In this document: positions 1 through 64,000 of the stretch, piece by piece | Position numbering within the stretch: the first letter of the stretch is position 1 | How the letters are laid out: each line of letters begins with the position of its first letter | Source of the DNA: Acinetobacter sp. ANC 4862 | Lineage (GTDB): Bacteria > Pseudomonadota > Gammaproteobacteria > Pseudomonadales > Moraxellaceae | Length of the DNA stretch: 64,000 bases | Direction: 5' to 3' | Assembly: GCF_004336635.1 (NCBI RefSeq) | Contig: NZ_SJXH01000005.1 | Coordinates: forward strand, 62,001-126,000 | Translations under genes and position numbers: made by a program | The notes under the pieces: generated by a model | Seen by the model: only the letters and a program-made list of their open reading frames with translations | Databases searched by the model: none | Told to the model about the DNA's origin: nothing

Positions 1-1
1 C

Positions 2-427
2 GAAGACTCGATGAATGTCGCACGTCATATTCGCTTAAACTATCCGAATCTGAAACTTTTGGTTCGTGCACGAGATCGCCATCATGTGCATTTACTGCGT
101 GATTTAGGGGTAGAACATATCTGGCGTGAAACCTATTTATCATCACTGGGTATGGCCTATCGTGCCTTACGTGAATTGGATATCAGTGAAGAAGATGCTT
201 ATAAAAGCATTGAATTGTTTCGTGATTACGATGAAAAATTATTGATTCAGCAACAACGGGTCTATACCGATGAACAAAAGATTTATGAAACTCATCGTAA
301 TGCATTGGCAGAGCTGGAACACTTATTTGAAAGTGATGCTCAAATTCGTCAAGAACCGACTGGCGTCAATTTACAACGCGGCTTAGAACATCAGCGTATT
401 GATGTCACAAGAGATGATAGTAACTAG
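2..427 (+). CDS. Kef-type monovalent cation:proton antiporter, C-terminal end (partial)
   Basis: The reading frame is open from the left edge, so this is the 3' end of a gene that starts outside the window. The visible 141 residues begin in what looks like the last part of an RCK/TrkA-N nucleotide-binding domain (VARHIRLNYPNLKLLVRARD, then HVHLLRDLGVEHIWRETYLS), followed by a charged helical tail. In KefB/KefC-type CPA2 antiporters this cytoplasmic domain gates K+/H+ exchange at the inner membrane. The membrane domain is out of view, so KefB, KefC and YbaL-type assignments cannot be separated. hslO follows after about 50 bp on the same strand. Confidence 0.8.
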   Translation, partial: EDSMNVARHIRLNYPNLKLLVRARDRHHVHLLRDLGVEHIWRETYLSSLGMAYRALRELDISEEDAYKSIELFRDYDEKLLIQQQRVYTDEQKIYETHRNALAELEHLFESDAQIRQEPTGVNLQRGLEHQRIDVTRDDSN

Positions 428-477
428 CTTGTGTTTTACAATGTAGACACCATTAACACGGGCTATTGGAGAAATTT

Positions 478-1353
478 ATGTCTGAATTACGTCAACGCTT
501 TTATATTGAAAATTGCCCGATTCGTGGTGAAGTGGTGCATCTTGAAAGTGTTTTACAAACTATTCTTGCCCAACGTGACTATCCGCAAGCCATTCAAGTA
601 CTCTTAGGTGAAATGCTCAGTGCTACAGCCCTACTTGCAAGCACCCTTAAAATTAAAGGACGTATTAGCCTGCAAATTCAGGCAGCAGGTACCTTCAAAT
701 GGGCCATGGCGGAATGCAACCATTTAGGTGAATTACGTGCTTCAGCAGATTACGAAGAAGACCCGCGCTTCTTTCAAGCAGAAGACAGCAGCACGGTTTT
801 CAGAGCGCTGGTCAGTCCCGTACTGTTTATTAATATTGAACCTGAATTTGGTGAACGCTATCAGGGCATCGTTCCAATTGAACATGACACCTTAGCTGGT
901 TGTTTGATGCAGTATTATGATTTATCTGCACAAATTCCAACTAAAATCCGCTTGGCCAGTACTGCAGAACGTTCTGGCGGTTTACTGATTCAATTGTTAC
1001 CGCGTATTAATGAAGAAGAGCAGCAACTTGTCGATGACGATCTCTGGCCACGCCTGACCATGTTGACTGACACCTTAAAGCCAGAAGAGTTAACTGAGCT
1101 TGAAGCCACAGAAATTCTCTATCGTTTGTACAATGAAGAAGATGTTCGCTTGCCAGAAGTCGAGCAATTAAGCTTTGGTTGTACCTGTTCTAAAGACCGT
1201 TGTGCCAATGCATTGATTCAAATTGGTGTTGAAGCGGTACGTGAAACCTTGGAGTTTCAAAATCCGATTACCATGGATTGCCAGTTCTGCAGCACCCGAT
1301 ACAGCTTTACAGCCGAAGAAGCCTTTGGATTATTTGGTAAACATCTGAGTTAA
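478..1353 (+). CDS. hslO: Hsp33 redox-regulated holdase chaperone
   Basis: Cytoplasmic chaperone activated by oxidation; it binds unfolding proteins under combined oxidative and heat stress. The 291-residue length fits the family. The C-terminal redox switch is intact: C-x-C at about residues 235/237 (FGCTCSKDRC) and C-x-x-C at about 268/271 (MDCQFC), which hold zinc when reduced. I chose ATG 478 over an in-frame TTG at 466 because GGAG lies 7 bases before the ATG and the protein then begins MSELRQRF. A strong terminator follows, so it appears to be the last gene of its transcript. Confidence 0.95.
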   Translation: MSELRQRFYIENCPIRGEVVHLESVLQTILAQRDYPQAIQVLLGEMLSATALLASTLKIKGRISLQIQAAGTFKWAMAECNHLGELRASADYEEDPRFFQAEDSSTVFRALVSPVLFINIEPEFGERYQGIVPIEHDTLAGCLMQYYDLSAQIPTKIRLASTAERSGGLLIQLLPRINEEEQQLVDDDLWPRLTMLTDTLKPEELTELEATEILYRLYNEEDVRLPEVEQLSFGCTCSKDRCANALIQIGVEAVRETLEFQNPITMDCQFCSTRYSFTAEEAFGLFGKHLS

Positions 1354-1368
1354 TTCAACTCAAGTCGG

Positions 1369-1401
1369 TAAAAAGAGTAGCCATATGGCTGCTCTTTTTT
1401 A
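1369..1401 (+). terminator. Rho-independent terminator after hslO
   Basis: Inverted repeat AAAAGAGTAGCC / GGCTGCTCTTTT around a short ATAT loop (one G-T pair), followed by T residues, 17 bp after the hslO stop. Confidence 0.85.
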
Positions 1402-1567
1402 ATGCTAAATTTAACTTTCCTCCTGTCTGTTTCCTGATTTAGATGCAAGTTTGTGACTTGTAATCTGGTTGTTTTTCAGTAAAATTCCATACCGAAATAA
1501 AGCAAATAATGTCAATAAAGCTTTTATTTCTAATACATAAAAATAAATTAATGAGTGGAATATTTAC

Positions 1568-2023
1568 ATGAACACAAAAATAATTTTGAGTGGATTAGTA
1601 CTTATTGCCAGTAGCATGATTCACGCAGAAACACCTGACTTAGCCGGCACATGGAAAACCATTGACGACAAAACAGGATATGCTCGTGCAGACGTTTTAA
1701 TCACCAAACAAAAAAATGGAATTTACCTTGGAAAAATTATCAAAGTTCATGCCATTCCAAACCGCACTGCTATTGATCATTGTGAAAAATGTAAAGGCGC
1801 ATTAAAAAATGCACCGCTAATCGGTCTTCCTATCTTTTCAGGCTTTAAGCAGAACCCTAAAAATAAAGATGAATTTATTGACGGTCATGTTCTAGATCCG
1901 CTTTCAGGTCATGTCTACCAGGGCAAAGGACGCCTTAATGTACGCGGAAATGTGCTTACACTACGCGGATTTATTGGGACAAGCCTGTTAGGTCGAACAG
2001 TGTCATGGATTAGGACTGAATAA
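1568..2023 (+). CDS. Secreted DUF2147 protein, copy 1 of 3
   Basis: 151 residues with a signal peptide (MNTKIILSGLVLIASSMIHA, then ETPD), so probably periplasmic. The mature part is one DUF2147 domain: GTWKTIDDKTGYARADV near the start, a C-x-x-C pair (CEKC) in the middle, and a LDPLSGHVYQGKGRL plus GRTVSWI ending. The family has no firmly established biochemical role, and it is often seen as small secreted proteins in Gram-negatives. This is the first of three tandem paralogues (next at 2247 and 2895), each with its own upstream spacer of 190-225 bp, which suggests separate promoters. Nothing looks broken. Confidence 0.85.
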   Translation: MNTKIILSGLVLIASSMIHAETPDLAGTWKTIDDKTGYARADVLITKQKNGIYLGKIIKVHAIPNRTAIDHCEKCKGALKNAPLIGLPIFSGFKQNPKNKDEFIDGHVLDPLSGHVYQGKGRLNVRGNVLTLRGFIGTSLLGRTVSWIRTE

Positions 2024-2246
2024 AAATTATCTTCAGTCATCACAGGTTTTTATATCAAAACTTGTGATTTTATCTAGCCCATTTCTTAATTCATTTTTAC
2101 GAGCTTATTCACATAATAACGTTATTAATTTTTACTTATTTAACTGGTAATAACCGCTTAAATTCGTTATAAATAAAACCATAATTTTTTTATGCCTTTA
2201 TTGTGTTAGGTATTTTTCTCTCATTTTACTTGGGGTTAAACGGTTT

Positions 2247-2708
2247 ATGAACTCAAAATTACGTACTTCTCTTTTTCTGTTGTTGACTGGAACAATCAGC
2301 TTTTCTAGCTTTGCTTCTACCGATCCTTTAATTGGCAAATGGAAAACCATTGATGACAGAACGGGCTACTCATTATCGGATGTGATTATTCAAAAAGATA
2401 AGAATAATCATTATTCCGCTACAATTATCGATGTTCGCGCTGTACCCGGTGCTTATCAAAATACAGTTTGCGAAAAATGTATCGGTGCCAATAAAAATAA
2501 ACCCCTGATTGGTATGACCATGCTTTCAGGTTTAACCCTGCATCCTGATAAGAATAATGAATTTATTGACGGTACTTTTTTAGATCCTGTTACAGGACAG
2601 CAATACCCTGCTCGTGCACGACTGGGCAATCATGGAAAACATTTGATTATTCGCGGATCTAAAGATGGTTCCGCTATCGGTCGAAATATTACCTGGGTCA
2701 AAAATTAA
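2247..2708 (+). CDS. Secreted DUF2147 protein, copy 2 of 3
   Basis: 153 residues, signal peptide (hydrophobic LFLLLTGTISFSSFAS), then a DUF2147 domain sharing the block GKWKTIDDRTGYS with copy 3 and carrying a CEKC pair and LDPVTGQQYPARARL. It is clearly homologous to both neighbours but diverged enough that this is not a recent duplication. A GGGG tract lies upstream of the ATG. A terminator directly follows, so copies 2 and 3 are separate transcription units. Function unknown; a periplasmic or surface stress role would be a guess. Confidence 0.85.
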   Translation: MNSKLRTSLFLLLTGTISFSSFASTDPLIGKWKTIDDRTGYSLSDVIIQKDKNNHYSATIIDVRAVPGAYQNTVCEKCIGANKNKPLIGMTMLSGLTLHPDKNNEFIDGTFLDPVTGQQYPARARLGNHGKHLIIRGSKDGSAIGRNITWVKN

Positions 2709-2714
2709 TCCTCT

Positions 2715-2741
2715 AAAAGCCCGGTTCGGGGCTTTTTTTAA
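2715..2741 (+). terminator. Terminator after DUF2147 copy 2
   Basis: AAAAGCCC / GGGGCTTTTTT arms around GGTTC with a T tract, 7 bp downstream of the stop codon. Confidence 0.85.
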
Positions 2742-2894
2742 TATCAATTAATCTAAAAAAATAAAGCAACAAACATAATTCATTGTTTCTGTGAGACATT
2801 TGGCTTTTATTTGTTTGATTTTTCAAGTAATTATCGCTATAAATTAGGTGTTTTACTCTAAAACTATAAACATTTCATTTTAAGGGGGAGATTA

Positions 2895-3362
2895 ATGAAG
2901 AAGTTATATAAAGGTATTTTCGCAGGGATAATTTTGGCAACACTTTCTTCATTAAGTTTTGCTGAAAGCGGAAATGATCCTTTAGTCGGCAAATGGAAAA
3001 CCATTGATGACCGTACTGGTTATTCACGTGCCGATGTTGAAATTAGCAAAAAACCCGATGGTACTTATGAAGGTATTATTGTCGCGACCCGCAACGTTCC
3101 GGGATCGGAAAAAATGGGGATCTGTTCCAGTTGCCCAGGCAACTTAAAAAACAAACCCTTCCTCGGTTTACCTTTTATCTGGGGTTTTAAACAAAATCCG
3201 GATAACCCGCGTGAATTTAATCATGGTCGAGTACTGGATCCTATTGGCGGTAAAGTCTACAAAGGTAAGGCACGTCTAAGTGCAAGTGGCAGGCATTTAA
3301 ATCTTCGTGGTTATGTGGGAGTTTCAGTAATTGGACGCAGTGTAACCTGGATTAAATATTGA
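2895..3362 (+). CDS. Secreted DUF2147 protein, copy 3 of 3
   Basis: 155 residues with a signal peptide (KGIFAGIILATLSSLSFA, then ESGND) and a DUF2147 domain: GKWKTIDDRTGYSRADVEI, a C-x-x-C pair (CSSC), LDPIGGKVYKGKARL and a GRSVTWIKY end. A strong ribosome binding site (GGGGGAG) sits just before the ATG, better than those of the other copies, so this may be the best-expressed paralogue. The next gene on the same strand is cbpA, beyond a terminator. Function unknown. Confidence 0.85.
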   Translation: MKKLYKGIFAGIILATLSSLSFAESGNDPLVGKWKTIDDRTGYSRADVEISKKPDGTYEGIIVATRNVPGSEKMGICSSCPGNLKNKPFLGLPFIWGFKQNPDNPREFNHGRVLDPIGGKVYKGKARLSASGRHLNLRGYVGVSVIGRSVTWIKY

Positions 3363-3379
3363 TCTTATTCAAGATTTCT

Positions 3380-3409
3380 AAAGGCTCCTAAACAGGAGTC
3401 TTTTTTTTG
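3380..3409 (+). terminator. Terminator after DUF2147 copy 3
   Basis: AGGCTCCT / AGGAGTCT arms (one mismatch) around AAAC, followed by eight T residues. Confidence 0.8.
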
Positions 3410-3506
3410 TCATAACTTGAAACAATAAGGTACATATCTACACTATTTCAGTTTTATGAAAGGCATAATAATGATTAAAACATAACCAACTCCAGCTTAA
3501 GATTTT

Positions 3507-4475
3507 ATGTCTAAAAGTCATTATGAAGTTCTTGGCATTAATCGTAATGCCACACCCGATCAAATAAAGAAAGCCTATCGAAAATTGGCTCGAAAATATC
3601 ATCCGGACGTAAGCAAGGAAGCGGATGCAGAAGAAAAAATGCAAGCAATCAACGTTGCTTATGACACTTTAAGCAATGAAGAGAAAAAAGCCGAATATGA
3701 TTTTCAGCTTGATCATCCTGAAGCTTTTTATCAATCTGGGGCACAGACAGGTACAGGCGGTTTTGATAATAGCCGCTTCTACCGCCAAGGATTTGAGCAA
3801 CAGGGTCATTCAGACTTTAGTGGCTTTGAAGATCTTTTCGGACGTTTCGGTTCTGGCTTTGGTGGAGGGAATTATCAATATCAAAAGCAACAAAGACAGC
3901 AGCAGCGCAGTTATCAAGGTGAAGACCAACACGCCAGTATCGAAGTCGATGTGGCGATTGCATACCACGGATCAACCCAACAGATCACCTTGCAAATTCC
4001 GACTTTAAATGCATTTGGTGAAGCTGAAGTTCAGCGCAAAACATTACAGGTAAAAATCCCGAAAGGGATGAAAGAAGGTCAGCACATCCGCCTTGCAGGA
4101 CAAGGTCAAACGGGAGTCAATGGCGGAAAAAATGGCGATCTTTATATTGAAATTCACTATAAAGACACCGACAAAATTCGAGTTGAAGGCGCAGATATTT
4201 ACTACACCATCAATGTCGCACCATGGGAAGCAGCATTAGGACAAAGTATTGAAACTTCAACGCCTGAAGGGACGAAAGTTCAGGTGAATCTGCCTAAAAA
4301 TGCCAAGACAGGTCAGCAACTTCGGCTAAAAGGCAAAGGGATACCCAGCAAAACACCAGGTCATTTATTCCTGGTTTTAAATATCGTGTATCCAGCTGCG
4401 CAAACTGAACATGAACAGCAGGCTTATCAAGCTTTTGCGAAAGCTTTTTCAGCATTTAAGCCTCGCAATGCCTAA
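3507..4475 (+). CDS. cbpA: CbpA, class B J-domain co-chaperone (curved-DNA binding protein)
   Basis: 322 residues. Residues about 1-65 form a J domain with the HPD tripeptide (KYHPDVSKE), which stimulates DnaK ATPase activity. A Gly/Phe-rich stretch follows (about 80-125: GFEDLFGRFGSGFGGGNY), then two beta-sandwich substrate-binding domains with KIPKGMKEGQHIRLAGQGQ. There is no CxxCxGxG zinc module, which separates it from DnaJ. In E. coli CbpA also binds curved DNA. The gene is 10 bp upstream of cbpM, encoding its specific modulator, so the two are almost certainly co-transcribed. Confidence 0.93.
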   Translation: MSKSHYEVLGINRNATPDQIKKAYRKLARKYHPDVSKEADAEEKMQAINVAYDTLSNEEKKAEYDFQLDHPEAFYQSGAQTGTGGFDNSRFYRQGFEQQGHSDFSGFEDLFGRFGSGFGGGNYQYQKQQRQQQRSYQGEDQHASIEVDVAIAYHGSTQQITLQIPTLNAFGEAEVQRKTLQVKIPKGMKEGQHIRLAGQGQTGVNGGKNGDLYIEIHYKDTDKIRVEGADIYYTINVAPWEAALGQSIETSTPEGTKVQVNLPKNAKTGQQLRLKGKGIPSKTPGHLFLVLNIVYPAAQTEHEQQAYQAFAKAFSAFKPRNA

Positions 4476-4485
4476 GGAGAGAATC

Positions 4486-4824
4486 ATGACCACTATTCAT
4501 TATCGTGAAATTATATGTGATGGGTTTAATCATGCGGAAGTCATTGATGAGCATCATAGTTTTGATTTAAAGCATTTTGCTGATGCCTGTGGACAAAGTC
4601 CTGAATGGGTTTTACAACTTCTTGAATACGATATTTTAGACACCCGCCCAGAAGAACGTATTCACCAGTTCTTTGGTGATGATGTTTCTCGTGCACGTCG
4701 TGCTTACCGTTTACAACGCGACTTTGATGCCAGTCTTTCTGCGGTGGCGATGATGTTGGATTTAATCGACGAAGTACAACAATTACGCAAGCAAGTTAAA
4801 CACATGAATGTAAAAGACTCTTGA
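4486..4824 (+). CDS. cbpM: CbpM chaperone modulator
   Basis: 112 residues. CbpM binds the J domain of CbpA and blocks both its co-chaperone and DNA-binding activities. The protein has the MerR-like N-terminal part followed by a helical tail (EWVLQLLEYDILDTRPEE, then SRARRAYRLQRDFDASLSAV and LIDEVQQLRKQVK), as in the family. The frame is open back into cbpA, but ATG 4486 is preferred because GGAGAG lies 5 bases upstream and the product then begins MTTIHYREII. It sits 10 bp after cbpA. Confidence 0.9.
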   Translation: MTTIHYREIICDGFNHAEVIDEHHSFDLKHFADACGQSPEWVLQLLEYDILDTRPEERIHQFFGDDVSRARRAYRLQRDFDASLSAVAMMLDLIDEVQQLRKQVKHMNVKDS

Positions 4825-4921
4825 TTGAGCCTTTAAAACTGAATCGTACTGTTCTATAGGGACAAGTATGTAGGTGTTATTTTTATCTTAAAAACCCATT
4901 TTGTGAGAATAATCTAGGCCT

Positions 4922-5188
4922 ATGAAAACCAAAGAATGTAATAAAAAAGTGAAAAAGATGTTTCCTGAACATCAGGAACTGATCCATAAACTACGTCATG
5001 ATGACCCTCATTTTGCCAAGATATTTGAGAGTCATCAGGAGCTGGATAAAGAAATCGCTCAACTTGAACTCAATCCGGTCAATCTGATCAATGATGATAT
5101 TGAGTCAATGAAGCGCAAAAAACTAAAAATAAAAGATGAGATTTATAAAATACTGACGCGAACTGCTCAAGTGGTTAATCTTTCTTAA
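4922..5188 (+). CDS. YdcH-like DUF465 small coiled-coil protein
   Basis: 88 residues, mostly one helical hairpin rich in K, E and L: MFPEHQELIHKLRHDDPHF and FESHQELDKEIAQLE, then MKRKKLKIKDEIYKIL. This matches the DUF465/YdcH family, whose E. coli member starts MFPEYRDLI; the function is not known. The start is uncertain: ATG 4922 gives a basic 12-residue extension, while ATG 4958 aligns with the usual family start. Neither has a strong ribosome binding site. A bidirectional terminator separates it from the convergent corA-like gene. Confidence 0.85.
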   Translation: MKTKECNKKVKKMFPEHQELIHKLRHDDPHFAKIFESHQELDKEIAQLELNPVNLINDDIESMKRKKLKIKDEIYKILTRTAQVVNLS

Positions 5189-5239
5189 CTTTTAACCTTA
5201 ATAAGAAAAGACAGATTATTCCACTTATCTGAGTTTAAG

Positions 5240-5270
5240 TTAAGCGCAACCTATATCTGGTTGCGCTTAA
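5240..5270. terminator. Bidirectional terminator between ydcH-like and corA-like genes
   Basis: Perfect 12-bp inverted repeat TTAAGCGCAACC / GGTTGCGCTTAA with a 7-base loop, between two convergent genes. T-rich flanks are modest on both strands. Confidence 0.75.
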
Positions 5271-5315
5271 AAACAAGATTGCTTTTTATAAAAGCGATTT
5301 ATAGAAAGCAAACCC

Positions 5316-6551
5316 CTATTTTAACTTGGTCAGTTTTTCGACTTCTTTCATGGTTTCTTTAACCGATTGCTTAATCGGCTCATAATCCAGGAACCAGAAT
5401 AGATTCACACGCTGGTCTTTATGTTGTTGGGCGAGTAAATCAATCACGCTCTTTTCCCCTCGCCCAACCAAATGTCTGCGATAAAAATAATAGACCAGCA
5501 ACACAGTGGTGATGAGCATGACAATCAACATACTCCAAAATCCGGTGGGTGATTTCAAACCTGGAATAAACTCAAAGTTCATCCCATACACGCCAGTCAA
5601 TAAAGTGAGCGGTGCAAAAATGGCGGTAATAATCGCCAAGATACGCATATTTTCATTGGTTTGATTGGCGATGGCTGAAAAATGCAAGTCGATTGCAGCT
5701 TGAATTGAAGCACGAAGACGAATGGTATGTTTTTGAATTCTTTCCACATGACTGACTAAATCATTCATACGGACCAGCATGATATCCTGTCGTTCAAACT
5801 TCTTCTTGCCTTTTAAATGCGGGTAATTATCGACAATTTCGTCACGCAGTTCTTGTAAAGCATCAATTTGTTCTTCGCAAAGATTTTCCACTTGTTGAAA
5901 AGACATGCTTTCTTGCAACAACTGATTCCACTTGGTAAACCGGCGATGCCCTTGCAACAGTTCCTGCTGCCAAAACTCAACTCGTCGGGTCAGCGGCATA
6001 CGCAAATCTAGATAGCCATCCACCATACTGTTTAGCAAGCGCAAAGATAAATCGAGTGGTGTAAGAGGAAGTTTTCGTGACTTATTTTGTTCTTGTGTAG
6101 AACGGATAAAATTGGTTTCAATACGGGAAATATAATTTTCTATCGCTTTATTACCTTGCTCACGCACCGTAATCAGCACTTGATGCGTCATGATAAAACT
6201 AATCGGTGTGGTGGCTAAACCAAACATGTTTTCATGTAGTTCAAGCGCCTGCTCACCCGTTTCTATTTCATCATCTGGGGTAATGAGTTTACGAAAAATA
6301 AGTAAATCATAGTCATCCATGGTATCAAATGCGCAAGGATGCTCTAAATTCAGAATATCTCTGACATGAAATTCGTTTAAGCACACAGGTGTATGCTGAT
6401 ATATTTCTTTTTGCCATGCCTCCGCACGAGTGACCACATCCCCCCGAGTACAATCGATCCAGATAAATTCAGGTTCGGCTTCAGCATTGAGCTCTTTTTG
6501 TATAAAAATATGATGTTCTGTCGGATGTTGGTAGAAATAATAAACCTGCAT
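5316..6551 (-). CDS. CorA-family divalent cation transporter
   Basis: 411 residues. Long soluble N-terminal domain ending in a stalk helix, then two membrane helices: the first (ILAIITAIFAPLTLLTGV) leads into the family signature YGMN, and the second is FWSMLIVMLITTVLLVYYFY. CorA proteins form inner-membrane pentamers importing Mg2+ (also Co2+ or Ni2+); ZntB relatives move Zn2+. The metal cannot be told from sequence. Unusually, about 55 residues follow TM2 (RRHLVGRGEK... to LTKLK), whereas E. coli CorA ends within a few residues of it. Standalone gene with convergent neighbour ydcH. Confidence 0.88.
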   Translation of the reverse strand: MQVYYFYQHPTEHHIFIQKELNAEAEPEFIWIDCTRGDVVTRAEAWQKEIYQHTPVCLNEFHVRDILNLEHPCAFDTMDDYDLLIFRKLITPDDEIETGEQALELHENMFGLATTPISFIMTHQVLITVREQGNKAIENYISRIETNFIRSTQEQNKSRKLPLTPLDLSLRLLNSMVDGYLDLRMPLTRRVEFWQQELLQGHRRFTKWNQLLQESMSFQQVENLCEEQIDALQELRDEIVDNYPHLKGKKKFERQDIMLVRMNDLVSHVERIQKHTIRLRASIQAAIDLHFSAIANQTNENMRILAIITAIFAPLTLLTGVYGMNFEFIPGLKSPTGFWSMLIVMLITTVLLVYYFYRRHLVGRGEKSVIDLLAQQHKDQRVNLFWFLDYEPIKQSVKETMKEVEKLTKLK

Positions 6552-6707
6552 TAAAACAATTCTCTATTCACAATTTTGCTTTTTTGTTGTTACTCGACAG
6601 AAACCTGAGCAACCCAATCTATCGGTCTTAAAATTATGAGCTGCGCTAAAAACTTAAGCAATCAAATAACACCTTATTTCCAAATCTCAATCCAAGTTAA
6701 ATCCCAA

Positions 6708-6762
6708 AAAAAAGCCCTGAGCAAGCCAAAGTGATGACTTTGACGAAGCTCAAGGCTTTTCA
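6708..6762 (-). terminator. Terminator downstream of pnp
   Basis: On the minus strand AAAAGCCTTGAGC pairs with GCTCAGGGCTTTT (one G-T pair), with an inner stem AAAGTCATCACTTT, followed by seven T residues. Confidence 0.8.
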
Positions 6763-6807
6763 TAGATTTTCATTCACATGAGTTAGCCCATGTGAATATT
6801 CAAGACA

Positions 6808-8901
6808 TTAAACTTGTTCGATGTCTTTCATCGTCAATTTAATACGACCACGGTTATCAACGTCAGCAACTTGTACTTTAATTTCCTGACCTTCTGTCAA
6901 TACGTCTGCAACATTGGCAATACGTTCGTTAGAAATTTGAGAAATATGAAGTAGGCCGTCAGTACCTGGCATGATGTTTACAAACGCACCGAATTCAACG
7001 ATACGGATGACTTTACCCGTATAAATTGTACCTGGTTCGATTTCAGCAGTAAGCGCCTGGATTTTAGCAACCGCAGCAGCCGCAGCTGCTTTAGTTTCAC
7101 CAAATACGCGAACTGTACCGTTATCTTCGATATCAATTGCCGCTTTAGTTTCTTCAGTAATTGCACGAATAGTCGCGCCGCCTTTACCGATTACATCACG
7201 GATTTTGTCCGGGTTGATGTTGATCACCTGGAATGTAGGCGCATGCATAGAAATTTCAGGACGAGCGCGTGAAATCACTTGATTCATTGCGTTCAGGATG
7301 TGCATACGACCCGCATAAGCCTGGTTCAATGCAGCTTCCATGATTTCTTCAGTGATACCTTCGATCTTGATATCCATTTGAAGCGCAGTAATACCGTTTG
7401 CAGAACCGGCTACTTTAAAGTCCATGTCACCTAAGTGATCTTCATCACCCAAGATGTCAGAAAGAACTGCAAAACGCTCGCCTTCTTTCACTAGACCCAT
7501 TGCAATACCCGCAACTGGTGCTTTCAATGGAACACCTGCATCCATAAGTGATAATGAAGCACCACATACAGAAGCCATTGAAGATGAACCGTTAGATTCA
7601 GTGATGTCAGATACGATACGGATTACATACGGGAAGCGGTCAGCTGGTGGAAGCACGGCTTGAACACCACGACGCGCCAAACGGCCATGACCGATTTCAC
7701 GACGTTTAGGACCAGATTCACGACCCGTTTCACCTACAGAGTATGCAGGGAAGTTGTAGTGCAACATGAAGTTGTCAGTTTTAGTACCAGACAAAGTATC
7801 AACCATCAATGCATCACGTGTGTTACCCAAAGTTGTAGTAACCAATGCTTGAGTTTCACCACGTGTGAATAATGCTGAACCGTGTGCACGGTCAAGAACG
7901 CCAACTTGTACGTCTAAGCCACGAACAGTTTTCGTGTCACGGCCATCAATACGTGGTTTACCAGACAAGATGTTGTCACGAACAGTACGGTATTTAAGAT
8001 CTTCGAATAATTCGTTCACTTCGTCAGCAATACCCGTTTCGTCATTTTCTGGAACGAATTGAGCAATGGCTTCAGCATAAAGTGCATCAAGCGCCGCATA
8101 ACGGTCTTGTTTAACTGCAATGGTGTATGCTTCAGAGATTTTCGCTTCGAATGCTTCTTTTAATTGAGCAAGAAGCGCTTCATTTTTAACTGGAGCAGTC
8201 CAAGTAGATTCAACCGCGCCTGCAGCAGCAGCAAATTCTTTAATCGCCTGGATCGCGATTTGCATTTCGTCATGACCGAAAAGTACAGCACCCAGCATTT
8301 GGTCTTCTGAAAGTTCTTTCGCTTCAGATTCAACCATAAGCACTGCAGATTCAGTACCCGCAACAACAAGATCAAGATCAGATTCTTTCAATTGTTCGTA
8401 GTTCGGGTTAAGAATATATTCGCCGTTGATTAAACCAACACGCGCACCCGCGATTGGACCACGGAACGGAGTACCTGCAATTGACATTGCAGCTGAAGTA
8501 CCGAGCATTGCAGCAATGTCAGCATCCATGGTTTTATCAGAAGAAATAACAGTTGCTGTTACCTGGATTTCGTTGAAGTAACCTTCTGGGAACAACGGAC
8601 GAATTGGACGGTCGATTAAGCGTGAAATTAAAGTTTCAGCTTCAGACGCACGGCCTTCACGTTTACCATAGCCACCTGGGATACGACCGGCAGCATATTG
8701 TTTTTCTTGATAGTTAACAGTAAGTGGGAAGAAGTCCTGACCTGCTTTTGCTTTTGGTTGAGCAACAACAGCAACAAGTACAGTTACACCGCCCATAGTG
8801 ATTACAACTGTGTTTGCTTGACGTGCAACACGACCAGTTTCTAGTACAACCTGGTGTTGACCGAACTGGAATTCTTTACGAATAATATTAAACATCGACA
8901 T
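6808..8901 (-). CDS. pnp: Polynucleotide phosphorylase
   Basis: 697 residues, normal length. Phosphorolytic 3'-to-5' exoribonuclease, core of the RNA degradosome, trimeric and cytoplasmic. Two RNase PH domains flank a helical domain; the second carries the [19 protein letters not shown] and [19 protein letters not shown] blocks with catalytic acidic residues. A KH domain ([12 protein letters not shown]) and an S1 domain ([18 protein letters not shown]) follow at the C terminus. ATG 8901 or ATG 8895, two codons apart, could be used; 8901 is nearer the AGGAAAC upstream. rpsO lies 247 bp upstream on the same strand, as in E. coli. Confidence 0.98.
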
Positions 8902-9037
8902 GTATTTTTGTTTCCTGATTTTATTCTAGTGGAGACCCCTAAGGTTTGGCATTCACATTACTCAGCTGTAAGTATAAATGACAAAGCTTAGAAGCCGACC
9001 TCACCAGATTGTCAAAACACTAATTTAAGACACAAAG

Positions 9038-9060
9038 AAGGAGCGAAACAATCGCCCCTT
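9038..9060 (-). terminator. Hairpin, probable rpsO terminator or attenuator
   Basis: Minus-strand AAGGGGCGA / TCGCTCCTT with a 5-base loop, followed by CTTTGTGTCTT. It lies between rpsO and pnp, where E. coli has a partial terminator and RNase III processing site, so partial read-through into pnp is likely. Confidence 0.5.
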
Positions 9061-9065
9061 CCCAA

Positions 9066-9085
9066 TACCTGGCCGAAGCCAGGTA
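9066..9085 (-). other. Second rpsO-pnp intergenic hairpin
   Basis: Perfect 8-bp stem TACCTGGC / GCCAGGTA closed by a 4-base loop (CGAA on the plus strand, TTCG on the transcribed minus strand, a very stable UUCG tetraloop). No T run follows directly, so it is more likely an RNA-processing or stability element of the rpsO-pnp transcript than a terminator. Confidence 0.55.
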
Positions 9086-9148
9086 GACTTTCTTTTTCAG
9101 TCTGACAGCATTCAAAATGCAATAGTCCGAAAAATAAGTTTAATCGAA

Positions 9149-9418
9149 TTAACGACGTAAACCTAAAGCAGTGATCAAAGCGCCGTAACGAGTAGTGTCT
9201 TTACCTTTAAGGTAGTCAAGAAGCTTACGACGTTGGTTAACCATACGGATAAGACCGCGACGGCTATGGTGGTCGTGTTTGTGTTCTTTAAAGTGACCTT
9301 GCAAATCATTGATTTGTGCAGTCAACAAAGCTACTTGTACTTCAGGTGAACCAGTGTCGTTTTCAGCGCGAGCATATTTAGCAACGATCTCTGCGCGATC
9401 TGCATTTGTTAAAGCCAT
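9149..9418 (-). CDS. rpsO: 30S ribosomal protein S15
   Basis: 89 residues, exactly the family size. S15 is a primary 16S rRNA binder that helps assemble the central domain of the small subunit. The conserved segment [20 protein letters not shown] contains the rRNA-binding residues. GGAGAAA precedes the ATG. It is transcribed toward pnp, with two hairpins in between. The upstream leader carries a promoter and an unusual inverted repeat (separate entries), and S15 represses its own translation in E. coli, so leader-based autoregulation is plausible here. Confidence 0.98.
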
Positions 9419-9460
9419 TCGATTTCTCCGAGATGCTTAAAAAATTACATATGATAGGAA

Positions 9461-9480
9461 TCAATTGATCACTCAATTGA
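9461..9480 (-). promoter_or_regulatory. Inverted repeat in the rpsO leader
   Basis: TCAATTGA - TCAC - TCAATTGA lies 42 bases upstream of the rpsO ATG, inside the predicted 5' leader. Each half is itself a palindrome, so it can be a hairpin in RNA or a protein site in DNA. S15 is known to bind structured leaders of its own mRNA; whether this is such a site is inference. Confidence 0.4.
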
Positions 9481-9509
9481 CTGCCGTGCATCACTACAGC
9501 AAGTGCGCT

Positions 9510-9538
9510 ATTTTAAGGGAAAAGTCAGGTGATTGCAA
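9510..9538 (-). promoter_or_regulatory. Sigma-70 promoter of rpsO
   Basis: Minus strand -35 TTGCAA (9533-9538) and -10 TAAAAT (9510-9515) separated by 17 bases. The predicted start gives an 80-90 base leader before rpsO. Confidence 0.65.
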
Positions 9539-9737
9539 AAATAGAAACATGTTTTCATCTTTTTATTTCAATTCGCTGATCAGCTACAGTTTTTATCTTT
9601 CTATCTTTAAATTTAGCTTAGCAATCCAGCAATGAAATCATGCCCTTCACATCCGTTTTTAATTCTTTCTTATATGTTGAGAAGCGCCCTCCTAAGCATT
9701 CGCATCCATTGCATACCTCATCATGCCCATACAGGAT
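9539..9737. other. Non-coding stretch between rpsO promoter and small-RNA locus
   Basis: No convincing coding frame or RNA gene was seen in these roughly 200 bases. It separates the rpsO promoter from the strong terminator at 9738. Confidence 0.5.
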
Positions 9738-9838
9738 AAAAAAAAGCCCAAGCTAGGCTTGGGCTTTTTTTGCGCTGTAGTTTCTTATGTTTTAATAATT
9801 ATTATTTTATTTATAGTAATAATGTTCGCTGTTTCGCG
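9738..9838 (-). ncRNA. Candidate small RNA A, downstream of recD
   Basis: On the minus strand a -10 box TATAAT (9845-9850) is followed about 7 bases later by CCGCGAAACAGCGAAC, an A/T-rich middle, and a strong terminator hairpin (AGCCCAAGC / GCTTGGGCT with eight T residues) ending near 9738. The predicted transcript is about 100 nt. Its 5' end resembles that of candidate B (10154-10247), sharing ACAGCGAAC just after a TATAATAATAA promoter element. I do not recognise an Rfam family. No protein frame fits the region. Confidence 0.45.
9741..9770. terminator. Strong bidirectional terminator
   Basis: AAAAAGCCCAAGC / GCTTGGGCTTTTTT with a 3-4 base loop. T tracts occur on both strands. It would end candidate small RNA A on the minus strand. 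Confidence 0.9.
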
Positions 9839-10153
9839 GTTATTATTATAAACAATCCCTGTGTAACTAGTACTTCCCTGTGTGATCGATTTTGCCATAA
9901 AGCTTTATGTAAAGAAGTCGCCTTTTGCGTATCTATTTGTAAGCTTTTACGTACATTAATTATTTTTTTATTACCCGATTAATGTGACCCATCTAACAAT
10001 ATTATTAAAATACAACAAGTAATCGTTAATTCAATATCTATCGAATACAAACCCTGACATTCGAACCCACTTTAAAAATAAACCCACTGATATTTTTAGT
10101 GTCCATGACAGATTAAGCAAATCATTTTGTGAAAAGTGATATTTTTTACATAT

Positions 10154-10247
10154 AAAAAAGCCCTGTAGTCTCTCCCAAAACTACAAGGCTTAGCGGCTGT
10201 AAGTTTCCTCTTTTACTTACTTCACTGTAAGTTCGCTGTCTCTCGAC
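10154..10247 (-). ncRNA. Candidate small RNA B, downstream of recD
   Basis: Minus strand: -35-like TTGGGT (10275-10280), -10 TATAAT (10254-10259), start near 10247, then GTCGAGAGACAGCGAAC, two copies of AACTTACAG about 25 bases apart, and a terminator hairpin GCCTTGTAGT / ACTACAGGGC with a T tract ending near 10154. Predicted length is about 94 nt. The spacer between promoter boxes is short (15 bases), the weakest part of the call. The 5' end is related to candidate A. It could instead be part of the recD 3' untranslated region. Confidence 0.5.
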
Positions 10248-10422
10248 ATTATTATTATATTTTATGGCGATTTTACCCAACTTTCCGTATTGAGCTTTTT
10301 ATGTGCAGCCATCATCTCAAAAACATTCATAAAGCTCTATGCGGCAATTTCTCGAATCGCTGTAAGCAATTTCGTACAAAAGCAAAGTTTATTTATTTAT
10401 AGTTAATAATTTAGTCAATAGC
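10248..10422. other. Spacer between recD end and small RNA B
   Basis: Contains the promoter boxes of candidate small RNA B. I see no coding frame and no clear recD terminator, so recD mRNA may run on into the small-RNA region. Confidence 0.45.
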
Positions 10423-12177
10423 TTAGAAATTATTAACCTTCTCTAATAACCCGCTTTTTCTCATAGTTTTGACGGTTAAAGATTGTACTAGAGCATCTTG
10501 ATCTGCCAAAAGACTCACCACCTTTTTGGCACGGGTAATAGCGGTATACAGTAATTCTTTACTTAATAAATCCTTTGCTGTTTCATCTAAAACCACTGCG
10601 GTATGGGTAAATTCTGAACCTTGCGATTTATGAATCGTCAGCACAAATGCCGTTTCAATACTTTTCGGCAAGCGGGTAGCGGGTACCCATTTTTCCAAAC
10701 TTGGGAAATAGACCTCAAACTGCGATTGTCCATCTCGACTGCGTTTAAAACAGATCCCGATATCACCATTCGACAAGCCCAGTTGATAATCGTTATAGGT
10801 CATCATCACTGGACGACCTACATACCAATCCCCTTGCTTGCTCATCTGTAGTGATAAAGCATCAAGTAAGCGTTGTTCGATGTGTAGATTCAGCTGGGTC
10901 AAACCCAAAGCACCATGTCGAATGGCGGCCAAAATTCGGTAATCATCAAAAACTTTGACCACTTGTGGTACCCAAAGTTCCGGCTCATCGGCAGTTAAAT
11001 AGCTTTTCAAGACTTCAATATAAGGTTGATACCCCAACATCAGTTTGTCGTAATAGGGGGTTCGATCAAATTGCTTGGACATATGCTGTGGCAGATATTC
11101 CAGTTGAATTTGATCCTCCATGTCAGATTGAAGGGATACAGATTTTATTTCACTCGGATGAACCACTTGCTCGGCAAACTTTTCTAACAATGCTGTGCCA
11201 TTTTGAGTGGGTTGTTGCGCTTGAATAAATTCCGCCATTTGACCAATCAATGCACCCTCTTTAAAACGGCGACTGGTGACCAAATTCACTCGATTCTCGG
11301 CTAAAGCGGGGACTAGCTGTAAATCTGCCAGCACTGAACCGACATCGACTGCTGCCAACTGATCCGCATCGCCCAACAAAATTAACCGTGCCTGATCAGG
11401 CACCGCAGACAACAACATATTGGCCAAACTGAGATCCAACATCGAGGCTTCATCGACCACAATCACGTCATAAGGCAAAGGTTGTTTGGCATGAAAACGC
11501 GGTTGATAGTTAGTTCCCAAACCCAATAATCGGTGAATGGTAATCGGATTGAGCTGTTTTAAATCATCCGTGACCAAATCCTGCAACTTTTCGTCATTCA
11601 GCGAGTTTTGCAGTGCCTCTTTCATACGCTGTGCAGCTTTACCCGTCGGTGCTGCCATGGCAATACGGATATTCGGCAGCGCTTGATTCAGCACGGCAAT
11701 AATACGTGCCAGCGTGTAGGTTTTACCTGTCCCTGGTCCACCGGTAATAATATTCAGCGCTTGCTTTGCCACCATACTTAAGGCTTGAATTTGGTGTTCA
11801 TCTGTTAATAAATTGGGATAAGCCGAAATATCAACAGCTTCGATATTTTGCTGCTTTAAACGTGCAACTTGCTGAGCCAAAGACTGTTCCAATGCCCAAT
11901 AGCGATATAAATACAAACGATTGTCTTCATAAACAAAAGGGGCAATCTGCTGCTGAATATTGGATACCGAAACCACTAAATCATTCAGGGTATCGGCTTG
12001 CGCTTGAGTTGCAGAAATACAACTATCACCTTGTTGAATCGCTTCCAGAACTTGCTCGATAATGTCGCTGCTATTTTCCTGCTGTGATGCATGACTAAAA
12101 GGTTTCTGGCGAATAAACTGACTCCAAGTGCTGATCCATTCAGCGCTTTGACCCTCTTTATATTGTTTATTTTCCAC
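10423..12177 (-). CDS. recD: RecD, exonuclease V alpha subunit
   Basis: 584 residues from the preferred start. RecD is the fast 5'-to-3' SF1B helicase of RecBCD, which processes double-strand breaks. Walker A is GGPGTGKTYTLARI; Walker B is DVIVVDEASMLDL; the C-terminal helicase motifs include ALTI-type FVLTIHKSQGSEF and LLYTAITRAKK. I prefer GTG 12177 (VENKQYKEG) because GAGGG lies 6-7 bases upstream; an in-frame GTG at 12201 would add eight residues. It lies about 63 bp after recB and is the last gene of recC-recB-recD. Confidence 0.93.
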   Translation of the reverse strand: MENKQYKEGQSAEWISTWSQFIRQKPFSHASQQENSSDIIEQVLEAIQQGDSCISATQAQADTLNDLVVSVSNIQQQIAPFVYEDNRLYLYRYWALEQSLAQQVARLKQQNIEAVDISAYPNLLTDEHQIQALSMVAKQALNIITGGPGTGKTYTLARIIAVLNQALPNIRIAMAAPTGKAAQRMKEALQNSLNDEKLQDLVTDDLKQLNPITIHRLLGLGTNYQPRFHAKQPLPYDVIVVDEASMLDLSLANMLLSAVPDQARLILLGDADQLAAVDVGSVLADLQLVPALAENRVNLVTSRRFKEGALIGQMAEFIQAQQPTQNGTALLEKFAEQVVHPSEIKSVSLQSDMEDQIQLEYLPQHMSKQFDRTPYYDKLMLGYQPYIEVLKSYLTADEPELWVPQVVKVFDDYRILAAIRHGALGLTQLNLHIEQRLLDALSLQMSKQGDWYVGRPVMMTYNDYQLGLSNGDIGICFKRSRDGQSQFEVYFPSLEKWVPATRLPKSIETAFVLTIHKSQGSEFTHTAVVLDETAKDLLSKELLYTAITRAKKVVSLLADQDALVQSLTVKTMRKSGLLEKVNNF

Positions 12178-12240
12178 ACATTTACCCTCAAGGTTATCCA
12201 CAGCTTAATTTGTTGTTTAAAATCTACTAATTTCGATAAA

Positions 12241-15200
12241 TCAGGCAATTTTGCTGCTTTTATCTTCAGCAAAGTAGCCCAAAATAGCATCAAGACGCAG
12301 GACAAATTCAGCATCCGGTTTCCAGTGATAGAAACCGTGGTCAGCTTGTCCATTCATGCCGCGCAAATACAGATAACTTGCACCACCCAAATGCATTTCA
12401 ATGTCATAGTTCTGCATTTGAACCGTTAAATAACGATGCAACGCCACCAGATACAGGCCTGCCTGCAACCAGTAACTGGCTTGCGACATACTTTGCCTGA
12501 TTTCCGTTCCGGCATAATGTGATTGATCGGTGCCTAAAAAGTTACTTTTATAATCGGCAATGTGATATTGCTGACCATCAAAATAAACCAGATCGATTGA
12601 ACCTGTTAAATAACGTGCAGAATTGGCTTGGTTAAAATCAAGCATGTCTATGCCATATTCTGCGTACAGTTGATGAATACGTTGAATCGCCAGGACATGA
12701 TCGGACAGAGACAAATAAAAGGGAAATTCAGCCAGATGCTCATGTTCAGTCAGTTGATTCAGCTGAAAATCCTGATGCAAAGGTGTGACTAAAACCTGTT
12801 GCAACCATTCACCCATCCAGGTAATCAGCTGTTCTTCATCCTGCTGCTGAAATTCCTGTTCATATTTATTTGATAATTCTAACCATAAACCTGGATAGTC
12901 ATTTTTAAAACGGCGGCGAATCTCCAAAGGCCAATCCTGTTGATCTTTGAAATCGATATGTTCAAAAATTTCATGCAGGAAAGTCCCTGCCACGGTGCCC
13001 ATCGGAAAGTTACGCTTGATCCATGACAAGGGTTGGTTCGAAACGGTTTCAACCGGTTCAATCACGTGGATTTCATCTGCCGCACTGAGCATTTGTTCGG
13101 TATTGACCGCTAAGGCATCCATCGCTTGTTTACGGCTTAAATGCTGTACCAGTGCACTGAAACTGGTTTTGGAACGTGGGTAAAAACGCTGCGTGGGAAA
13201 TTCCAAAGCCTGTAATGGTAAGGGTTCCTGCTGTTGTCTGAGCTGTAATTTGATCGGCTTCTCATTCAGCAAAGCTTCATCTGCACTCCCTGGATGAGCA
13301 AAAATTTCAGGTGCTTGCCCGCGCCAGAACGCCAAACCATGATTTGATTTACCATCCTGATCCTGCAACATGGCATAGACACGATGACTGGCTCGGGTCA
13401 GTGCTACATACCAGAGCCGATGTTGCTCTGCGACTGCACGTGCATTGTGCTGATCAATTGCAGCTTGTTCCAGCAAGTTCTTGTCATTTACCGCAACCAC
13501 ACGCAGCACTTCAACTTTACCTGTCACCGGATGTACATGATCTACGGTGGAAAAGTTCAGGGTTTTGTTCATTTCCTTGGGTGGCTTGTCTGCCCCCAAT
13601 AAAAAAACAATTTTAAATTCCAGCCCTTTGGACTGGTGAATGGTCATCAGTTGCACCCCTGCCTCATTCGACAGTTTGCGTTCCAGTTCCCACTCCCTTT
13701 CCGCCGGAGATTGCAGTTGTTTCAAATACCAGTAATAAAGTTTTTGTGCACCTTGATATTGCTCACTGTGCTGACTGAGTAATTCGGTCAGATGACGTAA
13801 ATTCACTACCGTGCGTTCATTATCCCGGCTTTGGCTTGCCACCAAGTTTTTCCAAACTTGAAATAAATTCAGACAATATTGCCACGCGGTTAAAAAGCCC
13901 TTTTCCAGCCACATTTCACGAATGCAGTCGAAGTCGTAAATAAACTGGCTTAAACCATCTGCCTGAGCTTCAAGTTGAATCAGCTGCTGTAAATTGAAAC
14001 CCAATAATCGGCTGAGTAAGGCACGCTTGATTTTACCTTCATCATAGGGATGCATGATGGCAGCCAGCACCGCTCCGACATCTTTGGCAACCTGATGATC
14101 AAACACGCTACGTTTCGACGGGCGATTGACCCGAATACCCAAGCGCTCTAATTCATATTGGACTTTATCCAGACCATCATGGTTTTTCGATAAAATTGCG
14201 ATGTCATTTTCAATCAAATATTTCGGGCCAGTTTTTTCTGCCAGATAGAGTTTTTCTTCAATGCCCTGATTGAGTAAATCCCGAATTTTCCACGCGACCT
14301 GAATCGGTTCTGCTTTTTTATCACTCAATTGTACCCAGCGTAAGGGTTGGTGATTTTCACCTTGTCTATCAATCAGCGGTGGATGGGGACGAACACCGAC
14401 TTCAACTGGACTGTAAAACACCTCTTCACCAAAATCCATCTGGCGCTGGAATAAAGCATCGACAGCTTCCACCAGTGCTTTAACTGAACGATGGTTGTGT
14501 CGCAAACTGTATTCCTGACCTTGTTTGGACAGTACATCGGCACGAGCCTTGTTATAGGTCAACATGTCGCCACCACGAAAGCCGTAAATCGCCTGTTTCG
14601 GGTCACCAACCATGATCATGCAGCCTTGCATATAGCGCTTCTGATCACGCCAGATCCGCGCCAGCATATCGTCCTGATCCTGATTGGTATCCTGAAATTC
14701 ATCCACCAAAATCAAAGGATAATGTGCCTGTACAAACTTGGCAAAACGCAATCCTTGCTCGCCTTGCAGTGCTTCCGACAAAGTCCGAATTTGCTGGGCA
14801 AAGGTGGTCTCACTTTTTTGTTGTAGCACTTGCGGTAAACGCTTTTTCACTTCGCGGCTTAAATAAAATTTCAAATAGGCATCTAGTAAATCCAGATCCA
14901 TATTCAGTTTAGACAAAGCCTCACAGAAACTTTTCAGCGATTGAATCACCACATGCTGCTCGAACTGATTCAGCACATCTTCGGCACATTTATTCAGGAC
15001 TTTTTTGGTGGCGAGATCAGTCAGGTTTTTCAGTGTTTTTTCAAAATGCGGTGCAAATAAAGCATAGCTGCGCTGTTCAGCCAAAGCCTGAATAAAAGCC
15101 GGCAAATCATCACATAGCGTACGTTGCATCAAGCCATCGCTACGCCATTTTTTACCAATCACCGAGTGATATTGTCCATCAGCCGAATAATATTCGCTCA

Positions 15201-15951
15201 GGGTGGGAATCAGGCTTAAATCCAGCTGAATAAAGCCATCCACCAGCTGTTCAAACTGGTTTAAATCCAGTTCTGGCGCAGTGACTTCCTGAAACTGTGC
15301 TGAAGCGAAATTCAGGGTATTTTCCACCACAGCGACATAAGCGTCCTGCGACTTCAACTTTTGATTGAGCAGTAGATAATTGACCACATTTTGCGGTTGC
15401 AACTGAATCCATTCACGTAATACATCATGAATCAGCTGATGGGTATAACTCTTGGCATCATCGGTGATATCGGCACGTTCAATTTTGCCACTTTCAAATG
15501 AAAACTCACGCAATAACTTTTGACTGAAACTGTCCAGTGTTCCCACAAACAGTTCATCCAGCTGATCAAGCACCAGTTTTAAACGTTCACGGGCAAAATC
15601 CACACGCGTTGCATAATCGGTCAGGACTTTTTGAAATAAGGGATCGGTTTCAGCGGCAATTTTGGCCTGAATTTCAGCATCGGTTAATTTTTGGCAGCTT
15701 TCAAAATAACGTAAGGTTTCAACCAGACGCAGTCGAATCCGGTTTTTCAGTTCTGCTGCAGCTTTACGGGTAAAAGTAGTGGCAATCACCTGATTCGGCA
15801 GATACTGATTCAGTAAAATCCGCACCATCAAACTGGACAGGGTAAAGGTTTTCCCTGTACCAGCCGAAGCCTCAATCCAGTGCAAACCTTTGAATTGCAT
15901 ATCTACAATCGGATTAAAGGAAATCTTTCTTAAACTTTGAGGATGATTCAT
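12241..15951 (-). CDS. recB: RecB, exonuclease V beta subunit (helicase-nuclease)
   Basis: 1236 residues. 3'-to-5' UvrD-type helicase with the single RecBCD nuclease active site. N-terminal Walker A is EASAGTGKTFTLSSL (residues about 27-41); motif II is LILVDEFQDTNQDQ; motif III MIMVGDPKQAIYGFRGGD; motif V MTIHQSKGLEFKIV; motif VI LWYVALTRASHR. The C-terminal PD-(D/E)xK nuclease is visible as GSIDLVYFDGQQYHIADYKS, with the Asp and D-x-K catalytic residues. It is 6 bp after recC, indicating translational coupling. Confidence 0.97.
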   Translation of the reverse strand: MNHPQSLRKISFNPIVDMQFKGLHWIEASAGTGKTFTLSSLMVRILLNQYLPNQVIATTFTRKAAAELKNRIRLRLVETLRYFESCQKLTDAEIQAKIAAETDPLFQKVLTDYATRVDFARERLKLVLDQLDELFVGTLDSFSQKLLREFSFESGKIERADITDDAKSYTHQLIHDVLREWIQLQPQNVVNYLLLNQKLKSQDAYVAVVENTLNFASAQFQEVTAPELDLNQFEQLVDGFIQLDLSLIPTLSEYYSADGQYHSVIGKKWRSDGLMQRTLCDDLPAFIQALAEQRSYALFAPHFEKTLKNLTDLATKKVLNKCAEDVLNQFEQHVVIQSLKSFCEALSKLNMDLDLLDAYLKFYLSREVKKRLPQVLQQKSETTFAQQIRTLSEALQGEQGLRFAKFVQAHYPLILVDEFQDTNQDQDDMLARIWRDQKRYMQGCMIMVGDPKQAIYGFRGGDMLTYNKARADVLSKQGQEYSLRHNHRSVKALVEAVDALFQRQMDFGEEVFYSPVEVGVRPHPPLIDRQGENHQPLRWVQLSDKKAEPIQVAWKIRDLLNQGIEEKLYLAEKTGPKYLIENDIAILSKNHDGLDKVQYELERLGIRVNRPSKRSVFDHQVAKDVGAVLAAIMHPYDEGKIKRALLSRLLGFNLQQLIQLEAQADGLSQFIYDFDCIREMWLEKGFLTAWQYCLNLFQVWKNLVASQSRDNERTVVNLRHLTELLSQHSEQYQGAQKLYYWYLKQLQSPAEREWELERKLSNEAGVQLMTIHQSKGLEFKIVFLLGADKPPKEMNKTLNFSTVDHVHPVTGKVEVLRVVAVNDKNLLEQAAIDQHNARAVAEQHRLWYVALTRASHRVYAMLQDQDGKSNHGLAFWRGQAPEIFAHPGSADEALLNEKPIKLQLRQQQEPLPLQALEFPTQRFYPRSKTSFSALVQHLSRKQAMDALAVNTEQMLSAADEIHVIEPVETVSNQPLSWIKRNFPMGTVAGTFLHEIFEHIDFKDQQDWPLEIRRRFKNDYPGLWLELSNKYEQEFQQQDEEQLITWMGEWLQQVLVTPLHQDFQLNQLTEHEHLAEFPFYLSLSDHVLAIQRIHQLYAEYGIDMLDFNQANSARYLTGSIDLVYFDGQQYHIADYKSNFLGTDQSHYAGTEIRQSMSQASYWLQAGLYLVALHRYLTVQMQNYDIEMHLGGASYLYLRGMNGQADHGFYHWKPDAEFVLRLDAILGYFAEDKSSKIA

Positions 15952-15957
15952 TTATTC

Positions 15958-18900
15958 TTATTCCTCAATCACTTGTTGATGCCAAAACACGGGCTGATAA
16001 AGCTGATAGGAAAATTGTGCGCAGGCATCTTCTAATAAAGCGGTGGCATCCTGTTCCTGCAAAATAAACTGCCAGTCACGGTGCATTTTGGTGGCTTCAT
16101 TATCCGCGACCGAAAAACCGCTGAACTTGCCATCTTCATGCCAGTCTTTATAAATCACCTCCATATCATCTATGCACATCTGGTTCTGTTCATTCGGTTG
16201 CCAGTCATGCTGTTTGTCTTTTTCAGCAATTTTAAGCAGCAAGGCCGCAGGCAAAACCAGCGGTTGGCTTTGCCCGTATTTCCAGGCCGCCAGCCAATGA
16301 TCCAGCCACTCGCGCGCTTTATTCGAAGTGACGCCATGACATAAAATGGTTCGGTCGCTAAACACCACAATCCGCGCCAGTTTTTCTCCACCTTCACCCA
16401 TGTTCAGATAAGCCAGCCAGAGCAGATATTCCAGCCAGACTTTAGCGCGACGTTTGGCACGTGCACTTGATGCTTCCAGACTGACCCATTTTTCAGCACT
16501 ATTTTTCGGCAGATTGATGTTCATATAAACATGATCATTCACCTTCCACACTTGCTGCGTGGTCGGCGTGACTTCAGGGGCATATTTCAACAATCGTGCC
16601 TTTAAACGTTCTTGCTCCACCACACTCATCTGCCAGCTACTCTGTTGCAGTTTTCCTATCGGTAGCTGATCCATCAATAATTCAGGTTGCGCGGCACCCT
16701 CCTGCTTTTGCAAGAACTGGCGCACGGCATAACGTCCCAAACCATCCAGTAACAAAGGTTCTTGTACCACGGGCAAATCTTCAGGATGCAAATTTTCCAC
16801 GCCTAAGGTTTTTAAATAAAGCCGTGCTGGGAAAGTAACATCCTGAATCCATTGATGACTGTCCAGCACCTGAACATCTTGCTGCAGATTTTGATACGGC
16901 GTATTCACCCAGGATGAGCGCTGTCCCGTGGCATGCCGTAGCTGCCCCGCCACACAGAACCATTGATCCTGATAACGCACCGGTCGAGCCGATTCAAATC
17001 CCACCGGATCAAAAGGCAATAAAGGATGTACATGATAAAGCGACTGCAGTTGTTCAGGCACCTCCACCCCATTGATCTCCACGGTTGCATCCGCTTCTGT
17101 ATCGGGCTGCTTGATCTGAACAATAAAGGCCAGATGCTGAATCAGTTCCTGCAACACGGTGGATGGATCACGCACTTCACCATCATTAATATCGAAGCCA
17201 TTATAAAACAGCCACAGGTTATCCTGCGCCAACAGCAGATTATCTAAAAATGCCCCCTGATCATCTTCCAGGCGGGAACGATCACCCAATTGGGGTTTCA
17301 GTAAATCCATCAAATCAAAGGGTAAATGTTGGATTCGATTCGGAAACTTGCCGCTGTCGAGTCCAAGCATCACAATCAATTTATACGGCACAGGACGGAT
17401 CTGTCCGATTTGGCTAAAAGTAATCTGCCCAGTCGGTTCAGCATGTTCCAGCTGCGCTTCCAAAGTGGTGTTAATTTCCGCCAGCAAATAAGGCAACGGC
17501 AAACTTAGACTGCGCAAGGCATGATGATCATGTTCATCATAGAAACTGGCCAGTGTCAGCATTCGTTCCTGTTTTTTAATAATTTTATAAACAGCCGTTA
17601 AGGATTCAACACCTGCATCTTCAAACTCGGCAATGTCCTGCATCAGGTATTTTAGCCACTGCTCGACAGGTACTGTTTTACCCTGTTCATGTGCAATCAT
17701 CCAGTCACGGCGGGCATCAAAATCCTGATAAATCTGAATCAACTTGGCAATCAGTTCAAAGTCGCTTGGCAAGACTTTGGCAAAACTCAGCGTGCCTTGA
17801 AACAAGGTATGTTCGGGAATCGCGACGCCTAAAGCCAGACGGTCTAAAGCAAATTTAAAACTAAAACGATAGTCTTCATCACCTGCAGACAAACTGCGTT
17901 GTAAATGCTCTGCATCCAGTCCACGTTTAAAGCCGGCATCAATCAGCAATTCAATGATACGTTCAATCGAATTGACTTCTAAAGCGTAGAGCTGCTGGGT
18001 GGCACCCAGACTGAGCCAATCAGCAAAATCCTCAATAGTAAAACGCCCTTGAATCAGCTCAATGCGCCCCAGCACCGCTTTCCAGGCATTCAGGGCATCC
18101 AGCTGGGTCACGCCGGCAATTTTAATCGGCAAATACACACTGTCTTTGGAGAGTTGATGACTGCTGCCCGTTTTTTGCTGAATCAGATCACGTTCACTGG
18201 GTGGTGGCGCAAATACACTACGAATTAGCGGTTCAAGCTCACTCAAACTTGGGCTTAAAACCAAGATGTCACTTGGTCGACGTGGTGCATCTTTAGTGCC
18301 TTGCGCTAACCAGTGAATCAGCTGTTCCTTTAAAACTTCAAGCTGACGCAAACTGGAATGACAGACATGAATCTGAATCGAATCATCCTGCTCATCTAAA
18401 GCATATTGATGCTGCTCCGGTTCAACCAAATATAAAATATCCGACTGGATTTTACCGAGTAAATTCTGTTTATATTCATCGACAAAGGCATCTGCCCAAA
18501 CCCCATCTTCACCTGAAGACAAGTTGGACAATAAAGAGAAATGATCACGTGCCTGTTTACCAAAACGGGTCAGTAATGGATGGCGTGACTCACGCTGTTC
18601 TGCATTAAAATTTAAGGTAAATTCCTGAAAAAATTTTTCAATATCGGCATCACTGGCTTTCGGGTTTTTGGCAATAAAGCGTTCTTTGACCCGTACGTCA
18701 TAACGTGCTTTCCAGTTCGGATCGACACTGTCTGCCCAATATTCTTGCGAAGGGTTGTAATGCAGAATATAGATATCGATGTACTGCCCCAAACGGCGTA
18801 AAAACTCCAGTTGCATTGGCGGTAAATCGAGTAAAGTGAAAATCACCAATTGTCGCGGCAGTTTTTTTAAGGCCACTTTACGTGTCTCTGGATCATCCAG

Positions 18901-19650
18901 AATTTCCCAGAACATCGCATCAATACTTTGCATTTGCTCAAAGTCCTGATGAAACACTTCCTGCCATAACCAGCGCTGCCATGCTTCCAGTTCACGTGCC
19001 TGATTTAGGGTAAATTCAGAAATTTCAGTATTGGTTTTAAAGAACATATCTTCAATGGAGAGTTCTTTGTTTTGCCCCCAAGCCTGTAACCAGTTGCTTG
19101 GACAACTGCACATATTCGGTGGACAATTTTTCTGGCAATACCCGCGATATTCCATGTAATGGCTAAACAGACGTGATACCTGTTCCGCCACCCAATACAG
19201 CATACCCTGCTTTTTCAGCTGTTTTTCTACGCCTTGCTCTAAACGGTCAGCACTGTCATAAATCCGTTGCACAATGGAATGTAAAGGATGATCTAAGGCT
19301 AAAGGATTTTGTTCGGCCTGAATAAAGGCTTTCAGTGCCTGAAACACGCGCCACTTAATAATAATTCGGGGAATATTGGCTTTACGGACTTGTTCTTTTT
19401 GATCGACCAGCACCCATTGATAGGCTGACCACTGAAAACCACGAATACGGTGATGAAACTGGGTATTAGCACTGATGCCTTTTTGTTCTGCCAATTTTTG
19501 CGTGAGCCACGTTTCCATAGCATGTGATGGCACAATAAAATGCTGGGTTTGCAGAACCTGAAAAGGCGTATTGGCAGGCTTATTCACGGTCGTCAGCATG
19601 GCATGTACCAGTACATCAATACGCTGACTTTGAATCACATGAATTGCCAT
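15958..19650 (-). CDS. recC: RecC, exonuclease V gamma subunit
   Basis: 1230 residues. RecC is the helicase- and nuclease-dead scaffold that recognises Chi and splits DNA strands within RecBCD. It has the degenerate SF1 helicase fold without a Walker A lysine; family blocks include FIVPSHAMETWLTQKLAE near the N terminus, LPRQLVIFTLLDLPPMQLEF, and LIVMLGLDSGKFPNRIQHLP with FDINDGEVRDPSTVLQEL. A CPPNMCSCPSNW cysteine cluster is seen at about residue 175. First gene of the recC-recB-recD operon; no ptrA homologue lies between recC and recB, unlike E. coli. Confidence 0.95.
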   Translation of the reverse strand: MAIHVIQSQRIDVLVHAMLTTVNKPANTPFQVLQTQHFIVPSHAMETWLTQKLAEQKGISANTQFHHRIRGFQWSAYQWVLVDQKEQVRKANIPRIIIKWRVFQALKAFIQAEQNPLALDHPLHSIVQRIYDSADRLEQGVEKQLKKQGMLYWVAEQVSRLFSHYMEYRGYCQKNCPPNMCSCPSNWLQAWGQNKELSIEDMFFKTNTEISEFTLNQARELEAWQRWLWQEVFHQDFEQMQSIDAMFWEILDDPETRKVALKKLPRQLVIFTLLDLPPMQLEFLRRLGQYIDIYILHYNPSQEYWADSVDPNWKARYDVRVKERFIAKNPKASDADIEKFFQEFTLNFNAEQRESRHPLLTRFGKQARDHFSLLSNLSSGEDGVWADAFVDEYKQNLLGKIQSDILYLVEPEQHQYALDEQDDSIQIHVCHSSLRQLEVLKEQLIHWLAQGTKDAPRRPSDILVLSPSLSELEPLIRSVFAPPPSERDLIQQKTGSSHQLSKDSVYLPIKIAGVTQLDALNAWKAVLGRIELIQGRFTIEDFADWLSLGATQQLYALEVNSIERIIELLIDAGFKRGLDAEHLQRSLSAGDEDYRFSFKFALDRLALGVAIPEHTLFQGTLSFAKVLPSDFELIAKLIQIYQDFDARRDWMIAHEQGKTVPVEQWLKYLMQDIAEFEDAGVESLTAVYKIIKKQERMLTLASFYDEHDHHALRSLSLPLPYLLAEINTTLEAQLEHAEPTGQITFSQIGQIRPVPYKLIVMLGLDSGKFPNRIQHLPFDLMDLLKPQLGDRSRLEDDQGAFLDNLLLAQDNLWLFYNGFDINDGEVRDPSTVLQELIQHLAFIVQIKQPDTEADATVEINGVEVPEQLQSLYHVHPLLPFDPVGFESARPVRYQDQWFCVAGQLRHATGQRSSWVNTPYQNLQQDVQVLDSHQWIQDVTFPARLYLKTLGVENLHPEDLPVVQEPLLLDGLGRYAVRQFLQKQEGAAQPELLMDQLPIGKLQQSSWQMSVVEQERLKARLLKYAPEVTPTTQQVWKVNDHVYMNINLPKNSAEKWVSLEASSARAKRRAKVWLEYLLWLAYLNMGEGGEKLARIVVFSDRTILCHGVTSNKAREWLDHWLAAWKYGQSQPLVLPAALLLKIAEKDKQHDWQPNEQNQMCIDDMEVIYKDWHEDGKFSGFSVADNEATKMHRDWQFILQEQDATALLEDACAQFSYQLYQPVFWHQQVIEE

Positions 19651-19828
19651 TAATTACCTACTCCTGTTTTTTCAAAATGAAATATCTACAAAACCACAAA
19701 GATTATTTACTATACATCTGCATCTGTCTATGTCACTTTTAGATTTCGGTTCGATTCAAAAATGCTTTGAAATTCGTACTTTAATAATGATTGAATAGAA
19801 AAACCAACACCAAGTTCAAGGTATTTAC

Positions 19829-20338
19829 ATGATGAAAATAGATAAAATTCCAGACTCAATAGACCCAGCATTAGATTTGGAAGCCATTCGTGCGGAATGC
19901 TTAGAACTTGTCAAAAAACGTGCTTACTGTTCTGCAGGTGCTGCAGTCGTACCTGTTCCGTTTCTGGATGTTGTCATCGATGTCGGAATTTTGTCACAAC
20001 TCATTCCAGAAGTGAATGCACGTTTTGGTTTGGCCCCTGAACAAATCAGCGTCTATGATCCAGAAACAAAACAAGTGCAGTGGAATGAACTGCGTAAACG
20101 TGGGGTCGAGTTTTCTGGTTTGGTGGTTGCCCGTACCGCTGTCAAAAAATCCCTCAACAATGTGGCAGCCAAGGTCATCACCAAACAAGTGACTAAATTT
20201 ATCCCCTTAGGCGGACAAATTGTTGCAGCAAGTTTAGGCTATTTTGTGATGAAAAAAGTCGCTGGAGCCCATGTAGAAGAATGTTACAAAATTGCCAACG
20301 ACATTCAACAAAAACAAAAAGCACAGGTGGTGAATTAA
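19829..20338 (+). CDS. Small hydrophobic protein, possibly DUF697-like
   Basis: 169 residues, function unknown. Two hydrophobic segments are visible: GAAVVPVPFLDVVIDVGIL (about residues 38-56) and IPLGGQIVAASLGYFVMKKV (about 127-146), separated by an amphipathic part. The P-x-P-x-x-D pattern in the first segment and the general layout resemble DUF697 domains found after GTPase domains, but no GTPase is present here, so this is tentative. AAGG precedes the start; ATG 19832 is an alternative. It is transcribed alone and converges on pap with a hairpin at the junction. Confidence 0.75.
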   Translation: MMKIDKIPDSIDPALDLEAIRAECLELVKKRAYCSAGAAVVPVPFLDVVIDVGILSQLIPEVNARFGLAPEQISVYDPETKQVQWNELRKRGVEFSGLVVARTAVKKSLNNVAAKVITKQVTKFIPLGGQIVAASLGYFVMKKVAGAHVEECYKIANDIQQKQKAQVVN

Positions 20339-20384
20339 ACCATCTGTGCTAAGTGCTGGATGATCAAGGCAGATTAATCTCTCC

Positions 20385-20409
20385 GCTGAGAGCTTAATTC
20401 GCTCTCAGC
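20385..20409. terminator. Hairpin at the convergent junction with pap
   Basis: Perfect 9-bp arms GCTGAGAGC / GCTCTCAGC with a 7-base loop holding the pap stop codon. TGTTTT follows on the plus strand, so it may terminate the upstream plus-strand gene while lying over the end of pap. Confidence 0.6.
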
Positions 20410-21812
20410 TGTTTTAGGATTGCTCTTAATACTTCTAAACGTGCCGTATTTTTATCATTGGTGGCAATAATATACCAAGGGGCATGGGCTGTACTTGTTC
20501 TTTCAAACATATCTGCTGCGGCACTTAAATATTCATCCCATTTTTCACGATTACGCCAATCATCCGCGGTAATTTTGAAGCGTTTATGCGGGGTTGCTTC
20601 ACGTACTTTAAAGCGCGCCTCTTGTTCATCCTTACTAATCGCCAGCCACAATTTAATCACCACCGTTCGACTATTGACTAAATCTTTTTCAAAACGGTTA
20701 ATTTCATCATAGGCACGTTGCCATTCGGCCTCGTTGACAAAACCCTCAACACGCTCAACCAATACCCGGCCATACCAGGAACGGTCAAAAATAGTAATAT
20801 CTTCCTCCGTTTGTAACTTGGTCCAAAAACGCCATAAATAGGGATGACGTATTTCATATGTCTCAGGTGCGGAGATGGGGTGAATATCATATTCACGTGG
20901 ATCAAGATTCTTGACAATGCGTTTAATCGCTCCACCTTTACCTGCCGCATCCATTCCTTCCAAAACAACAATGGCCTTAAGATCATCAAAACGTAGGGCT
21001 TCTGCTACTTTAAGAGACAGGTTTTTCAGCTCTTTTTTATAATCTTCTTTGGTAATCGGCTGATTTTCAGGATGCAATAACAGTTCTGGAACAGCAGCTT
21101 GTTTCCATGTGGCTGTGCTTTGACTTAAATGTTTAGGACAATGCTTCATGGCTGCCAAAATGGTCTGCGCAAATTGTTGATCTCGCGTTTTTTCATCTTC
21201 ACAATCGATAATCGTCCAGTCTTGGGTAAAGCGCTGACGTAGCTTTTGCACGTTGTCATATTGTTTTTTATTGCGCCAGTCCAGACCATGCAATTTGTGC
21301 CAATGCACTTCACTCGGATCAATATTGTCGAGTCGTTTCTGCAAAGATTTCCACGACAAGTCAAACCAGACTTTAATCACGTCAACATGATTGTTTTTTA
21401 AATCCTGCTCAAAAGCACGCATATCTTCAATGTATGCATCAAACAGCGTTTCATCCAAGGGCTTGGACACATGCAAGGCGGTGACCAGCAAATCAGTGTA
21501 CCAATTACCAAACATCACCATAATTTCACCTTCAGCAGGAATGGAAGGTGCATAAGGTTGCCAAAAAGTTTGCTTCTGATCCAACATGATTGGTGGATCT
21601 GCTTTGACTCGCAAATAACGGGGATCGACCCATTCACGCAGTTGCTTGACTGACTCCCCCTTGCCCGCCAATTCAATTCCATTGACTAAAACCAGAACAC
21701 TTTTAGCATTCTTTTGATCGCGGGTATTTTTTAAAAGATATTGTGCTTCAATCAGATTCAAGGAGAGCTCATCTTCATCCAGCAGCTGACTTTCTATTTT
21801 TTCTGAAGGCAT
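20394..21812 (-). CDS. pap: Polyphosphate:AMP phosphotransferase (class II PPK2)
   Basis: 472 residues with two fused PPK2 domains. Transfers phosphate from polyphosphate to AMP, making ADP; with adenylate kinase this regenerates ATP. The N-terminal domain has a Walker-A-like NGIELAGKGES, the C-terminal active domain VLEGMDAAGKGGAIKRI and FDRSWYGRVLVERVEGF (lid module). It closely resembles my recollection of A. johnsonii Pap. ATG 21812 (MPSEKIESQLLDEDELSL) is preferred: it aligns with that protein's start and GAG lies about 8 bases upstream, while upstream ATGs at 21839 and 21872 lack a ribosome binding site. Confidence 0.93.
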   Translation of the reverse strand: MPSEKIESQLLDEDELSLNLIEAQYLLKNTRDQKNAKSVLVLVNGIELAGKGESVKQLREWVDPRYLRVKADPPIMLDQKQTFWQPYAPSIPAEGEIMVMFGNWYTDLLVTALHVSKPLDETLFDAYIEDMRAFEQDLKNNHVDVIKVWFDLSWKSLQKRLDNIDPSEVHWHKLHGLDWRNKKQYDNVQKLRQRFTQDWTIIDCEDEKTRDQQFAQTILAAMKHCPKHLSQSTATWKQAAVPELLLHPENQPITKEDYKKELKNLSLKVAEALRFDDLKAIVVLEGMDAAGKGGAIKRIVKNLDPREYDIHPISAPETYEIRHPYLWRFWTKLQTEEDITIFDRSWYGRVLVERVEGFVNEAEWQRAYDEINRFEKDLVNSRTVVIKLWLAISKDEQEARFKVREATPHKRFKITADDWRNREKWDEYLSAAADMFERTSTAHAPWYIIATNDKNTARLEVLRAILKQLRAN

Positions 21813-22019
21813 ATAATTCTCAAATCTATCGTTCTTCATGGCAGTATAGCGAAGCTGAATACGACACAACATAGCAAGATGTGCAGTTTATGTTGCTTAG
21901 AATTGCTTATTTCCAGATCAAACTGACCTGTTTAAAATCATTTTTTCATCATTTTGTCATAGCAGCTTTGTCAATCTAGCTCTAAGATTTACCCAACTGA
22001 AAAATAATAGGGACGCATA

Positions 22020-22724
22020 ATGTCGAAACTGGCTGCATTCGATGACTTGTTAGAGTTGTACTATCAATTGAATTATCATCAAAACCCTGACATTTTCCAA
22101 CGTCTTCAAGATGTGCAAGCCTGGCAAAAAAACCGCACGCAAAACACGCATGTCAAACAGTTTGCAGAAAAACACAATATTTTAATGTCTGAATATTTTC
22201 TGAATCGCCTGTATGGCGGTCCAGATTTCGATGCTTTGGCAGAGCAAATTGCACGTTTAGCGAAATATGCACATAAAGCCGAAAAAATCATTCCTGAAAA
22301 TGCCATTAAAACCGGTACCTCTGGAGTTGAACTGGCAATTTTAGCGGTACAACTGGATGAACAAGTGGCGATGCAACTACTCGAAGATTATCATCCCTAT
22401 GAAACTTTAACCGATGAAATGATGCGTCTGACTTATCTTAAACTGGATCAAGGACAACAACGCCTGAAACAGCTGGATTTACTCGATCAATTGGGCTTCA
22501 GTTTGGATAAATACATGCGCTCATTTATGGTTCAGACCGCATTTAAAATGTGTAAAGGCACTGCTCATAAATATAACTTTCAAGTGATGTATGAATTTAT
22601 GCAGGATGGCTTTTTAGCGATGAAACCGTTAAAGTCGGCAGAGAAGTTTGTCAAAGATTTTACTGCGGTTGAACGTCAAATCATTCATAAAGTTCATGCA
22701 GGTGATCCGAATCCATTTCAATAA
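22020..22724 (+). CDS. FFLEELY-motif family protein
   Basis: 234 residues, function unknown. A mostly helical cytoplasmic protein without signal peptide or membrane segments. At residues about 58-68 it has EYFLNRLYGGPDF, a variant of the FFLEELYG motif after which the family is named, and this gene sits just upstream of ubiE. ATAGGGACG precedes the ATG. The 167-bp gap before ubiE argues against tight coupling. No catalytic motif is apparent. Confidence 0.75.
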   Translation: MSKLAAFDDLLELYYQLNYHQNPDIFQRLQDVQAWQKNRTQNTHVKQFAEKHNILMSEYFLNRLYGGPDFDALAEQIARLAKYAHKAEKIIPENAIKTGTSGVELAILAVQLDEQVAMQLLEDYHPYETLTDEMMRLTYLKLDQGQQRLKQLDLLDQLGFSLDKYMRSFMVQTAFKMCKGTAHKYNFQVMYEFMQDGFLAMKPLKSAEKFVKDFTAVERQIIHKVHAGDPNPFQ

Positions 22725-22891
22725 CGTCATGCTGTGATGAAAATAACACAATGAGCTGCGAATAAAAACACAGAGCAAATTTCTGTATATTATTCATAAC
22801 AATTGCATGCGGATTGCTGCACAACGTCTTAGAATCTGTCATCATGCAAGCACTGCAATATTAACCCTATTTTTATGTTAGGAGTGACTCT

Positions 22892-23836
22892 ATGTCTAAC
22901 GAAAATCAAACGCCTACCTCTACATCTGAGTCGGCACAAAATACAGACAAAGTGAGTCCATTCTTAACTGAACCATTACCGCAAGGGACAGCACAAGGTC
23001 AGCAACAAACCTTACAACAACAGTTGACCGATACGCCTGTCACCGGTTCAGTTCCTAAATACAATCTGCCGCGTGGCGCAAACACCGGCAATGTGGGCGA
23101 AACCACACACTTTGGCTTTCAAACTGTAAACAGCCAGGACAAAGCACAAAAAGTGGCGGAAGTGTTCCACTCTGTAGCGAGTAAATACGACATCATGAAT
23201 GACTTGATGTCATTTGGTATTCACCGTTTATGGAAACGCTTTGCCATTAACATGTCTGGCGTACGTCGTGGTCAGCATGTACTGGATATTGCAGGCGGTA
23301 CAGGTGACTTGGCTAAAGTCTTCAGTCGTGAAGTCGGTCCTACCGGTCATGTGGTTCTTTCAGACATTAACGAATCGATGTTGAATGTCGGTCGTGACCG
23401 TTTAATCGATGCCGGCTGTACCAATGTGGACTTTGTTTTAGCCAATGCTGAAACTTTAGAGCCATTTGCAGACAACAGTTTTGACTTGCTCACCATCAGC
23501 TTCGGTTTACGTAACGTGACCGACAAAGATGCGGCACTCGCGGCAATGTACCGCGTGCTTAAGCCAGGCGGTCGTTTATTGGTGCTTGAATTCTCTAAAC
23601 CGGTGTTTGAGCCATTCTCTAAACTTTATGATTTATATTCGTTCACAGCTTTACCGATCATGGGCAAAATTATTGCCAATGACTCGGAAAGTTATAAATA
23701 TTTGGCCGAATCAATTCGTATGCACCCTGACCAACGTACCCTAAAAGGTATGATGGAAAATGCCGGATTCCAAAACTGTGATTACCACAACTTAACCGGT
23801 GGCATTGTCGCGGTTCACCGTGGCTTTAAACTTTAA
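22892..23836 (+). CDS. ubiE: UbiE, C-methyltransferase of ubiquinone (and menaquinone) synthesis
   Basis: 314 residues. SAM-dependent methylation of 2-polyprenyl-6-methoxy-1,4-benzoquinol at the inner membrane face. Class I methyltransferase with motif [16 protein letters not shown] and the family signatures [18 protein letters not shown] and [17 protein letters not shown]. The first roughly 85 residues are a low-complexity Q/T/S-rich extension not found in the 251-residue E. coli enzyme; the start is well supported by AGGAGTGA before ATG 22892. ubiJ follows 11 bp later and ubiB 6 bp after that, as in E. coli. Confidence 0.96.
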
Positions 23837-23847
23837 GGTTTCGCACT

Positions 23848-24516
23848 ATGTGGTCGATTCTGGCACTCGGTGCAGTTGAACGATTAATTCATCATATGAT
23901 TGATCTGGATGCGATTACCCGCATCCAGCTGAATGAACTGCAAGGCAAAATGTTGCGGGTGGTCATTGACTCACCGCAACTGTCTGTCGATGTATTCTTT
24001 GACCAAGACAAAGTTCGCTTAGAACCGACAATCACGGGTCAAAGTGAGACACCATCCATCTTCGAACAACGTCCATTCGATAAAAATGAACAGATTTCTG
24101 AAGCGACTGCGACCTTACAGTTTAAAAATGTAGTCGAGCTTTTGAAACTGTTATTGGCGGACGATGTCGGCAATATTCCGCTGCAAGGTGACTATCACCT
24201 GTTGCAGGATATTCAACGCATTATGCAACAGGCCGAACCGGATTTAGCCTCGCATTTAAGTCCGTGGATTGGCCCCGCCCTTGCACATGAACTGGGTAAA
24301 ATCCAACTTGCACCGAAACAGTTAAAACGCACGCTTGAAAGCTATGCGTTCTTTGCCGAAGATGCATTAAAAGAAGATACCGGTCTGTTTGCCTCACGCT
24401 GGCAGATGGATGATTTAAACCAAGACACCCGAATTTTCAATCAAAATTTAGATCGTGCTGAAGCTAAAATTCAACAACTTCAGGCACAGATTGATTCAAC
24501 TCAAAACCAGGTATAA
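23848..24516 (+). CDS. ubiJ: UbiJ, ubiquinone synthesis accessory factor (SCP2 domain)
   Basis: 222 residues between ubiE and ubiB, the conserved position for ubiJ. Residues about 10-130 fit a lipid-binding SCP2 domain (ITRIQLNELQGKMLRVVI, then LQFKNVVELLKLLLADD and IPLQGDYHLLQDIQRIM). A C-terminal coiled coil follows (LDRAEAKIQQLQAQIDS). In E. coli UbiJ binds the hydrophobic intermediates in the cytosolic Ubi complex with UbiK. Starts 11 bp after ubiE and ends 6 bp before ubiB. Confidence 0.9.
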   Translation: MWSILALGAVERLIHHMIDLDAITRIQLNELQGKMLRVVIDSPQLSVDVFFDQDKVRLEPTITGQSETPSIFEQRPFDKNEQISEATATLQFKNVVELLKLLLADDVGNIPLQGDYHLLQDIQRIMQQAEPDLASHLSPWIGPALAHELGKIQLAPKQLKRTLESYAFFAEDALKEDTGLFASRWQMDDLNQDTRIFNQNLDRAEAKIQQLQAQIDSTQNQV

Positions 24517-24522
24517 GCATTT

Positions 24523-26142
24523 ATGATTCCGCACGTTTCACGTTTACTCGAACTTTGGCGCATCGCCGCGCACTATAGACTCGACACGTTGTTTCCTGCG
24601 GAAGAATTACCTGAAAAAGCCCGTCATGCTTTAAGCCTGATTCGTATGCACCCTGCGGTATGGTCAAGCCGTGAACGTAAAAATCCACTTAAGCTGAAAG
24701 AAGCTCTAGAGGAAATGGGACCGCTTGCGATCAAACTGGGGCAATTGTTATCCACCCGTCGTGATTTGATTCCACCCGAAGTTTTACAACAATTGGTGCT
24801 TTTACAAGATCGGGTCAAACCCTTTGACAACAACGTTGCCAAAATGCGCATTCAGGAATCCCTGAAAGCCGATGTAAATACCTTGTTTGCCCGTTTCGAT
24901 GAACAACCGCTTGCTGCGGCTTCCATCGCTCAGGTGCATACTGCGGCTTTGCATGATGGTCGTGAAGTGGTGGTGAAAGTCACCCGCCCCAATATTCGTC
25001 AGCAAATCTTACAAGATTTTGAAATTCTCGATTGGCTCGGTGCTGCCTTAGAAAAACGTCTAGAAGCGGCACGCGCATTACACCTTTCTGAAATTATTCA
25101 GGACTATCGTCAAATCATTCTGAATGAACTGGATTTGACCTTAGAAGCCGACAACACTCGTCGTATGCGCCATTATTTTACCGGCTCAAGCATGATGTAT
25201 GTGCCTGAAGTATATATGGACAGCAAAGATGTGATGGTCGCTGAGCGCATCACTGGTGTTCCCATTTCCGACATCGCCACTTTCGATCGCATGGGGATGA
25301 ATCGGGCGGACTTGGCAGAGAAAGGTTTAACCATCTTCTTTACCCAAGTGTTCCGGGACAATTTTTTCCATGCCGACATGCATCCGGGGAACGTGTTTGT
25401 CGAAACCATTAACCCGAGTAATCCACGCTTTATTGCACTGGATTGCGCGATTATGGGTGAGCTGTCCAAACACGATCAAATGACCGTGGCACGCATGTTA
25501 CTGGCAGTAATGAACAGTGACTTTATGCAGCTGATTCTGGTGGTGCATCAAGCCGGCTGGATTCCACCGGGTACAGACCAGGATGCTTTAGCGCGTGAAA
25601 TGCGTCGTACCGTGGGGCCAATGGTTTCCAAACCGATGCATGAATTGGACTTTGCCGGCATCCTGATTCAAGTGATGGATATTGCCCGTCGTTTCCATCT
25701 GGAAATTCCGCCACAATTGATGTTATTGCTGAAAACACTGGTTCATGTCGAAGGTTTGGGCACCGACCTTTATCCTGAACTGGATATCTGGAAACTGGCG
25801 AAACCGATCTTGACCGACTGGATTAAAGCACAAATGAATCCGCAGAAGAATCTGAAAGAATTGGGACAAAAAATTCCTGATCTTCTGCTCGGTGCACAGG
25901 ATTTACCTAGCTTGATGATCGACAGTTTAAACGGCTTAAAGAACCAGTCGGCTTGGCATTCCAAACAGCTCAATGAACTGCAAAGCATGCGTTTGCAAAT
26001 GGAAAATCAACAAAAACGTAGCTGGATTTTCGGCAGCATGATGGCAATCTTCTTGTCCATTGCGATTATTGCGCCATGGTATGTTTCGATTCTTTTGATT
26101 GCATTTTCCAGCTTACTTGCTGTTTGGCGTGTGGTGAAATAA
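24523..26142 (+). CDS. ubiB: UbiB, atypical kinase-like ubiquinone synthesis protein
   Basis: 539 residues, normal length. ABC1/ADCK/UbiB protein kinase-like family; ATPase activity is needed for ubiquinone synthesis and lipid intermediate handling. The family K-x-G-Q motif is KLGQLLSTRRDLIPPEVL (residues about 71-88), the Ala-rich loop AAASIAQVHTA, and the catalytic region FFHADMHPGNVFVE then ALDCAIMGEL. Two C-terminal membrane helices are seen (SMMAIFLSIAIIAPWY; VSILLIAFSSLLAVW). Last gene of ubiE-ubiJ-ubiB; a terminator follows. Confidence 0.96.
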   Translation: MIPHVSRLLELWRIAAHYRLDTLFPAEELPEKARHALSLIRMHPAVWSSRERKNPLKLKEALEEMGPLAIKLGQLLSTRRDLIPPEVLQQLVLLQDRVKPFDNNVAKMRIQESLKADVNTLFARFDEQPLAAASIAQVHTAALHDGREVVVKVTRPNIRQQILQDFEILDWLGAALEKRLEAARALHLSEIIQDYRQIILNELDLTLEADNTRRMRHYFTGSSMMYVPEVYMDSKDVMVAERITGVPISDIATFDRMGMNRADLAEKGLTIFFTQVFRDNFFHADMHPGNVFVETINPSNPRFIALDCAIMGELSKHDQMTVARMLLAVMNSDFMQLILVVHQAGWIPPGTDQDALAREMRRTVGPMVSKPMHELDFAGILIQVMDIARRFHLEIPPQLMLLLKTLVHVEGLGTDLYPELDIWKLAKPILTDWIKAQMNPQKNLKELGQKIPDLLLGAQDLPSLMIDSLNGLKNQSAWHSKQLNELQSMRLQMENQQKRSWIFGSMMAIFLSIAIIAPWYVSILLIAFSSLLAVWRVVK

Positions 26143-26174
26143 TAAAGTCCCCTTATTGCCTAGATCTACCTTTA

Positions 26175-26209
26175 AACAGCCTGATTATTTAAATCATCAG
26201 GCTGTTTTT
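26175..26209 (+). terminator. Terminator after ubiB
   Basis: AACAGCCTGAT / ATCAGGCTGTT with a 10-base loop and a T tract. Confidence 0.85.
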
Positions 26210-26310
26210 CCATACAATGACTGATCAGTCACCCACTGATGACTCTCGCCATTGTTGCTTATATCTAACAGCTTAAAATAACAACACACTTGTATATTTA
26301 ATCATAGATC

Positions 26311-27390
26311 ATGACGCAAATCCTGCATAAACGCCCTCCTTCATTAAATATCCGTGCTGGCCGATTGGCACGCCAACTGATTGAAAAAGAAGGTTTGCAG
26401 GCAAGCTTTGTCGATACTGTTCCCGGTGCAGCAGGTGGCCCGAAAGGTATTGGTATCCAAGGCTTGGATCAAGCCATTTTTGGCAATTTCCTTGCACAAG
26501 CACCACAACGTAGAACCCTGATTGGTTCATCCATTGGCAGTTGGCGTTTTGCCAGTATTCTTGCTTGGGGTGCTAAAGAAGGGACTGAACGTCTTTCAGA
26601 ACTTTATACCAACCTGTATTTTCACAAAAAAATGTCACGTCAAGACGTCGGTAATATTTGTCAAGGCATGCTAATTGACCTGATTCAAGGCAAAGAACAA
26701 CAACTGGTTGATCATCCTGATTATCATCTCACTGTGATTTCAATTAAAGCACAGCATATTTTCCAAAGTGATAAGTCCTTTCCTCTCCTTACGTCTATCG
26801 CGGGCATTGTTGGTAGTAATGCACTCGGTCGTAAACATAACCGTCTGTTTATGCAACGCGTGATTAGCCAACCAAAAATGGGGACACAATTTAAAGTGGA
26901 TGATGACTTTGTTACCCATTATCAAACTTTAAATAGCGACAATGTCACGCCTTGGTTGATGGCTTCTGCATCTATTCCGGGAGTTATGGCGGCTATTCGC
27001 GATATTCCGGATGCGCCTAAAGGCAGTTATCGTGATGGGGGGTTAATTGACTATCACATTGACCTACCTTTTGAGAGCCAAGGCATTGTGCTGTATCCGC
27101 ACTTTAGCGACCGCATTACACCAGGCTGGTTCGATAAAATGTTGAAAAAGCGTAAGGCGAATCCTGAAAATCAGGCACGAACTTTACTACTTTCCCCTTC
27201 CGCAGAATATTTGCAATCGCTACCACTCGGACGCCTGCCCGATCGTAAAGACTTCACTTTAAAAGGCTTAGATCAGAAACAGCGCATTCAAATGTGGAAC
27301 CAATGTGTAGCCGAAAGTCAGCGCTTGGGTGATGAATTTTTAGAAATGGTGGAAAAGCAAAACTTGCCGCAATTTATGCAAGATTTATAA
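26311..27390 (+). CDS. Patatin-like phospholipase
   Basis: 359 residues, no signal peptide, so probably cytoplasmic or peripheral. Patatin fold with a Ser-Asp dyad: oxyanion loop GAAGGPKGIG (about 39-48), nucleophile elbow GSSIGSW with Ser74, and the catalytic Asp242 in YRDGGLIDYH. It likely hydrolyses acyl esters of phospholipids or related lipids; the substrate cannot be deduced. Stands alone between ubiB and hisIE. No clear Shine-Dalgarno is seen before ATG 26311. Confidence 0.88.
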   Translation: MTQILHKRPPSLNIRAGRLARQLIEKEGLQASFVDTVPGAAGGPKGIGIQGLDQAIFGNFLAQAPQRRTLIGSSIGSWRFASILAWGAKEGTERLSELYTNLYFHKKMSRQDVGNICQGMLIDLIQGKEQQLVDHPDYHLTVISIKAQHIFQSDKSFPLLTSIAGIVGSNALGRKHNRLFMQRVISQPKMGTQFKVDDDFVTHYQTLNSDNVTPWLMASASIPGVMAAIRDIPDAPKGSYRDGGLIDYHIDLPFESQGIVLYPHFSDRITPGWFDKMLKKRKANPENQARTLLLSPSAEYLQSLPLGRLPDRKDFTLKGLDQKQRIQMWNQCVAESQRLGDEFLEMVEKQNLPQFMQDL

Positions 27391-27645
27391 AACTACTCTG
27401 AGTCGAGCTTATCCATGGATAGGCTTAATTTTAAGTGGCATATTTCAATCAGTGGATTTTTGATCCGTTTTACCCATAAAAATAATGAAATACATTTGCA
27501 CGAAAAAAACATACAACTGCGTAATGAGCAAACCAAATGATCATGCGTATATTTTTTTCTCAAACACTCGCTAATCACGTACACTATGTAGTTGCGATTT
27601 TAATTCGCTCTTTTCCATTTTGAACATATTTTTGGTGAAATTCTC

Positions 27646-28437
27646 ATGAACAACTTGCAATGGCTCGATGAAGTAAAATTTAACGAACAAGGTCTAATCC
27701 CTGCCATTGCACAGCATCATCAAAGCGGTCGTGTGCTCATGGTTGCATGGATGAACCGTGAAGCTTTAGCCTTAACTGCAGAAAAAAACCAGGCCGTTTA
27801 CTTCTCACGTTCACGTCAAAAATTGTGGCATAAAGGCGAAGAATCTGGTCATTTCCAAACCGTGCATGAAATCCGTTTAGACTGCGATGCAGACGTGATT
27901 GTGTTGCAAATTGAACAACATGGCGGCATTGCCTGTCATACCGGTCGTGAATCATGTTTCTATCGTAAACTCACACCAAATGGTTGGGAAATTGTCGATG
28001 CGCAATTGAAAGATCCAAGCCAGATTTATGCTGAAAAATCTGCCCATTCACACAATCCACATACGCTTGCCATGAATGCCTCAACGGCTCAATCTGAACA
28101 AGTGGAAGTGCTGGACTATTTAGGTCAGATGATGACCGAGCGCAAAGCGGCAGATCCTGACTCCTCTTATGTGGCGAAGTTGTATCACAAAGGCTTAAAC
28201 AAAATTTTAGAAAAAGTCGGTGAAGAAAGCATTGAAACCATCATCGCAGCGAAAGACTTTAAAGCTGAAGCGCATGAAGATAATAAAAATGACCTGATTT
28301 ATGAAGTGGCAGATTTATGGTTCCATACCATTGTCATGTTGGGCTATTTCGATCTTGAACCACAAGTGGTTTTAAACGAACTGGCACGTCGCCAAGGCTT
28401 ATCTGGATTGGTTGAAAAAGCCAATCGTCAACACTAA
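27646..28437 (+). CDS. hisI: HisIE, bifunctional phosphoribosyl-AMP cyclohydrolase / phosphoribosyl-ATP pyrophosphatase
   Basis: 263 residues. Catalyses steps 2 and 3 of histidine synthesis. The N-terminal HisI half has [26 protein letters not shown], the metal-binding [12 protein letters not shown], and [11 protein letters not shown] with zinc-binding cysteines. The C-terminal HisE half has [16 protein letters not shown] and [17 protein letters not shown]. Other his genes are not in the window, so the pathway is dispersed. A helicase gene starts 4 bp after the stop, which looks like an operon. Confidence 0.95.
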
Positions 28438-28441
28438 GCCA

Positions 28442-29953
28442 ATGACTGTGTCTAATTCGCAAAAACCGAGTGCAACCTATGAGCAAGCCATTGCCATAGA
28501 CAATGCACGTTTGGGCAAATCCTTTAAAGTGATTGCTTATGCCGGCACAGGTAAAACCACCACTTTAGAAATGATCAGTGATGCCATGCCCGAGCGGCGT
28601 GGCATGTATCTGGCGTTTAACAAAGCCATTGCATCAGAAGCACAAAGTAAATTTCATCGTGGTGTCGACTGTCGTACTTTTCACTCACTGGCTTTTCGTA
28701 GTGTGCCGCGTGGCGTGACCGATAAACTGCGTTTACCGCGTTTAAGTCCAAGTTTTATTGCCAAGGAATATCGACTGCAACCGATTACCCTGCGTCGTAT
28801 GATGGGTGGACGTTATGAAAAATATGTGATGATGCCGAGTCGTTTGGCGAGCTTGGTGGCGAATGCGGTCAGTTATTTCTGTTCGACCAGTTCACAATAT
28901 CCTGCGCCACGCCATCTACAAGCACCGAGCTGGTTGCATCCGGATGATATTGATGAGTTGCAAAAGCATCTTTATCCCGCGATTGAACGGCGCTGGTTAG
29001 AATCGATTGACCCCAATCATCAAGCCGGGATTGGTCATGATATTTACCTGAAACTTTGGGCTTTGTCTGAACCGAATATCCCAACAGATTATGTGTTGTT
29101 TGATGAAGCACAAGATGCCGACCCCCTGATGCTGGGAATTTTGCTTAGACAGCGTAATACCCAGGTGATTTATGTCGGTGATGCCCATCAACAGATTTAT
29201 GCCTGGCGCGGTGCGGTCAATGCCATGCAGCAATTGCCCTTGCCTGAATCCAGATTAACGACATCATTTCGTTTCGGTGAAGAAATTGCCTTAAATGCCA
29301 ATGCGATTTTGGGCGCCTTAAACGAAACCGTGCCACTATTGGGCAATCCGTATCTCAATTCAAAAGTAGTCAATAAACCGCATACCAAACAACGCGATGC
29401 GATTTTATGCCGTACCAATGCGCGGGCGATGGAGTTATTGCTTGCAGGTTTAGTGCATGGAGATAAAGTTAGTTTACAAGCCGATCATGTCAAGCTGAAC
29501 CGTTTTGTTGATGCCGCCAGCATGCTGAAACAAGGCAAACGAGTGACTGATGTGCCTGAACTGGCCTGGTTTAATTCATGGCATGACGTACATGAATATT
29601 GTGAAACCAATGACGGCAGTGACATTAAACCCTTGGTGAAACTGGTCGATGATCACGGTACCGATCCACTCAAAAGAGCCTTGGCGAAAATCACTCCGAT
29701 TGAACATGCCGACTACATTATCTCAACTGCACACAAAGCCAAAGGCTTGGAATGGGATCGTGTGCATATCGAAGATGACTATCAGTTTAAGGTCAATGAA
29801 AAAGACCATAAAATTAGTGACGAAGAGTTAAGATTGCTTTACGTTGCCTGCACACGTGCTAAAGTGAGTTTAAATATTCACCACATTTACGATTTGGTAC
29901 AGCAACTCAAAAAGCAAATGCCATTATCGTTGCGTAAAGCCGTGGGAGAATAA
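28442..29953 (+). CDS. UvrD/Rep-family superfamily 1 helicase
   Basis: 503 residues, compact SF1A helicase lacking the long inserts of UvrD or Rep. Motif I YAGTGKTTT (residues 33-41), motif II DEAQDADP (221-228), motif III GDAHQQIYAWRGA (246-258), motif V AHKAKGLEWD (430-439) and motif VI LLYVACTRAK (465-474) are all intact, so an active ATP-driven DNA translocase is expected. No nuclease domain is seen. ATG 28442 is preferred over an upstream in-frame TTG in hisIE. It starts 4 bp after hisIE; an ATPase gene follows 29 bp later. Specific role unknown. Confidence 0.88.
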   Translation: MTVSNSQKPSATYEQAIAIDNARLGKSFKVIAYAGTGKTTTLEMISDAMPERRGMYLAFNKAIASEAQSKFHRGVDCRTFHSLAFRSVPRGVTDKLRLPRLSPSFIAKEYRLQPITLRRMMGGRYEKYVMMPSRLASLVANAVSYFCSTSSQYPAPRHLQAPSWLHPDDIDELQKHLYPAIERRWLESIDPNHQAGIGHDIYLKLWALSEPNIPTDYVLFDEAQDADPLMLGILLRQRNTQVIYVGDAHQQIYAWRGAVNAMQQLPLPESRLTTSFRFGEEIALNANAILGALNETVPLLGNPYLNSKVVNKPHTKQRDAILCRTNARAMELLLAGLVHGDKVSLQADHVKLNRFVDAASMLKQGKRVTDVPELAWFNSWHDVHEYCETNDGSDIKPLVKLVDDHGTDPLKRALAKITPIEHADYIISTAHKAKGLEWDRVHIEDDYQFKVNEKDHKISDEELRLLYVACTRAKVSLNIHHIYDLVQQLKKQMPLSLRKAVGE

Positions 29954-29982
29954 TTCAGCTCATTTCGCAATGCAGGTGTTTT

Positions 29983-31350
29983 ATGAAAATCGAATCTGTT
30001 CAACTCAAACACGCCCTTCATTTTGCTGATCTCAAGCTGAAATTTAGTGATAAACCGATCACCCTGATTCTGGGTGATCAAAGCTCGGGTAAAACCGGCA
30101 TTTTAAAATTCACTTATCAAGCACTGACCTGGTTTGCAGCACGTTATAAAGACTTTCGTGCTGCCGGTGTAGTGATGCTTGATCAAGACATTATGTTCAC
30201 GCGCTTGCAATCCAAAATTGATATTCGGGTTCGAATTCCCAATGATATTGGCACTTTAACCGAAGCCAGTGAACCGCAAGACAAAGCACTTTCTTACTGT
30301 GATTGGCAGCTGTATAAAACCTTAAATAGTCATGGTATAGGCACCAGCAAAGCCGAGACCCAACAATTGGAAAACTTGGTCGAACTTTATCAAAATGCGA
30401 TCAAACATGATCAGCTGCAAGGCTTACCCTTAATTGCCTATTATCCTGCGGAACGCTTCGTCAATGAAATGAATATTCTGAGCAAGAATAATCCTATCAT
30501 TTTCCAGACCTCACACGCCTATGAAATTTCAACTATTCCTTACACTACCTTTAGCCGTTTTTTTGAGTGGTTTCGTGAAATCAGTGATATTGAAAATGCC
30601 CAGATTACCCAACTGTTTCAACAATTGCTGTCCAATCCATCCATCCAGAAAAACAAAGATAATGGCTTTCTGCAACAATTGGTCAATGCTCAAAAACAAA
30701 TGAACGCACCGAGCCTGGATGCGTTAAAACAAGCCTTAAGCACGGTCATTCCTGCTTTAGAAGAAATTTATATCCAATACCAGCCTAAATTACAGTTGAT
30801 GGTGAGCTATCAGAATAAAACCATGCTCTATCAACAATTGTCTAATAGCATTAAAAACTGGATCGCATTAGTGGGGGATATCGTGCGCCGCTTATGCTTG
30901 CTCAATCCAAACAGTTTATATCCATGCCTTGAAGGGGATGGAATTTTATTGATTGATGCAATTGACCACCAGCTCGATCAAAATACCTCGCAAGTGATTT
31001 TGCAACGCTTACATCAGGCATTTCCACAGCTACAGATTATTGCTACCGGCAATCGTAGTGAATTACTGGAACATGCAGCAGACTATCAATGTTTGAAACT
31101 GGAAAATAAACAGATCTTTGATATGCAGCTGCAACCTTTGCAAGACAAGTTTGACACGATTTATGAGAACCTGGTTTTTAACGAAGAAGTGATTGAAACC
31201 GATCCATTGCTTGAACCCGAATTAGAAAGCATCACCCCACAAAGCATCATGCAACAAATTCAACAGCATTTAAGTGCAGAACAACAAACTGAATTGCTTC
31301 ATTTATTGAATCAGCAGGATGATAGGTCTTCGCACCATCCCCTGCCATAA
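29983..31350 (+). CDS. AAA-family ATP-binding protein, degenerate catalytic motifs
   Basis: 455 residues, resembling COG3950/AAA_21 (SMC/ABC-like) ATPases. Walker A is intact at residues 31-38 (GDQSSGKT). The C-terminal half aligns by eye with the family pattern but differs at key places: the signature loop is LSNS (286-289) rather than LSDG; Walker B is ILLIDAID (321-328) with Ala at the catalytic Glu position; and the switch region is ATGNRS (354-359) rather than ATTHSP. It may bind but not hydrolyse ATP. No TOPRIM nuclease is visible. Located 29 bp after the helicase and probably co-transcribed. Function unknown. Confidence 0.8.
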   Translation: MKIESVQLKHALHFADLKLKFSDKPITLILGDQSSGKTGILKFTYQALTWFAARYKDFRAAGVVMLDQDIMFTRLQSKIDIRVRIPNDIGTLTEASEPQDKALSYCDWQLYKTLNSHGIGTSKAETQQLENLVELYQNAIKHDQLQGLPLIAYYPAERFVNEMNILSKNNPIIFQTSHAYEISTIPYTTFSRFFEWFREISDIENAQITQLFQQLLSNPSIQKNKDNGFLQQLVNAQKQMNAPSLDALKQALSTVIPALEEIYIQYQPKLQLMVSYQNKTMLYQQLSNSIKNWIALVGDIVRRLCLLNPNSLYPCLEGDGILLIDAIDHQLDQNTSQVILQRLHQAFPQLQIIATGNRSELLEHAADYQCLKLENKQIFDMQLQPLQDKFDTIYENLVFNEEVIETDPLLEPELESITPQSIMQQIQQHLSAEQQTELLHLLNQQDDRSSHHPLP

Positions 31351-31721
31351 CCCAAAAGATTGAATTTAATTACCAAACAGATTCGATATTTCAAAGCGCC
31401 ATTTTCAAGAATCATTTTTAAGTTTTCATCTGTCTAAACACTCGGCGCCTAGAAAGAATGGATGAGCGTATAATAGGTTAGCTGTGCGCAAAAATAATTG
31501 ATGTTGTTTTCTTCATGTAATAAGATCAAGTATATTTAAAGTTTTATAGTAAAATCCGATTTTACTATCGCTTTTTACAAGTTGCGCAACACAGCTTGTT
31601 TTTCCATATTTTTAATTTAATTTGGCTTTCAAGATTGAGAAGTTTGGATGGTTCTTTGCTGTCCTGTAGTCCTTGAAAGATAAGATTCACCCTTGGTTTT
31701 TTACCAACCTGATTCACGACA
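31351..31721. other. Intergenic region upstream of the Mrp operon
   Basis: 371 bases without a credible gene. The notable feature is the inverted repeat at 31546-31568 (own entry). The Mrp promoter is presumably here, giving a leader of 100 bases or more, but I could not fix -35 and -10 boxes. Confidence 0.5.
31546..31568. promoter_or_regulatory. Palindrome upstream of the Mrp antiporter operon
   Basis: ATAGTAAAAT - CCG - ATTTTACTAT, a perfect 10-bp inverted repeat, about 155 bp before mrpA. It could be an operator for Na+/pH-responsive control, or a weak terminator (CGCTTTTTA follows). Function is inference. Confidence 0.4.
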
Positions 31722-34571
31722 ATGGATATGAGTGTGCTACCGATTATTATATTGTTACCGTTAGTACTGGGCACAACCCTTGTCTCGTGGCTGAAGAAAT
31801 TTTCACGCGGGGTAACGGCTCTAGCGGCCATTGCAGTCAGTTTAAGCAGCCTGATCTTGTTACTGACTCAAGCAAAAGATGTCTTTAATGGCGGAACAAT
31901 CACCCAGACTTGGGCTTGGTTACCTCAATTAGGGATCGATTTAAGCTTCCGTATGGATGCCTTAGGCCTGCTGTTTTGTTTACTGATTAGCGGTATCGGT
32001 ACCCTCATTTATATTTATGCCTATTATTATTTAAGCCCTAAAAGTTCCCTAAGTAAATTGTATCTATTGCTGATGCTGTTCATGGCAGCCATGCTGGGGA
32101 TATCACTTTCCAATAATTTAATTTTATTGCTTATTTTTTGGGAACTCACCAGTATTTCCTCGTTCCTTTTGGTCGGTTACTGGAGTAATTACCAAGCTGC
32201 ACAACGCGGTTCACGGATGGCACTTACCATCACCGGGATGGGCGGTCTGTCGATGCTCGGTGGCTTTATTCTGCTCGGTCAAATTACAGGCACCTATCAG
32301 ATAGACCAAATTTTAACAATGAAGGATCAGATTCAAAGCCATTCGCTGTTTGTTCCCACCTTGCTGCTCATTCTAATGGGTGCCTTTACCAAAAGTGCCC
32401 AGTTCCCGTTCCATTTTTGGCTACCCAATGCCATGGCAGCCCCGACACCGGTATCCGCCTATCTGCATTCAGCGACTATGGTTAAAGCGGGGATTTTCCT
32501 GCTGGCACGTTTTACCCCCATTTTTGTCGGTGCAGCGCTTTATCATAATATTGTGACGTTTGTGGGGTTATTTACCCTGTGTATGGCAGCCTTTTTTGCC
32601 ATTTTTAAAGAAGATTTAAAAGGCTTACTCGCCTATTCCACCATCAGTCATTTAGGCTTGATTGTCTGCCTGTTGGGGATTGGATCACCGCTAGCGATTG
32701 CCGCAGCCATTTTCCATATCATTAATCATGCGACCTTTAAAGCAGCATTGTTCATGATTGCCGGAATCATTGACCATGAAACGGGAACCCGTGATTTACG
32801 CAAGTTAAACGGGATTTGGCAATTGCTGCCGTTTACTGCAACCCTGACCATGATCACTGCTGCCTCGATGGCGGGTGTACCCCTGACCAATGGATTCTTG
32901 TCCAAAGAGATGTTCTTTACTGAACTACTGGCCAATCTCTCTGGGCCAGTCATGATTTTCTCGGCGGTTATGGCAACACTGGCGGGAATCTTTGCGGTCG
33001 CCTATTCGGTGCGTTTGGTTCACGGGGTATTTTTCGATGGTCCGCTGGGACGACAAGTTCCCAATCAACATGCACATGAGCCGCCTTTTGGTATGCGTGC
33101 ACCCGCAGTTCTGCTTGCTGTTTTATGTATTTTAGTCGGTCTGGCACCTGCCCTTTTGGTTGAAAAAATTGTCAATTCAACTGCGCGTGCCAGCACTCAA
33201 CTCCCTGACTTTACCGGTGCACATTTAGCCATTTGGCATGGCTTCAATCTGCCTTTAGTGATGAGTATTATCGCGCTATGCGGTGGGGTGATTTTATATT
33301 TCGCTTTTGCCAAAAACGGTAAAATTCGCGAGATTGATTTAGATCTGAGCTTGGGACAATTCCAAGGCAGAATCTTATTTGACTTATTCCTCAAGCATCT
33401 GTTACTGAATTCACGCAAGTTCAAACGTAAAACTGAAAATGGTTCACTGCAAAGCTATTTAATGTGGATTGTGTTATTTAGTGCCGCTTTGCTAGCCATG
33501 CCACTGATCAATCAGGGACTCACCACAGGTACGCGTGAATTAACCCATGCGCCTGCGCTTGGCATTGTACTGTGGCTGTTATTATTCTCAGCCTGCTGGA
33601 TGATGTTGTGGTTCCACCATGAACGGATTAAAGCAGTGCTGATTAGTGGTGCTGTTGGTTTAGTGGTGACCATGGTTTTTGTGACCCTGTCTGCACCGGA
33701 TCTGGCTTTAACCCAGATTACCGTTGATGTGGTCACCACTGTACTCTTACTCATGAGCTTATCATTACTGCCACAGCTTACACCTTATGAGTCCAGTGTT
33801 TCACGTCGTTGGCGTGATGCGCTGATTGCCATTGGCGGTGGTCTCGGTATTGGCTGGATTAGCTGGTTAATCTTGACCCGTGACCACAACTCGATTTCAT
33901 GGTTCTTCATGCAGCAATCCATTCCACTGGGTGGCGGCACCAATGTGGTCAATGTGATTCTAGTCGACTTCCGTGGTTTCGATACCTTTGGTGAAATTAC
34001 TGTACTGGGTATTGCTGCCATTGGTGCCTTATGTTTAATGGATGGCATGCGTACCCACGGTACCACCATCACTCAAGGCTTGACCTACCGTTTTAATCCC
34101 TCTCCCTTGATGTTCAGGATTACCGCGTCTTGGGTTTTACCTTTGGCACTGGTGGTGAGCCTGTATATCTTCCTGCGCGGTCATAACTTGCCGGGTGGCG
34201 GATTTATCGCCGGCTTGATCACCGCTTTAGCTTTAATCATCCAATATATTGCCCTGGGTCAAGATCAAGCAGAACAAATGCTGAAAGCCAAATCCGGACG
34301 TTTATATGAAATCTGGATTGGTTCAGGTCTGGTCATTGCCGGACTGACTGGACTCGGTGCGTGGTTCTGGGGACGTCCATTCCTGACTAGCGCACACATT
34401 TACATCTCACCACCCATTTTAGGTGAAATCCACCTGGCGTCTGCTGCCTTATTTGATGTCGGGGTCTATGTCACCGTTGTTGGTGCAACCATGCTGATGA
34501 TCTCGGTCTTAGGCGACTCACGTCACTCCAGTATGGCTGGTCCGGTGCTCAAGGGAGAAGAAAATGATTAG
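31722..34571 (+). CDS. mrpA: Mrp-type Na+/H+ antiporter subunit A (A+B fusion)
   Basis: 949 residues, many membrane helices. Largest subunit of the multi-subunit Mrp (Mnh/Sha) cation:proton antiporter, homologous to NuoL. The proton channel region includes GYWSNYQAAQRGSRMALT, AQFPFHFWLPNAMAAPTPVS and LLAYSTISHLGLIV. The C-terminal roughly 150 residues (FRITASWVLPLALVVSLYIF, HNLPGGGFIAGLITALALI) correspond to subunit B, so MrpB is fused here; no separate mrpB follows. ATG 31722 and ATG 31728 are both possible and neither has a strong ribosome binding site. Overlaps mrpC by 8 bp. Confidence 0.93.
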   Translation: MDMSVLPIIILLPLVLGTTLVSWLKKFSRGVTALAAIAVSLSSLILLLTQAKDVFNGGTITQTWAWLPQLGIDLSFRMDALGLLFCLLISGIGTLIYIYAYYYLSPKSSLSKLYLLLMLFMAAMLGISLSNNLILLLIFWELTSISSFLLVGYWSNYQAAQRGSRMALTITGMGGLSMLGGFILLGQITGTYQIDQILTMKDQIQSHSLFVPTLLLILMGAFTKSAQFPFHFWLPNAMAAPTPVSAYLHSATMVKAGIFLLARFTPIFVGAALYHNIVTFVGLFTLCMAAFFAIFKEDLKGLLAYSTISHLGLIVCLLGIGSPLAIAAAIFHIINHATFKAALFMIAGIIDHETGTRDLRKLNGIWQLLPFTATLTMITAASMAGVPLTNGFLSKEMFFTELLANLSGPVMIFSAVMATLAGIFAVAYSVRLVHGVFFDGPLGRQVPNQHAHEPPFGMRAPAVLLAVLCILVGLAPALLVEKIVNSTARASTQLPDFTGAHLAIWHGFNLPLVMSIIALCGGVILYFAFAKNGKIREIDLDLSLGQFQGRILFDLFLKHLLLNSRKFKRKTENGSLQSYLMWIVLFSAALLAMPLINQGLTTGTRELTHAPALGIVLWLLLFSACWMMLWFHHERIKAVLISGAVGLVVTMVFVTLSAPDLALTQITVDVVTTVLLLMSLSLLPQLTPYESSVSRRWRDALIAIGGGLGIGWISWLILTRDHNSISWFFMQQSIPLGGGTNVVNVILVDFRGFDTFGEITVLGIAAIGALCLMDGMRTHGTTITQGLTYRFNPSPLMFRITASWVLPLALVVSLYIFLRGHNLPGGGFIAGLITALALIIQYIALGQDQAEQMLKAKSGRLYEIWIGSGLVIAGLTGLGAWFWGRPFLTSAHIYISPPILGEIHLASAALFDVGVYVTVVGATMLMISVLGDSRHSSMAGPVLKGEEND

Positions 34572-34929
34572 TATCGAATTTTTACTCGCCTCGGCTATTG
34601 GCCTACTGACTGCAACGGGAATTTATCTCATTTTACGTGCCCGTACTTTTCCGGTGGTTTTAGGTCTCGCCATGATTGGTTATGCAGTCAATTTATTTTT
34701 GTTCGCGATGGGAAGGATTCAGGTCAATGCCCCGGCGGTGCTGACTGAAACCAGCAAAGCAACCGATCCCCTACCCCAAGCCTTGGTGTTAACCGCCATT
34801 GTGATTGGTTTTGCGACCACGGCTTTTATTGTGCAACTGGCTTTGCGCAGTCGTTATGAAACAGGTACAGATCACGTTGACTCCAAAGAAGATATTGTGC
34901 CGATTGACCCGCGTGAGGATGAGCCTTAA
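34564..34929 (+). CDS. mrpC: Mrp antiporter subunit C
   Basis: 121 residues, NuoK-like, three membrane helices (LLASAIGLLTATGIYLIL; FPVVLGLAMIGYAVNLFLFA; ALVLTAIVIGFATTAFIVQL) with the conserved DPLPQALVLTAIVIG block. The acidic C-terminal tail is cytoplasmic or periplasmic. The ATG overlaps the end of mrpA by 8 bp and AAGGGAGAAG precedes it; the stop overlaps the mrpD start by one base, showing translational coupling. Confidence 0.94.
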   Translation: MISIEFLLASAIGLLTATGIYLILRARTFPVVLGLAMIGYAVNLFLFAMGRIQVNAPAVLTETSKATDPLPQALVLTAIVIGFATTAFIVQLALRSRYETGTDHVDSKEDIVPIDPREDEP

Positions 34930-36737
34930 TGAATGCTTTCATCCAGTTTTGGACTGAACACACCCCTATTTTTATCATTTTAATTCCAGCTTTTACTGCT
35001 TTTTTACTGGTTCTTTTGGGGAATCCAGGCGCAGGCGCATTATCACGGGATTGGCGTCAACCTTGGCGTCGCGGGATTAGTTACATTTCTTCAATTTTAG
35101 GTTTAGTCACTGCCATTCTTTATTTGAACTTGGCCAGCAGTGGACAAATCAGCATCTATAATTTAGGTGAATGGTCTGCACCCTTCGGGATTGTCTTGGT
35201 GCTAGACCAACTTTCCGCCCTGATGCTGGTACTGACCTATGCCTTGGCAACCCCAATTTTATGGTATGCCAGTCACGAGTGGGATGCACGTGGACGTTAT
35301 TTTCATGCCATGTTCCATTTCTTGCTCATGGGCTTGTGTGGTGCATTTCTGACAGGCGACTTATTTAACTTATTCGTATTCTTTGAAATCTTGTTGATGG
35401 CATCCTATGTCCTGCTGGTACACGGACAAGGCAAAGCACGCTTTCAACTCGGCATTCATTACGTCACCATTAACTTACTGGCCTCTGCCCTGTTTTTAAT
35501 TGGACTCGGCATCATTTACGGCAGTGTCGGTAGTTTAAACATGGCAGATGTCGCACGTCTAATCCCCCTGTTGGAACACGATCAGCATAAACTCGCAGTC
35601 GCGGGTGGCTTACTGTTATTTGTGGTGTTTGGGATTAAAGCCGCCATGCTACCGGTTGGTTTTTGGTTACCGAAAACCTATGCCGTCGCAACCACGCCTG
35701 TCGCAGCAATTTTCACCATTATGACCAAAGTGGGCATCTACGCCATCTTACGTATTAATGGCACCATTTTTGAAGATGACTTGAGCCACAGTATTTTGGC
35801 AAACTGGTTGCTTCCGATTGGTTTAATCACCTCTATCTATGGTGTCATTGGGGCGATTGGTGCAGAACGCTTGCGTCGTTTCGTCGGTTTTATGATTTTG
35901 TCCTCGATCGGAACCCTCTTAATCGCGATTTCCCTGTTTAATACCTTGGCATGGGCTGCGGCACTTTATTATTTAGTGCATAGCACCCTGATTGCAGCGG
36001 CGTTTTATTTGCTCTCGGGCTGGATTACGTCACAACGTGGAGCATTCAAGGACCATTTCAATATTGCACCGCAAATGAAACAACAAAAAGTGGTGTCATT
36101 AGTCTTCTTTTTAATTGCCTTGATGATGGCAGGTTTACCTCCATTCAGCGGTTTTTTAGGTAAAGTCTTTATCTTGCAGGCGACGTCACATTCACCTTAT
36201 CAACTGGTGATTATTGCGGTTGTGCTGATAGTCAGTTTACTCAGTATTATTGCATTTACCCGAATTGGCTTTGTGTTATTTTGGCGTGCCACGATGCCTG
36301 AAGATAATCCAGATACGGATGAATTTAAGGCATATCAAGCTTTACCTGAGCAATCGCCTGCACGAAATGACAAAACCATCTATTTACTGCTTTCAGGTTT
36401 AATCGTATATATGGTCTGTGCGAGTCCTATTCAGCAATACATGTTTAAAACGGCTGAACAAATCCAGAATAATGCCTTATATGAAGGGATTATTTTACAT
36501 AAAGATAATCTTAATCAGGTGATTAGCGTTCAACCCTATGATCCTGAAAACCTGCCTGAAACCAAATATGGCGGTGAAACGGTCGATCCGAATGCACACC
36601 TGATTCCTTACATTATTTCGGAAGATACCTTGGAAGGTGAGCATATTTCGGAATATAAGCAGCGCCAAATTGAACAGCAGCACATGCAGGAACCGGTTAA
36701 TGTGGATGATGCCAAACTCAAACCTCAGGAGCCTTAA
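34929..36737 (+). CDS. mrpD: Mrp antiporter subunit D
   Basis: 602 residues, NuoN/NuoM-like proton-channel subunit. Family blocks include LFVFFEILLMASYVLLVHG, AAMLPVGFWLPKTYAVATTP, and GLPPFSGFLGKVFIL. The membrane part ends near residue 510; the following roughly 90 residues are hydrophilic and unusual (QPYDPENLPETKYGG, then SEYKQRQIEQQHMQEPVNVD), longer than the typical subunit of about 500. Start overlaps the mrpC stop by one base; mrpE begins 2 bp after its stop. Confidence 0.93.
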   Translation: MNAFIQFWTEHTPIFIILIPAFTAFLLVLLGNPGAGALSRDWRQPWRRGISYISSILGLVTAILYLNLASSGQISIYNLGEWSAPFGIVLVLDQLSALMLVLTYALATPILWYASHEWDARGRYFHAMFHFLLMGLCGAFLTGDLFNLFVFFEILLMASYVLLVHGQGKARFQLGIHYVTINLLASALFLIGLGIIYGSVGSLNMADVARLIPLLEHDQHKLAVAGGLLLFVVFGIKAAMLPVGFWLPKTYAVATTPVAAIFTIMTKVGIYAILRINGTIFEDDLSHSILANWLLPIGLITSIYGVIGAIGAERLRRFVGFMILSSIGTLLIAISLFNTLAWAAALYYLVHSTLIAAAFYLLSGWITSQRGAFKDHFNIAPQMKQQKVVSLVFFLIALMMAGLPPFSGFLGKVFILQATSHSPYQLVIIAVVLIVSLLSIIAFTRIGFVLFWRATMPEDNPDTDEFKAYQALPEQSPARNDKTIYLLLSGLIVYMVCASPIQQYMFKTAEQIQNNALYEGIILHKDNLNQVISVQPYDPENLPETKYGGETVDPNAHLIPYIISEDTLEGEHISEYKQRQIEQQHMQEPVNVDDAKLKPQEP

Positions 36738-36739
36738 CC

Positions 36740-37261
36740 ATGCAAAAAACATCGTTTTGGGAAAATTGGCTACCGCATCCCTTTGTATCTGTGATTGTGG
36801 CTTTAAGCTGGATTATGCTGACGCATAGCCTCGATTCAGCAACAGTACTTATGGCTTTGCTCCTCGGAATTCTGATTCCGCGTTTGGTACAACCCTTTAT
36901 TACCCGTACTCCCGATATCAACTGGGTATTGGCTTTAAAACTCTTCTTTGTGGTGTTGTGGGATATTATTATTTGTAATATTAAAGTGGCTAAACTGGTT
37001 CTTGGACCAACACGCAACTTACATCCCAAATGGTTTCGCGTGCCTTTAGAAACGCAACATGAACAAGTCAATGTGTTGCTGGCACTGATTATTACCACCA
37101 CACCGGGTACAGTCACTGCAGGGATTGACCATGATCGTGGCGATATTTTGGTGCATGCCTTAAGTACGGATAATGCTGAAATAGACATTCTAGAAATTAA
37201 AAATCGTTATGAAAAAGCGCTGATGGCTATTTTTGCTGTGGAATTAGGAGAAGATTCATGA
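36740..37261 (+). CDS. mrpE: Mrp antiporter subunit E
   Basis: 173 residues. N-terminal membrane helices (FVSVIVALSWIMLTHSL; SATVLMALLLGILIPRLV) followed by VLALKLFFVVLWDIIICNIKVA and the family block ALIITTTPGTVTAGIDHDRG. MrpE supports assembly and activity of the antiporter complex in the inner membrane. It lies 2 bp after mrpD and overlaps mrpF by 4 bp (ATGA). Confidence 0.93.
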   Translation: MQKTSFWENWLPHPFVSVIVALSWIMLTHSLDSATVLMALLLGILIPRLVQPFITRTPDINWVLALKLFFVVLWDIIICNIKVAKLVLGPTRNLHPKWFRVPLETQHEQVNVLLALIITTTPGTVTAGIDHDRGDILVHALSTDNAEIDILEIKNRYEKALMAIFAVELGEDS

Positions 37262-37533
37262 CCATTTTGCCTTATGCACTCGGCATATGTATGGTAGCCA
37301 TCACCATTTCAATGTTTCTCTGTCTGGTCCGCCTAGTCATGGGTCCCTCCATTGTCGATCGTCTTTTAGCCTTGGATACATTGTTTCTGAATGCCACCTG
37401 CCTTGTGGTGATTCTTGGCATCTACTGGGCAAGTACCGCCTTATTTGAAGGGGCTTTATTGGTTGCCATGCTTGGATTTGTTTCCACCGCAGCGCTTGCT
37501 CGCTACTTTACCACTGGCCATGTCGTAGATTAG
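37258..37533 (+). CDS. mrpF: Mrp antiporter subunit F
   Basis: 91 residues, three membrane helices, with the family block VRLVMGPSIVDRLLALDT. Part of the membrane arm of the Mrp complex. The start overlaps the mrpE stop in an ATGA arrangement; mrpG begins 11 bp later with AGGAGA upstream. Confidence 0.93.
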   Translation: MTILPYALGICMVAITISMFLCLVRLVMGPSIVDRLLALDTLFLNATCLVVILGIYWASTALFEGALLVAMLGFVSTAALARYFTTGHVVD

Positions 37534-37544
37534 GAGAAACAGTA

Positions 37545-37946
37545 ATGCAACTCGTGATGGAAATCCTGGTTTCAATTTTTTTATTGATTGGCTCATTCTT
37601 TATGTTGGTCGGGGGTATTGGCATGGTACGCTTACCTGACTTATTTATGCGTCTGCATGCTCCGACAAAATCCAGTACTTTGGGACTGGGTAGCTTCTTA
37701 ATTGCTGCAATGATTTTTTCAGCATTTCAAGGCCGTTTTGGTTTTGCCGAACTGTTATTGACTTTATTGGCGTTCATTACCGCGCCCGTATCTGCAAATT
37801 TAATGGCACAAGCCGCTCTACACTTACGGTTACGCTCAACCGGTGGTGAAGTGCCTGAAACACTTGAGCGCCCCTTACCTTGGCAACGAAGCCGCCGTCG
37901 CCCTCCTACGAAAGACAAAAACAACTCACATGATGACCTAAGCTAA
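37545..37946 (+). CDS. mrpG: Mrp antiporter subunit G
   Basis: 133 residues. Three membrane helices, with the family signature GGIGMVRLPDLFMRLHAPTK followed by SSTLGLGSFLIAAMIF. A basic, Arg-rich tail (PWQRSRRRPPTKDKN) extends the C terminus. AGGAGA lies before the ATG. Last gene of the operon; a bidirectional terminator is 110 bp downstream. With A(+B), C, D, E and F all present, the antiporter set is complete. Confidence 0.93.
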   Translation: MQLVMEILVSIFLLIGSFFMLVGGIGMVRLPDLFMRLHAPTKSSTLGLGSFLIAAMIFSAFQGRFGFAELLLTLLAFITAPVSANLMAQAALHLRLRSTGGEVPETLERPLPWQRSRRRPPTKDKNNSHDDLS

Positions 37947-38057
37947 ATGCAGACTAGAGTCTTTAGTATTTTTAGTCCTTTGGCCATTTCCAGTTTGAAT
38001 TCAGTCTACTGCATGCGCTGATATATTAATTTTGTCTTAAACAATATTTTAACGCAC

Positions 38058-38085
38058 AAAAAAGCCACCCGAAGGTGGCTTTTTT
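38058..38085. terminator. Bidirectional terminator between mrpG and rbfA
   Basis: Perfect 12-bp stem AAAAAAGCCACC / GGTGGCTTTTTT with a CGAA loop between convergent genes, with T tracts on both strands. Confidence 0.92.
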
Positions 38086-38095
38086 ATTACATCAA

Positions 38096-38500
38096 TTATT
38101 CATCATCTTGCTTTGCTTCAGCAGGCGGTAAATCCTTCACTGCTTCTGCAATCAGACCAAACATATAATTGCCGTAAGCATTGGTTTTGTCATAATGGAA
38201 ACGCAAACGTGGCGTAATACGTGTCTTGATACGACGACTCAATTCGTGGCGCAAGAAACCAGATGCTTTGTTTAATACATCTAAAGTTTCTTTATTCGCG
38301 GCTTCGCTTTGATCATCACCCAGTTCACGCCCCATTACAGTCACATAAACTTCGGCATATCCTAAGTCTGCGCTAACTTTCACCGCAGAGATGGTCACCA
38401 GACCACCTAAGCGTGGATCTTTAAGCTCTTGACGAATCAGTTCAGAGAGTTCTCTCTGAACTGTATCAGCCATACGCTTAAGACGCTGACTACCCGCCAT
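38096..38500 (-). CDS. rbfA: RbfA, 30S ribosome-binding factor
   Basis: 134 residues. Late-stage 16S rRNA maturation factor with a type II KH fold; the family features MADTVQRELSELIRQELKDP and LRFHYDKT are present. Its ATG overlaps the infB stop codon (TAATG), indicating translational coupling. truB, which often follows rbfA in gammaproteobacteria, is not here; mrpG converges instead. Confidence 0.96.
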   Translation of the reverse strand: MAGSQRLKRMADTVQRELSELIRQELKDPRLGGLVTISAVKVSADLGYAEVYVTVMGRELGDDQSEAANKETLDVLNKASGFLRHELSRRIKTRITPRLRFHYDKTNAYGNYMFGLIAEAVKDLPPAEAKQDDE

Positions 38501-41205
38501 TAAAGACTCCGTTTAATCAATTGAACATCGTACACTTCGATCTTATCGAGTGCTTTGATGTCTTTATAGCCTTTCACCGCAAGACCACATTCCATACCGG
38601 CACGAACTTCTTCAACCACTTCTTTGTAGCGACGAAGAGATTCAAGCTCACCCTGGAACACAACCACGTCATCACGTAATACGCGAATCGGTTTGTTACG
38701 ATGCAATACGCCTTCAAGTACCATACAGCCCGCAGCCGCACCGAATTTACTTGAGTGGAACACTTCACGTACTTGCGCAACACCAAGAATCGTTTCACGA
38801 TGCTCAGGAGCAAGTTTACCGCTCATTGCTGCTTTCACGTCATCAATCAATTCATAGATGATGCTGTAATAACGAATGTCGATGCCGTCTGCATCCGCTT
38901 TTTGACGCGCAGTATTATCAGCACGTACGTTAAAGCCTAGAAGTACTGCTTCTGAAGATTCAGCAAGTGTAACGTCAGACTCAGTAATTGCACCTACGCC
39001 AGAACCAATTACACGAACACGAACTTCATCTGTTGCCAATGCTTGCAAGGCTACAGTCAATGCTTCCAATGTACCGCGTACATCAGTTTTAAGCACAACG
39101 TTCACATAAGGAACATCTTTTTTGCCCATAGACGCCATGATGTTTTCAAGACGCATCGCACTTTGACGCTCAAGACGTTTTTCACGCTCACGCGCCATAC
39201 GTGCATCAGCGACTTCGCGTGCTTTTTTCTCATCATTTACAACAAGAACTTCGTCACCCGCCATTGGCGCTTCAGGAAGACCCAAGATTTCTACTGGAAT
39301 CGAAGGACCTGCTGATTTAATACGTTTACCGTTTTCATCTACCATCGCACGAACACGACCGTAAGATGCACCGGCAAGCACTAAATCACCGACATTCAAG
39401 GTACCGTTTTGTACAAGAATAGAAGCAACTGCACCGCGGTCTTTGTCTACACGCGCTTCAATCACAACACCTTGCGCAGCACCTTCTTCAGATGCTTTCA
39501 ATTCAAGCATTTCTGATTGAATTAAAATAAGGTCAAGCAGTTCATCGATACCTTGACCTGAATGTGCAGAAACCATTGCCACAGGTACGTCACCGCCCCA
39601 TTGTTCAGGCACGATTTCTTTAGTGGTCAATTCGTTCAATACGCGATCTGGATCAGCAGATTCTTTATCCATCTTGTTGATTGCAACAATGATTGGCGTA
39701 CCTGCAGCACGTGCATGATCAATTGCTTCAGCAGTTTGTGGCATTACACCATCATCAGCCGCAACAACAAGAACCACGATATCAGTCGCTTTCGCACCAC
39801 GTGAACGCATTGAAGTAAACGCTGCGTGTCCCGGTGTGTCTAAGAAAGTGATAATGCCTTTATCCGTTTTAACGTGATATGCACCGATATGCTGTGTAAT
39901 ACCGCCCGCTTCGCCCGCAGCCACTTTGGTACGACGAATACGGTCAAGAAGCGATGTTTTACCATGGTCAACGTGACCCATGATCGTAACAACAGGAGCA
40001 CGGGTCGTTTGAACACCACGCGCTTCTTCAGCTGCTTCCAGCAAGTTATCTTCAGCTTGAGTATCAGAAACTAGAACTGGGTTATGACCCATTTCTTCAA
40101 CGACAAGTGCTGCAATTTCCTGCTCAATGGCTTGGTTTTGAGTCACAAGCTCACCCATTTTCATGAGTGATTTGATTACTTCGCGAACCTTGATTGCCAT
40201 TTTTGCAGCTAAGTCAGCAACAACAATGGTTTCACCAATTTCAACATCATAAACTTGTTTCTTAACAGGTTTTTCAAAGCCATGCTTGTTGCCCTGGCTA
40301 GTTTTCAAACCACGTTTAGGCTGTTTACTGAAGCTTTGCTCTTCCTGACCACGACGTCCACCTTTTTTCGGTGCACGTGCAGTTGTAGTGTTACCACCAC
40401 GTTTAATTTCACGGTCTTCTTTGGCAAATGAATCTTCATAAGCCTGACCAACAAGACCAGCTGCCAATGGAGAATCATCGACAACACGAATCGTTGCAGT
40501 CGTATCTTCAGAGGTGTACTTAGAAGCCATCTGACGCATTTGTTCAAGCGTACGTTGTTGCGCTTCTTCAGCCGACTTACGACGTGCTGCTTCTTCAACT
40601 GCTTTTAATTGCGCAGCTTGAGCTTCACGTGCTTTTTTCTGTTCAGCTGTTTCAACTTGTTTAACCGTTTGTTTTACAATCGGTTTGTTGTTTGACTTAC
40701 GCTTCACAACAACAGCAGCTTTTGGTACTTCTTGCTTAGCTGTTTCTTGCTTAGCAGCAGCACGCATTGCTTCAAAAGCTTGTTTCGCTTTAGATACACC
40801 AGTCTGAGGTGCGTCATCCGCTTTTTGTTCAGCATTCGCAGGAGATGCAGTTGCATTCTTGTCTGCTTGTGCTTTCGCTAAAGCTTCAGCTTTAATTTGT
40901 TCAGGATCAGGCTTAACAAACGTGTGCTTTTTACGCACTTCAACGTTAATTGTCTTCGCCTTACCTGATGTACTGGCCACTTTAGCAGTACTGGTTGTTT
41001 TACGTTTCAACGTGATTTTTCCTGCATGCCCATCGTCTTGACCATGAAGTTTCTTCAAATGGTTAACGAGGGTATTTTGTTGTTCAGTGGAAATAATATC
41101 TTCAGCTTTACGTTGCGGTAAGCCTGCGTCACGAACCTGCTCTAGGAGCTTCTCAACTGGACGTTCTACGCTGAGAGCTAACTCTTTAATCGACTTGTCC
41201 GTCAT
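38500..41205 (-). CDS. infB: Translation initiation factor IF-2
   Basis: 901 residues. GTPase that brings fMet-tRNA to the 30S P site. The N-terminal domain (about residues 1-55) and a long Lys/Ala/Glu-rich linker precede the G domain: G1 [15 protein letters not shown]3 [14 protein letters not shown]4 VAINKMDK. C-terminal domains follow, ending [12 protein letters not shown]. Located between nusA (10 bp upstream) and rbfA (stop/start overlap). The three initiator tRNA genes upstream encode the RNA it delivers. Confidence 0.98.
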
Positions 41206-41215
41206 ATATTTCCTC

Positions 41216-42700
41216 CTAGTTAAACCATGATTCGCGCGCTTTCATAATAAGTTGACCTGCTTTTTCAGCACCTAAACCTTCAATATCTTCAATATCGTCA
41301 GTTGCCTGGTCAGCCAAATCATCTACTGTTACCACACCGCGAGCTGCAAGTGCATACGCGATTTCCTGTGTCATCCCAGCCATTGCAACGAGTTCTGCAC
41401 TTGGTTCCTGGATGTTTTCTTGTTGTTTTAATGCATCTGCCAATGTAATTTCTTTCGCACGGCTTTGCAATAATTCAACAGTTTCAGCATCAAGTTCAAT
41501 CTCATCGAATGTTTCAGCTGGAACATAAGCAATCTCTTCAAGAGAAGTAAAGCCCATTTCAACCAAAGCCATTGCCAAATCTTCTTCAATATCAAGACGT
41601 GTTACAAACATGTCGAGGTATTGTTGAGCTTCATTTTGTTGACGCGCGTAGAATTCTTCTTCGAGCATCATATCCAATTTGTAGCCAGTCAATTCAGATG
41701 CTAAACGAACATTCTGACCTTGTGAACCAATGGCACGTGCCAACTGATCCGTTGCGGCAAAAATGATATCGGCGCTATGGGCATCTTCATCAATCACAAT
41801 ACTTGATACATCAGCAGGCTCTAAAGCGCTTGCAATGTACTGTGCCGGATCATCAGACCATACAACAACATCAATACGCTCACCGTTCAATTCTGATTGT
41901 ACTGCCTGGATACGTGTACCACGCATACCAATACAAGCACCAACAGGATCAATACGATGATCGTTCGTTTTCACAGCGATTTTAGCACGAACACCCGGTT
42001 GGCGTGCAGCTGCTTTAATTTCGATGATTTCTTCAGAAATTTCAGGAATTTCTTTCTTCATCAAAGCAATCAGCATTTCAGGACGTGCGCGTGACAACAA
42101 TAATTGTGCACCACGACCTTCACGGTTCACGCTATATAAAATGGCGTTTACACGTTGTTTCGGGCGAAGAATTTCTTTAGGAATAATTTCTTCACGTGAA
42201 AGATATGCTTCAGCATTGTCACCTAAGTCAATAATAAAGCCATCTTTGGTTTGTTTTTTAACTTCACCGTAGATGAGTTCACCAACTTTAGATTCGTACG
42301 CATCAGCAACCAAAGCACGTTCAGCTTCACGAATTTTTTGCACAATCACCTGTTTGGCAATTTGTGCAGCAATTCGACCGAAATCAATCGATTCAACTTC
42401 GAGTTCACGAATGTCACCGATTGACCATTTTTCAGGATCCAAATCCGAGATCGCATCCTGACATGCAGGCATTTCATGATCTTCGTCAGCAACCACCTCC
42501 CATTGACGGAAAGTACGGTAATCACCGGTCTTACGATCGATTTCTACACGTAAACGTGCTTCTTCCGAGTTTGTGCCTTCGTAAAATTTCTTTTTAGTCG
42601 CAGCAACTAAAGCTTGTTCAAGCGCTTCAAAAATTGCATCACGACTTACACCTTTTTCGTTACTAACCGTTTCTACTACGGTAAGAATTTCACGAGCCAT
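41216..42700 (-). CDS. nusA: NusA transcription elongation/antitermination factor
   Basis: 494 residues. Binds RNA polymerase and nascent RNA, modulating pausing, termination and antitermination. Order of domains: N-terminal RNAP-binding domain, S1 ([20 protein letters not shown]), KH1/KH2 ([39 protein letters not shown]), then two C-terminal acidic repeats ([38 protein letters not shown]). Second gene of rimP-nusA-infB-rbfA, 39 bp after rimP. Confidence 0.97.
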
Positions 42701-42739
42701 AAGTCACCTATTCGTTCAGATTCTTATTTATTGAATGAA

Positions 42740-43264
42740 TTAATCTTGAAAGATCAAATTTGATTTGTCGATATTATGACTGTCGATTTCAAGTACCTGT
42801 TGATTTTCAACTTCGACTTGAATGACTTCATTTTCAAGATCAACAGCAATGAGTTTTGCTTGAAATTTACGACGGTTATCTACAGCACTAATCAGACGTA
42901 AAGCAATTTTATGTCCAATATAGGCTGGCATTTGGTCAAGCTGAAAGAATGGTCGATCCCATCCTGGAGAAGACACTTCAAGTGAGTATTCGCCAGAAAT
43001 TGGATCATGCACGTCAAGCATTGCGCCAACTTGCTGTGTTACGCGGACACAATCTTGCACGCCAATACCACGACCTTCTTCAAGTTCGCCATCTTCATTC
43101 ATGACAGGTTGCGTGTTGTTTTCGTTGGTTTTATCAATATAGATACGTAATAAAGAACGTTTACCCTGAGGAAGGAATTCGATTCCCCAAAGTTCTACAT
43201 TACAAGCTTGCACTGCAGGAGCTATAAGGTCTTGGAGTGCTTGAGTTTTATTTGATAGCTTCAT
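42740..43264 (-). CDS. rimP: RimP, 30S ribosome maturation factor
   Basis: 174 residues. Needed for efficient 30S assembly. Family motifs [30 protein letters not shown] and [15 protein letters not shown] are clear. An acidic insertion ([18 protein letters not shown]) interrupts the usual N-terminal domain loop. First protein gene after the initiator tRNA array; two terminator-like hairpins separate it from the tRNAs, so it probably has its own promoter or depends on read-through. Confidence 0.95.
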
Positions 43265-43385
43265 TTACTCTCGTCATTGTTGTGCGATTCAATAGTCGCT
43301 GTGACCGGTTCAGACTAACTCAACTATATTAGTAGTGAAACATGACGATTTGACCAATGGATGTCGACACTACACGATAGCCAAT

Positions 43386-43407
43386 AAAAAAGGGCGTAAT
43401 CGCCCCT
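43386..43407 (-). terminator. Second terminator after initiator tRNA array
   Basis: Minus strand GGGCG - ATTA - CGCCC followed by six T residues, between tRNA copy nearest rimP and rimP. Confidence 0.75.
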
Positions 43408-43438
43408 GTGTACACAGAAAAACCAAAGTCCACTGTGC

Positions 43439-43468
43439 AAAAAGGCCCACCATTTTTGTGAGCCTTTT
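43439..43468 (-). terminator. First terminator after initiator tRNA array
   Basis: Minus strand AAAAGGCTCAC / GTGGGCCTTTTT (one G-T pair), 8 bp downstream of the last tRNA. Confidence 0.75.
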
Positions 43469-43475
43469 AGAAACT

Positions 43476-43552
<77 letters not shown>

Positions 43553-43644
43553 ACAACGTGCAAAAATTATATACAATTCACTGAGCATTTTCAATCAAAA
43601 ACTGTTCAATGGTTGCTTGATTAAGTTGCACCCTAATCAAAAAG

Positions 43645-43721
<77 letters not shown>

Positions 43722-43792
43722 ACAAAATGCAAAAATTAATCACCATTTAAATATTATTTAAATCGCCTATTTAGTTTGCCTCTAAATAGTAT

Positions 43793-43869
<77 letters not shown>

Positions 43870-43915
43870 TCAACAGATTTGCTGCTTACACCAACTTATG
43901 TTCTGGATTACAAGT

Positions 43916-44000
43916 TGGTGCGGAAGGGGGGACTTGAACCCCCACGCCCGAAGGCACTACCACCTCAAGGTAGCGTGTCTACCAATTCCACCACCACCGC
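43916..44000 (-). tRNA. tRNA-Leu(GAG)
   Basis: 85 nt including encoded CCA. Class II tRNA with the long variable arm (GTGCCTTCGGGCGT) and anticodon GAG in CTACCTTGAGGTGGTAG. T arm GGGGGTTCAAGTCCCCC is perfect. The acceptor stem GCGGTGG / CTTCCGC has a U5-U68 mismatch and a G6-U67 wobble, which is unusual. Same position as leuU after secG in E. coli. Confidence 0.95.
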
Positions 44001-44053
44001 AGCTGTGTCGCATTCTAGTCGGATCAGGTCCAAAAAGAAAGAACTAAATCAGG

Positions 44054-44383
44054 TTATTCACCTGTTTTTGGTGTGACTGGCGAAGTTTCATTCGAATTCG
44101 CCGGAGCAGTCGTGGTTGTTTGCACTGATTTTAAGCTATACGCATCAGTCGTTTGTTTTTTGGCAAACACCGCTAAAGTTAAACTGGTGACAAAGAATAA
44201 AGCCGTCAAAATGCCCGTTAAGCGAGTCATGAAATTCGCTGAACCTGAAGCACCAAATACAGTTGCAGCACCGCCACCACCAAATGATGCGCCTGCATCT
44301 GCACCTTTACCATGTTGTACCAGAATCAATACAATCATTAATATGGCTAAGATAATATGTACCACCAGCACAAAAGTTTGCAT
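44054..44383 (-). CDS. secG: SecG, preprotein translocase subunit
   Basis: 109 residues, two membrane helices (FVLVVHIILAILMIVLILVQ; FMTRLTGILTALFFVTSLTL) flanking the conserved HGKGADAGASFGGGGA loop. Accessory subunit of SecYEG in the inner membrane. The Thr/Asn-rich tail after TM2 is a common variable region. Follows tpiA by 13 bp and is followed by tRNA-Leu, as in E. coli where secG precedes leuU. Confidence 0.95.
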   Translation of the reverse strand: MQTFVLVVHIILAILMIVLILVQHGKGADAGASFGGGGAATVFGASGSANFMTRLTGILTALFFVTSLTLAVFAKKQTTDAYSLKSVQTTTTAPANSNETSPVTPKTGE

Positions 44384-44396
44384 GCTGAACTCCTAA

Positions 44397-45188
44397 TTAT
44401 TTTGTATTTGCAAAAGCCTGAGCAATTTTATAGAAAGACTCTGCATTTAAAGACGCACCACCAACCAGTGCACCATTAATATCTGGACAGGCAGCCAACT
44501 CTACTGCATTTTCAGCCTTAACACTACCGCCATACAGAATGGCGATATTTGGACCGAACGACGTAATTTGAGTTAAGCCTTCACGAATCTTGGCATGCAT
44601 GGTTTGTGCATCTTCGGGTGAAGCTGTCTTACCGGTGCCAATTGCCCAAATCGGCTCATAGGCAATGACAATCTTTTGCCACTGTTCAGCTTGAACAACT
44701 GCGGCAATGTCACAGATTTGTTGCAATACCACCTGCTCTGCTTGACCATTTTCACGTTGTTCCAGGCTTTCACCTACACAATAAATAATGGTTAATCCTG
44801 CATTTAAAGCATTTTTAACTTTTTCATTCAGTATTTTCGCAGTTTCAGCAAAGATTTCACGACGTTCTGAATGACCAATCAGTACAAAATCAATTTGATG
44901 ATCTTTCAGAAGTTCAGCACTCACCTCTCCGGTATATGCACCTGTACCTGCAATACGCGAAACATTCTGTGCAACGGTATAAACCGATCGGACTGAACTT
45001 GCCAATTCCGCCTGAACACCGGCCAAGGCAAGCATGGTAGGCGCAACACCTAAATGACAATTTTCTTCTTTAATTTCATTATTTTGCAATAATTCTTTAA
45101 AACTATTTACCAGCTCTTTGGCATCTGCCTGCATTGGGTTCATTTTCCAATTGCCAACAACCCAAGGAGTAATAGCCGAACCCGACAT
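44397..45188 (-). CDS. tpiA: Triosephosphate isomerase
   Basis: 263 residues. Interconverts dihydroxyacetone phosphate and glyceraldehyde 3-phosphate. Catalytic motifs are complete: GNWKMNP (Asn, Lys), IGHSERR (His), the catalytic Glu in [16 protein letters not shown], and [12 protein letters not shown] with [13 protein letters not shown] 45188 ([10 protein letters not shown]) is preferred over an ATG 21 bp upstream because AGG lies 7 bases before it. Heads the tpiA-secG-tRNA group; pilB is divergent. Confidence 0.97.
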
Positions 45189-45469
45189 ACAGTAACCTAT
45201 TAAAAACAATTCATTTAACCGCGCACATTCTACACGGAATTCAGTATTTTTTAGAAAATTTTCACATGGCTTTTTTTAAGCCATTCTTAATTTTTGCAAG
45301 TCATCACAGCATTCTCAAGAAAAACTTCAGCATGTAATTACGACCAGTTCAAAGTTTTATCTAATATTAAGTAGATGACAACGTTTTCAGATATGGTATT
45401 TTTATATAACAAAAGTATAATTTAAAGATACCAATTATAAACAAATTGATTGAGCAGGCATATTAAAGC

Positions 45470-47182
45470 ATGACAGCATTACAAGGTTCACCAAGATTCA
45501 CTGGTTTTATTCGCCGTTTGGTTGAAGACGGCTTAGTTTCTGCTGAGAACATGCAGAATGCAGTATTAAATGCAAAAAAAGCCAATCAAGATATTGTTCC
45601 TTTCCTCATTGATCAATTGAAAGTTTCCTCATTAGATATTGCAGAGAAAATTTCTCAAGAGTTTGGGGAACCGCTTTTCGACCTTAGTGTTTATGATTCT
45701 GCACAAATTATCCGTGAAGGAATCGATGATAAACTGATTACCAAACATCGTGTGCTGCCTATTTTTAAACGTGGTAATTTACTTTATGTAGCCACCAGCA
45801 ATCCTACCAATATGGATGCCATGGATGCCATCCGCTTCAGTAGCAAAATGAATATTGAAGCCGTGATTGTTGAACATCCAAAATTAATAAAACTGATTGA
45901 ACAAAACTTTGCCGAAGCAGATACCTTTGAATTCTCTGATGATGATATCGACTTAAATCTTGAGCAAGAAGATCTCAGTCAAAAAGATGATGAAGATGAT
46001 AATCCGCAGGCTGATGAAGCACCAATTGTTAAATACATTAATAAATTACTGATTGATGCCATTCGCATGGGCGCTTCAGACTTACATTTTGAACCTTATG
46101 AAAAAAGTTATCGTGTTCGCTATCGAATCGATGGTGTGCTACGTCAAATTGCCACACCCCCCTTACAACTTGCTACACGCTTAGCCTCGCGTTTAAAAGT
46201 GATGTCCCAAATGGATATTTCTGAAAAGCGCTTGCCTCAAGATGGACGGATTAAACTTAAACTTTCCAAAAGCAAAGCCATCGACTTCCGTGTCAACTCA
46301 TTACCCACCTTATTTGGTGAAAAACTGGTACTGCGTATTTTGGATCCATCGAGTGCGATGCTAGGTATTGATGCATTGGGTTATGAACCCGAGCAAAAAG
46401 AGTTATTTATGCAAGCCCTGGATAAACCTCAAGGCATGCTCCTCATCACAGGTCCAACAGGTTCAGGTAAAACGGTTTCTTTATATACCGGTTTGAATAT
46501 TCTCAATCGTGAAGACACCAATATTTCAACCGCCGAAGATCCTGTGGAAATTAACTTGGAAGGAATTAATCAGGTCAATGTTAATGCTAAAGTGGGCTTA
46601 ACCTTCTCTGCGGCACTCAAGTCATTCCTGCGTCAAGACCCTGATATTGTCATGGTCGGTGAAATTCGAGATTTAGAAACGGCCGAAATTGCGATTAAAG
46701 CGGCTCAGACGGGTCATATGGTGATGTCAACGCTACACACCAACAGTGCACCTGAAACATTGACGCGCTTAAGAAATATGGGTGTACCTTCCTTTAATAT
46801 TGCCACCTCTGTAAACTTGGTGATTGCGCAACGTTTAGCTCGACGTTTATGTCCACAATGTAAAATTCCTGCTGACGTTCCAGAACCAAGTCTATTGGAA
46901 ATGGGATTTCAAGAAGAAGATCTAAAACATCCAGATTTTAAAGTTTACCAACCTGTCGGCTGTTCAGAATGTCGTGAAGGTTATAAGGGTCGTGTCGGTA
47001 TTTATGAAGTAATGAAAGTGACACCTGAAATTTCGAAAATTATTATGGAGGATGGCAATGCACTTGAAATTGCTGCAGCATCTTCAAGGTCGGGGTTTAA
47101 TAATTTACGTCGTTCAGGATTAATCAAGGTCATGCAGGGGGTGACTTCTCTTCAAGAAGTCAATCGTGTGACTAGCGAATAG
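45470..47182 (+). CDS. pilB: PilB, type IV pilus extension ATPase
   Basis: 570 residues. Hexameric cytoplasmic ATPase powering pilus assembly, and thereby twitching and DNA uptake. N-terminal MshEN domain (RFTGFIRRLVEDGLVSAE), then Walker A ITGPTGSGKTVSLYT, Asp box, Walker B DIVMVGEIRDLETAEIA, His box MSTLHTNSAPETL, and a zinc tetracysteine site formed by CPQCK and CSECR near the C terminus. First of pilB-pilC-pilD; divergent from tpiA across about 280 bp that must hold the promoters. Confidence 0.97.
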   Translation: MTALQGSPRFTGFIRRLVEDGLVSAENMQNAVLNAKKANQDIVPFLIDQLKVSSLDIAEKISQEFGEPLFDLSVYDSAQIIREGIDDKLITKHRVLPIFKRGNLLYVATSNPTNMDAMDAIRFSSKMNIEAVIVEHPKLIKLIEQNFAEADTFEFSDDDIDLNLEQEDLSQKDDEDDNPQADEAPIVKYINKLLIDAIRMGASDLHFEPYEKSYRVRYRIDGVLRQIATPPLQLATRLASRLKVMSQMDISEKRLPQDGRIKLKLSKSKAIDFRVNSLPTLFGEKLVLRILDPSSAMLGIDALGYEPEQKELFMQALDKPQGMLLITGPTGSGKTVSLYTGLNILNREDTNISTAEDPVEINLEGINQVNVNAKVGLTFSAALKSFLRQDPDIVMVGEIRDLETAEIAIKAAQTGHMVMSTLHTNSAPETLTRLRNMGVPSFNIATSVNLVIAQRLARRLCPQCKIPADVPEPSLLEMGFQEEDLKHPDFKVYQPVGCSECREGYKGRVGIYEVMKVTPEISKIIMEDGNALEIAAASSRSGFNNLRRSGLIKVMQGVTSLQEVNRVTSE

Positions 47183-47211
47183 ATCAAGCATTTAAAAATA
47201 AGGATAAATTC

Positions 47212-48438
47212 ATGGCTGTCAAAAAAGCACAGATGATGCCAACCTTCAGTTATGAAGGGGTTGATCGTAAAGGGGAAAAACTTAAAGGAGAATTACCTGC
47301 ACGTAACATGGCACTGGCTAAAGTGACCTTACGTAAGCAAGGGATTACCATTAAGACGATTCGGGAAAAGAGAAAAAATATTCTCGAAGGCTTAATGAAA
47401 AAAAAGGTATCTACACTCGATATCACCATTTTCACGCGCCAACTCGCTACCATGATGAAAGCAGGTGTACCGCTGGTACAGAGCTTTGAAATTGTTGCTG
47501 AAGGTCTTGAAAACCCGGCGATGCGTGAAGTGGTCTTAGGCATTAAAGGTGAAGTCGAAGGGGGGAATACCTTTGCAGGTGCACTTAAAAAATACCCTCA
47601 GTATTTTGACAATCTTTTTTGCTCACTCGTTGAGTCTGGTGAACAGTCCGGTGCTTTGGAAACCATGCTAGACAGGGTCGCGATCTATAAAGAAAAAAGT
47701 GAACTTTTAAAGCAAAAAATTAAAAAGGCCATGAAATACCCTATGGCTGTTATTGTCGTTGCACTTATCGTAACCATTATTTTGATGGTAAAAGTAGTTC
47801 CCGTATTCCAGGATTTGTTTACTTCATTTGGGGCCGATTTGCCGGCATTTACAAAAATGGTCGTGAATATGTCTGAGTGGATGCAAAAATACTGGTTTAT
47901 TCTGATTATTGCGATTGGTGCCATTATTGCAGGCTTCATGGAAGCCAAAAAACGTAGTAAAAAATTTCGTGATTTTCTCGATAAAGCAGCGCTCAAAGCC
48001 CCTATTTTTGGTGACTTGGTTTATAAAGCCATTATCGCACGTTACAGTCGGACTTTAGCGACTACATTTGCTGCCGGTGTCCCCCTGATTGATGCCCTAG
48101 AATCTACTGCTGGTGCAACCAACAATTGTGTCTATGAAGAAGCGGTCATGAAAATTCGCGATGATGTCGCCACAGGTCAACAGCTGCAATTTGCTATGCG
48201 TGTCACCAATAAATTCCCCTCTATGGCGGTTCAAATGGTGGCGATTGGTGAAGAGTCAGGTGCGCTCGACAGCATGCTGGATAAAGTAGCGACTCATTTT
48301 GAAAATGAAGTCGACAATGCGGTCGATGGCCTAACTTCAATGATGGAGCCGTTAATTATGGCTGTACTTGGTGTTCTCGTCGGTGGTCTGGTCATCGCCA
48401 TGTACCTCCCAATTTTCCAAATGGGTTCTGTCGTTTAA
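47212..48438 (+). CDS. pilC: PilC, type IV pilus inner-membrane platform protein
   Basis: 408 residues. Two T2SSF domains (LDITIFTRQLATMMKAGVPL; ARYSRTLATTFAAGVPLIDA) separated by membrane helices (PMAVIVVALIVTIILMVKVV; FILIIAIGAIIAGFM) and a third at the C terminus (IMAVLGVLVGGLVIAMYLPI). PilC couples PilB/PilT ATPases to pilin assembly. AAGGATAA precedes the ATG. The stop overlaps the pilD start region (TAATG), so the two are coupled. Confidence 0.97.
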   Translation: MAVKKAQMMPTFSYEGVDRKGEKLKGELPARNMALAKVTLRKQGITIKTIREKRKNILEGLMKKKVSTLDITIFTRQLATMMKAGVPLVQSFEIVAEGLENPAMREVVLGIKGEVEGGNTFAGALKKYPQYFDNLFCSLVESGEQSGALETMLDRVAIYKEKSELLKQKIKKAMKYPMAVIVVALIVTIILMVKVVPVFQDLFTSFGADLPAFTKMVVNMSEWMQKYWFILIIAIGAIIAGFMEAKKRSKKFRDFLDKAALKAPIFGDLVYKAIIARYSRTLATTFAAGVPLIDALESTAGATNNCVYEEAVMKIRDDVATGQQLQFAMRVTNKFPSMAVQMVAIGEESGALDSMLDKVATHFENEVDNAVDGLTSMMEPLIMAVLGVLVGGLVIAMYLPIFQMGSVV

Positions 48439-49298
48439 TGCAAGAATTTATCTCTTATTTTATCAATAACCCAACTGCACTTTATCTTGCAGTTGGGCTT
48501 TTTAGTCTATGCATTGGTAGTTTTCTCAATGTGGTGATCTACCGCACTCCCAAGATGATGGAGCAGGAATGGCGTACCGATTGCCAATTGTTTTTGCATC
48601 CCGAACAACCGATCATTGACGAATCAAAACTAACACTCAGCCAACCTGCATCGACCTGCCCTAAATGCCAGACTAAAATTCGCTGGTATCAAAACATTCC
48701 TGTCATCAGTTGGTTAATTTTAGGCGGCAAATGCGGCTCTTGCAAAAATCCAATTAGTATTCGCTATCCATTGATTGAGCTACTCACTGCAGCATGTTCA
48801 TTGGTCATTGTTGCAGTCTTTGGGTCGACCTTACAAATGCTCTTTGGTTTGCTTTTGACCTGGATGCTCATCGCACTGACCTTTATTGATTTTGATACTC
48901 AGCTTCTACCGGATCGTTATACCCTGACTTTAGCCGCACTAGGTTTAGGCATTAATAGTTATGCTATTTATACCTCTCCTACCTCTGCAATCTGGGGCTA
49001 TATTATTGGTTTCTTGTGTCTTTGGATTGTGTATTACCTGTTTAAAATCATTACAGGCAAGGAAGGTATGGGCTATGGAGACTTCAAACTCCTCGCCGCT
49101 TTAGGTGCCTGGATGGGTCCTTTAATGCTGCCGTTGATTGTGCTACTTTCATCCATGGTCGGAGCAATCATTGGCATTATTTTGCTTAAAATCCGCAAAG
49201 AAAATCAGCCTTTTGCTTTTGGTCCTTATATTGCCATTGCGGGTTGGATTGCCTTCATTTGGGGCGAGCAAATTATGAAAGTTTATTTAGGTCAATAA
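48438..49298 (+). CDS. pilD: PilD, prepilin peptidase and N-methyltransferase
   Basis: 286 residues, inner membrane aspartic protease that cleaves and N-methylates type IV prepilins and type II secretion pseudopilins. N-terminal block SFLNVVIYRTPKMME, zinc-binding tetracysteine motif CPKCQ and CGSCK (about residues 73-98), catalytic aspartates in LTFIDFDTQLLPD and GMGYGDFKLLAALGAW. Eight or so hydrophobic segments. Start overlaps the end of pilC; coaE follows 15 bp later, as in Pseudomonas. Confidence 0.97.
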   Translation: MQEFISYFINNPTALYLAVGLFSLCIGSFLNVVIYRTPKMMEQEWRTDCQLFLHPEQPIIDESKLTLSQPASTCPKCQTKIRWYQNIPVISWLILGGKCGSCKNPISIRYPLIELLTAACSLVIVAVFGSTLQMLFGLLLTWMLIALTFIDFDTQLLPDRYTLTLAALGLGINSYAIYTSPTSAIWGYIIGFLCLWIVYYLFKIITGKEGMGYGDFKLLAALGAWMGPLMLPLIVLLSSMVGAIIGIILLKIRKENQPFAFGPYIAIAGWIAFIWGEQIMKVYLGQ

Positions 49299-49313
49299 TT
49301 TTTAGGTGAGTAC

Positions 49314-49928
49314 ATGACTTTTATCTTGGGTTTAACAGGTGGTATTGGCAGCGGAAAATCTGCAGCAAGTACATGGTTCGAAACCCAAGGAATCACCGTT
49401 GTTGATGCCGATATTGTGGCACGTGAGATTGTAGAAAAAGGACAACCTGCGTTGCAACAAATTCACGCTGCATTTCGGGATTGGGTTCTTTTAGACAATG
49501 GAGAACTGAATCGCCGTGCTTTACGTGAACATATTTTCAAAGATCCAGATGCGCGTAAAATGCTAGAAAGCATCACCCACCCTGCTATTCGTCAATCGAT
49601 TATTCAGCAACTGCAGGCTGCAACCAGTCCTTATGTGATTCTGGTCTCTCCCCTGCTGTTTGAAACTAACCAGCATGAACTGACCGATCATACCTTGCTG
49701 ATTGATGCATCGATTGACTTGCAAATCCAGCGGGCTGCCATGCGTGATCACCAATCGATTGCTCAGATTCAGAAAATTATTCAATCACAAATGCCACGTG
49801 AAAAAAAGCGTAGTCTCGCTGATGACATTGTGCTCAATGATGGACATCTCGATCATTTATACAGCCATTTAAAACCCCTGCATGAAGCTTATTTGCAACG
49901 CAGCAAGCAAAAAAAAGCAGTCAATTAA
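49314..49928 (+). CDS. coaE: Dephospho-CoA kinase
   Basis: 204 residues. Last step of coenzyme A synthesis. P-loop LTGGIGSGKSAASTWF at residues about 6-21, DADIVAREIVEKGQ, and the lid-region R-x-x-x-Q pattern near QSQMPREKKR. Follows pilD by 15 bp, probably the same transcript. Its last codons lie in one arm of a hairpin and its stop codon in the loop shared with the convergent EamA-type gene; the two genes overlap by 4 bp. Confidence 0.95.
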   Translation: MTFILGLTGGIGSGKSAASTWFETQGITVVDADIVAREIVEKGQPALQQIHAAFRDWVLLDNGELNRRALREHIFKDPDARKMLESITHPAIRQSIIQQLQAATSPYVILVSPLLFETNQHELTDHTLLIDASIDLQIQRAAMRDHQSIAQIQKIIQSQMPREKKRSLADDIVLNDGHLDHLYSHLKPLHEAYLQRSKQKKAVN

Positions 49929-49940
49929 GACTGCTTTTTT
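49911..49940. terminator. Bidirectional terminator overlapping both convergent stop codons
   Basis: AAAAAAGCAGTC / GACTGCTTTTTT, a perfect 12-bp stem with loop AATTAA. The loop contains the coaE stop (TAA, 49926-49928) and the stop of the minus-strand EamA-type gene (49925-49927). Confidence 0.92.
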
Positions 49941-50851
49941 TGTTGATCGAGTTGCTGCTGCAAACTATCTTTATGCATGATCCAGCGCCATGGTTGCAAA
50001 GCACCAATCGCCATTCCAATCAAGCCACAAATAATCGCCAGACTTAATGGTTCACCTAAAAGCGGCACAGCTAAAATTGCTGCCATAAACGGTGCCAAAG
50101 TCACGATACTGCCAGTCTTAAATGCACCTAAGCGCTTGATCGCTTCCACATAAGTCAATGTCGCCACAATCACCACAAAAATGCCGTGAAAAATCACCTG
50201 CATCAGTAGATGCACAGGCTCAGGTTCCGTTAAATCTTTCGGTAAAAATAACAGATAAATCGGCACATAAACAATTGCTGACCAGATCGCGACACCTGCC
50301 ATGGAATGCCATGCAGAGAGTTTCCAGTGACGCAATAAAACGGTAAATACCCCCCACCAGATTGCGCTCAAGAAGAACAGCAGGTCGCCAAAACCAAAGG
50401 CGATACCTGTTTCCTGATACATTAAAAAACTCATTGCGCTAATCGCGGTCAGCATAATGCCCAGACTGATCCAGGTATGCTTATCAAAAGGCTGTTTAAA
50501 CAGCAAAAATGCAGCGACTGCTGTACACAAAGGAATACAACCATTCAGAAAGATGGCTGCATGGGCTGCGGGCACATAGTGAAATGCGCTATATGATGTC
50601 AAACAGTACCCAACCCCGCCAATCATAGCCAAAAGAAAGGGTTCTTTTTTCCATAAAAAGGCGAGGTCTTTTTTATAGATCAGGATCGGCATTAAAATAC
50701 AAAATGCCAAAGCAAAACGTAAAGCCGTAATATCCCACGCGCTGATTCCCCACTGTGCATTCAGGCGGGAAGTAATGGTAAATCCCCCCCAAATGCACAT
50801 AGTAATGGCGATATAGAGATAACCTTGAGACCGGGGAGACATAACAAACAA
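49925..50851 (-). CDS. EamA-family (DMT) inner-membrane transporter
   Basis: 308 residues with about ten hydrophobic segments and two EamA halves (GYLYIAITMCIWGGFTITSR; FGFGDLLFFLSAIWWGVFTV; MAAILAVPLLGEPLSLAII). Such drug/metabolite transporters usually export amino acids, metabolites or drugs; the substrate is not predictable. Convergent with coaE, overlapping it by 4 bp. rlmB lies 22 bp downstream of... the upstream side at 50874 on the same strand, so rlmB and this gene may be co-transcribed. Confidence 0.87.
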   Translation of the reverse strand: MFVMSPRSQGYLYIAITMCIWGGFTITSRLNAQWGISAWDITALRFALAFCILMPILIYKKDLAFLWKKEPFLLAMIGGVGYCLTSYSAFHYVPAAHAAIFLNGCIPLCTAVAAFLLFKQPFDKHTWISLGIMLTAISAMSFLMYQETGIAFGFGDLLFFLSAIWWGVFTVLLRHWKLSAWHSMAGVAIWSAIVYVPIYLLFLPKDLTEPEPVHLLMQVIFHGIFVVIVATLTYVEAIKRLGAFKTGSIVTLAPFMAAILAVPLLGEPLSLAIICGLIGMAIGALQPWRWIMHKDSLQQQLDQQKKQS

Positions 50852-50873
50852 CTTTTAAATTGAGATAATAAAA

Positions 50874-51623
50874 TTACACATTACGCTGACGGCAAGCTTC
50901 ATATAAAGCCATACCTGTTGCCACACTCACATTCAAACTTTGCAAGTTTCCTGCCATCGGGATGTAAACCGTCTGATCGCACTGTGACTGGGTAATTGGA
51001 CGCAGGCCGGTATCTTCAGCCCCCATCACTATGCACACACCGGTTCCGGTGAAATCAAACTGTTGCACGGGTAATGCTTTTTCATCCAGCATGGTACCCA
51101 CAACACGCACATTAAATTCATCTTTAATGTTACCCAAGGTACGTGCAAGATTGGTCACTTGAATAAACTTCACTTTCTCTGCACCGCCTGCAGCAATTTT
51201 ACGTGCTGTCGGGGTTAAGCTTGCAGAACGATCACGCGATACAATCACAGCTTCAACACCCATAGCCGCTGCTGTACGGATACAAGCACCTAAGTTATGG
51301 GGATCAGTGACTTGGTCTAAAGCCAACAACAGTGCTTGAGGATTCTGTTTCAGCAAATCATCCAGATCTTGTTCATTCAGGGTTGGATGCGGACGAACTG
51401 CGGCAACCACCCCCTGATGAAAAGGCTGACCCGCCAATTTTTCCAGTTTGTCACGACTGGCCTGTTGTACACTGATCCCAAAAGGATCAGCCAAAGCCAA
51501 AACGTTTTTCAAACGTTGATCGTCACGACCTTTTAGCGTAAATAAAGTAAGTACACGCTCTGGCTCAAGCTCAAGTAATGACTCCACTGAGTGAACGCCA
51601 TAAAAATATTCGGTTTTTGCCAT
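50874..51623 (-). CDS. rlmB: 23S rRNA Gm2251 2'-O-methyltransferase
   Basis: 249 residues. SpoU/TrmH-family enzyme with the deep-knot SAM site. An N-terminal L30e-like domain (EYFYGVHSVESLLELEPERV) is followed by the catalytic motifs NLGACIRTAAAMGVEAVIV (motif 1), CIVMGAEDTGLRP (motif 2) and SLNVSVATGMALYEACR (motif 3). It methylates the ribose of G2251 in the peptidyl-transferase P loop. The EamA-type gene starts 22 bp after it on the same strand. Confidence 0.95.
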   Translation of the reverse strand: MAKTEYFYGVHSVESLLELEPERVLTLFTLKGRDDQRLKNVLALADPFGISVQQASRDKLEKLAGQPFHQGVVAAVRPHPTLNEQDLDDLLKQNPQALLLALDQVTDPHNLGACIRTAAAMGVEAVIVSRDRSASLTPTARKIAAGGAEKVKFIQVTNLARTLGNIKDEFNVRVVGTMLDEKALPVQQFDFTGTGVCIVMGAEDTGLRPITQSQCDQTVYIPMAGNLQSLNVSVATGMALYEACRQRNV

Positions 51624-51654
51624 GAACGGCCTCTAAAAAATGTATATACAATGC

Positions 51655-51692
51655 AAAAAAGAAAAATCCTGCAAAGCTGACTTTACAGGATT
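51655..51692 (-). terminator. Terminator downstream of ppnP
   Basis: Minus strand AATCCTGTAAAG / CTTTGCAGGATT with a 4-base loop (one G-T pair), then TTTCTTTTTT. It ends ppnP transcription before rlmB. Confidence 0.8.
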
Positions 51693-51754
51693 GATGCTTA
51701 AATCTAGTTTAACTGATTCAGGCTAAAATTTCTTTGCCTTAATCCGACTTATGC

Positions 51755-52078
51755 TTAGCCTTCTAAATGGCAAACATAATCGAGTACTTCATCGGTCTCG
51801 ATTTTAAAACGGCTATTGCCCGGGACATAAAAAGACTGTCCTGCGCGGAACAATTCACTCTCGATTTTATCCGCGATTTGTACACGGCATTCCCCTGAAA
51901 TAATTTCCATACGTTCAGGGACATGCGTTTCGAAAGTGAGTGCCTGTTCAGTCGGTAAAATCACCCCTAATGTCTTTTTTGTACCATCTTCGAATTGCAC
52001 GGTATGACTAATACATGAACCGCCGAAATAAACATTCGATTTTTTGATAACAGAAACATGATCAAACTGATTTGACAT
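51755..52078 (-). CDS. ppnP: Pyrimidine/purine nucleoside phosphorylase
   Basis: 107 residues, single cupin domain of the PpnP (YaiE, DUF1255) family, which phosphorolyses various nucleosides to base plus ribose 1-phosphate. Family features: [52 protein letters not shown], and [15 protein letters not shown] 52078 (MSNQFDHV) is preferred over one 24 bp upstream because GGAG lies 7-8 bases before it. Standalone, with a terminator downstream. Confidence 0.92.
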
Positions 52079-52745
52079 GCGTATTCTCCAGATAATGCGC
52101 ATTTATAATTTTTGATTGATGTAGTTTAAAGGCCTGCATTCAACTAATCAATCGGTGTTTCATACGGCTAAATCAATATTTTACAAATTGTTGCAGATAT
52201 TTTTCTGCATCAATCAGAAGAAGATTTACCCCGAGTTTGCGAGAGTCTAAATCAACATTAACATAAGCACAAATAAGTTTTTGTATTGTATCGACTAAAA
52301 GTTAATCTGCTTTTCCAAGTAGCAAATCTTGTACCAAAACAATGACGATTAATCTGGCAATCCTCTACAGATCCAAAGCCTAACTGTATGCCTAAATTCA
52401 GTATGTAAATCTCAACCCAAAACACTCTCTAAGAAATGCTGATCCATGATTTGCATCAACCGATATTTAGCCATTTTTGTATCATCATGATGCATGTTTT
52501 CAATCTTATGAAAAAAATCGCAACTCTAAAATATTCCTAAAATTAACGGGGCATGTAGATAAAAATCACGCAGACTATTCAAGCAGATGTTGTTTTTATA
52601 GCGTATCTTCAGTAAAAGATATTTTCATCTTGAATATCAGGTAAAATAGTGATGTTTTACGTCATCTTAAAATTAAAAGCTGGCTTGTGACCAAAACAGA
52701 ATTTCACTATCTTAGATTAAAACTTTTCGCAGCTCGGATGCGTTT
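52079..52745. other. Long AT-rich intergenic region between divergent ppnP and recN
   Basis: About 670 bases with no convincing ORF, tRNA or hairpin-plus-T-tract structure. Promoters of both genes must lie here, but I could not place them confidently. No canonical LexA box was seen upstream of recN. Confidence 0.5.
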
Positions 52746-54407
52746 ATGCTGACACATTTAACTCTGATCAATTTTGCTTTAGCCGATCATTTAGCCATTG
52801 ATATTGAACCCGGTTTCAATGTCCTGACCGGTGAGACAGGTGCAGGTAAATCTTTATTACTGGACGCTCTTTCTGCCTGTTTGGGTGAGCGCACCGATAC
52901 TAATTACGTCCGTTTTGGTTCTGATAAAGCCGATGTCACCGCTGTTTTTAGTTACAAAGACCAAAGTCCCGAAGCTGAATGGCTTAAAGCACACGAGTTG
53001 GATGATGAATCTGGCGAGATTCATTTAAGACGGGTAATTTTTGCGACTGGCCGCAGTAAAGCGTGGATTAATGGTCGCCCAAGCAGCCTGGCTGAACTGA
53101 AAGAAATTGGTCGTTTACTGGTGCAACTGTATAGTCAGCACAGTCAGCAACAATTATTGGAACATCCTTATCCCAAGCATTGGTTAGATCGTTACAACAA
53201 CTTTTATCAACCTGCACAAGATGTCCGTGATGCCTATAGCACCTGGCAAAAAGATATTCGTCAGCATCAAGCGGCATTGGATGCGCAAGCGACCCGCAAA
53301 CAACGGATCGAAACTTTAGAGTTACAGCTTGAAGAACTCGAAGAAATTACTCAAATTGACTATAAAGAGATTGAGCAAGAGTTCGACCGTTTAAGCCATC
53401 ATGAACATATCATGCTGGATTGCAGCTACAGTTTAAATGCCTTGGATGAAGCGGAACAGAATATCACCCAGGAAGTTTCGTCGATTATCCGCCGCCTTGA
53501 ATCGCATGCCGGTCGCAGTGAGCAACTCGCAGAAATTTATAATTCGTTAGTGAATGCACAAAGTGAACTTGATGATGCAACCGCCAATTTGCGTCAATTT
53601 ATTGACCGGCAAAGTTTTGACCCTGAACGCGTCGATGAACTAAATGTACAACTGGAAATTTTCCATCGTTTAGCACGTAAATATCGCACTCAACCGGAAA
53701 CATTAAAAGAAGAATATCAAACTTGGCAATCTGAACTTGAACAGCTGCATCAGCTAGAAGATCCGGAAACTTTAGCGGAACAAGTTGAATTGTCTCATCA
53801 AGACTTTTTAGCCAAAGCACAACACTTAGATGAAATTCGTCGTGAAGCTGCGACTCCTTTAGCTAAAAAACTCACAGAACAAGTCAAACAACTGGCATTG
53901 CCTGAAGCCTATTTTGAATTCAAGTTTGAACCTTTGGAACAGGCATCATCAGAAGGGCTTAGCTTTATTCAACTGCTGTTTACTGCAAATAAAGGCATTC
54001 CTGCACAGCCCTTGGCACGTGTGGCTTCTGGTGGTGAACTGTCACGTATTGCTCTGGTGATGCAAGTGATGAATGCTGAAAAAACAGAATCTGAAGTATT
54101 GGTGTTCGATGAAATTGATGTCGGGATCAGTGGTGGTACGGCAGAAATGGTCGGACGCTTATTGGCAGATTTAGCCCAGCATGTACAAATTTTATGTATT
54201 ACCCATCAGGCGCAAGTGGCGGCACAATCAGATCAGCACCTGCTGGTTAAAAAGCGCCAAACGGATCCCGCAAGCAGCACCATTATGGACCTGAGCGAAG
54301 AACAACGTATTGATGAATTGGCGCGCATGACCGGCGGTGTCGAAATTAATGACACCACCCTGCAACATGCCAAGCAATTACGTCAACTTAAGTTTCATCA
54401 GGCTTGA
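52746..54407 (+). CDS. recN: RecN, SMC-like DNA repair protein
   Basis: 553 residues. Double-strand-break repair ATPase. N-terminal Walker A GETGAGKSLLLDALSACLG (residues about 29-47), coiled-coil arms (residues about 155-370, L/E/Q/R-rich), and a C-terminal ABC signature ASGGELSRIALVMQV, Walker B VLVFDEIDVGISGGTA, and ITHQAQVAAQSD. Complete. A terminator follows directly. Confidence 0.97.
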   Translation: MLTHLTLINFALADHLAIDIEPGFNVLTGETGAGKSLLLDALSACLGERTDTNYVRFGSDKADVTAVFSYKDQSPEAEWLKAHELDDESGEIHLRRVIFATGRSKAWINGRPSSLAELKEIGRLLVQLYSQHSQQQLLEHPYPKHWLDRYNNFYQPAQDVRDAYSTWQKDIRQHQAALDAQATRKQRIETLELQLEELEEITQIDYKEIEQEFDRLSHHEHIMLDCSYSLNALDEAEQNITQEVSSIIRRLESHAGRSEQLAEIYNSLVNAQSELDDATANLRQFIDRQSFDPERVDELNVQLEIFHRLARKYRTQPETLKEEYQTWQSELEQLHQLEDPETLAEQVELSHQDFLAKAQHLDEIRREAATPLAKKLTEQVKQLALPEAYFEFKFEPLEQASSEGLSFIQLLFTANKGIPAQPLARVASGGELSRIALVMQVMNAEKTESEVLVFDEIDVGISGGTAEMVGRLLADLAQHVQILCITHQAQVAAQSDQHLLVKKRQTDPASSTIMDLSEEQRIDELARMTGGVEINDTTLQHAKQLRQLKFHQA

Positions 54408-54419
54408 TCATCGTACTTA

Positions 54420-54453
54420 AAAAAATCCCTGAACATTTGTCAGGGATTTTTTT
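54420..54453 (+). terminator. Terminator after recN
   Basis: AAAAATCCCTGA / TCAGGGATTTTT with a 7-base loop and further T residues. T tracts on both strands mean it could also serve the convergent CsgG-like gene. Confidence 0.9.
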
Positions 54454-54483
54454 AGATAAAAGCTTAATTCAAACTCGATTAAC

Positions 54484-55470
54484 TCACCATTTTACTGGCT
54501 GATCACTTGAACCTGGAGTCATCTCGTAGCCCGGTGACAGATCATAAGACTGGCGCATCTGCGATTGGACAGGCTGTAGTTTTAAACCCTGCAAAATTTC
54601 CGGGTTTAAACCTTGGGCAATCTTATCAGCTGTGCTGTCATTTAAACTATTCGTTAAAATATTCTGAGTCATTAAATTAGACAGCGTACGATTAAAAGTA
54701 CCTGCCGCGACCACTTTACTGGTATTGGCTTCAATCACACGCCAGGTCAAACGCACCTGTTCCGCACCTGCATTCAGACCATACATCTGTTGACCATTAT
54801 TAGCGGATAGATCATTGATCCGTCCCACCAATAAATAGTCCGCCCCAACTTTCTGGCCGATACGTGCCAATTCTTGTGGTGCGCCATCCCAATACAGGAA
54901 GTCATTTTCAGACTGCATTTCGTCTAGATAATGACGATCGACCACACTGAGCTGCCCGCTTTGAGTCAAATAAGTACCCAAAGTATCCGACAATTCCTGA
55001 CTAAACTCACGTGCTGAGGCATCGCTGGCCAAGCGATTATTTTTCTCAGCCATCTGAAAAGGTAATACTGCGATCCGGCGTAAATGTTGATCTTGTACGG
55101 TAGATTCAAACTTAACCACATGCGCACGTACTTTGGCACGGTAATTGTTTTTCGCTCCAGACACACTCAGTACCTGAAACTTGGTCACGGAACCTGAACC
55201 CTGATTGGCCACACTGAATACCGGTGAAACCTTACCGCTATAGCTCCAACCCTGGTTATTGACAGATAAAGAAACCGTTTCCTCATAATTCATCTGAGAA
55301 GAAACTGAAGCCCCATTTACCGATTGCACGGCTATCAACAAAGCTTCAGAAATCGCTTGATGCTGTGTGGGGCCATTACCGCTCGCTTCTTTAATCACTT
55401 CTTTAATCGCAGCAAAGGCTGAAGAACTCAGTAATCCAGACAACAGACCTGCAAGTAATATTTTTTTCAT
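54484..55470 (-). CDS. Secreted CsgG/FlgT-like protein
   Basis: 328 residues with a signal peptide (MKKILLAGLLSGLLSSSAFA, then AIKEV) without a lipobox cysteine, so soluble periplasmic or outer-membrane associated. The N-terminal part (EASGNGPTQHQAISEALLIA) resembles FlgT-N/LPP20-type modules; the middle (RRIAVLPFQMAE, then SGQLSVVDRHYLDEMQSEN and GADYLLVGRINDL) resembles the CsgG nucleotide-binding-like fold. ATG 55470 is preferred with AGAAG upstream. Last gene of a four-gene envelope operon, 52 bp after lpoB. Exact function unknown. Confidence 0.75.
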   Translation of the reverse strand: MKKILLAGLLSGLLSSSAFAAIKEVIKEASGNGPTQHQAISEALLIAVQSVNGASVSSQMNYEETVSLSVNNQGWSYSGKVSPVFSVANQGSGSVTKFQVLSVSGAKNNYRAKVRAHVVKFESTVQDQHLRRIAVLPFQMAEKNNRLASDASAREFSQELSDTLGTYLTQSGQLSVVDRHYLDEMQSENDFLYWDGAPQELARIGQKVGADYLLVGRINDLSANNGQQMYGLNAGAEQVRLTWRVIEANTSKVVAAGTFNRTLSNLMTQNILTNSLNDSTADKIAQGLNPEILQGLKLQPVQSQMRQSYDLSPGYEMTPGSSDQPVKW

Positions 55471-55522
55471 GTTGTATTCTTCTACAGTCACTGCACCAAA
55501 AGTACAGTGACCTCAATTTAAA

Positions 55523-56125
55523 TTACAGACCAAAAGTCGAGCGTTTTGCAGCTTTACGAATTTCTTTCTCACCGGTCCACTCTACAATGCCTGTTTGCAG
55601 GTTTTGCAATTTAAAGGTGAATTTGTAATACACATCGCTCTTGCCGCCCGCATTTTTAACAATACTCGACAAGTTACCATTCAGCATAAACTCGGCACCA
55701 ATATGACCACCGGTACGTACCGCAGTTGCCTGATTGACCATGCCACTTTGTTTTTGATAAGCCAGTTGCTGTGCAACAGCATTTACAGACTTCATATCGA
55801 CAAAGCGGAATTTTCCAGAATTGATCAACTTGTTCTGAATGCTATCTGTAATTGATTCAGTATCAATATGTTCTTGGGTTTTATTATGAATGCGGTCAAG
55901 CACAATCACAGGACGACGTGTTTGGGTCATTTGCACGACTGGCGGGAACATCAACATGTCATCTACCATTTTAGCTGCAATCATTTGCAAGTCGGTTGAA
56001 CCAAAGTCTTTGGTTAATGTTTCTACAGCTTGCGCATCACCATAGCTCACTGAGCCTCCTGTGCTGGCACAACCAGTTAGCAAAGTTGAAGTTGCCAATA
56101 CAGCGAATATTAATTTTGCATTCAT
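55523..56125 (-). CDS. lpoB: LpoB-family outer-membrane lipoprotein (penicillin-binding protein activator)
   Basis: 200 residues. Signal peptide II with lipobox LLTGC (Cys at about residue 19), so lipidated. The body matches LpoB/YcfM (RPVIVLDRIHNKTQEHIDTE, SGKFRFVDMKSVNAVAQQL, YYKFTFKLQNLQTGIVEW). In E. coli LpoB stimulates PBP1b from the outer membrane. ATG 56125 is chosen over TTG 56131 because AGAGAGA precedes it. It sits 12 bp after ycfL, the same pair as in E. coli (ycfL-lpoB). Confidence 0.85.
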   Translation of the reverse strand: MNAKLIFAVLATSTLLTGCASTGGSVSYGDAQAVETLTKDFGSTDLQMIAAKMVDDMLMFPPVVQMTQTRRPVIVLDRIHNKTQEHIDTESITDSIQNKLINSGKFRFVDMKSVNAVAQQLAYQKQSGMVNQATAVRTGGHIGAEFMLNGNLSSIVKNAGGKSDVYYKFTFKLQNLQTGIVEWTGEKEIRKAAKRSTFGL

Positions 56126-56137
56126 GTTCAATCTCTC

Positions 56138-56539
56138 TTATTTTTTCAAATACACAACAACATCTACAGCAGACGGATTTGGTGCTAAGGACTGCACCCC
56201 TTTTGTTTCACGTCCAGTCAATTGGATTGGCTTCCAGATCGCGCCTTCAGGATTCACTTCTGCACCCTGTGCATCGACCCAAACAATCTTGTAGCTAAAA
56301 TCTTTATTGTTAAAACGGCGGTTTTTGATCGCAATCGATGCGCGTTTCAAATCACCCGACAAACTCATATTCACGCGTTCCACAAAAACTTCTGTGGTCA
56401 ATACCGGATTATTGGTAATCGTACGAATACTGATTTCATTGTTTACATTGGTTTGCGTCGATAAGGCATTTGGTGCGGTACACCCCACCATCAACAACGC
56501 ACCTAAACCAAGTACAGCAAAACTAAATTGACGTTTCAT
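56138..56539 (-). CDS. ycfL: YcfL-like DUF1425 lipoprotein
   Basis: 133 residues. Signal peptide with lipobox LLMVGC (Cys at about residue 20), so a lipoprotein. The body matches YcfL: NKDFSYKIVWVDAQGAEV followed by WKPIQLTGRETKGVQSLAPN and a final AVDVVVYLKK. Function unknown, but conserved beside lpoB. Located 19 bp after the COG3014 gene and 12 bp before lpoB. Confidence 0.83.
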   Translation of the reverse strand: MKRQFSFAVLGLGALLMVGCTAPNALSTQTNVNNEISIRTITNNPVLTTEVFVERVNMSLSGDLKRASIAIKNRRFNNKDFSYKIVWVDAQGAEVNPEGAIWKPIQLTGRETKGVQSLAPNPSAVDVVVYLKK

Positions 56540-56558
56540 ATATTTCTCTGATTTATCA

Positions 56559-57917
56559 TTAACGTGGAATCGCGCTCACACTGGCAGTAATTTTGTCATT
56601 GACATGATGAGCATAAACAAAGACTGTCTGATTGGCTTTTACATCCAAGGTCACAGGTGAACTGGATAAACTTCCGCTGGAAAGCTGTAAATTATGTTTG
56701 CCTGGGGTTAAATTTAAGCGGGCAATCTGGGCATTACTTGGCAAAGTACTCCAACCCCGTAAGTCAGCACGTTCTGTGGACATGTTTAAAACATTGCCAG
56801 CCAATTGGCCCAATACACCAAATTGATTACCGAGTTCTTTTTGTGCAGCATATTTGGCAGTCGCACGTAGCACTTGGCTGGTCAGATTACCCAGTACTTT
56901 TTCTTTTAAATCTTTAACGGCCAAAGCACCGATATCACTGATGACATAGCTGTCTTGCAAAGGCTTATTGTTCACTTTGACTTTCAGACTTTTCGGTGCC
57001 ACATAAGTGCTTGGCTCATAAGTAGCAAAAGCAATATTGATCAGGCCACCGGGAGTTGGTACATCGATTTTATTTTCAACCTTTTGCGGCACAATACCTT
57101 GCTCGATAAATACAATCACCGGCACGCTGCCGCTCTTTGGCTGTACCACTAACTGGTTCAGACGTTTCACATCCTGGGCAATTTGAGCATCTGGCTGCAA
57201 TTCATAGGCTTTTTTATAGTCGACTAAGGCATCGTTATATTCGCCTAAAGTTTCCCATAAATTTGCCGCCATATAGAAAGCATAGGCATTTTGATAGCTA
57301 TTCTTAATCTTGCCAGCAATTGGGTCTAAGCCGACAAAAGCTTCATCCAAAGCGCTAAATGCCGTTTCGCCAGATGATTGTTTAGTGACTTTATCTTTTT
57401 TCTTTTCCAGTTGCTTTTGATAAGACAGCTCAATTTCACGCTGAATACCTTGTGCGACCCGCATTTCTACTGCTGCAGCTTCTAAATCCTTGAGAAAAAT
57501 ATAATTTTTTGCTTGGGAAATATGTGCCAACACCTGCTCATGTGGTGGCACCAGATAAGGAACAATCGAATCATTACTGACCAGCGCCAATGCTTTAAAC
57601 CCCATCCGGGATACACTGACTTTGGCCCTGTTTTGTTGTTTATCTAATAAAGTAAATGCCTGCTTATAATAATCCTGGCTTTGTTCATATTGATGGTTGA
57701 CTTGTAGTAAACGTGCTTGCTCAAGCAAATATAAAACACCATCTTTTGAATCTGCTTTGTCTTTAAATTGAGTCATTAAGCTGTCTGATAACTGACTATT
57801 TAAATGACTACGAAATAAATTCCCTTCTTCATTATAAGTACTGAATACTGCAGCCTGTGATATTACGGAAACTGAAAATAAAGCAGAAATTAAAGTCCCT
57901 TTTAAAAAATTATGCAT
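56559..57917 (-). CDS. Secreted COG3014-type repeat protein
   Basis: 452 residues with a signal peptide (FLKGTLISALFSVSVISQAA). The first 200 or so residues contain TPR-like helices (LLEQARLLQVNHQYEQSQDY; NLWETLGEYNDALVDYKKAY); the C-terminal half is beta-rich (VPVIVFIEQGIVPQKVENKI, then INIAFATYEPSTY and LNLTPGKHNLQLSSGS). This matches the COG3014 family, which commonly sits with YcfL and LpoB genes. First gene of the operon; the AT-rich region upstream presumably holds its promoter. Function unknown. Confidence 0.8.
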   Translation of the reverse strand: MHNFLKGTLISALFSVSVISQAAVFSTYNEEGNLFRSHLNSQLSDSLMTQFKDKADSKDGVLYLLEQARLLQVNHQYEQSQDYYKQAFTLLDKQQNRAKVSVSRMGFKALALVSNDSIVPYLVPPHEQVLAHISQAKNYIFLKDLEAAAVEMRVAQGIQREIELSYQKQLEKKKDKVTKQSSGETAFSALDEAFVGLDPIAGKIKNSYQNAYAFYMAANLWETLGEYNDALVDYKKAYELQPDAQIAQDVKRLNQLVVQPKSGSVPVIVFIEQGIVPQKVENKIDVPTPGGLINIAFATYEPSTYVAPKSLKVKVNNKPLQDSYVISDIGALAVKDLKEKVLGNLTSQVLRATAKYAAQKELGNQFGVLGQLAGNVLNMSTERADLRGWSTLPSNAQIARLNLTPGKHNLQLSSGSLSSSPVTLDVKANQTVFVYAHHVNDKITASVSAIPR

Positions 57918-58591
57918 AATTATCCATTAAAAAAATAATAAAAGATGAAAATTCATACATCTTACAAATAAAGCAATAGTGTTACAATATGTATATAAAG
58001 TATATTTAGTGAAACAATTCACGCATTATTCCGAACATATTTTACATATAAAAACAAAAATTAAAAAATAATTACAATAATTCATCGTTTTTTTATCTAA
58101 CTAAAATCATGAACTGCACTCAATTGAAAAACCTACAACCAAGATATAAATTTTAAAAATATTTAATATTTCTTTAGAAAAAATTAAGTTACAATGAAAA
58201 TCCATAAAATCAATTTATTGTTAAAACGTAAATATAGGTAATATAAGTTATTTTGATGAACATTATTTATATTTATTCAGTATTATTATTTTAACTGTAT
58301 TTTTTAATATTTTTAGATTTCATCTAGAGAATTAAAAAATTAATCAGAATAATGAAATTTACTATGTCTTAAAATAAAATATGGCTTAACAACCTCTTTA
58401 AATAAACTTTAAAATCATACTTTATTTTTCTATCTACTCAGTTTCAACAAAGCCAAGTTGTCAGCAACTTATTTTTATGGGATAAATACAATCAAGGAAT
58501 AGTCAGTTTGAGTGATTGAAATCAGGTAACTTACCGCCATTCATCACTTTTGCAGACTGCAAATTATACTGACTTTAGGAGAACTGCTCAG
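57918..58591. other. Very AT-rich divergent intergenic region
   Basis: About 670 bases between the divergent COG3014 and yqgE genes, much richer in A/T than its surroundings. No ORF or RNA gene was identified. A possible yqgE promoter is given separately. The composition would suit binding by H-NS-like proteins, which is inference. Confidence 0.5.
58458..58486 (+). promoter_or_regulatory. Possible yqgE-ruvX promoter
   Basis: -35 TTGTCA (58458-58463) and a weak -10 GATAAA (58481-58486) with a 17-base spacer, about 100 bp before the yqgE ATG. Confidence 0.35.
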
Positions 58592-59146
58592 ATGACCAAA
58601 CAGTTTCTGACACATCGCTGTCTGATTGCACCTCCTGATTTAGCCGATGATTTTTTTGCCAACACTGTCATTTATTTGGCACGACATGATGAAGATGGTG
58701 CTCAAGGCATTATCATTAACCGCCCTTCTGGTCTTTCAATCAAAGAATTATTGAATGATCTGGAAATTGAAGCGGATAATGTAAATCCCCATGATGTCTT
58801 ACAGGGCGGACCGTTACGCCCGGAAGCAGGCTTTGTGCTGCATACCGGTCAACCGACTTGGCATTCATCCATTGCGGTGGGTGAAAATGTCTGCATCACC
58901 ACCTCTAAAGATATTCTAGATGCCATCGCACATAACGAAGGCATTGGACGTTATCAAATTGCCTTGGGTTATGCGAGTTGGGGCAAAAACCAGCTTGAAA
59001 AAGAACTATCACGTGGCGACTGGCTCGTCTGTGATTCAGATATGGATTTAATTTTTAATTTACCTTACGACGACCGTTGGGACGCTGCCTATAAGAAAAT
59101 GGGCGTAGACCGCACCTGGCTTTCATCAGAGATTGGACATGCCTGA
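58592..59146 (+). CDS. yqgE: YqgE/AlgH-family protein
   Basis: 184 residues, DUF179. Role not firmly established. Family blocks: [20 protein letters not shown], then [33 protein letters not shown] and [20 protein letters not shown] 58592 is preferred over an in-frame TTG at 58550 because AGGAGA lies about 10 bases upstream and the family starts here. Its last 8 bases overlap ruvX, the usual yqgE-yqgF arrangement. Confidence 0.93.
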
Positions 59147-59582
59147 TTTATCACAACCCCAGCTGATTATCGCATTCGATTTTGGTACACAAAAAATGGG
59201 CATGGCAGTCGGTCAATCCTTGATTGAAAGTGCCAATCCCCTTGCCCTGTTTCCCATGAAAGACGGGATTCCCAACTGGGATGAATTACTGAAAATTGTG
59301 AAACAGCATCAACCCACCTTATTTCTAGTGGGTTTGCCGCTGAATATGGATGATAGCGAATCCGAACTTTCGACACGTTCACGCAAGTTTGCCCGTCGTT
59401 TGCGCCATCAGACCAATATTGAAACTTTAATGGTCGATGAACGCTTGACCACCCGTGAAGCGCGTGATGAATTGGGTCATTATCAGGCTCAAGGTCGCGC
59501 TAAAAAACTGTCTGCAGATAGTGTTGCTGCTGCACTTTTTATTGAAAGCTGGTATCGCAATCCTGAAGGGCTTACACCTTAA
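59139..59582 (+). CDS. ruvX: RuvX/YqgF, pre-16S rRNA nuclease (Holliday resolvase-like)
   Basis: 147 residues. RNase H-like fold; in E. coli YqgF processes the 16S rRNA 5' end. Active-site features are present: [16 protein letters not shown] (first Asp), [26 protein letters not shown] (Glu region) and [13 protein letters not shown] (last Asp). ATG 59139 is preferred over TTG 59133; it overlaps the yqgE stop by 8 bp, indicating coupling. Terminator immediately downstream. Confidence 0.94.
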
Positions 59583-59605
59583 TTTTGTGAAAAGCCATTG
59601 ATACA

Positions 59606-59637
59606 AAAAAGCCATTCAAAACTGAATGGCTTTTTAA
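59606..59637 (+). terminator. Terminator after ruvX
   Basis: AAAAAGCCATTCA / TGAATGGCTTTTT with a 4-base loop, 24 bp after the ruvX stop. Confidence 0.9.
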
Positions 59638-59694
59638 TTGCTTAGATTCTCAGATGAAGTGCAACAAAGATAAATGCTATTGATCACGTGATGA

Positions 59695-59846
59695 TGGCCG
59701 ATATATCTATAAGGCAAGGCATCTGATCGAGCACTTTTTGCCAAGCTAAAGCAGTATCGTGGTATTGCCACGCGCTATGACAAACTGGCTCAAAACTTCC
59801 TGTCAGCGGTCTAGCTTGCCTCAACGATGATCTGGCTTAATGGATG
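59695..59846 (+). pseudogene. IS5-family transposase remnant (3' end)
   Basis: Translation gives YKARHLIEHF in one frame, then, after an apparent single-base loss in a T run near 59735-59739, AKLKQYRGIATRYDKLAQNF in another frame, a premature TAG at 59812-59814, and LASTMIWLNG after it. This order (YKxRHLIExFFAKLKQYR...RYDKLA...YLASTMIWL) is the C-terminal end of IS5-family DDE transposases. The rest of the element is missing. It lies in the spacer between ruvX and the IclR-type gene. Confidence 0.85.
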
Positions 59847-59933
59847 ACCTACCCTAAGTATAAAATAGTTTTAAATGCGGACAAATACAGCATTGCCCCA
59901 ACAAAAGCTCTCCTCTGGCTAATTTTTTGTTAT

Positions 59934-59953
59934 AAAGTAATACTTGTTACTTT
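59934..59953. promoter_or_regulatory. Inverted repeat upstream of IclR-type gene
   Basis: AAAGTAA - TACTTG - TTACTTT, 33 bp before the ATG and overlapping a TATAAA (59931-59936). A candidate autoregulatory operator, by analogy with IclR-family regulators. Inference only. Confidence 0.4.
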
Positions 59954-59986
59954 CTCTTTTTATATGCTTTGACCAAGCAGGTACTT

Positions 59987-60760
59987 ATGGCAATTTCTAG
60001 TTTTGGTAAGATTCTCACCGTTTTGGATCTATTTTCGGTGTCTCGCCCTATCATTAATGTCGATATCATTAGTGAGGAATTAGGACTGTCTAAACCCACC
60101 AGTTACCGGTATTTAAAAGAACTCGTATCCTCAGAATTATTACAACGCTTAAGTGGTACTTCAGGTGACTATACGCTGGGTTCCAAAATTGCAGTCTTGG
60201 ACTACATTTCCCGTACCACCGATCCATTGGTGCAGATCAGCATTCCATTCATGCAGCAAATTGTGGAACGTACTGAATTCAGCTGTCTGCTCACGCATTT
60301 GAATTATGATTCGTGTATCGATATTCATCATGAACTGTATAAAGACATGACCACGCTGATTTATGGTCGTGGTTGCCCTCGCCCCATCTATAAGGGTTCG
60401 TCTGCCAAAGTAATTTTGGCGCATTTACCCAAACAGCGCATTTTGGATTACTACCAGCGCTTTGCAACTGAACTGTCTGAAATTGGATTTGCCCATAGCG
60501 AAGAAGCGTTCATGTTGCAGATGAAACAGATTAAAAAGCAGGGTTATTATTTTTCCAATGGAGAAGTAGATCCAAATTTGGCCAGTCTTTCTATTCCGGT
60601 AAAATTTTCCAGTAAAGAACCGCCTTTGGCCTTGACCTTATTAGGCTCTAAAAATCGCTTTGAATTTATTAACTTTCAGAAGCTAATCGAGATTTTGCAG
60701 GAAAATGCTGCACTGGTAGAGAAAAAATTTGCTGAATTAGCTAAAGAAGATGATCTTTAA
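59987..60760 (+). CDS. IclR-family transcriptional regulator
   Basis: 257 residues. N-terminal winged helix-turn-helix (SFGKILTVLDLFSVSRPIIN, then ISEELGLSKPTSYRYLKELV and YTLGSKIAVLDY) followed by the IclR effector-binding domain (YGRGCPRPIYKGSSAKVILA, GYYFSNGEVDPNLASLSIPV). ATG 59987 is preferred over TTG 59969 because AGG is 6 bases upstream. No catabolic operon is adjacent, and an IS5 remnant lies upstream, so its target is either distant or lost. The ligand cannot be inferred. Confidence 0.88.
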   Translation: MAISSFGKILTVLDLFSVSRPIINVDIISEELGLSKPTSYRYLKELVSSELLQRLSGTSGDYTLGSKIAVLDYISRTTDPLVQISIPFMQQIVERTEFSCLLTHLNYDSCIDIHHELYKDMTTLIYGRGCPRPIYKGSSAKVILAHLPKQRILDYYQRFATELSEIGFAHSEEAFMLQMKQIKKQGYYFSNGEVDPNLASLSIPVKFSSKEPPLALTLLGSKNRFEFINFQKLIEILQENAALVEKKFAELAKEDDL

Positions 60761-60907
60761 AATTTTGCGTAGATTCAACCAAATATCAATTTATGCAAAA
60801 TAAAACCTGTTTCAAGCATTGTAATGTTAAATTGATTCTCATAATATGATTATTGTTCTTCATGTGGCCAATTGTATTCCATGACAATTTGTGCAACATC
60901 CTCAGAG

Positions 60908-60939
60908 AAAAGCTCGTGCCTATGCATGAGCTTTTTTTT
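60908..60939 (+). terminator. Terminator after IclR-type gene
   Basis: AAAGCTCGTGC / GCATGAGCTTT with a CTAT loop (one G-T pair) and eight T residues, between the convergent IclR-type and alkB-like genes. Confidence 0.85.
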
Positions 60940-60971
60940 GGCTTTATTTTTAGCCTGTTAAATACAGCACT

Positions 60972-61589
60972 TTAGAAAAAATAACGGAAGGTCAGATTAA
61001 TCCGTGGTTCTATAATTCGTGTCGATTTCATTAAAGCATGTTTCCAGTACTGTTGGGTTTGGCCTCGCATCGCAATCAGCTGTCCGCTATGTAAAAGCAG
61101 ATCGACTTTTTCTGCCTTGTGTTTATGCTTAAAACTAAATTTACGGGTTGCACCGAAACTCAAAGAAGCAATAACAGTTTCCTGATCTGTAGCGGATACC
61201 AAAGCAGCCTCATCATCACTGTGCCAACCTACGGCTTGGGTGCCATTTTCATACAAATTGGCTAAGCACGAATTAAAGCTATGTCCCACCAGTTTTTCGA
61301 TATGCTGCTTTAAACGAAAGAGTGCAGGATTCCACCGATGTGCCTGCTTAAAGGTACCTGAGTAGCGATAGCGGTAATTTTCATCACCATACCATGCCAC
61401 TTGACGTCCGGTTTTATGATGTTGACCAAACAAAATGACTTCATCATGCTGCCATGCCAAAGTGGCTAAAAAATAAAGGAAATATTGTTCACTCTGCTCA
61501 GATGTTAAAATTAAACCGAAATCTTCCACCACCCCATCACAGGGCAACACATTAGCTTGAGCTTCAGGCGCAAATAAATCAAAGTTCAT
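60972..61589 (-). CDS. AlkB-like 2-oxoglutarate/Fe(II) dioxygenase
   Basis: 205 residues. Probable direct reversal enzyme for alkylated nucleic acid bases, more like eukaryotic ALKBH2/3 than E. coli AlkB in its layout. Iron ligands His123 and Asp125 in GWHSDDEAAL and His184 in YWKHALMKS; 2-oxoglutarate-binding arginines Arg196 and Arg202 in PRINLTFRYFF. The region YRYRYSGTF and LANLYENGTQAVGWHSDDE is typical. Not linked to ada here. Confidence 0.9.
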   Translation of the reverse strand: MNFDLFAPEAQANVLPCDGVVEDFGLILTSEQSEQYFLYFLATLAWQHDEVILFGQHHKTGRQVAWYGDENYRYRYSGTFKQAHRWNPALFRLKQHIEKLVGHSFNSCLANLYENGTQAVGWHSDDEAALVSATDQETVIASLSFGATRKFSFKHKHKAEKVDLLLHSGQLIAMRGQTQQYWKHALMKSTRIIEPRINLTFRYFF

Positions 61590-61724
61590 AAGCCGATATA
61601 AAGAGAAGATTAACTTTTATTTTAGCCGATTGTGTCTGGACACAATTCAAAACATTGTATGCGCTTGTGACATCGAATCATCAGGCTTAGACTGAAATTA
61701 AGCTTAACAATAAAAAAATTGCAT

Positions 61725-63527
61725 ATGAATTTATGGCTCTTATTCCAAAAGCTTCGACCTTTTGTACGTCCCTATCGTTTATTGGTTTTCGCAACGCTGA
61801 TTTTAACCCTGATCGGCTCTTTCACCGCACAGGTCAATGCACTAACTTTACAGTATGCAGTTGATAGCATTAACAGGCTGATTGAAGCGGGTTTGGGACT
61901 GTCTGAAGGCTGGCATATTCTGATCACCATCTCTGCCATTTTATTGGGTAAAGAAGTCGTTAATGCCTTCGTACAGTTTGGACAAAAATTTTATGGTGAA
62001 AAGCTGCGCATTTTTGTTTCGCAAGATTTAGCCCAAGGCATCATTGAAAAATTTCTGACCTATCGACTGGCTTTTTTTAATGAAGCCAATAATCAGGCCG
62101 GTAAATTGCAAACCCGTATTGACCGCGGTATTGGTTCACTGACGCGTCTGGTACAAATTTTCTTTATTGATATTTTACCGTTATTTACCAGTGCGATTGT
62201 GGCACTGGGCTTAATGTTCTATGCCAATGTTTATGTCGGACTGGTGGCTTTAAGTATTGTGCCAATTTATTTTTGGCTGACCTATAAACAGGCACAGAAA
62301 CTCGGTGGATGGCGACGCAACCTGCGCGATGGACGTGAAAAAAAGAGCCAGGGTATCTTAAGTATTATCAACTCGATTACCGTAATTAAATCTTTTAACC
62401 GTGAATCGATTGAATCTGAGAAACAGCTTAAATTACAAAGAGAACTCACTGCCAACCAGATGCAGACCCGTCAAACCAGTTTTCTGTTTGACGGTTTAAA
62501 AACCTTTATCGAGCAAATCGGTATTGTGCTGATCATCATTTTAACCGCATATTTTGTGCTGGATGGTCAGATGAGTATCGGCATGATTATGTACCATGTG
62601 CTGTTGTTCAATAACGTTTCTGCCCCGATTCGTTCCTTGCATCGTATTTATGATGAAGTTAATGATGCGATGATTTACTCGGAAAGCTTCTTTAAAATTT
62701 TGGAAGCCGATCATGAAATTGAACCGAGTGGCGCAAAAAAACCGGTCATCACCGGCAAGTTCGAACTGAAAAATGTCGAATTTTATTATCCTAATGGCCA
62801 TCATGCCTTAAAGAACATCAACATGGTGATTCAACCGAATAAAATCACCGCGCTGGTCGGTTTATCCGGTGCGGGAAAATCAACATTGATCAGTTTACTG
62901 GATAAATTTTATCAGCCTGCATCAGGGCAGATTCAACTCGATGGCATCAATCTGGAAGACATCAACACGCAATATCTACGCGATCATATTGGTTTGGTGC
63001 TACAAAAAAATCATATTTTCCAGGGTTCTATTTTTGAAAATATTCGCTATGGCAAAACCAATGCCAGTCTTGAAGATGTCATGAATGCTGCCAAAAAAGC
63101 CTCGATTCATGAGCAAATTTTACAGCTTCCGCATGCTTATGAAGCCGATGCGCTGATGCTTTCAGGCGGTCAACAACAACGAATTGCGCTTGCCCGCATG
63201 TTTCTCAAAAACCCGCCGATTATTTTTCTGGATGAACCGACGGCCAGTTTAGATGCGATTGCCTCGGAGAAAATCAAACAAAGTCTGGATCAAATCAAAC
63301 AAGGGCGAACCGTGATTATGATTTCACATAGTCTGTCGCAAATTATTGATGCCGATTACACCTATGTGATGAAAGAAGGCTGCATTGCCGAACACGGCGA
63401 ACATGATGCGCTCTATCATCAAGAAGGTGTGTATAAAGAAATTTTTGATGCGATGGCCAAGAGCTTAAACATTGAAAAGATTGCTAAAACTTTTGAAGAA
63501 GATCCCGAGGAAGAAACGCATAGTTAG
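61725..63527 (+). CDS. ABC exporter, fused permease and ATPase
   Basis: 600 residues. An N-terminal six-helix ABC transporter domain (LLVFATLILTLIGSFTAQVN; ILPLFTSAIVALGLMFYANV; IGIVLIIILTAYFVLDGQMS) is followed by an ATPase with Walker A GLSGAGKSTLISLL, signature LSGGQQQRIALARM, Walker B PIIFLDEPTAS and H-loop MISHSLSQII. Works as a homodimer or heterodimer in the inner membrane; substrate unknown. ATG 61725 is used rather than TTG 61719; no strong ribosome binding site. An IS256-family element begins 1-2 bp after the stop. Confidence 0.9.
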   Translation: MNLWLLFQKLRPFVRPYRLLVFATLILTLIGSFTAQVNALTLQYAVDSINRLIEAGLGLSEGWHILITISAILLGKEVVNAFVQFGQKFYGEKLRIFVSQDLAQGIIEKFLTYRLAFFNEANNQAGKLQTRIDRGIGSLTRLVQIFFIDILPLFTSAIVALGLMFYANVYVGLVALSIVPIYFWLTYKQAQKLGGWRRNLRDGREKKSQGILSIINSITVIKSFNRESIESEKQLKLQRELTANQMQTRQTSFLFDGLKTFIEQIGIVLIIILTAYFVLDGQMSIGMIMYHVLLFNNVSAPIRSLHRIYDEVNDAMIYSESFFKILEADHEIEPSGAKKPVITGKFELKNVEFYYPNGHHALKNINMVIQPNKITALVGLSGAGKSTLISLLDKFYQPASGQIQLDGINLEDINTQYLRDHIGLVLQKNHIFQGSIFENIRYGKTNASLEDVMNAAKKASIHEQILQLPHAYEADALMLSGGQQQRIALARMFLKNPPIIFLDEPTASLDAIASEKIKQSLDQIKQGRTVIMISHSLSQIIDADYTYVMKEGCIAEHGEHDALYHQEGVYKEIFDAMAKSLNIEKIAKTFEEDPEEETHS

Positions 63528-63528
63528 T

Positions 63529-63558
63529 GAGCCTGTAAATTATTTTGTGTAAGTTCCA
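63529..63558. repeat. Probable terminal inverted repeat of IS256-family element
   Basis: GAGCCTGTAAAT then TATTTTGTGTAAGTTCC directly after the ABC exporter stop and 4 bp before the transposase stop. This has the look of IS256-family ends (GTGTAAGT-type). The other end is outside the window, so it cannot be matched here. Confidence 0.5.
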
Positions 63559-63562
63559 TTTT

Positions 63563-64000
63563 TTATAAATGATCTTTTAATCGATCATCGAACTGAATCG
63601 TAAACCAATTCATTGCTAAACGCCAATTTTGAATTGGCATGGTCCATTTTTTAGCAGCATTTGAAGTTGCTAAATAAATGACCTTTTTCACTGAATCATC
63701 AGAAGAGAAGATCTTTCTCTTTTTAGTTGAATGGCGGATCACGCTATTCAATGATTCAATTGCATTTGTTGTATAAATCGCATGACGTATTTCAGCAGGG
63801 TAGCTAAAGATCGTTCGGATATTTTCCCAATTTTCCCGCCAGGATTCTCCAATTTTTGGATACTGGTGATTCCATTGATCGCAGAAGATATCTAGGGACT
63901 TTAAAGCATTTTCCTCTGTACTTGCCTGATAGATCGCCTTCAATCCTGCTGTTACAGCTTTGTAGTCCTTCCAGCTCACAAATCTCAGGCTATTGCGTAC
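63563..64000 (-). CDS. IS256-family transposase, C-terminal part (runs off window)
   Basis: About 145 residues are visible, reading in from the right edge; the frame stays open upstream as VRNSLRFVSWKDYKAV, so the gene starts outside. Family blocks for mutator/IS256 DDE transposases are clear: SWKDYKAVTAGLKAIYQAST, WENIRTIFSYPAEIRHAIYT, TTNAIESLNSVIRHSTKKRK, KWTMPIQNWRLAMNWF. The catalytic Asp residues lie in the missing part; the Glu region is at TTNAIESLN. Intact in what can be seen. Confidence 0.92.
   Translation of the reverse strand, partial: VRNSLRFVSWKDYKAVTAGLKAIYQASTEENALKSLDIFCDQWNHQYPKIGESWRENWENIRTIFSYPAEIRHAIYTTNAIESLNSVIRHSTKKRKIFSSDDSVKKVIYLATSNAAKKWTMPIQNWRLAMNWFTIQFDDRLKDHL

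What the first reader, a model, noticed from the sequence alone, without database searches (positions are those of the whole stretch)
28442..31350. UvrD-like helicase paired with an AAA ATPase that has lost its catalytic residues
Two genes of unknown role follow hisIE at 4 bp and 29 bp. The helicase has all SF1 motifs. The ATPase keeps Walker A (31-38) but has Ala326 where the Walker B Glu is expected, LSNS instead of LSDG, and ATGNRS instead of ATTHSP. That pattern suggests an ATP-binding switch or scaffold rather than an active ATPase. ATPase plus UvrD helicase recalls the GajA/GajB pair of Gabija, but no TOPRIM nuclease is present, so it is not Gabija. It may be a repair or defence pair not yet described.
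Basis: partly seen in the sequence, partly recalled or inferred. Interest (0 to 1): 0.6.

Follow-up and report, generated by a model that had tools for sequence, protein, structure and literature searches.

The report
Catalytically degenerate PtuA-like ATPase beside helicase
Across the bacterial genus Acinetobacter, a gene descended from an anti-phage ATPase has lost the residues for splitting ATP but kept those for holding it, and sits beside a conserved DNA helicase, so it looks like a former defence part put to a new, still unknown use.

Summary
The ATPase (29983-31350) is not Gabija GajA; by sequence and predicted fold it belongs to the PtuA family (ATPase of Septu and type I-A retrons). 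In 140 intact copies from the genus, Walker A lysine and Walker B aspartate are kept in 140; the catalytic Glu is present in 7, the signature Gly in 0, the switch His in 1. The 25 relatives read outside this locus are canonical in the motifs they cover, and 8 of 10 neighbours tested are the nuclease PtuB. The locus copies form one group, share one site (hisIE - helicase - ATPase - mnhA), have no PtuB beside them in the loci read, are under purifying selection (median dN/dS 0.065) and carry 15 derived near-invariant residues. The helicase is closest to eukaryotic helicase FBH1, not GajB, and was found in 175 of 175 genomes. It persists where the ATPase is absent, so any partnership is accessory and unproven. 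Best reading: a Septu ATPase captured early in Acinetobacter, now a nucleotide-binding, probably non-hydrolysing clamp or switch, plausibly acting with the helicase.

The parts
27646..28437 (+). hisIE, upstream neighbour, 4 bp before the helicase
   Evidence: Pfam PRA-CH and PRA-PH
28442..29953 (+). FBH1-like SF1 (UvrD-family) helicase, 503 aa, found in every genome of the genus searched
   Evidence: PHROG 1967, 1.7e-99; FBH1, PDB 9xzj; 175 of 175 genomes
29983..31350 (+). PtuA-family ATPase with degenerate catalytic motifs, 455 aa
30073..30096 (+). Walker A GDQSSGKT (residues 31-38); Gly36 and Lys37 in 140 of 140; Gln33 derived
30838..30849 (+). degenerate signature LSNS (residues 286-289); canonical relatives have (L/F)S(Q/D)G
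30955..30960 (+). Walker B Asp325 (140 of 140) and Ala326 in place of the catalytic Glu
30976..30978 (+). Asp332, derived invariant residue (140 of 140; His in 25 of 25 canonical relatives)
31042..31059 (+). degenerate H-switch ATGNRS (residues 354-359); canonical (T/S)THS
31577..31599 (+). terminator-like hairpin with T tail after the ATPase (consensus match only; 6 found in the region, 4.1 expected)
31722..34571 (+). mnhA antiporter subunit, downstream neighbour; marks the other side of the insertion site
   Evidence: product name from an A. baumannii record

Best explanation
A PtuA ATPase of the Septu kind entered the gap between the FBH1-like helicase gene and mnhA early in Acinetobacter, came to stand without a PtuB nuclease, and lost the residues of ATP hydrolysis (catalytic Glu, signature Gly, switch His) while keeping the nucleotide pocket. 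It now works as an ATP-binding, probably non-hydrolysing dimer or oligomer: a clamp, scaffold or ATP-level switch. It most likely acts on the same DNA structures as, or directly on, the co-directional helicase, whose eukaryotic relative FBH1 removes the recombinase Rad51 from single-stranded DNA. Shown: family and predicted fold, genus-wide motif loss with the pocket kept, purifying selection, no PtuB beside it, shared site. Inferred: early single capture, former presence of PtuB, ATP binding without hydrolysis, oligomerisation, and the link to the helicase and to recombination.
For: Family: PADLOC PtuA 1.3e-56 over residues 1-440; NCBIfam PtuA 7.6e-42, 143.9 bits against a cut-off of 500; AlphaFold model pLDDT 81.6, pTM 0.78; all 50 Foldseek rows listed are chains of Septu or type I-A retron structures; best Z 37.0, 324 residues at 2.2 A, first other family (PARIS AriA) Z 19.6. 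Motif census, 140 intact locus copies against 20 canonical: Lys37 140, Asp325 140, Glu326 7 (Q62 A46 H10 N9 D4 G2), signature Gly 0, His357 1; canonical 20 of 20 for the last three. Canonical copies lie on one side of one branch, support 100; 22 changes at position 326 among locus copies; the deepest branch has D/E, later ones Q, A, N, H. 259 pairs: median dN/dS 0.065, maximum 0.245; helicase 0.016. 15 derived near-invariant residues. No hit of the PtuB model in the window's genome, 3 of 175 in the genus. One strand and order in 142 of 142, gap 12-123 bp in 139, median 28. Precedent for defence by ATP binding without detectable hydrolysis: retron-Eco8 OLD (PMC12887533, passages). Fission yeast Fbh1 removes Rad51 (PMC4148199, passages).
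Against: The helicase is kept where the ATPase is absent or broken, so it does not need it. If all copies descend from one insertion into a stable locus, adjacency is partly plain inheritance. In one genome an insertion element separates the genes and the ATPase stays open (L155). The ATPase changes faster than the helicase and is absent or broken in scattered places (12 changes of presence on the helicase tree). Seven copies carry Glu326. Helicase dN against a common third sequence was clearly higher than in the nearest ATPase-bearing relative for L070, L072 and L073, slightly higher for L069 and L074 and about equal for the other five, but the nearest relatives are far (dS 0.9-1.5) in all five higher cases: inconclusive. 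ATP binding, oligomer state and contact with the helicase were not tested.
Confidence: 0.45

Rival explanations
1. The degenerate PtuA works alone or with an unlinked partner (for example as a defence sensor, nucleotide sensor or DNA-end clamp) and sits next to the helicase only because that is where it inserted.
For: One insertion can explain all adjacency; the helicase is independent of it; faster evolution and scattered loss fit an accessory role; an insertion between the genes is tolerated in L155.
Against: Order and strand kept in 142 of 142 loci, gap 12-123 bp in 139; a consensus scan shows no + strand promoter-like site from 27300 up to 30217, that is none ahead of the ATPase (weak evidence).
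Confidence: 0.32
2. A defence pair: helicase and ATPase together act against phages, in the manner of Gabija but without TOPRIM.
For: The ATPase descends from a defence family, and some canonical copies lie beside a type I restriction gene (L092) or an integrase (L106). Scattered loss is typical of defence genes.
Against: No nuclease domain in either protein in the Pfam scan; the helicase is a slowly evolving gene kept without the ATPase; shared chromosomal site. The held main text of one A. baumannii phage Tn-seq paper does not contain helicase, Septu or ATP-binding protein (PMC10249906, term search; supplements not read).
Confidence: 0.1
3. The ATPase is still catalytic through substitute residues, for example the derived Asp332 or the kept acid at 328.
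For: Asp332 is in 140 of 140 and derived (His in 25 of 25 canonical); position 328 is D or E in 140 of 140; seven copies have Glu326.
Against: The signature Gly and switch His are gone as well (0 and 1 of 140), and position 326 changes 22 times among Q, A, H, N, E, D and G.
Confidence: 0.1
4. A decaying pseudogene without function.
For: Absence in 21 of 175 genomes and broken copies or remnants (L065, L074, L075, L076, L088).
Against: Open in 140 of 143 loci with a match of at least 250 aa; median dN/dS 0.065; 67 near-invariant positions, 15 of them derived.
Confidence: 0.03

Closest known systems
PtuA of Septu and of type I-A retrons (Ec78/Eco7, Ec83)
   Same: Sequence family and predicted fold over residues 1 to about 390; Walker A Lys and Walker B Asp
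   Different: No PtuB or reverse transcriptase beside it; catalytic Glu, signature Gly and switch His lost; C-terminal tail poorly conserved and unlike the canonical one; shared core locus beside a helicase
FBH1 (F-box DNA helicase 1)
   Same: Helicase core aligned over profile positions 3-480 of 498, E 1.3e-62
   Different: No F-box; bacterial; activity on RecA filaments untested
Gabija GajA/GajB
   Same: ATPase gene beside a UvrD-family helicase gene
   Different: No TOPRIM; ATPase is PtuA-type; helicase matches GajB structures only over one short stretch; helicase gene comes first here (order in Gabija recalled)
PHROG 1967 phage helicases
   Same: Helicase match 1.7e-99 over residues 12-492; phage copies listed are about 34-37% identical
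   Different: Phage-borne; the only phage records matched by both helicase and ATPase are the two MD-2021a records, probably host DNA
S. aureus PcdA, a protein co-opted from a phage restriction system (PMC10602043, search listing only)
   Same: Precedent for co-option of a defence-type protein to a cellular role
   Different: Different family and function

Membership tests
Septu / PtuAB | PtuA-type ATPase by sequence and fold | tested here: met
   (below the NCBIfam cut-off)
Septu / PtuAB | PtuB HNH nuclease gene beside PtuA | tested here: not met
   Neighbours are the helicase and mnhA; no hit of the PtuB model PDLC00344 in the own genome
Septu / PtuAB | Intact ATPase catalytic motifs (Glu, signature Gly, His) | tested here: not met
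   7, 0 and 1 of 140 locus copies; 20 of 20 canonical
Retron type I-A | Reverse transcriptase and ncRNA beside the ATPase | tested here: not met
   Neighbouring genes are hisIE, helicase and mnhA; ncRNA not searched
Gabija | GajA with C-terminal TOPRIM nuclease | tested here: not met
   No TOPRIM in Pfam scan at E up to 1; no GajA among the 24 PDB sequence matches
Gabija | GajB-type UvrD helicase | tested here: inconclusive
   Short stretch matches GajB (1.2e-9), FBH1 matches nearly end to end (1.3e-62); best PADLOC GajB model 8e-16, behind RTasHel 1.3e-16
FBH1 helicases | FBH1-type helicase core | tested here: met
FBH1 helicases | F-box | tested here: not met
   Match starts at residue 366-371 of the 972-residue FBH1 chain; no F-box in Pfam scan
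FBH1 helicases | Removal of recombinase from ssDNA | not testable with these tools
   bench assay needed
Pseudo-ATPase | Catalytic residues lost across the clade, pocket kept, purifying selection | tested here: met
   exceptions: Glu326 in 7 of 140
Pseudo-ATPase | Binds but does not hydrolyse ATP | not testable with these tools
   bench assay needed

The most novel reading that the evidence does not exclude
A defence ATPase (Septu PtuA) was domesticated early in Acinetobacter into a catalytically dead, ATP-locked regulator of a bacterial FBH1-type anti-recombinase helicase, tuning RecA-dependent recombination (repair and natural transformation) across the genus.
Probability: 0.25. Interest if true: 0.78.

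Novelty: new variant of a known kind. Interest (0 to 1): 0.52.

Why it matters
It is a densely sampled case of a defence effector ATPase that became a pseudo-enzyme kept at one chromosomal site through most of a genus of medical and biotechnological interest, with a record of which active-site residues went and which new residues became fixed. It predicts that a PtuA can work by ATP binding alone. It also points to an FBH1-like helicase found in every Acinetobacter genome searched, on which no study was recognised in the listings seen here.

Tried and rejected
Gabija: rejected (no TOPRIM, PtuA-type ATPase). No GajA chain appears among the 50 entries listed (by itself this tells nothing). Single-strain decay: rejected. 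Pseudogene: rejected for the genus. Allele exchange of the ATPase alone between species: synonymous divergence of ATPase and helicase is about equal (median ratio 1.06 over 60 pairs), so no general sign, although single pairs scatter. Relaxed helicase evolution after ATPase loss: inconclusive. Degenerate relatives outside the locus: none seen. Of 20 distant ATPases read, 16 lie in other genera of the family and 4 in Acinetobacter outside the locus; all are canonical where the motif is covered (L093 lacks its start), and the helicase was not found beside any within the stretches fetched. Five hits in 4 other genomes of the class (321 sampled, E up to 1e-30) are canonical too. Phage and plasmid collections: the near matches are two 'Acinetobacter phage' records and large 'plasmid' records that look like chromosome pieces. 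Literature: no paper on this gene pair was recognised among the rows listed (most listings show only part of the papers found, e.g. 15 of 798); three Tn-seq papers were term-searched in their main text only.

The 140 intact copies come from 140 of the 154 genomes with a match; 3 more are broken copies, 2 (G049, G168) have only remnants at the locus (G168 also has a separate canonical copy), and 9 (G006, G016, G021, G037, G061, G069, G095, G101, G150) were not fetched. One search used one PtuB model at E up to 1e-10, which misses the PtuB type of L107 and L108 (2e-9). Trees are FastTree trees with many weak forks; the group of 11 helicase-only loci has support 26.

Full report
What is there. 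The window holds hisIE (27646-28437), a 503-aa helicase (28442-29953), a 455-aa ATPase (29983-31350) and mnhA (31722-34571), all on the + strand.

The ATPase. Pfam gives AAA_23 above its cut-off and AAA_15 below. PADLOC gives PtuA models as the best matches (1.3e-56 over residues 1-440), and NCBIfam gives the retron Ec78 PtuA model at 7.6e-42, far below its 500-bit cut-off. The closest solved sequences are retron Ec83 and Ec78 ATPases, with Septu PtuA further down. An AlphaFold model from 41 genus sequences has mean pLDDT 81.6 and pTM 0.78. All 50 Foldseek rows listed are chains of Septu or type I-A retron structures. A second alignment gives Z 37.0 with 324 residues at 2.2 A for a retron-Eco7 chain; the first other entry (AriA of PARIS) comes at Z 19.6.

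Distribution. In 175 genomes of the genus the helicase was found in 175 and the ATPase in 154; two of the 154 (G049, G168) have only weak matches, with remnants at the locus. Named species in a separate collection include A. terrae, A. terrestris, A. kookii, A. lwoffii, A. pittii, A. calcoaceticus and A. nosocomialis, A. terrae being nearest at 94% (best 80 of 214 loci, one titled only Moraxellaceae bacterium). A named A. baumannii record has the same order hisIE - helicase - ATPase - mnhA. I examined 170 loci by script: 143 have an ATPase match of at least 250 aa, 140 of them intact and 3 broken. All 142 with both genes have them on one strand, median gap 28 bp, 12-123 bp in 139; three have longer gaps (377; 622 in a broken copy; 1913 with an inserted element). 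In other genera of the family the helicase occurs at about 59-72% identity in the rows listed, without the ATPase beside it in the eight loci read.

Active site. Over 140 intact copies: Gly36 and Lys37 140, Asp325 140, Asp or Glu at 328 140; catalytic Glu at 326 only 7 (Gln 62, Ala 46, His 10, Asn 9, Asp 4, Gly 2); signature Gly 0; switch His 1. Twenty relatives outside the locus have Glu, Gly and His in 20 of 20, and five more from the class are canonical too. Fifteen positions are near-invariant (at least 137 of 140) in the locus copies and rare (at most 10%) in the 25 canonical ones, among them Gln33 and Asp332. So the pocket is kept, the known catalytic residues are lost and new residues are fixed.

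History. With the motif columns left out of the tree, the canonical copies lie on one side of one branch (support 100), so the locus copies are one clade if the root lies among the canonical ones; position 326 changes 22 times among them. The deepest branch holds Asp or Glu, the next ones Gln and Ala; Glu in L015, L131/L134 and L153/L159 lies inside non-Glu groups. Against the helicase tree, presence of an intact ATPase needs 12 changes: most simply one early gain and repeated loss, though the count alone cannot tell gain from loss. Eleven helicase-only loci form one weakly supported group near the base.

Selection. For 259 pairs with helicase dS 0.08-0.9, median dN/dS is 0.065 for the ATPase (maximum 0.245) and 0.016 for the helicase. 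The ATPase is constrained but changes about four times faster at the protein level; synonymous divergence is alike.

Origin. Of ten neighbours of distant canonical copies tested, eight are PtuB, one is a DUF1016/PDC-S02 protein and one gave nothing (for that locus PtuB pieces were found). L092 lies beside a type I restriction gene and L106 beside an integrase. The PtuB model hits 3 of 175 genomes of the genus and not the window's (one model, so a lower bound). The C-terminal part (376-455) is the least conserved in the locus copies (0.42 against 0.58-0.64 in canonical ones), as one would expect if the tail no longer serves the old partner; that this tail binds PtuB is recalled, not tested.

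The helicase. A single-sequence search matches F-box DNA helicase 1 (9xzj) at 1.6e-43 and UvrD at 4e-4; a profile gives 1.3e-62 over nearly its full length for FBH1, against 1e-10 to 1e-9 over short stretches for PcrA, GajB and UvrD. Eight motif blocks are nearly invariant, but for one position, in 169 of 169. Fission yeast Fbh1 removes Rad51 from ssDNA through its translocase activity (PMC4148199, passages). I recognised no paper on a bacterial FBH1-like helicase in the listings (15 of 798 shown; 4 of 4).

How it most likely works. Retron-Eco8 OLD binds ATP, showed no detectable ATPase activity, cuts DNA independently of hydrolysis, and loses defence when ATP-binding residues are changed (PMC12887533, passages). 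By analogy, a PtuA that keeps only the binding half could form an ATP-bound dimer or oligomer that clamps DNA or holds a partner. The natural candidate is the adjacent helicase. This last step is inference: the helicase stands without any ATPase match in 21 of 175 genomes, and one insertion can explain the shared site. A comparison of helicase change in loci with and without the ATPase was inconclusive.

Verdict. Novelty: new variant of a known kind (a domesticated, degenerate PtuA).

Noticed in passing
L155:2329-4090: Two reading frames that look like TnpB (- strand) and TnpA (+ strand) of an IS200/IS605 element (named from recalled motifs, no family search) lie between helicase and ATPase; both host genes stay open.
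   Followed up: partly
L089:3761-9001, L090:1-4814, L091:1-5246, L092:4341-9501, L093:1-4971: In five loci of one other genus a canonical ptuA is followed by a gene of about 200-230 aa (tested in L089 and L090: PtuB) and a gene of 914 aa or more (cut by the stretch end in most; tested in L092: type I restriction subunit R)..
   Followed up: partly
L104:3636-5482: A canonical PtuA-like ATPase is preceded by a DUF1016/YhcG-type protein (PADLOC PDC-S02).
   Followed up: partly
phage records CAKLQF020000005.1 and CAKLQH020000005.1: The 'Acinetobacter phage MD-2021a' records of about 220 kb hold a helicase and ATPase like these side by side; probably host chromosome pieces.
   Followed up: no
L129 (CP035931.1, A. 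baumannii VB31459): hisIE and the helicase are each split into two frames while the ATPase is open; possibly sequencing errors. The 1.02-Mb record is labelled plasmid but carries this chromosomal locus.
   Followed up: no
L122:3449-4528, L124:2641-3720, L123:3012-3971, L126:3609-5810: In four loci without the ATPase other genes follow the helicase: class II aldolase (L122, L124), dihydrouridine synthase (L123), TonB receptor (L126); in the first three they lie between helicase and mnhA, so this spot accepts insertions.
   Followed up: yes
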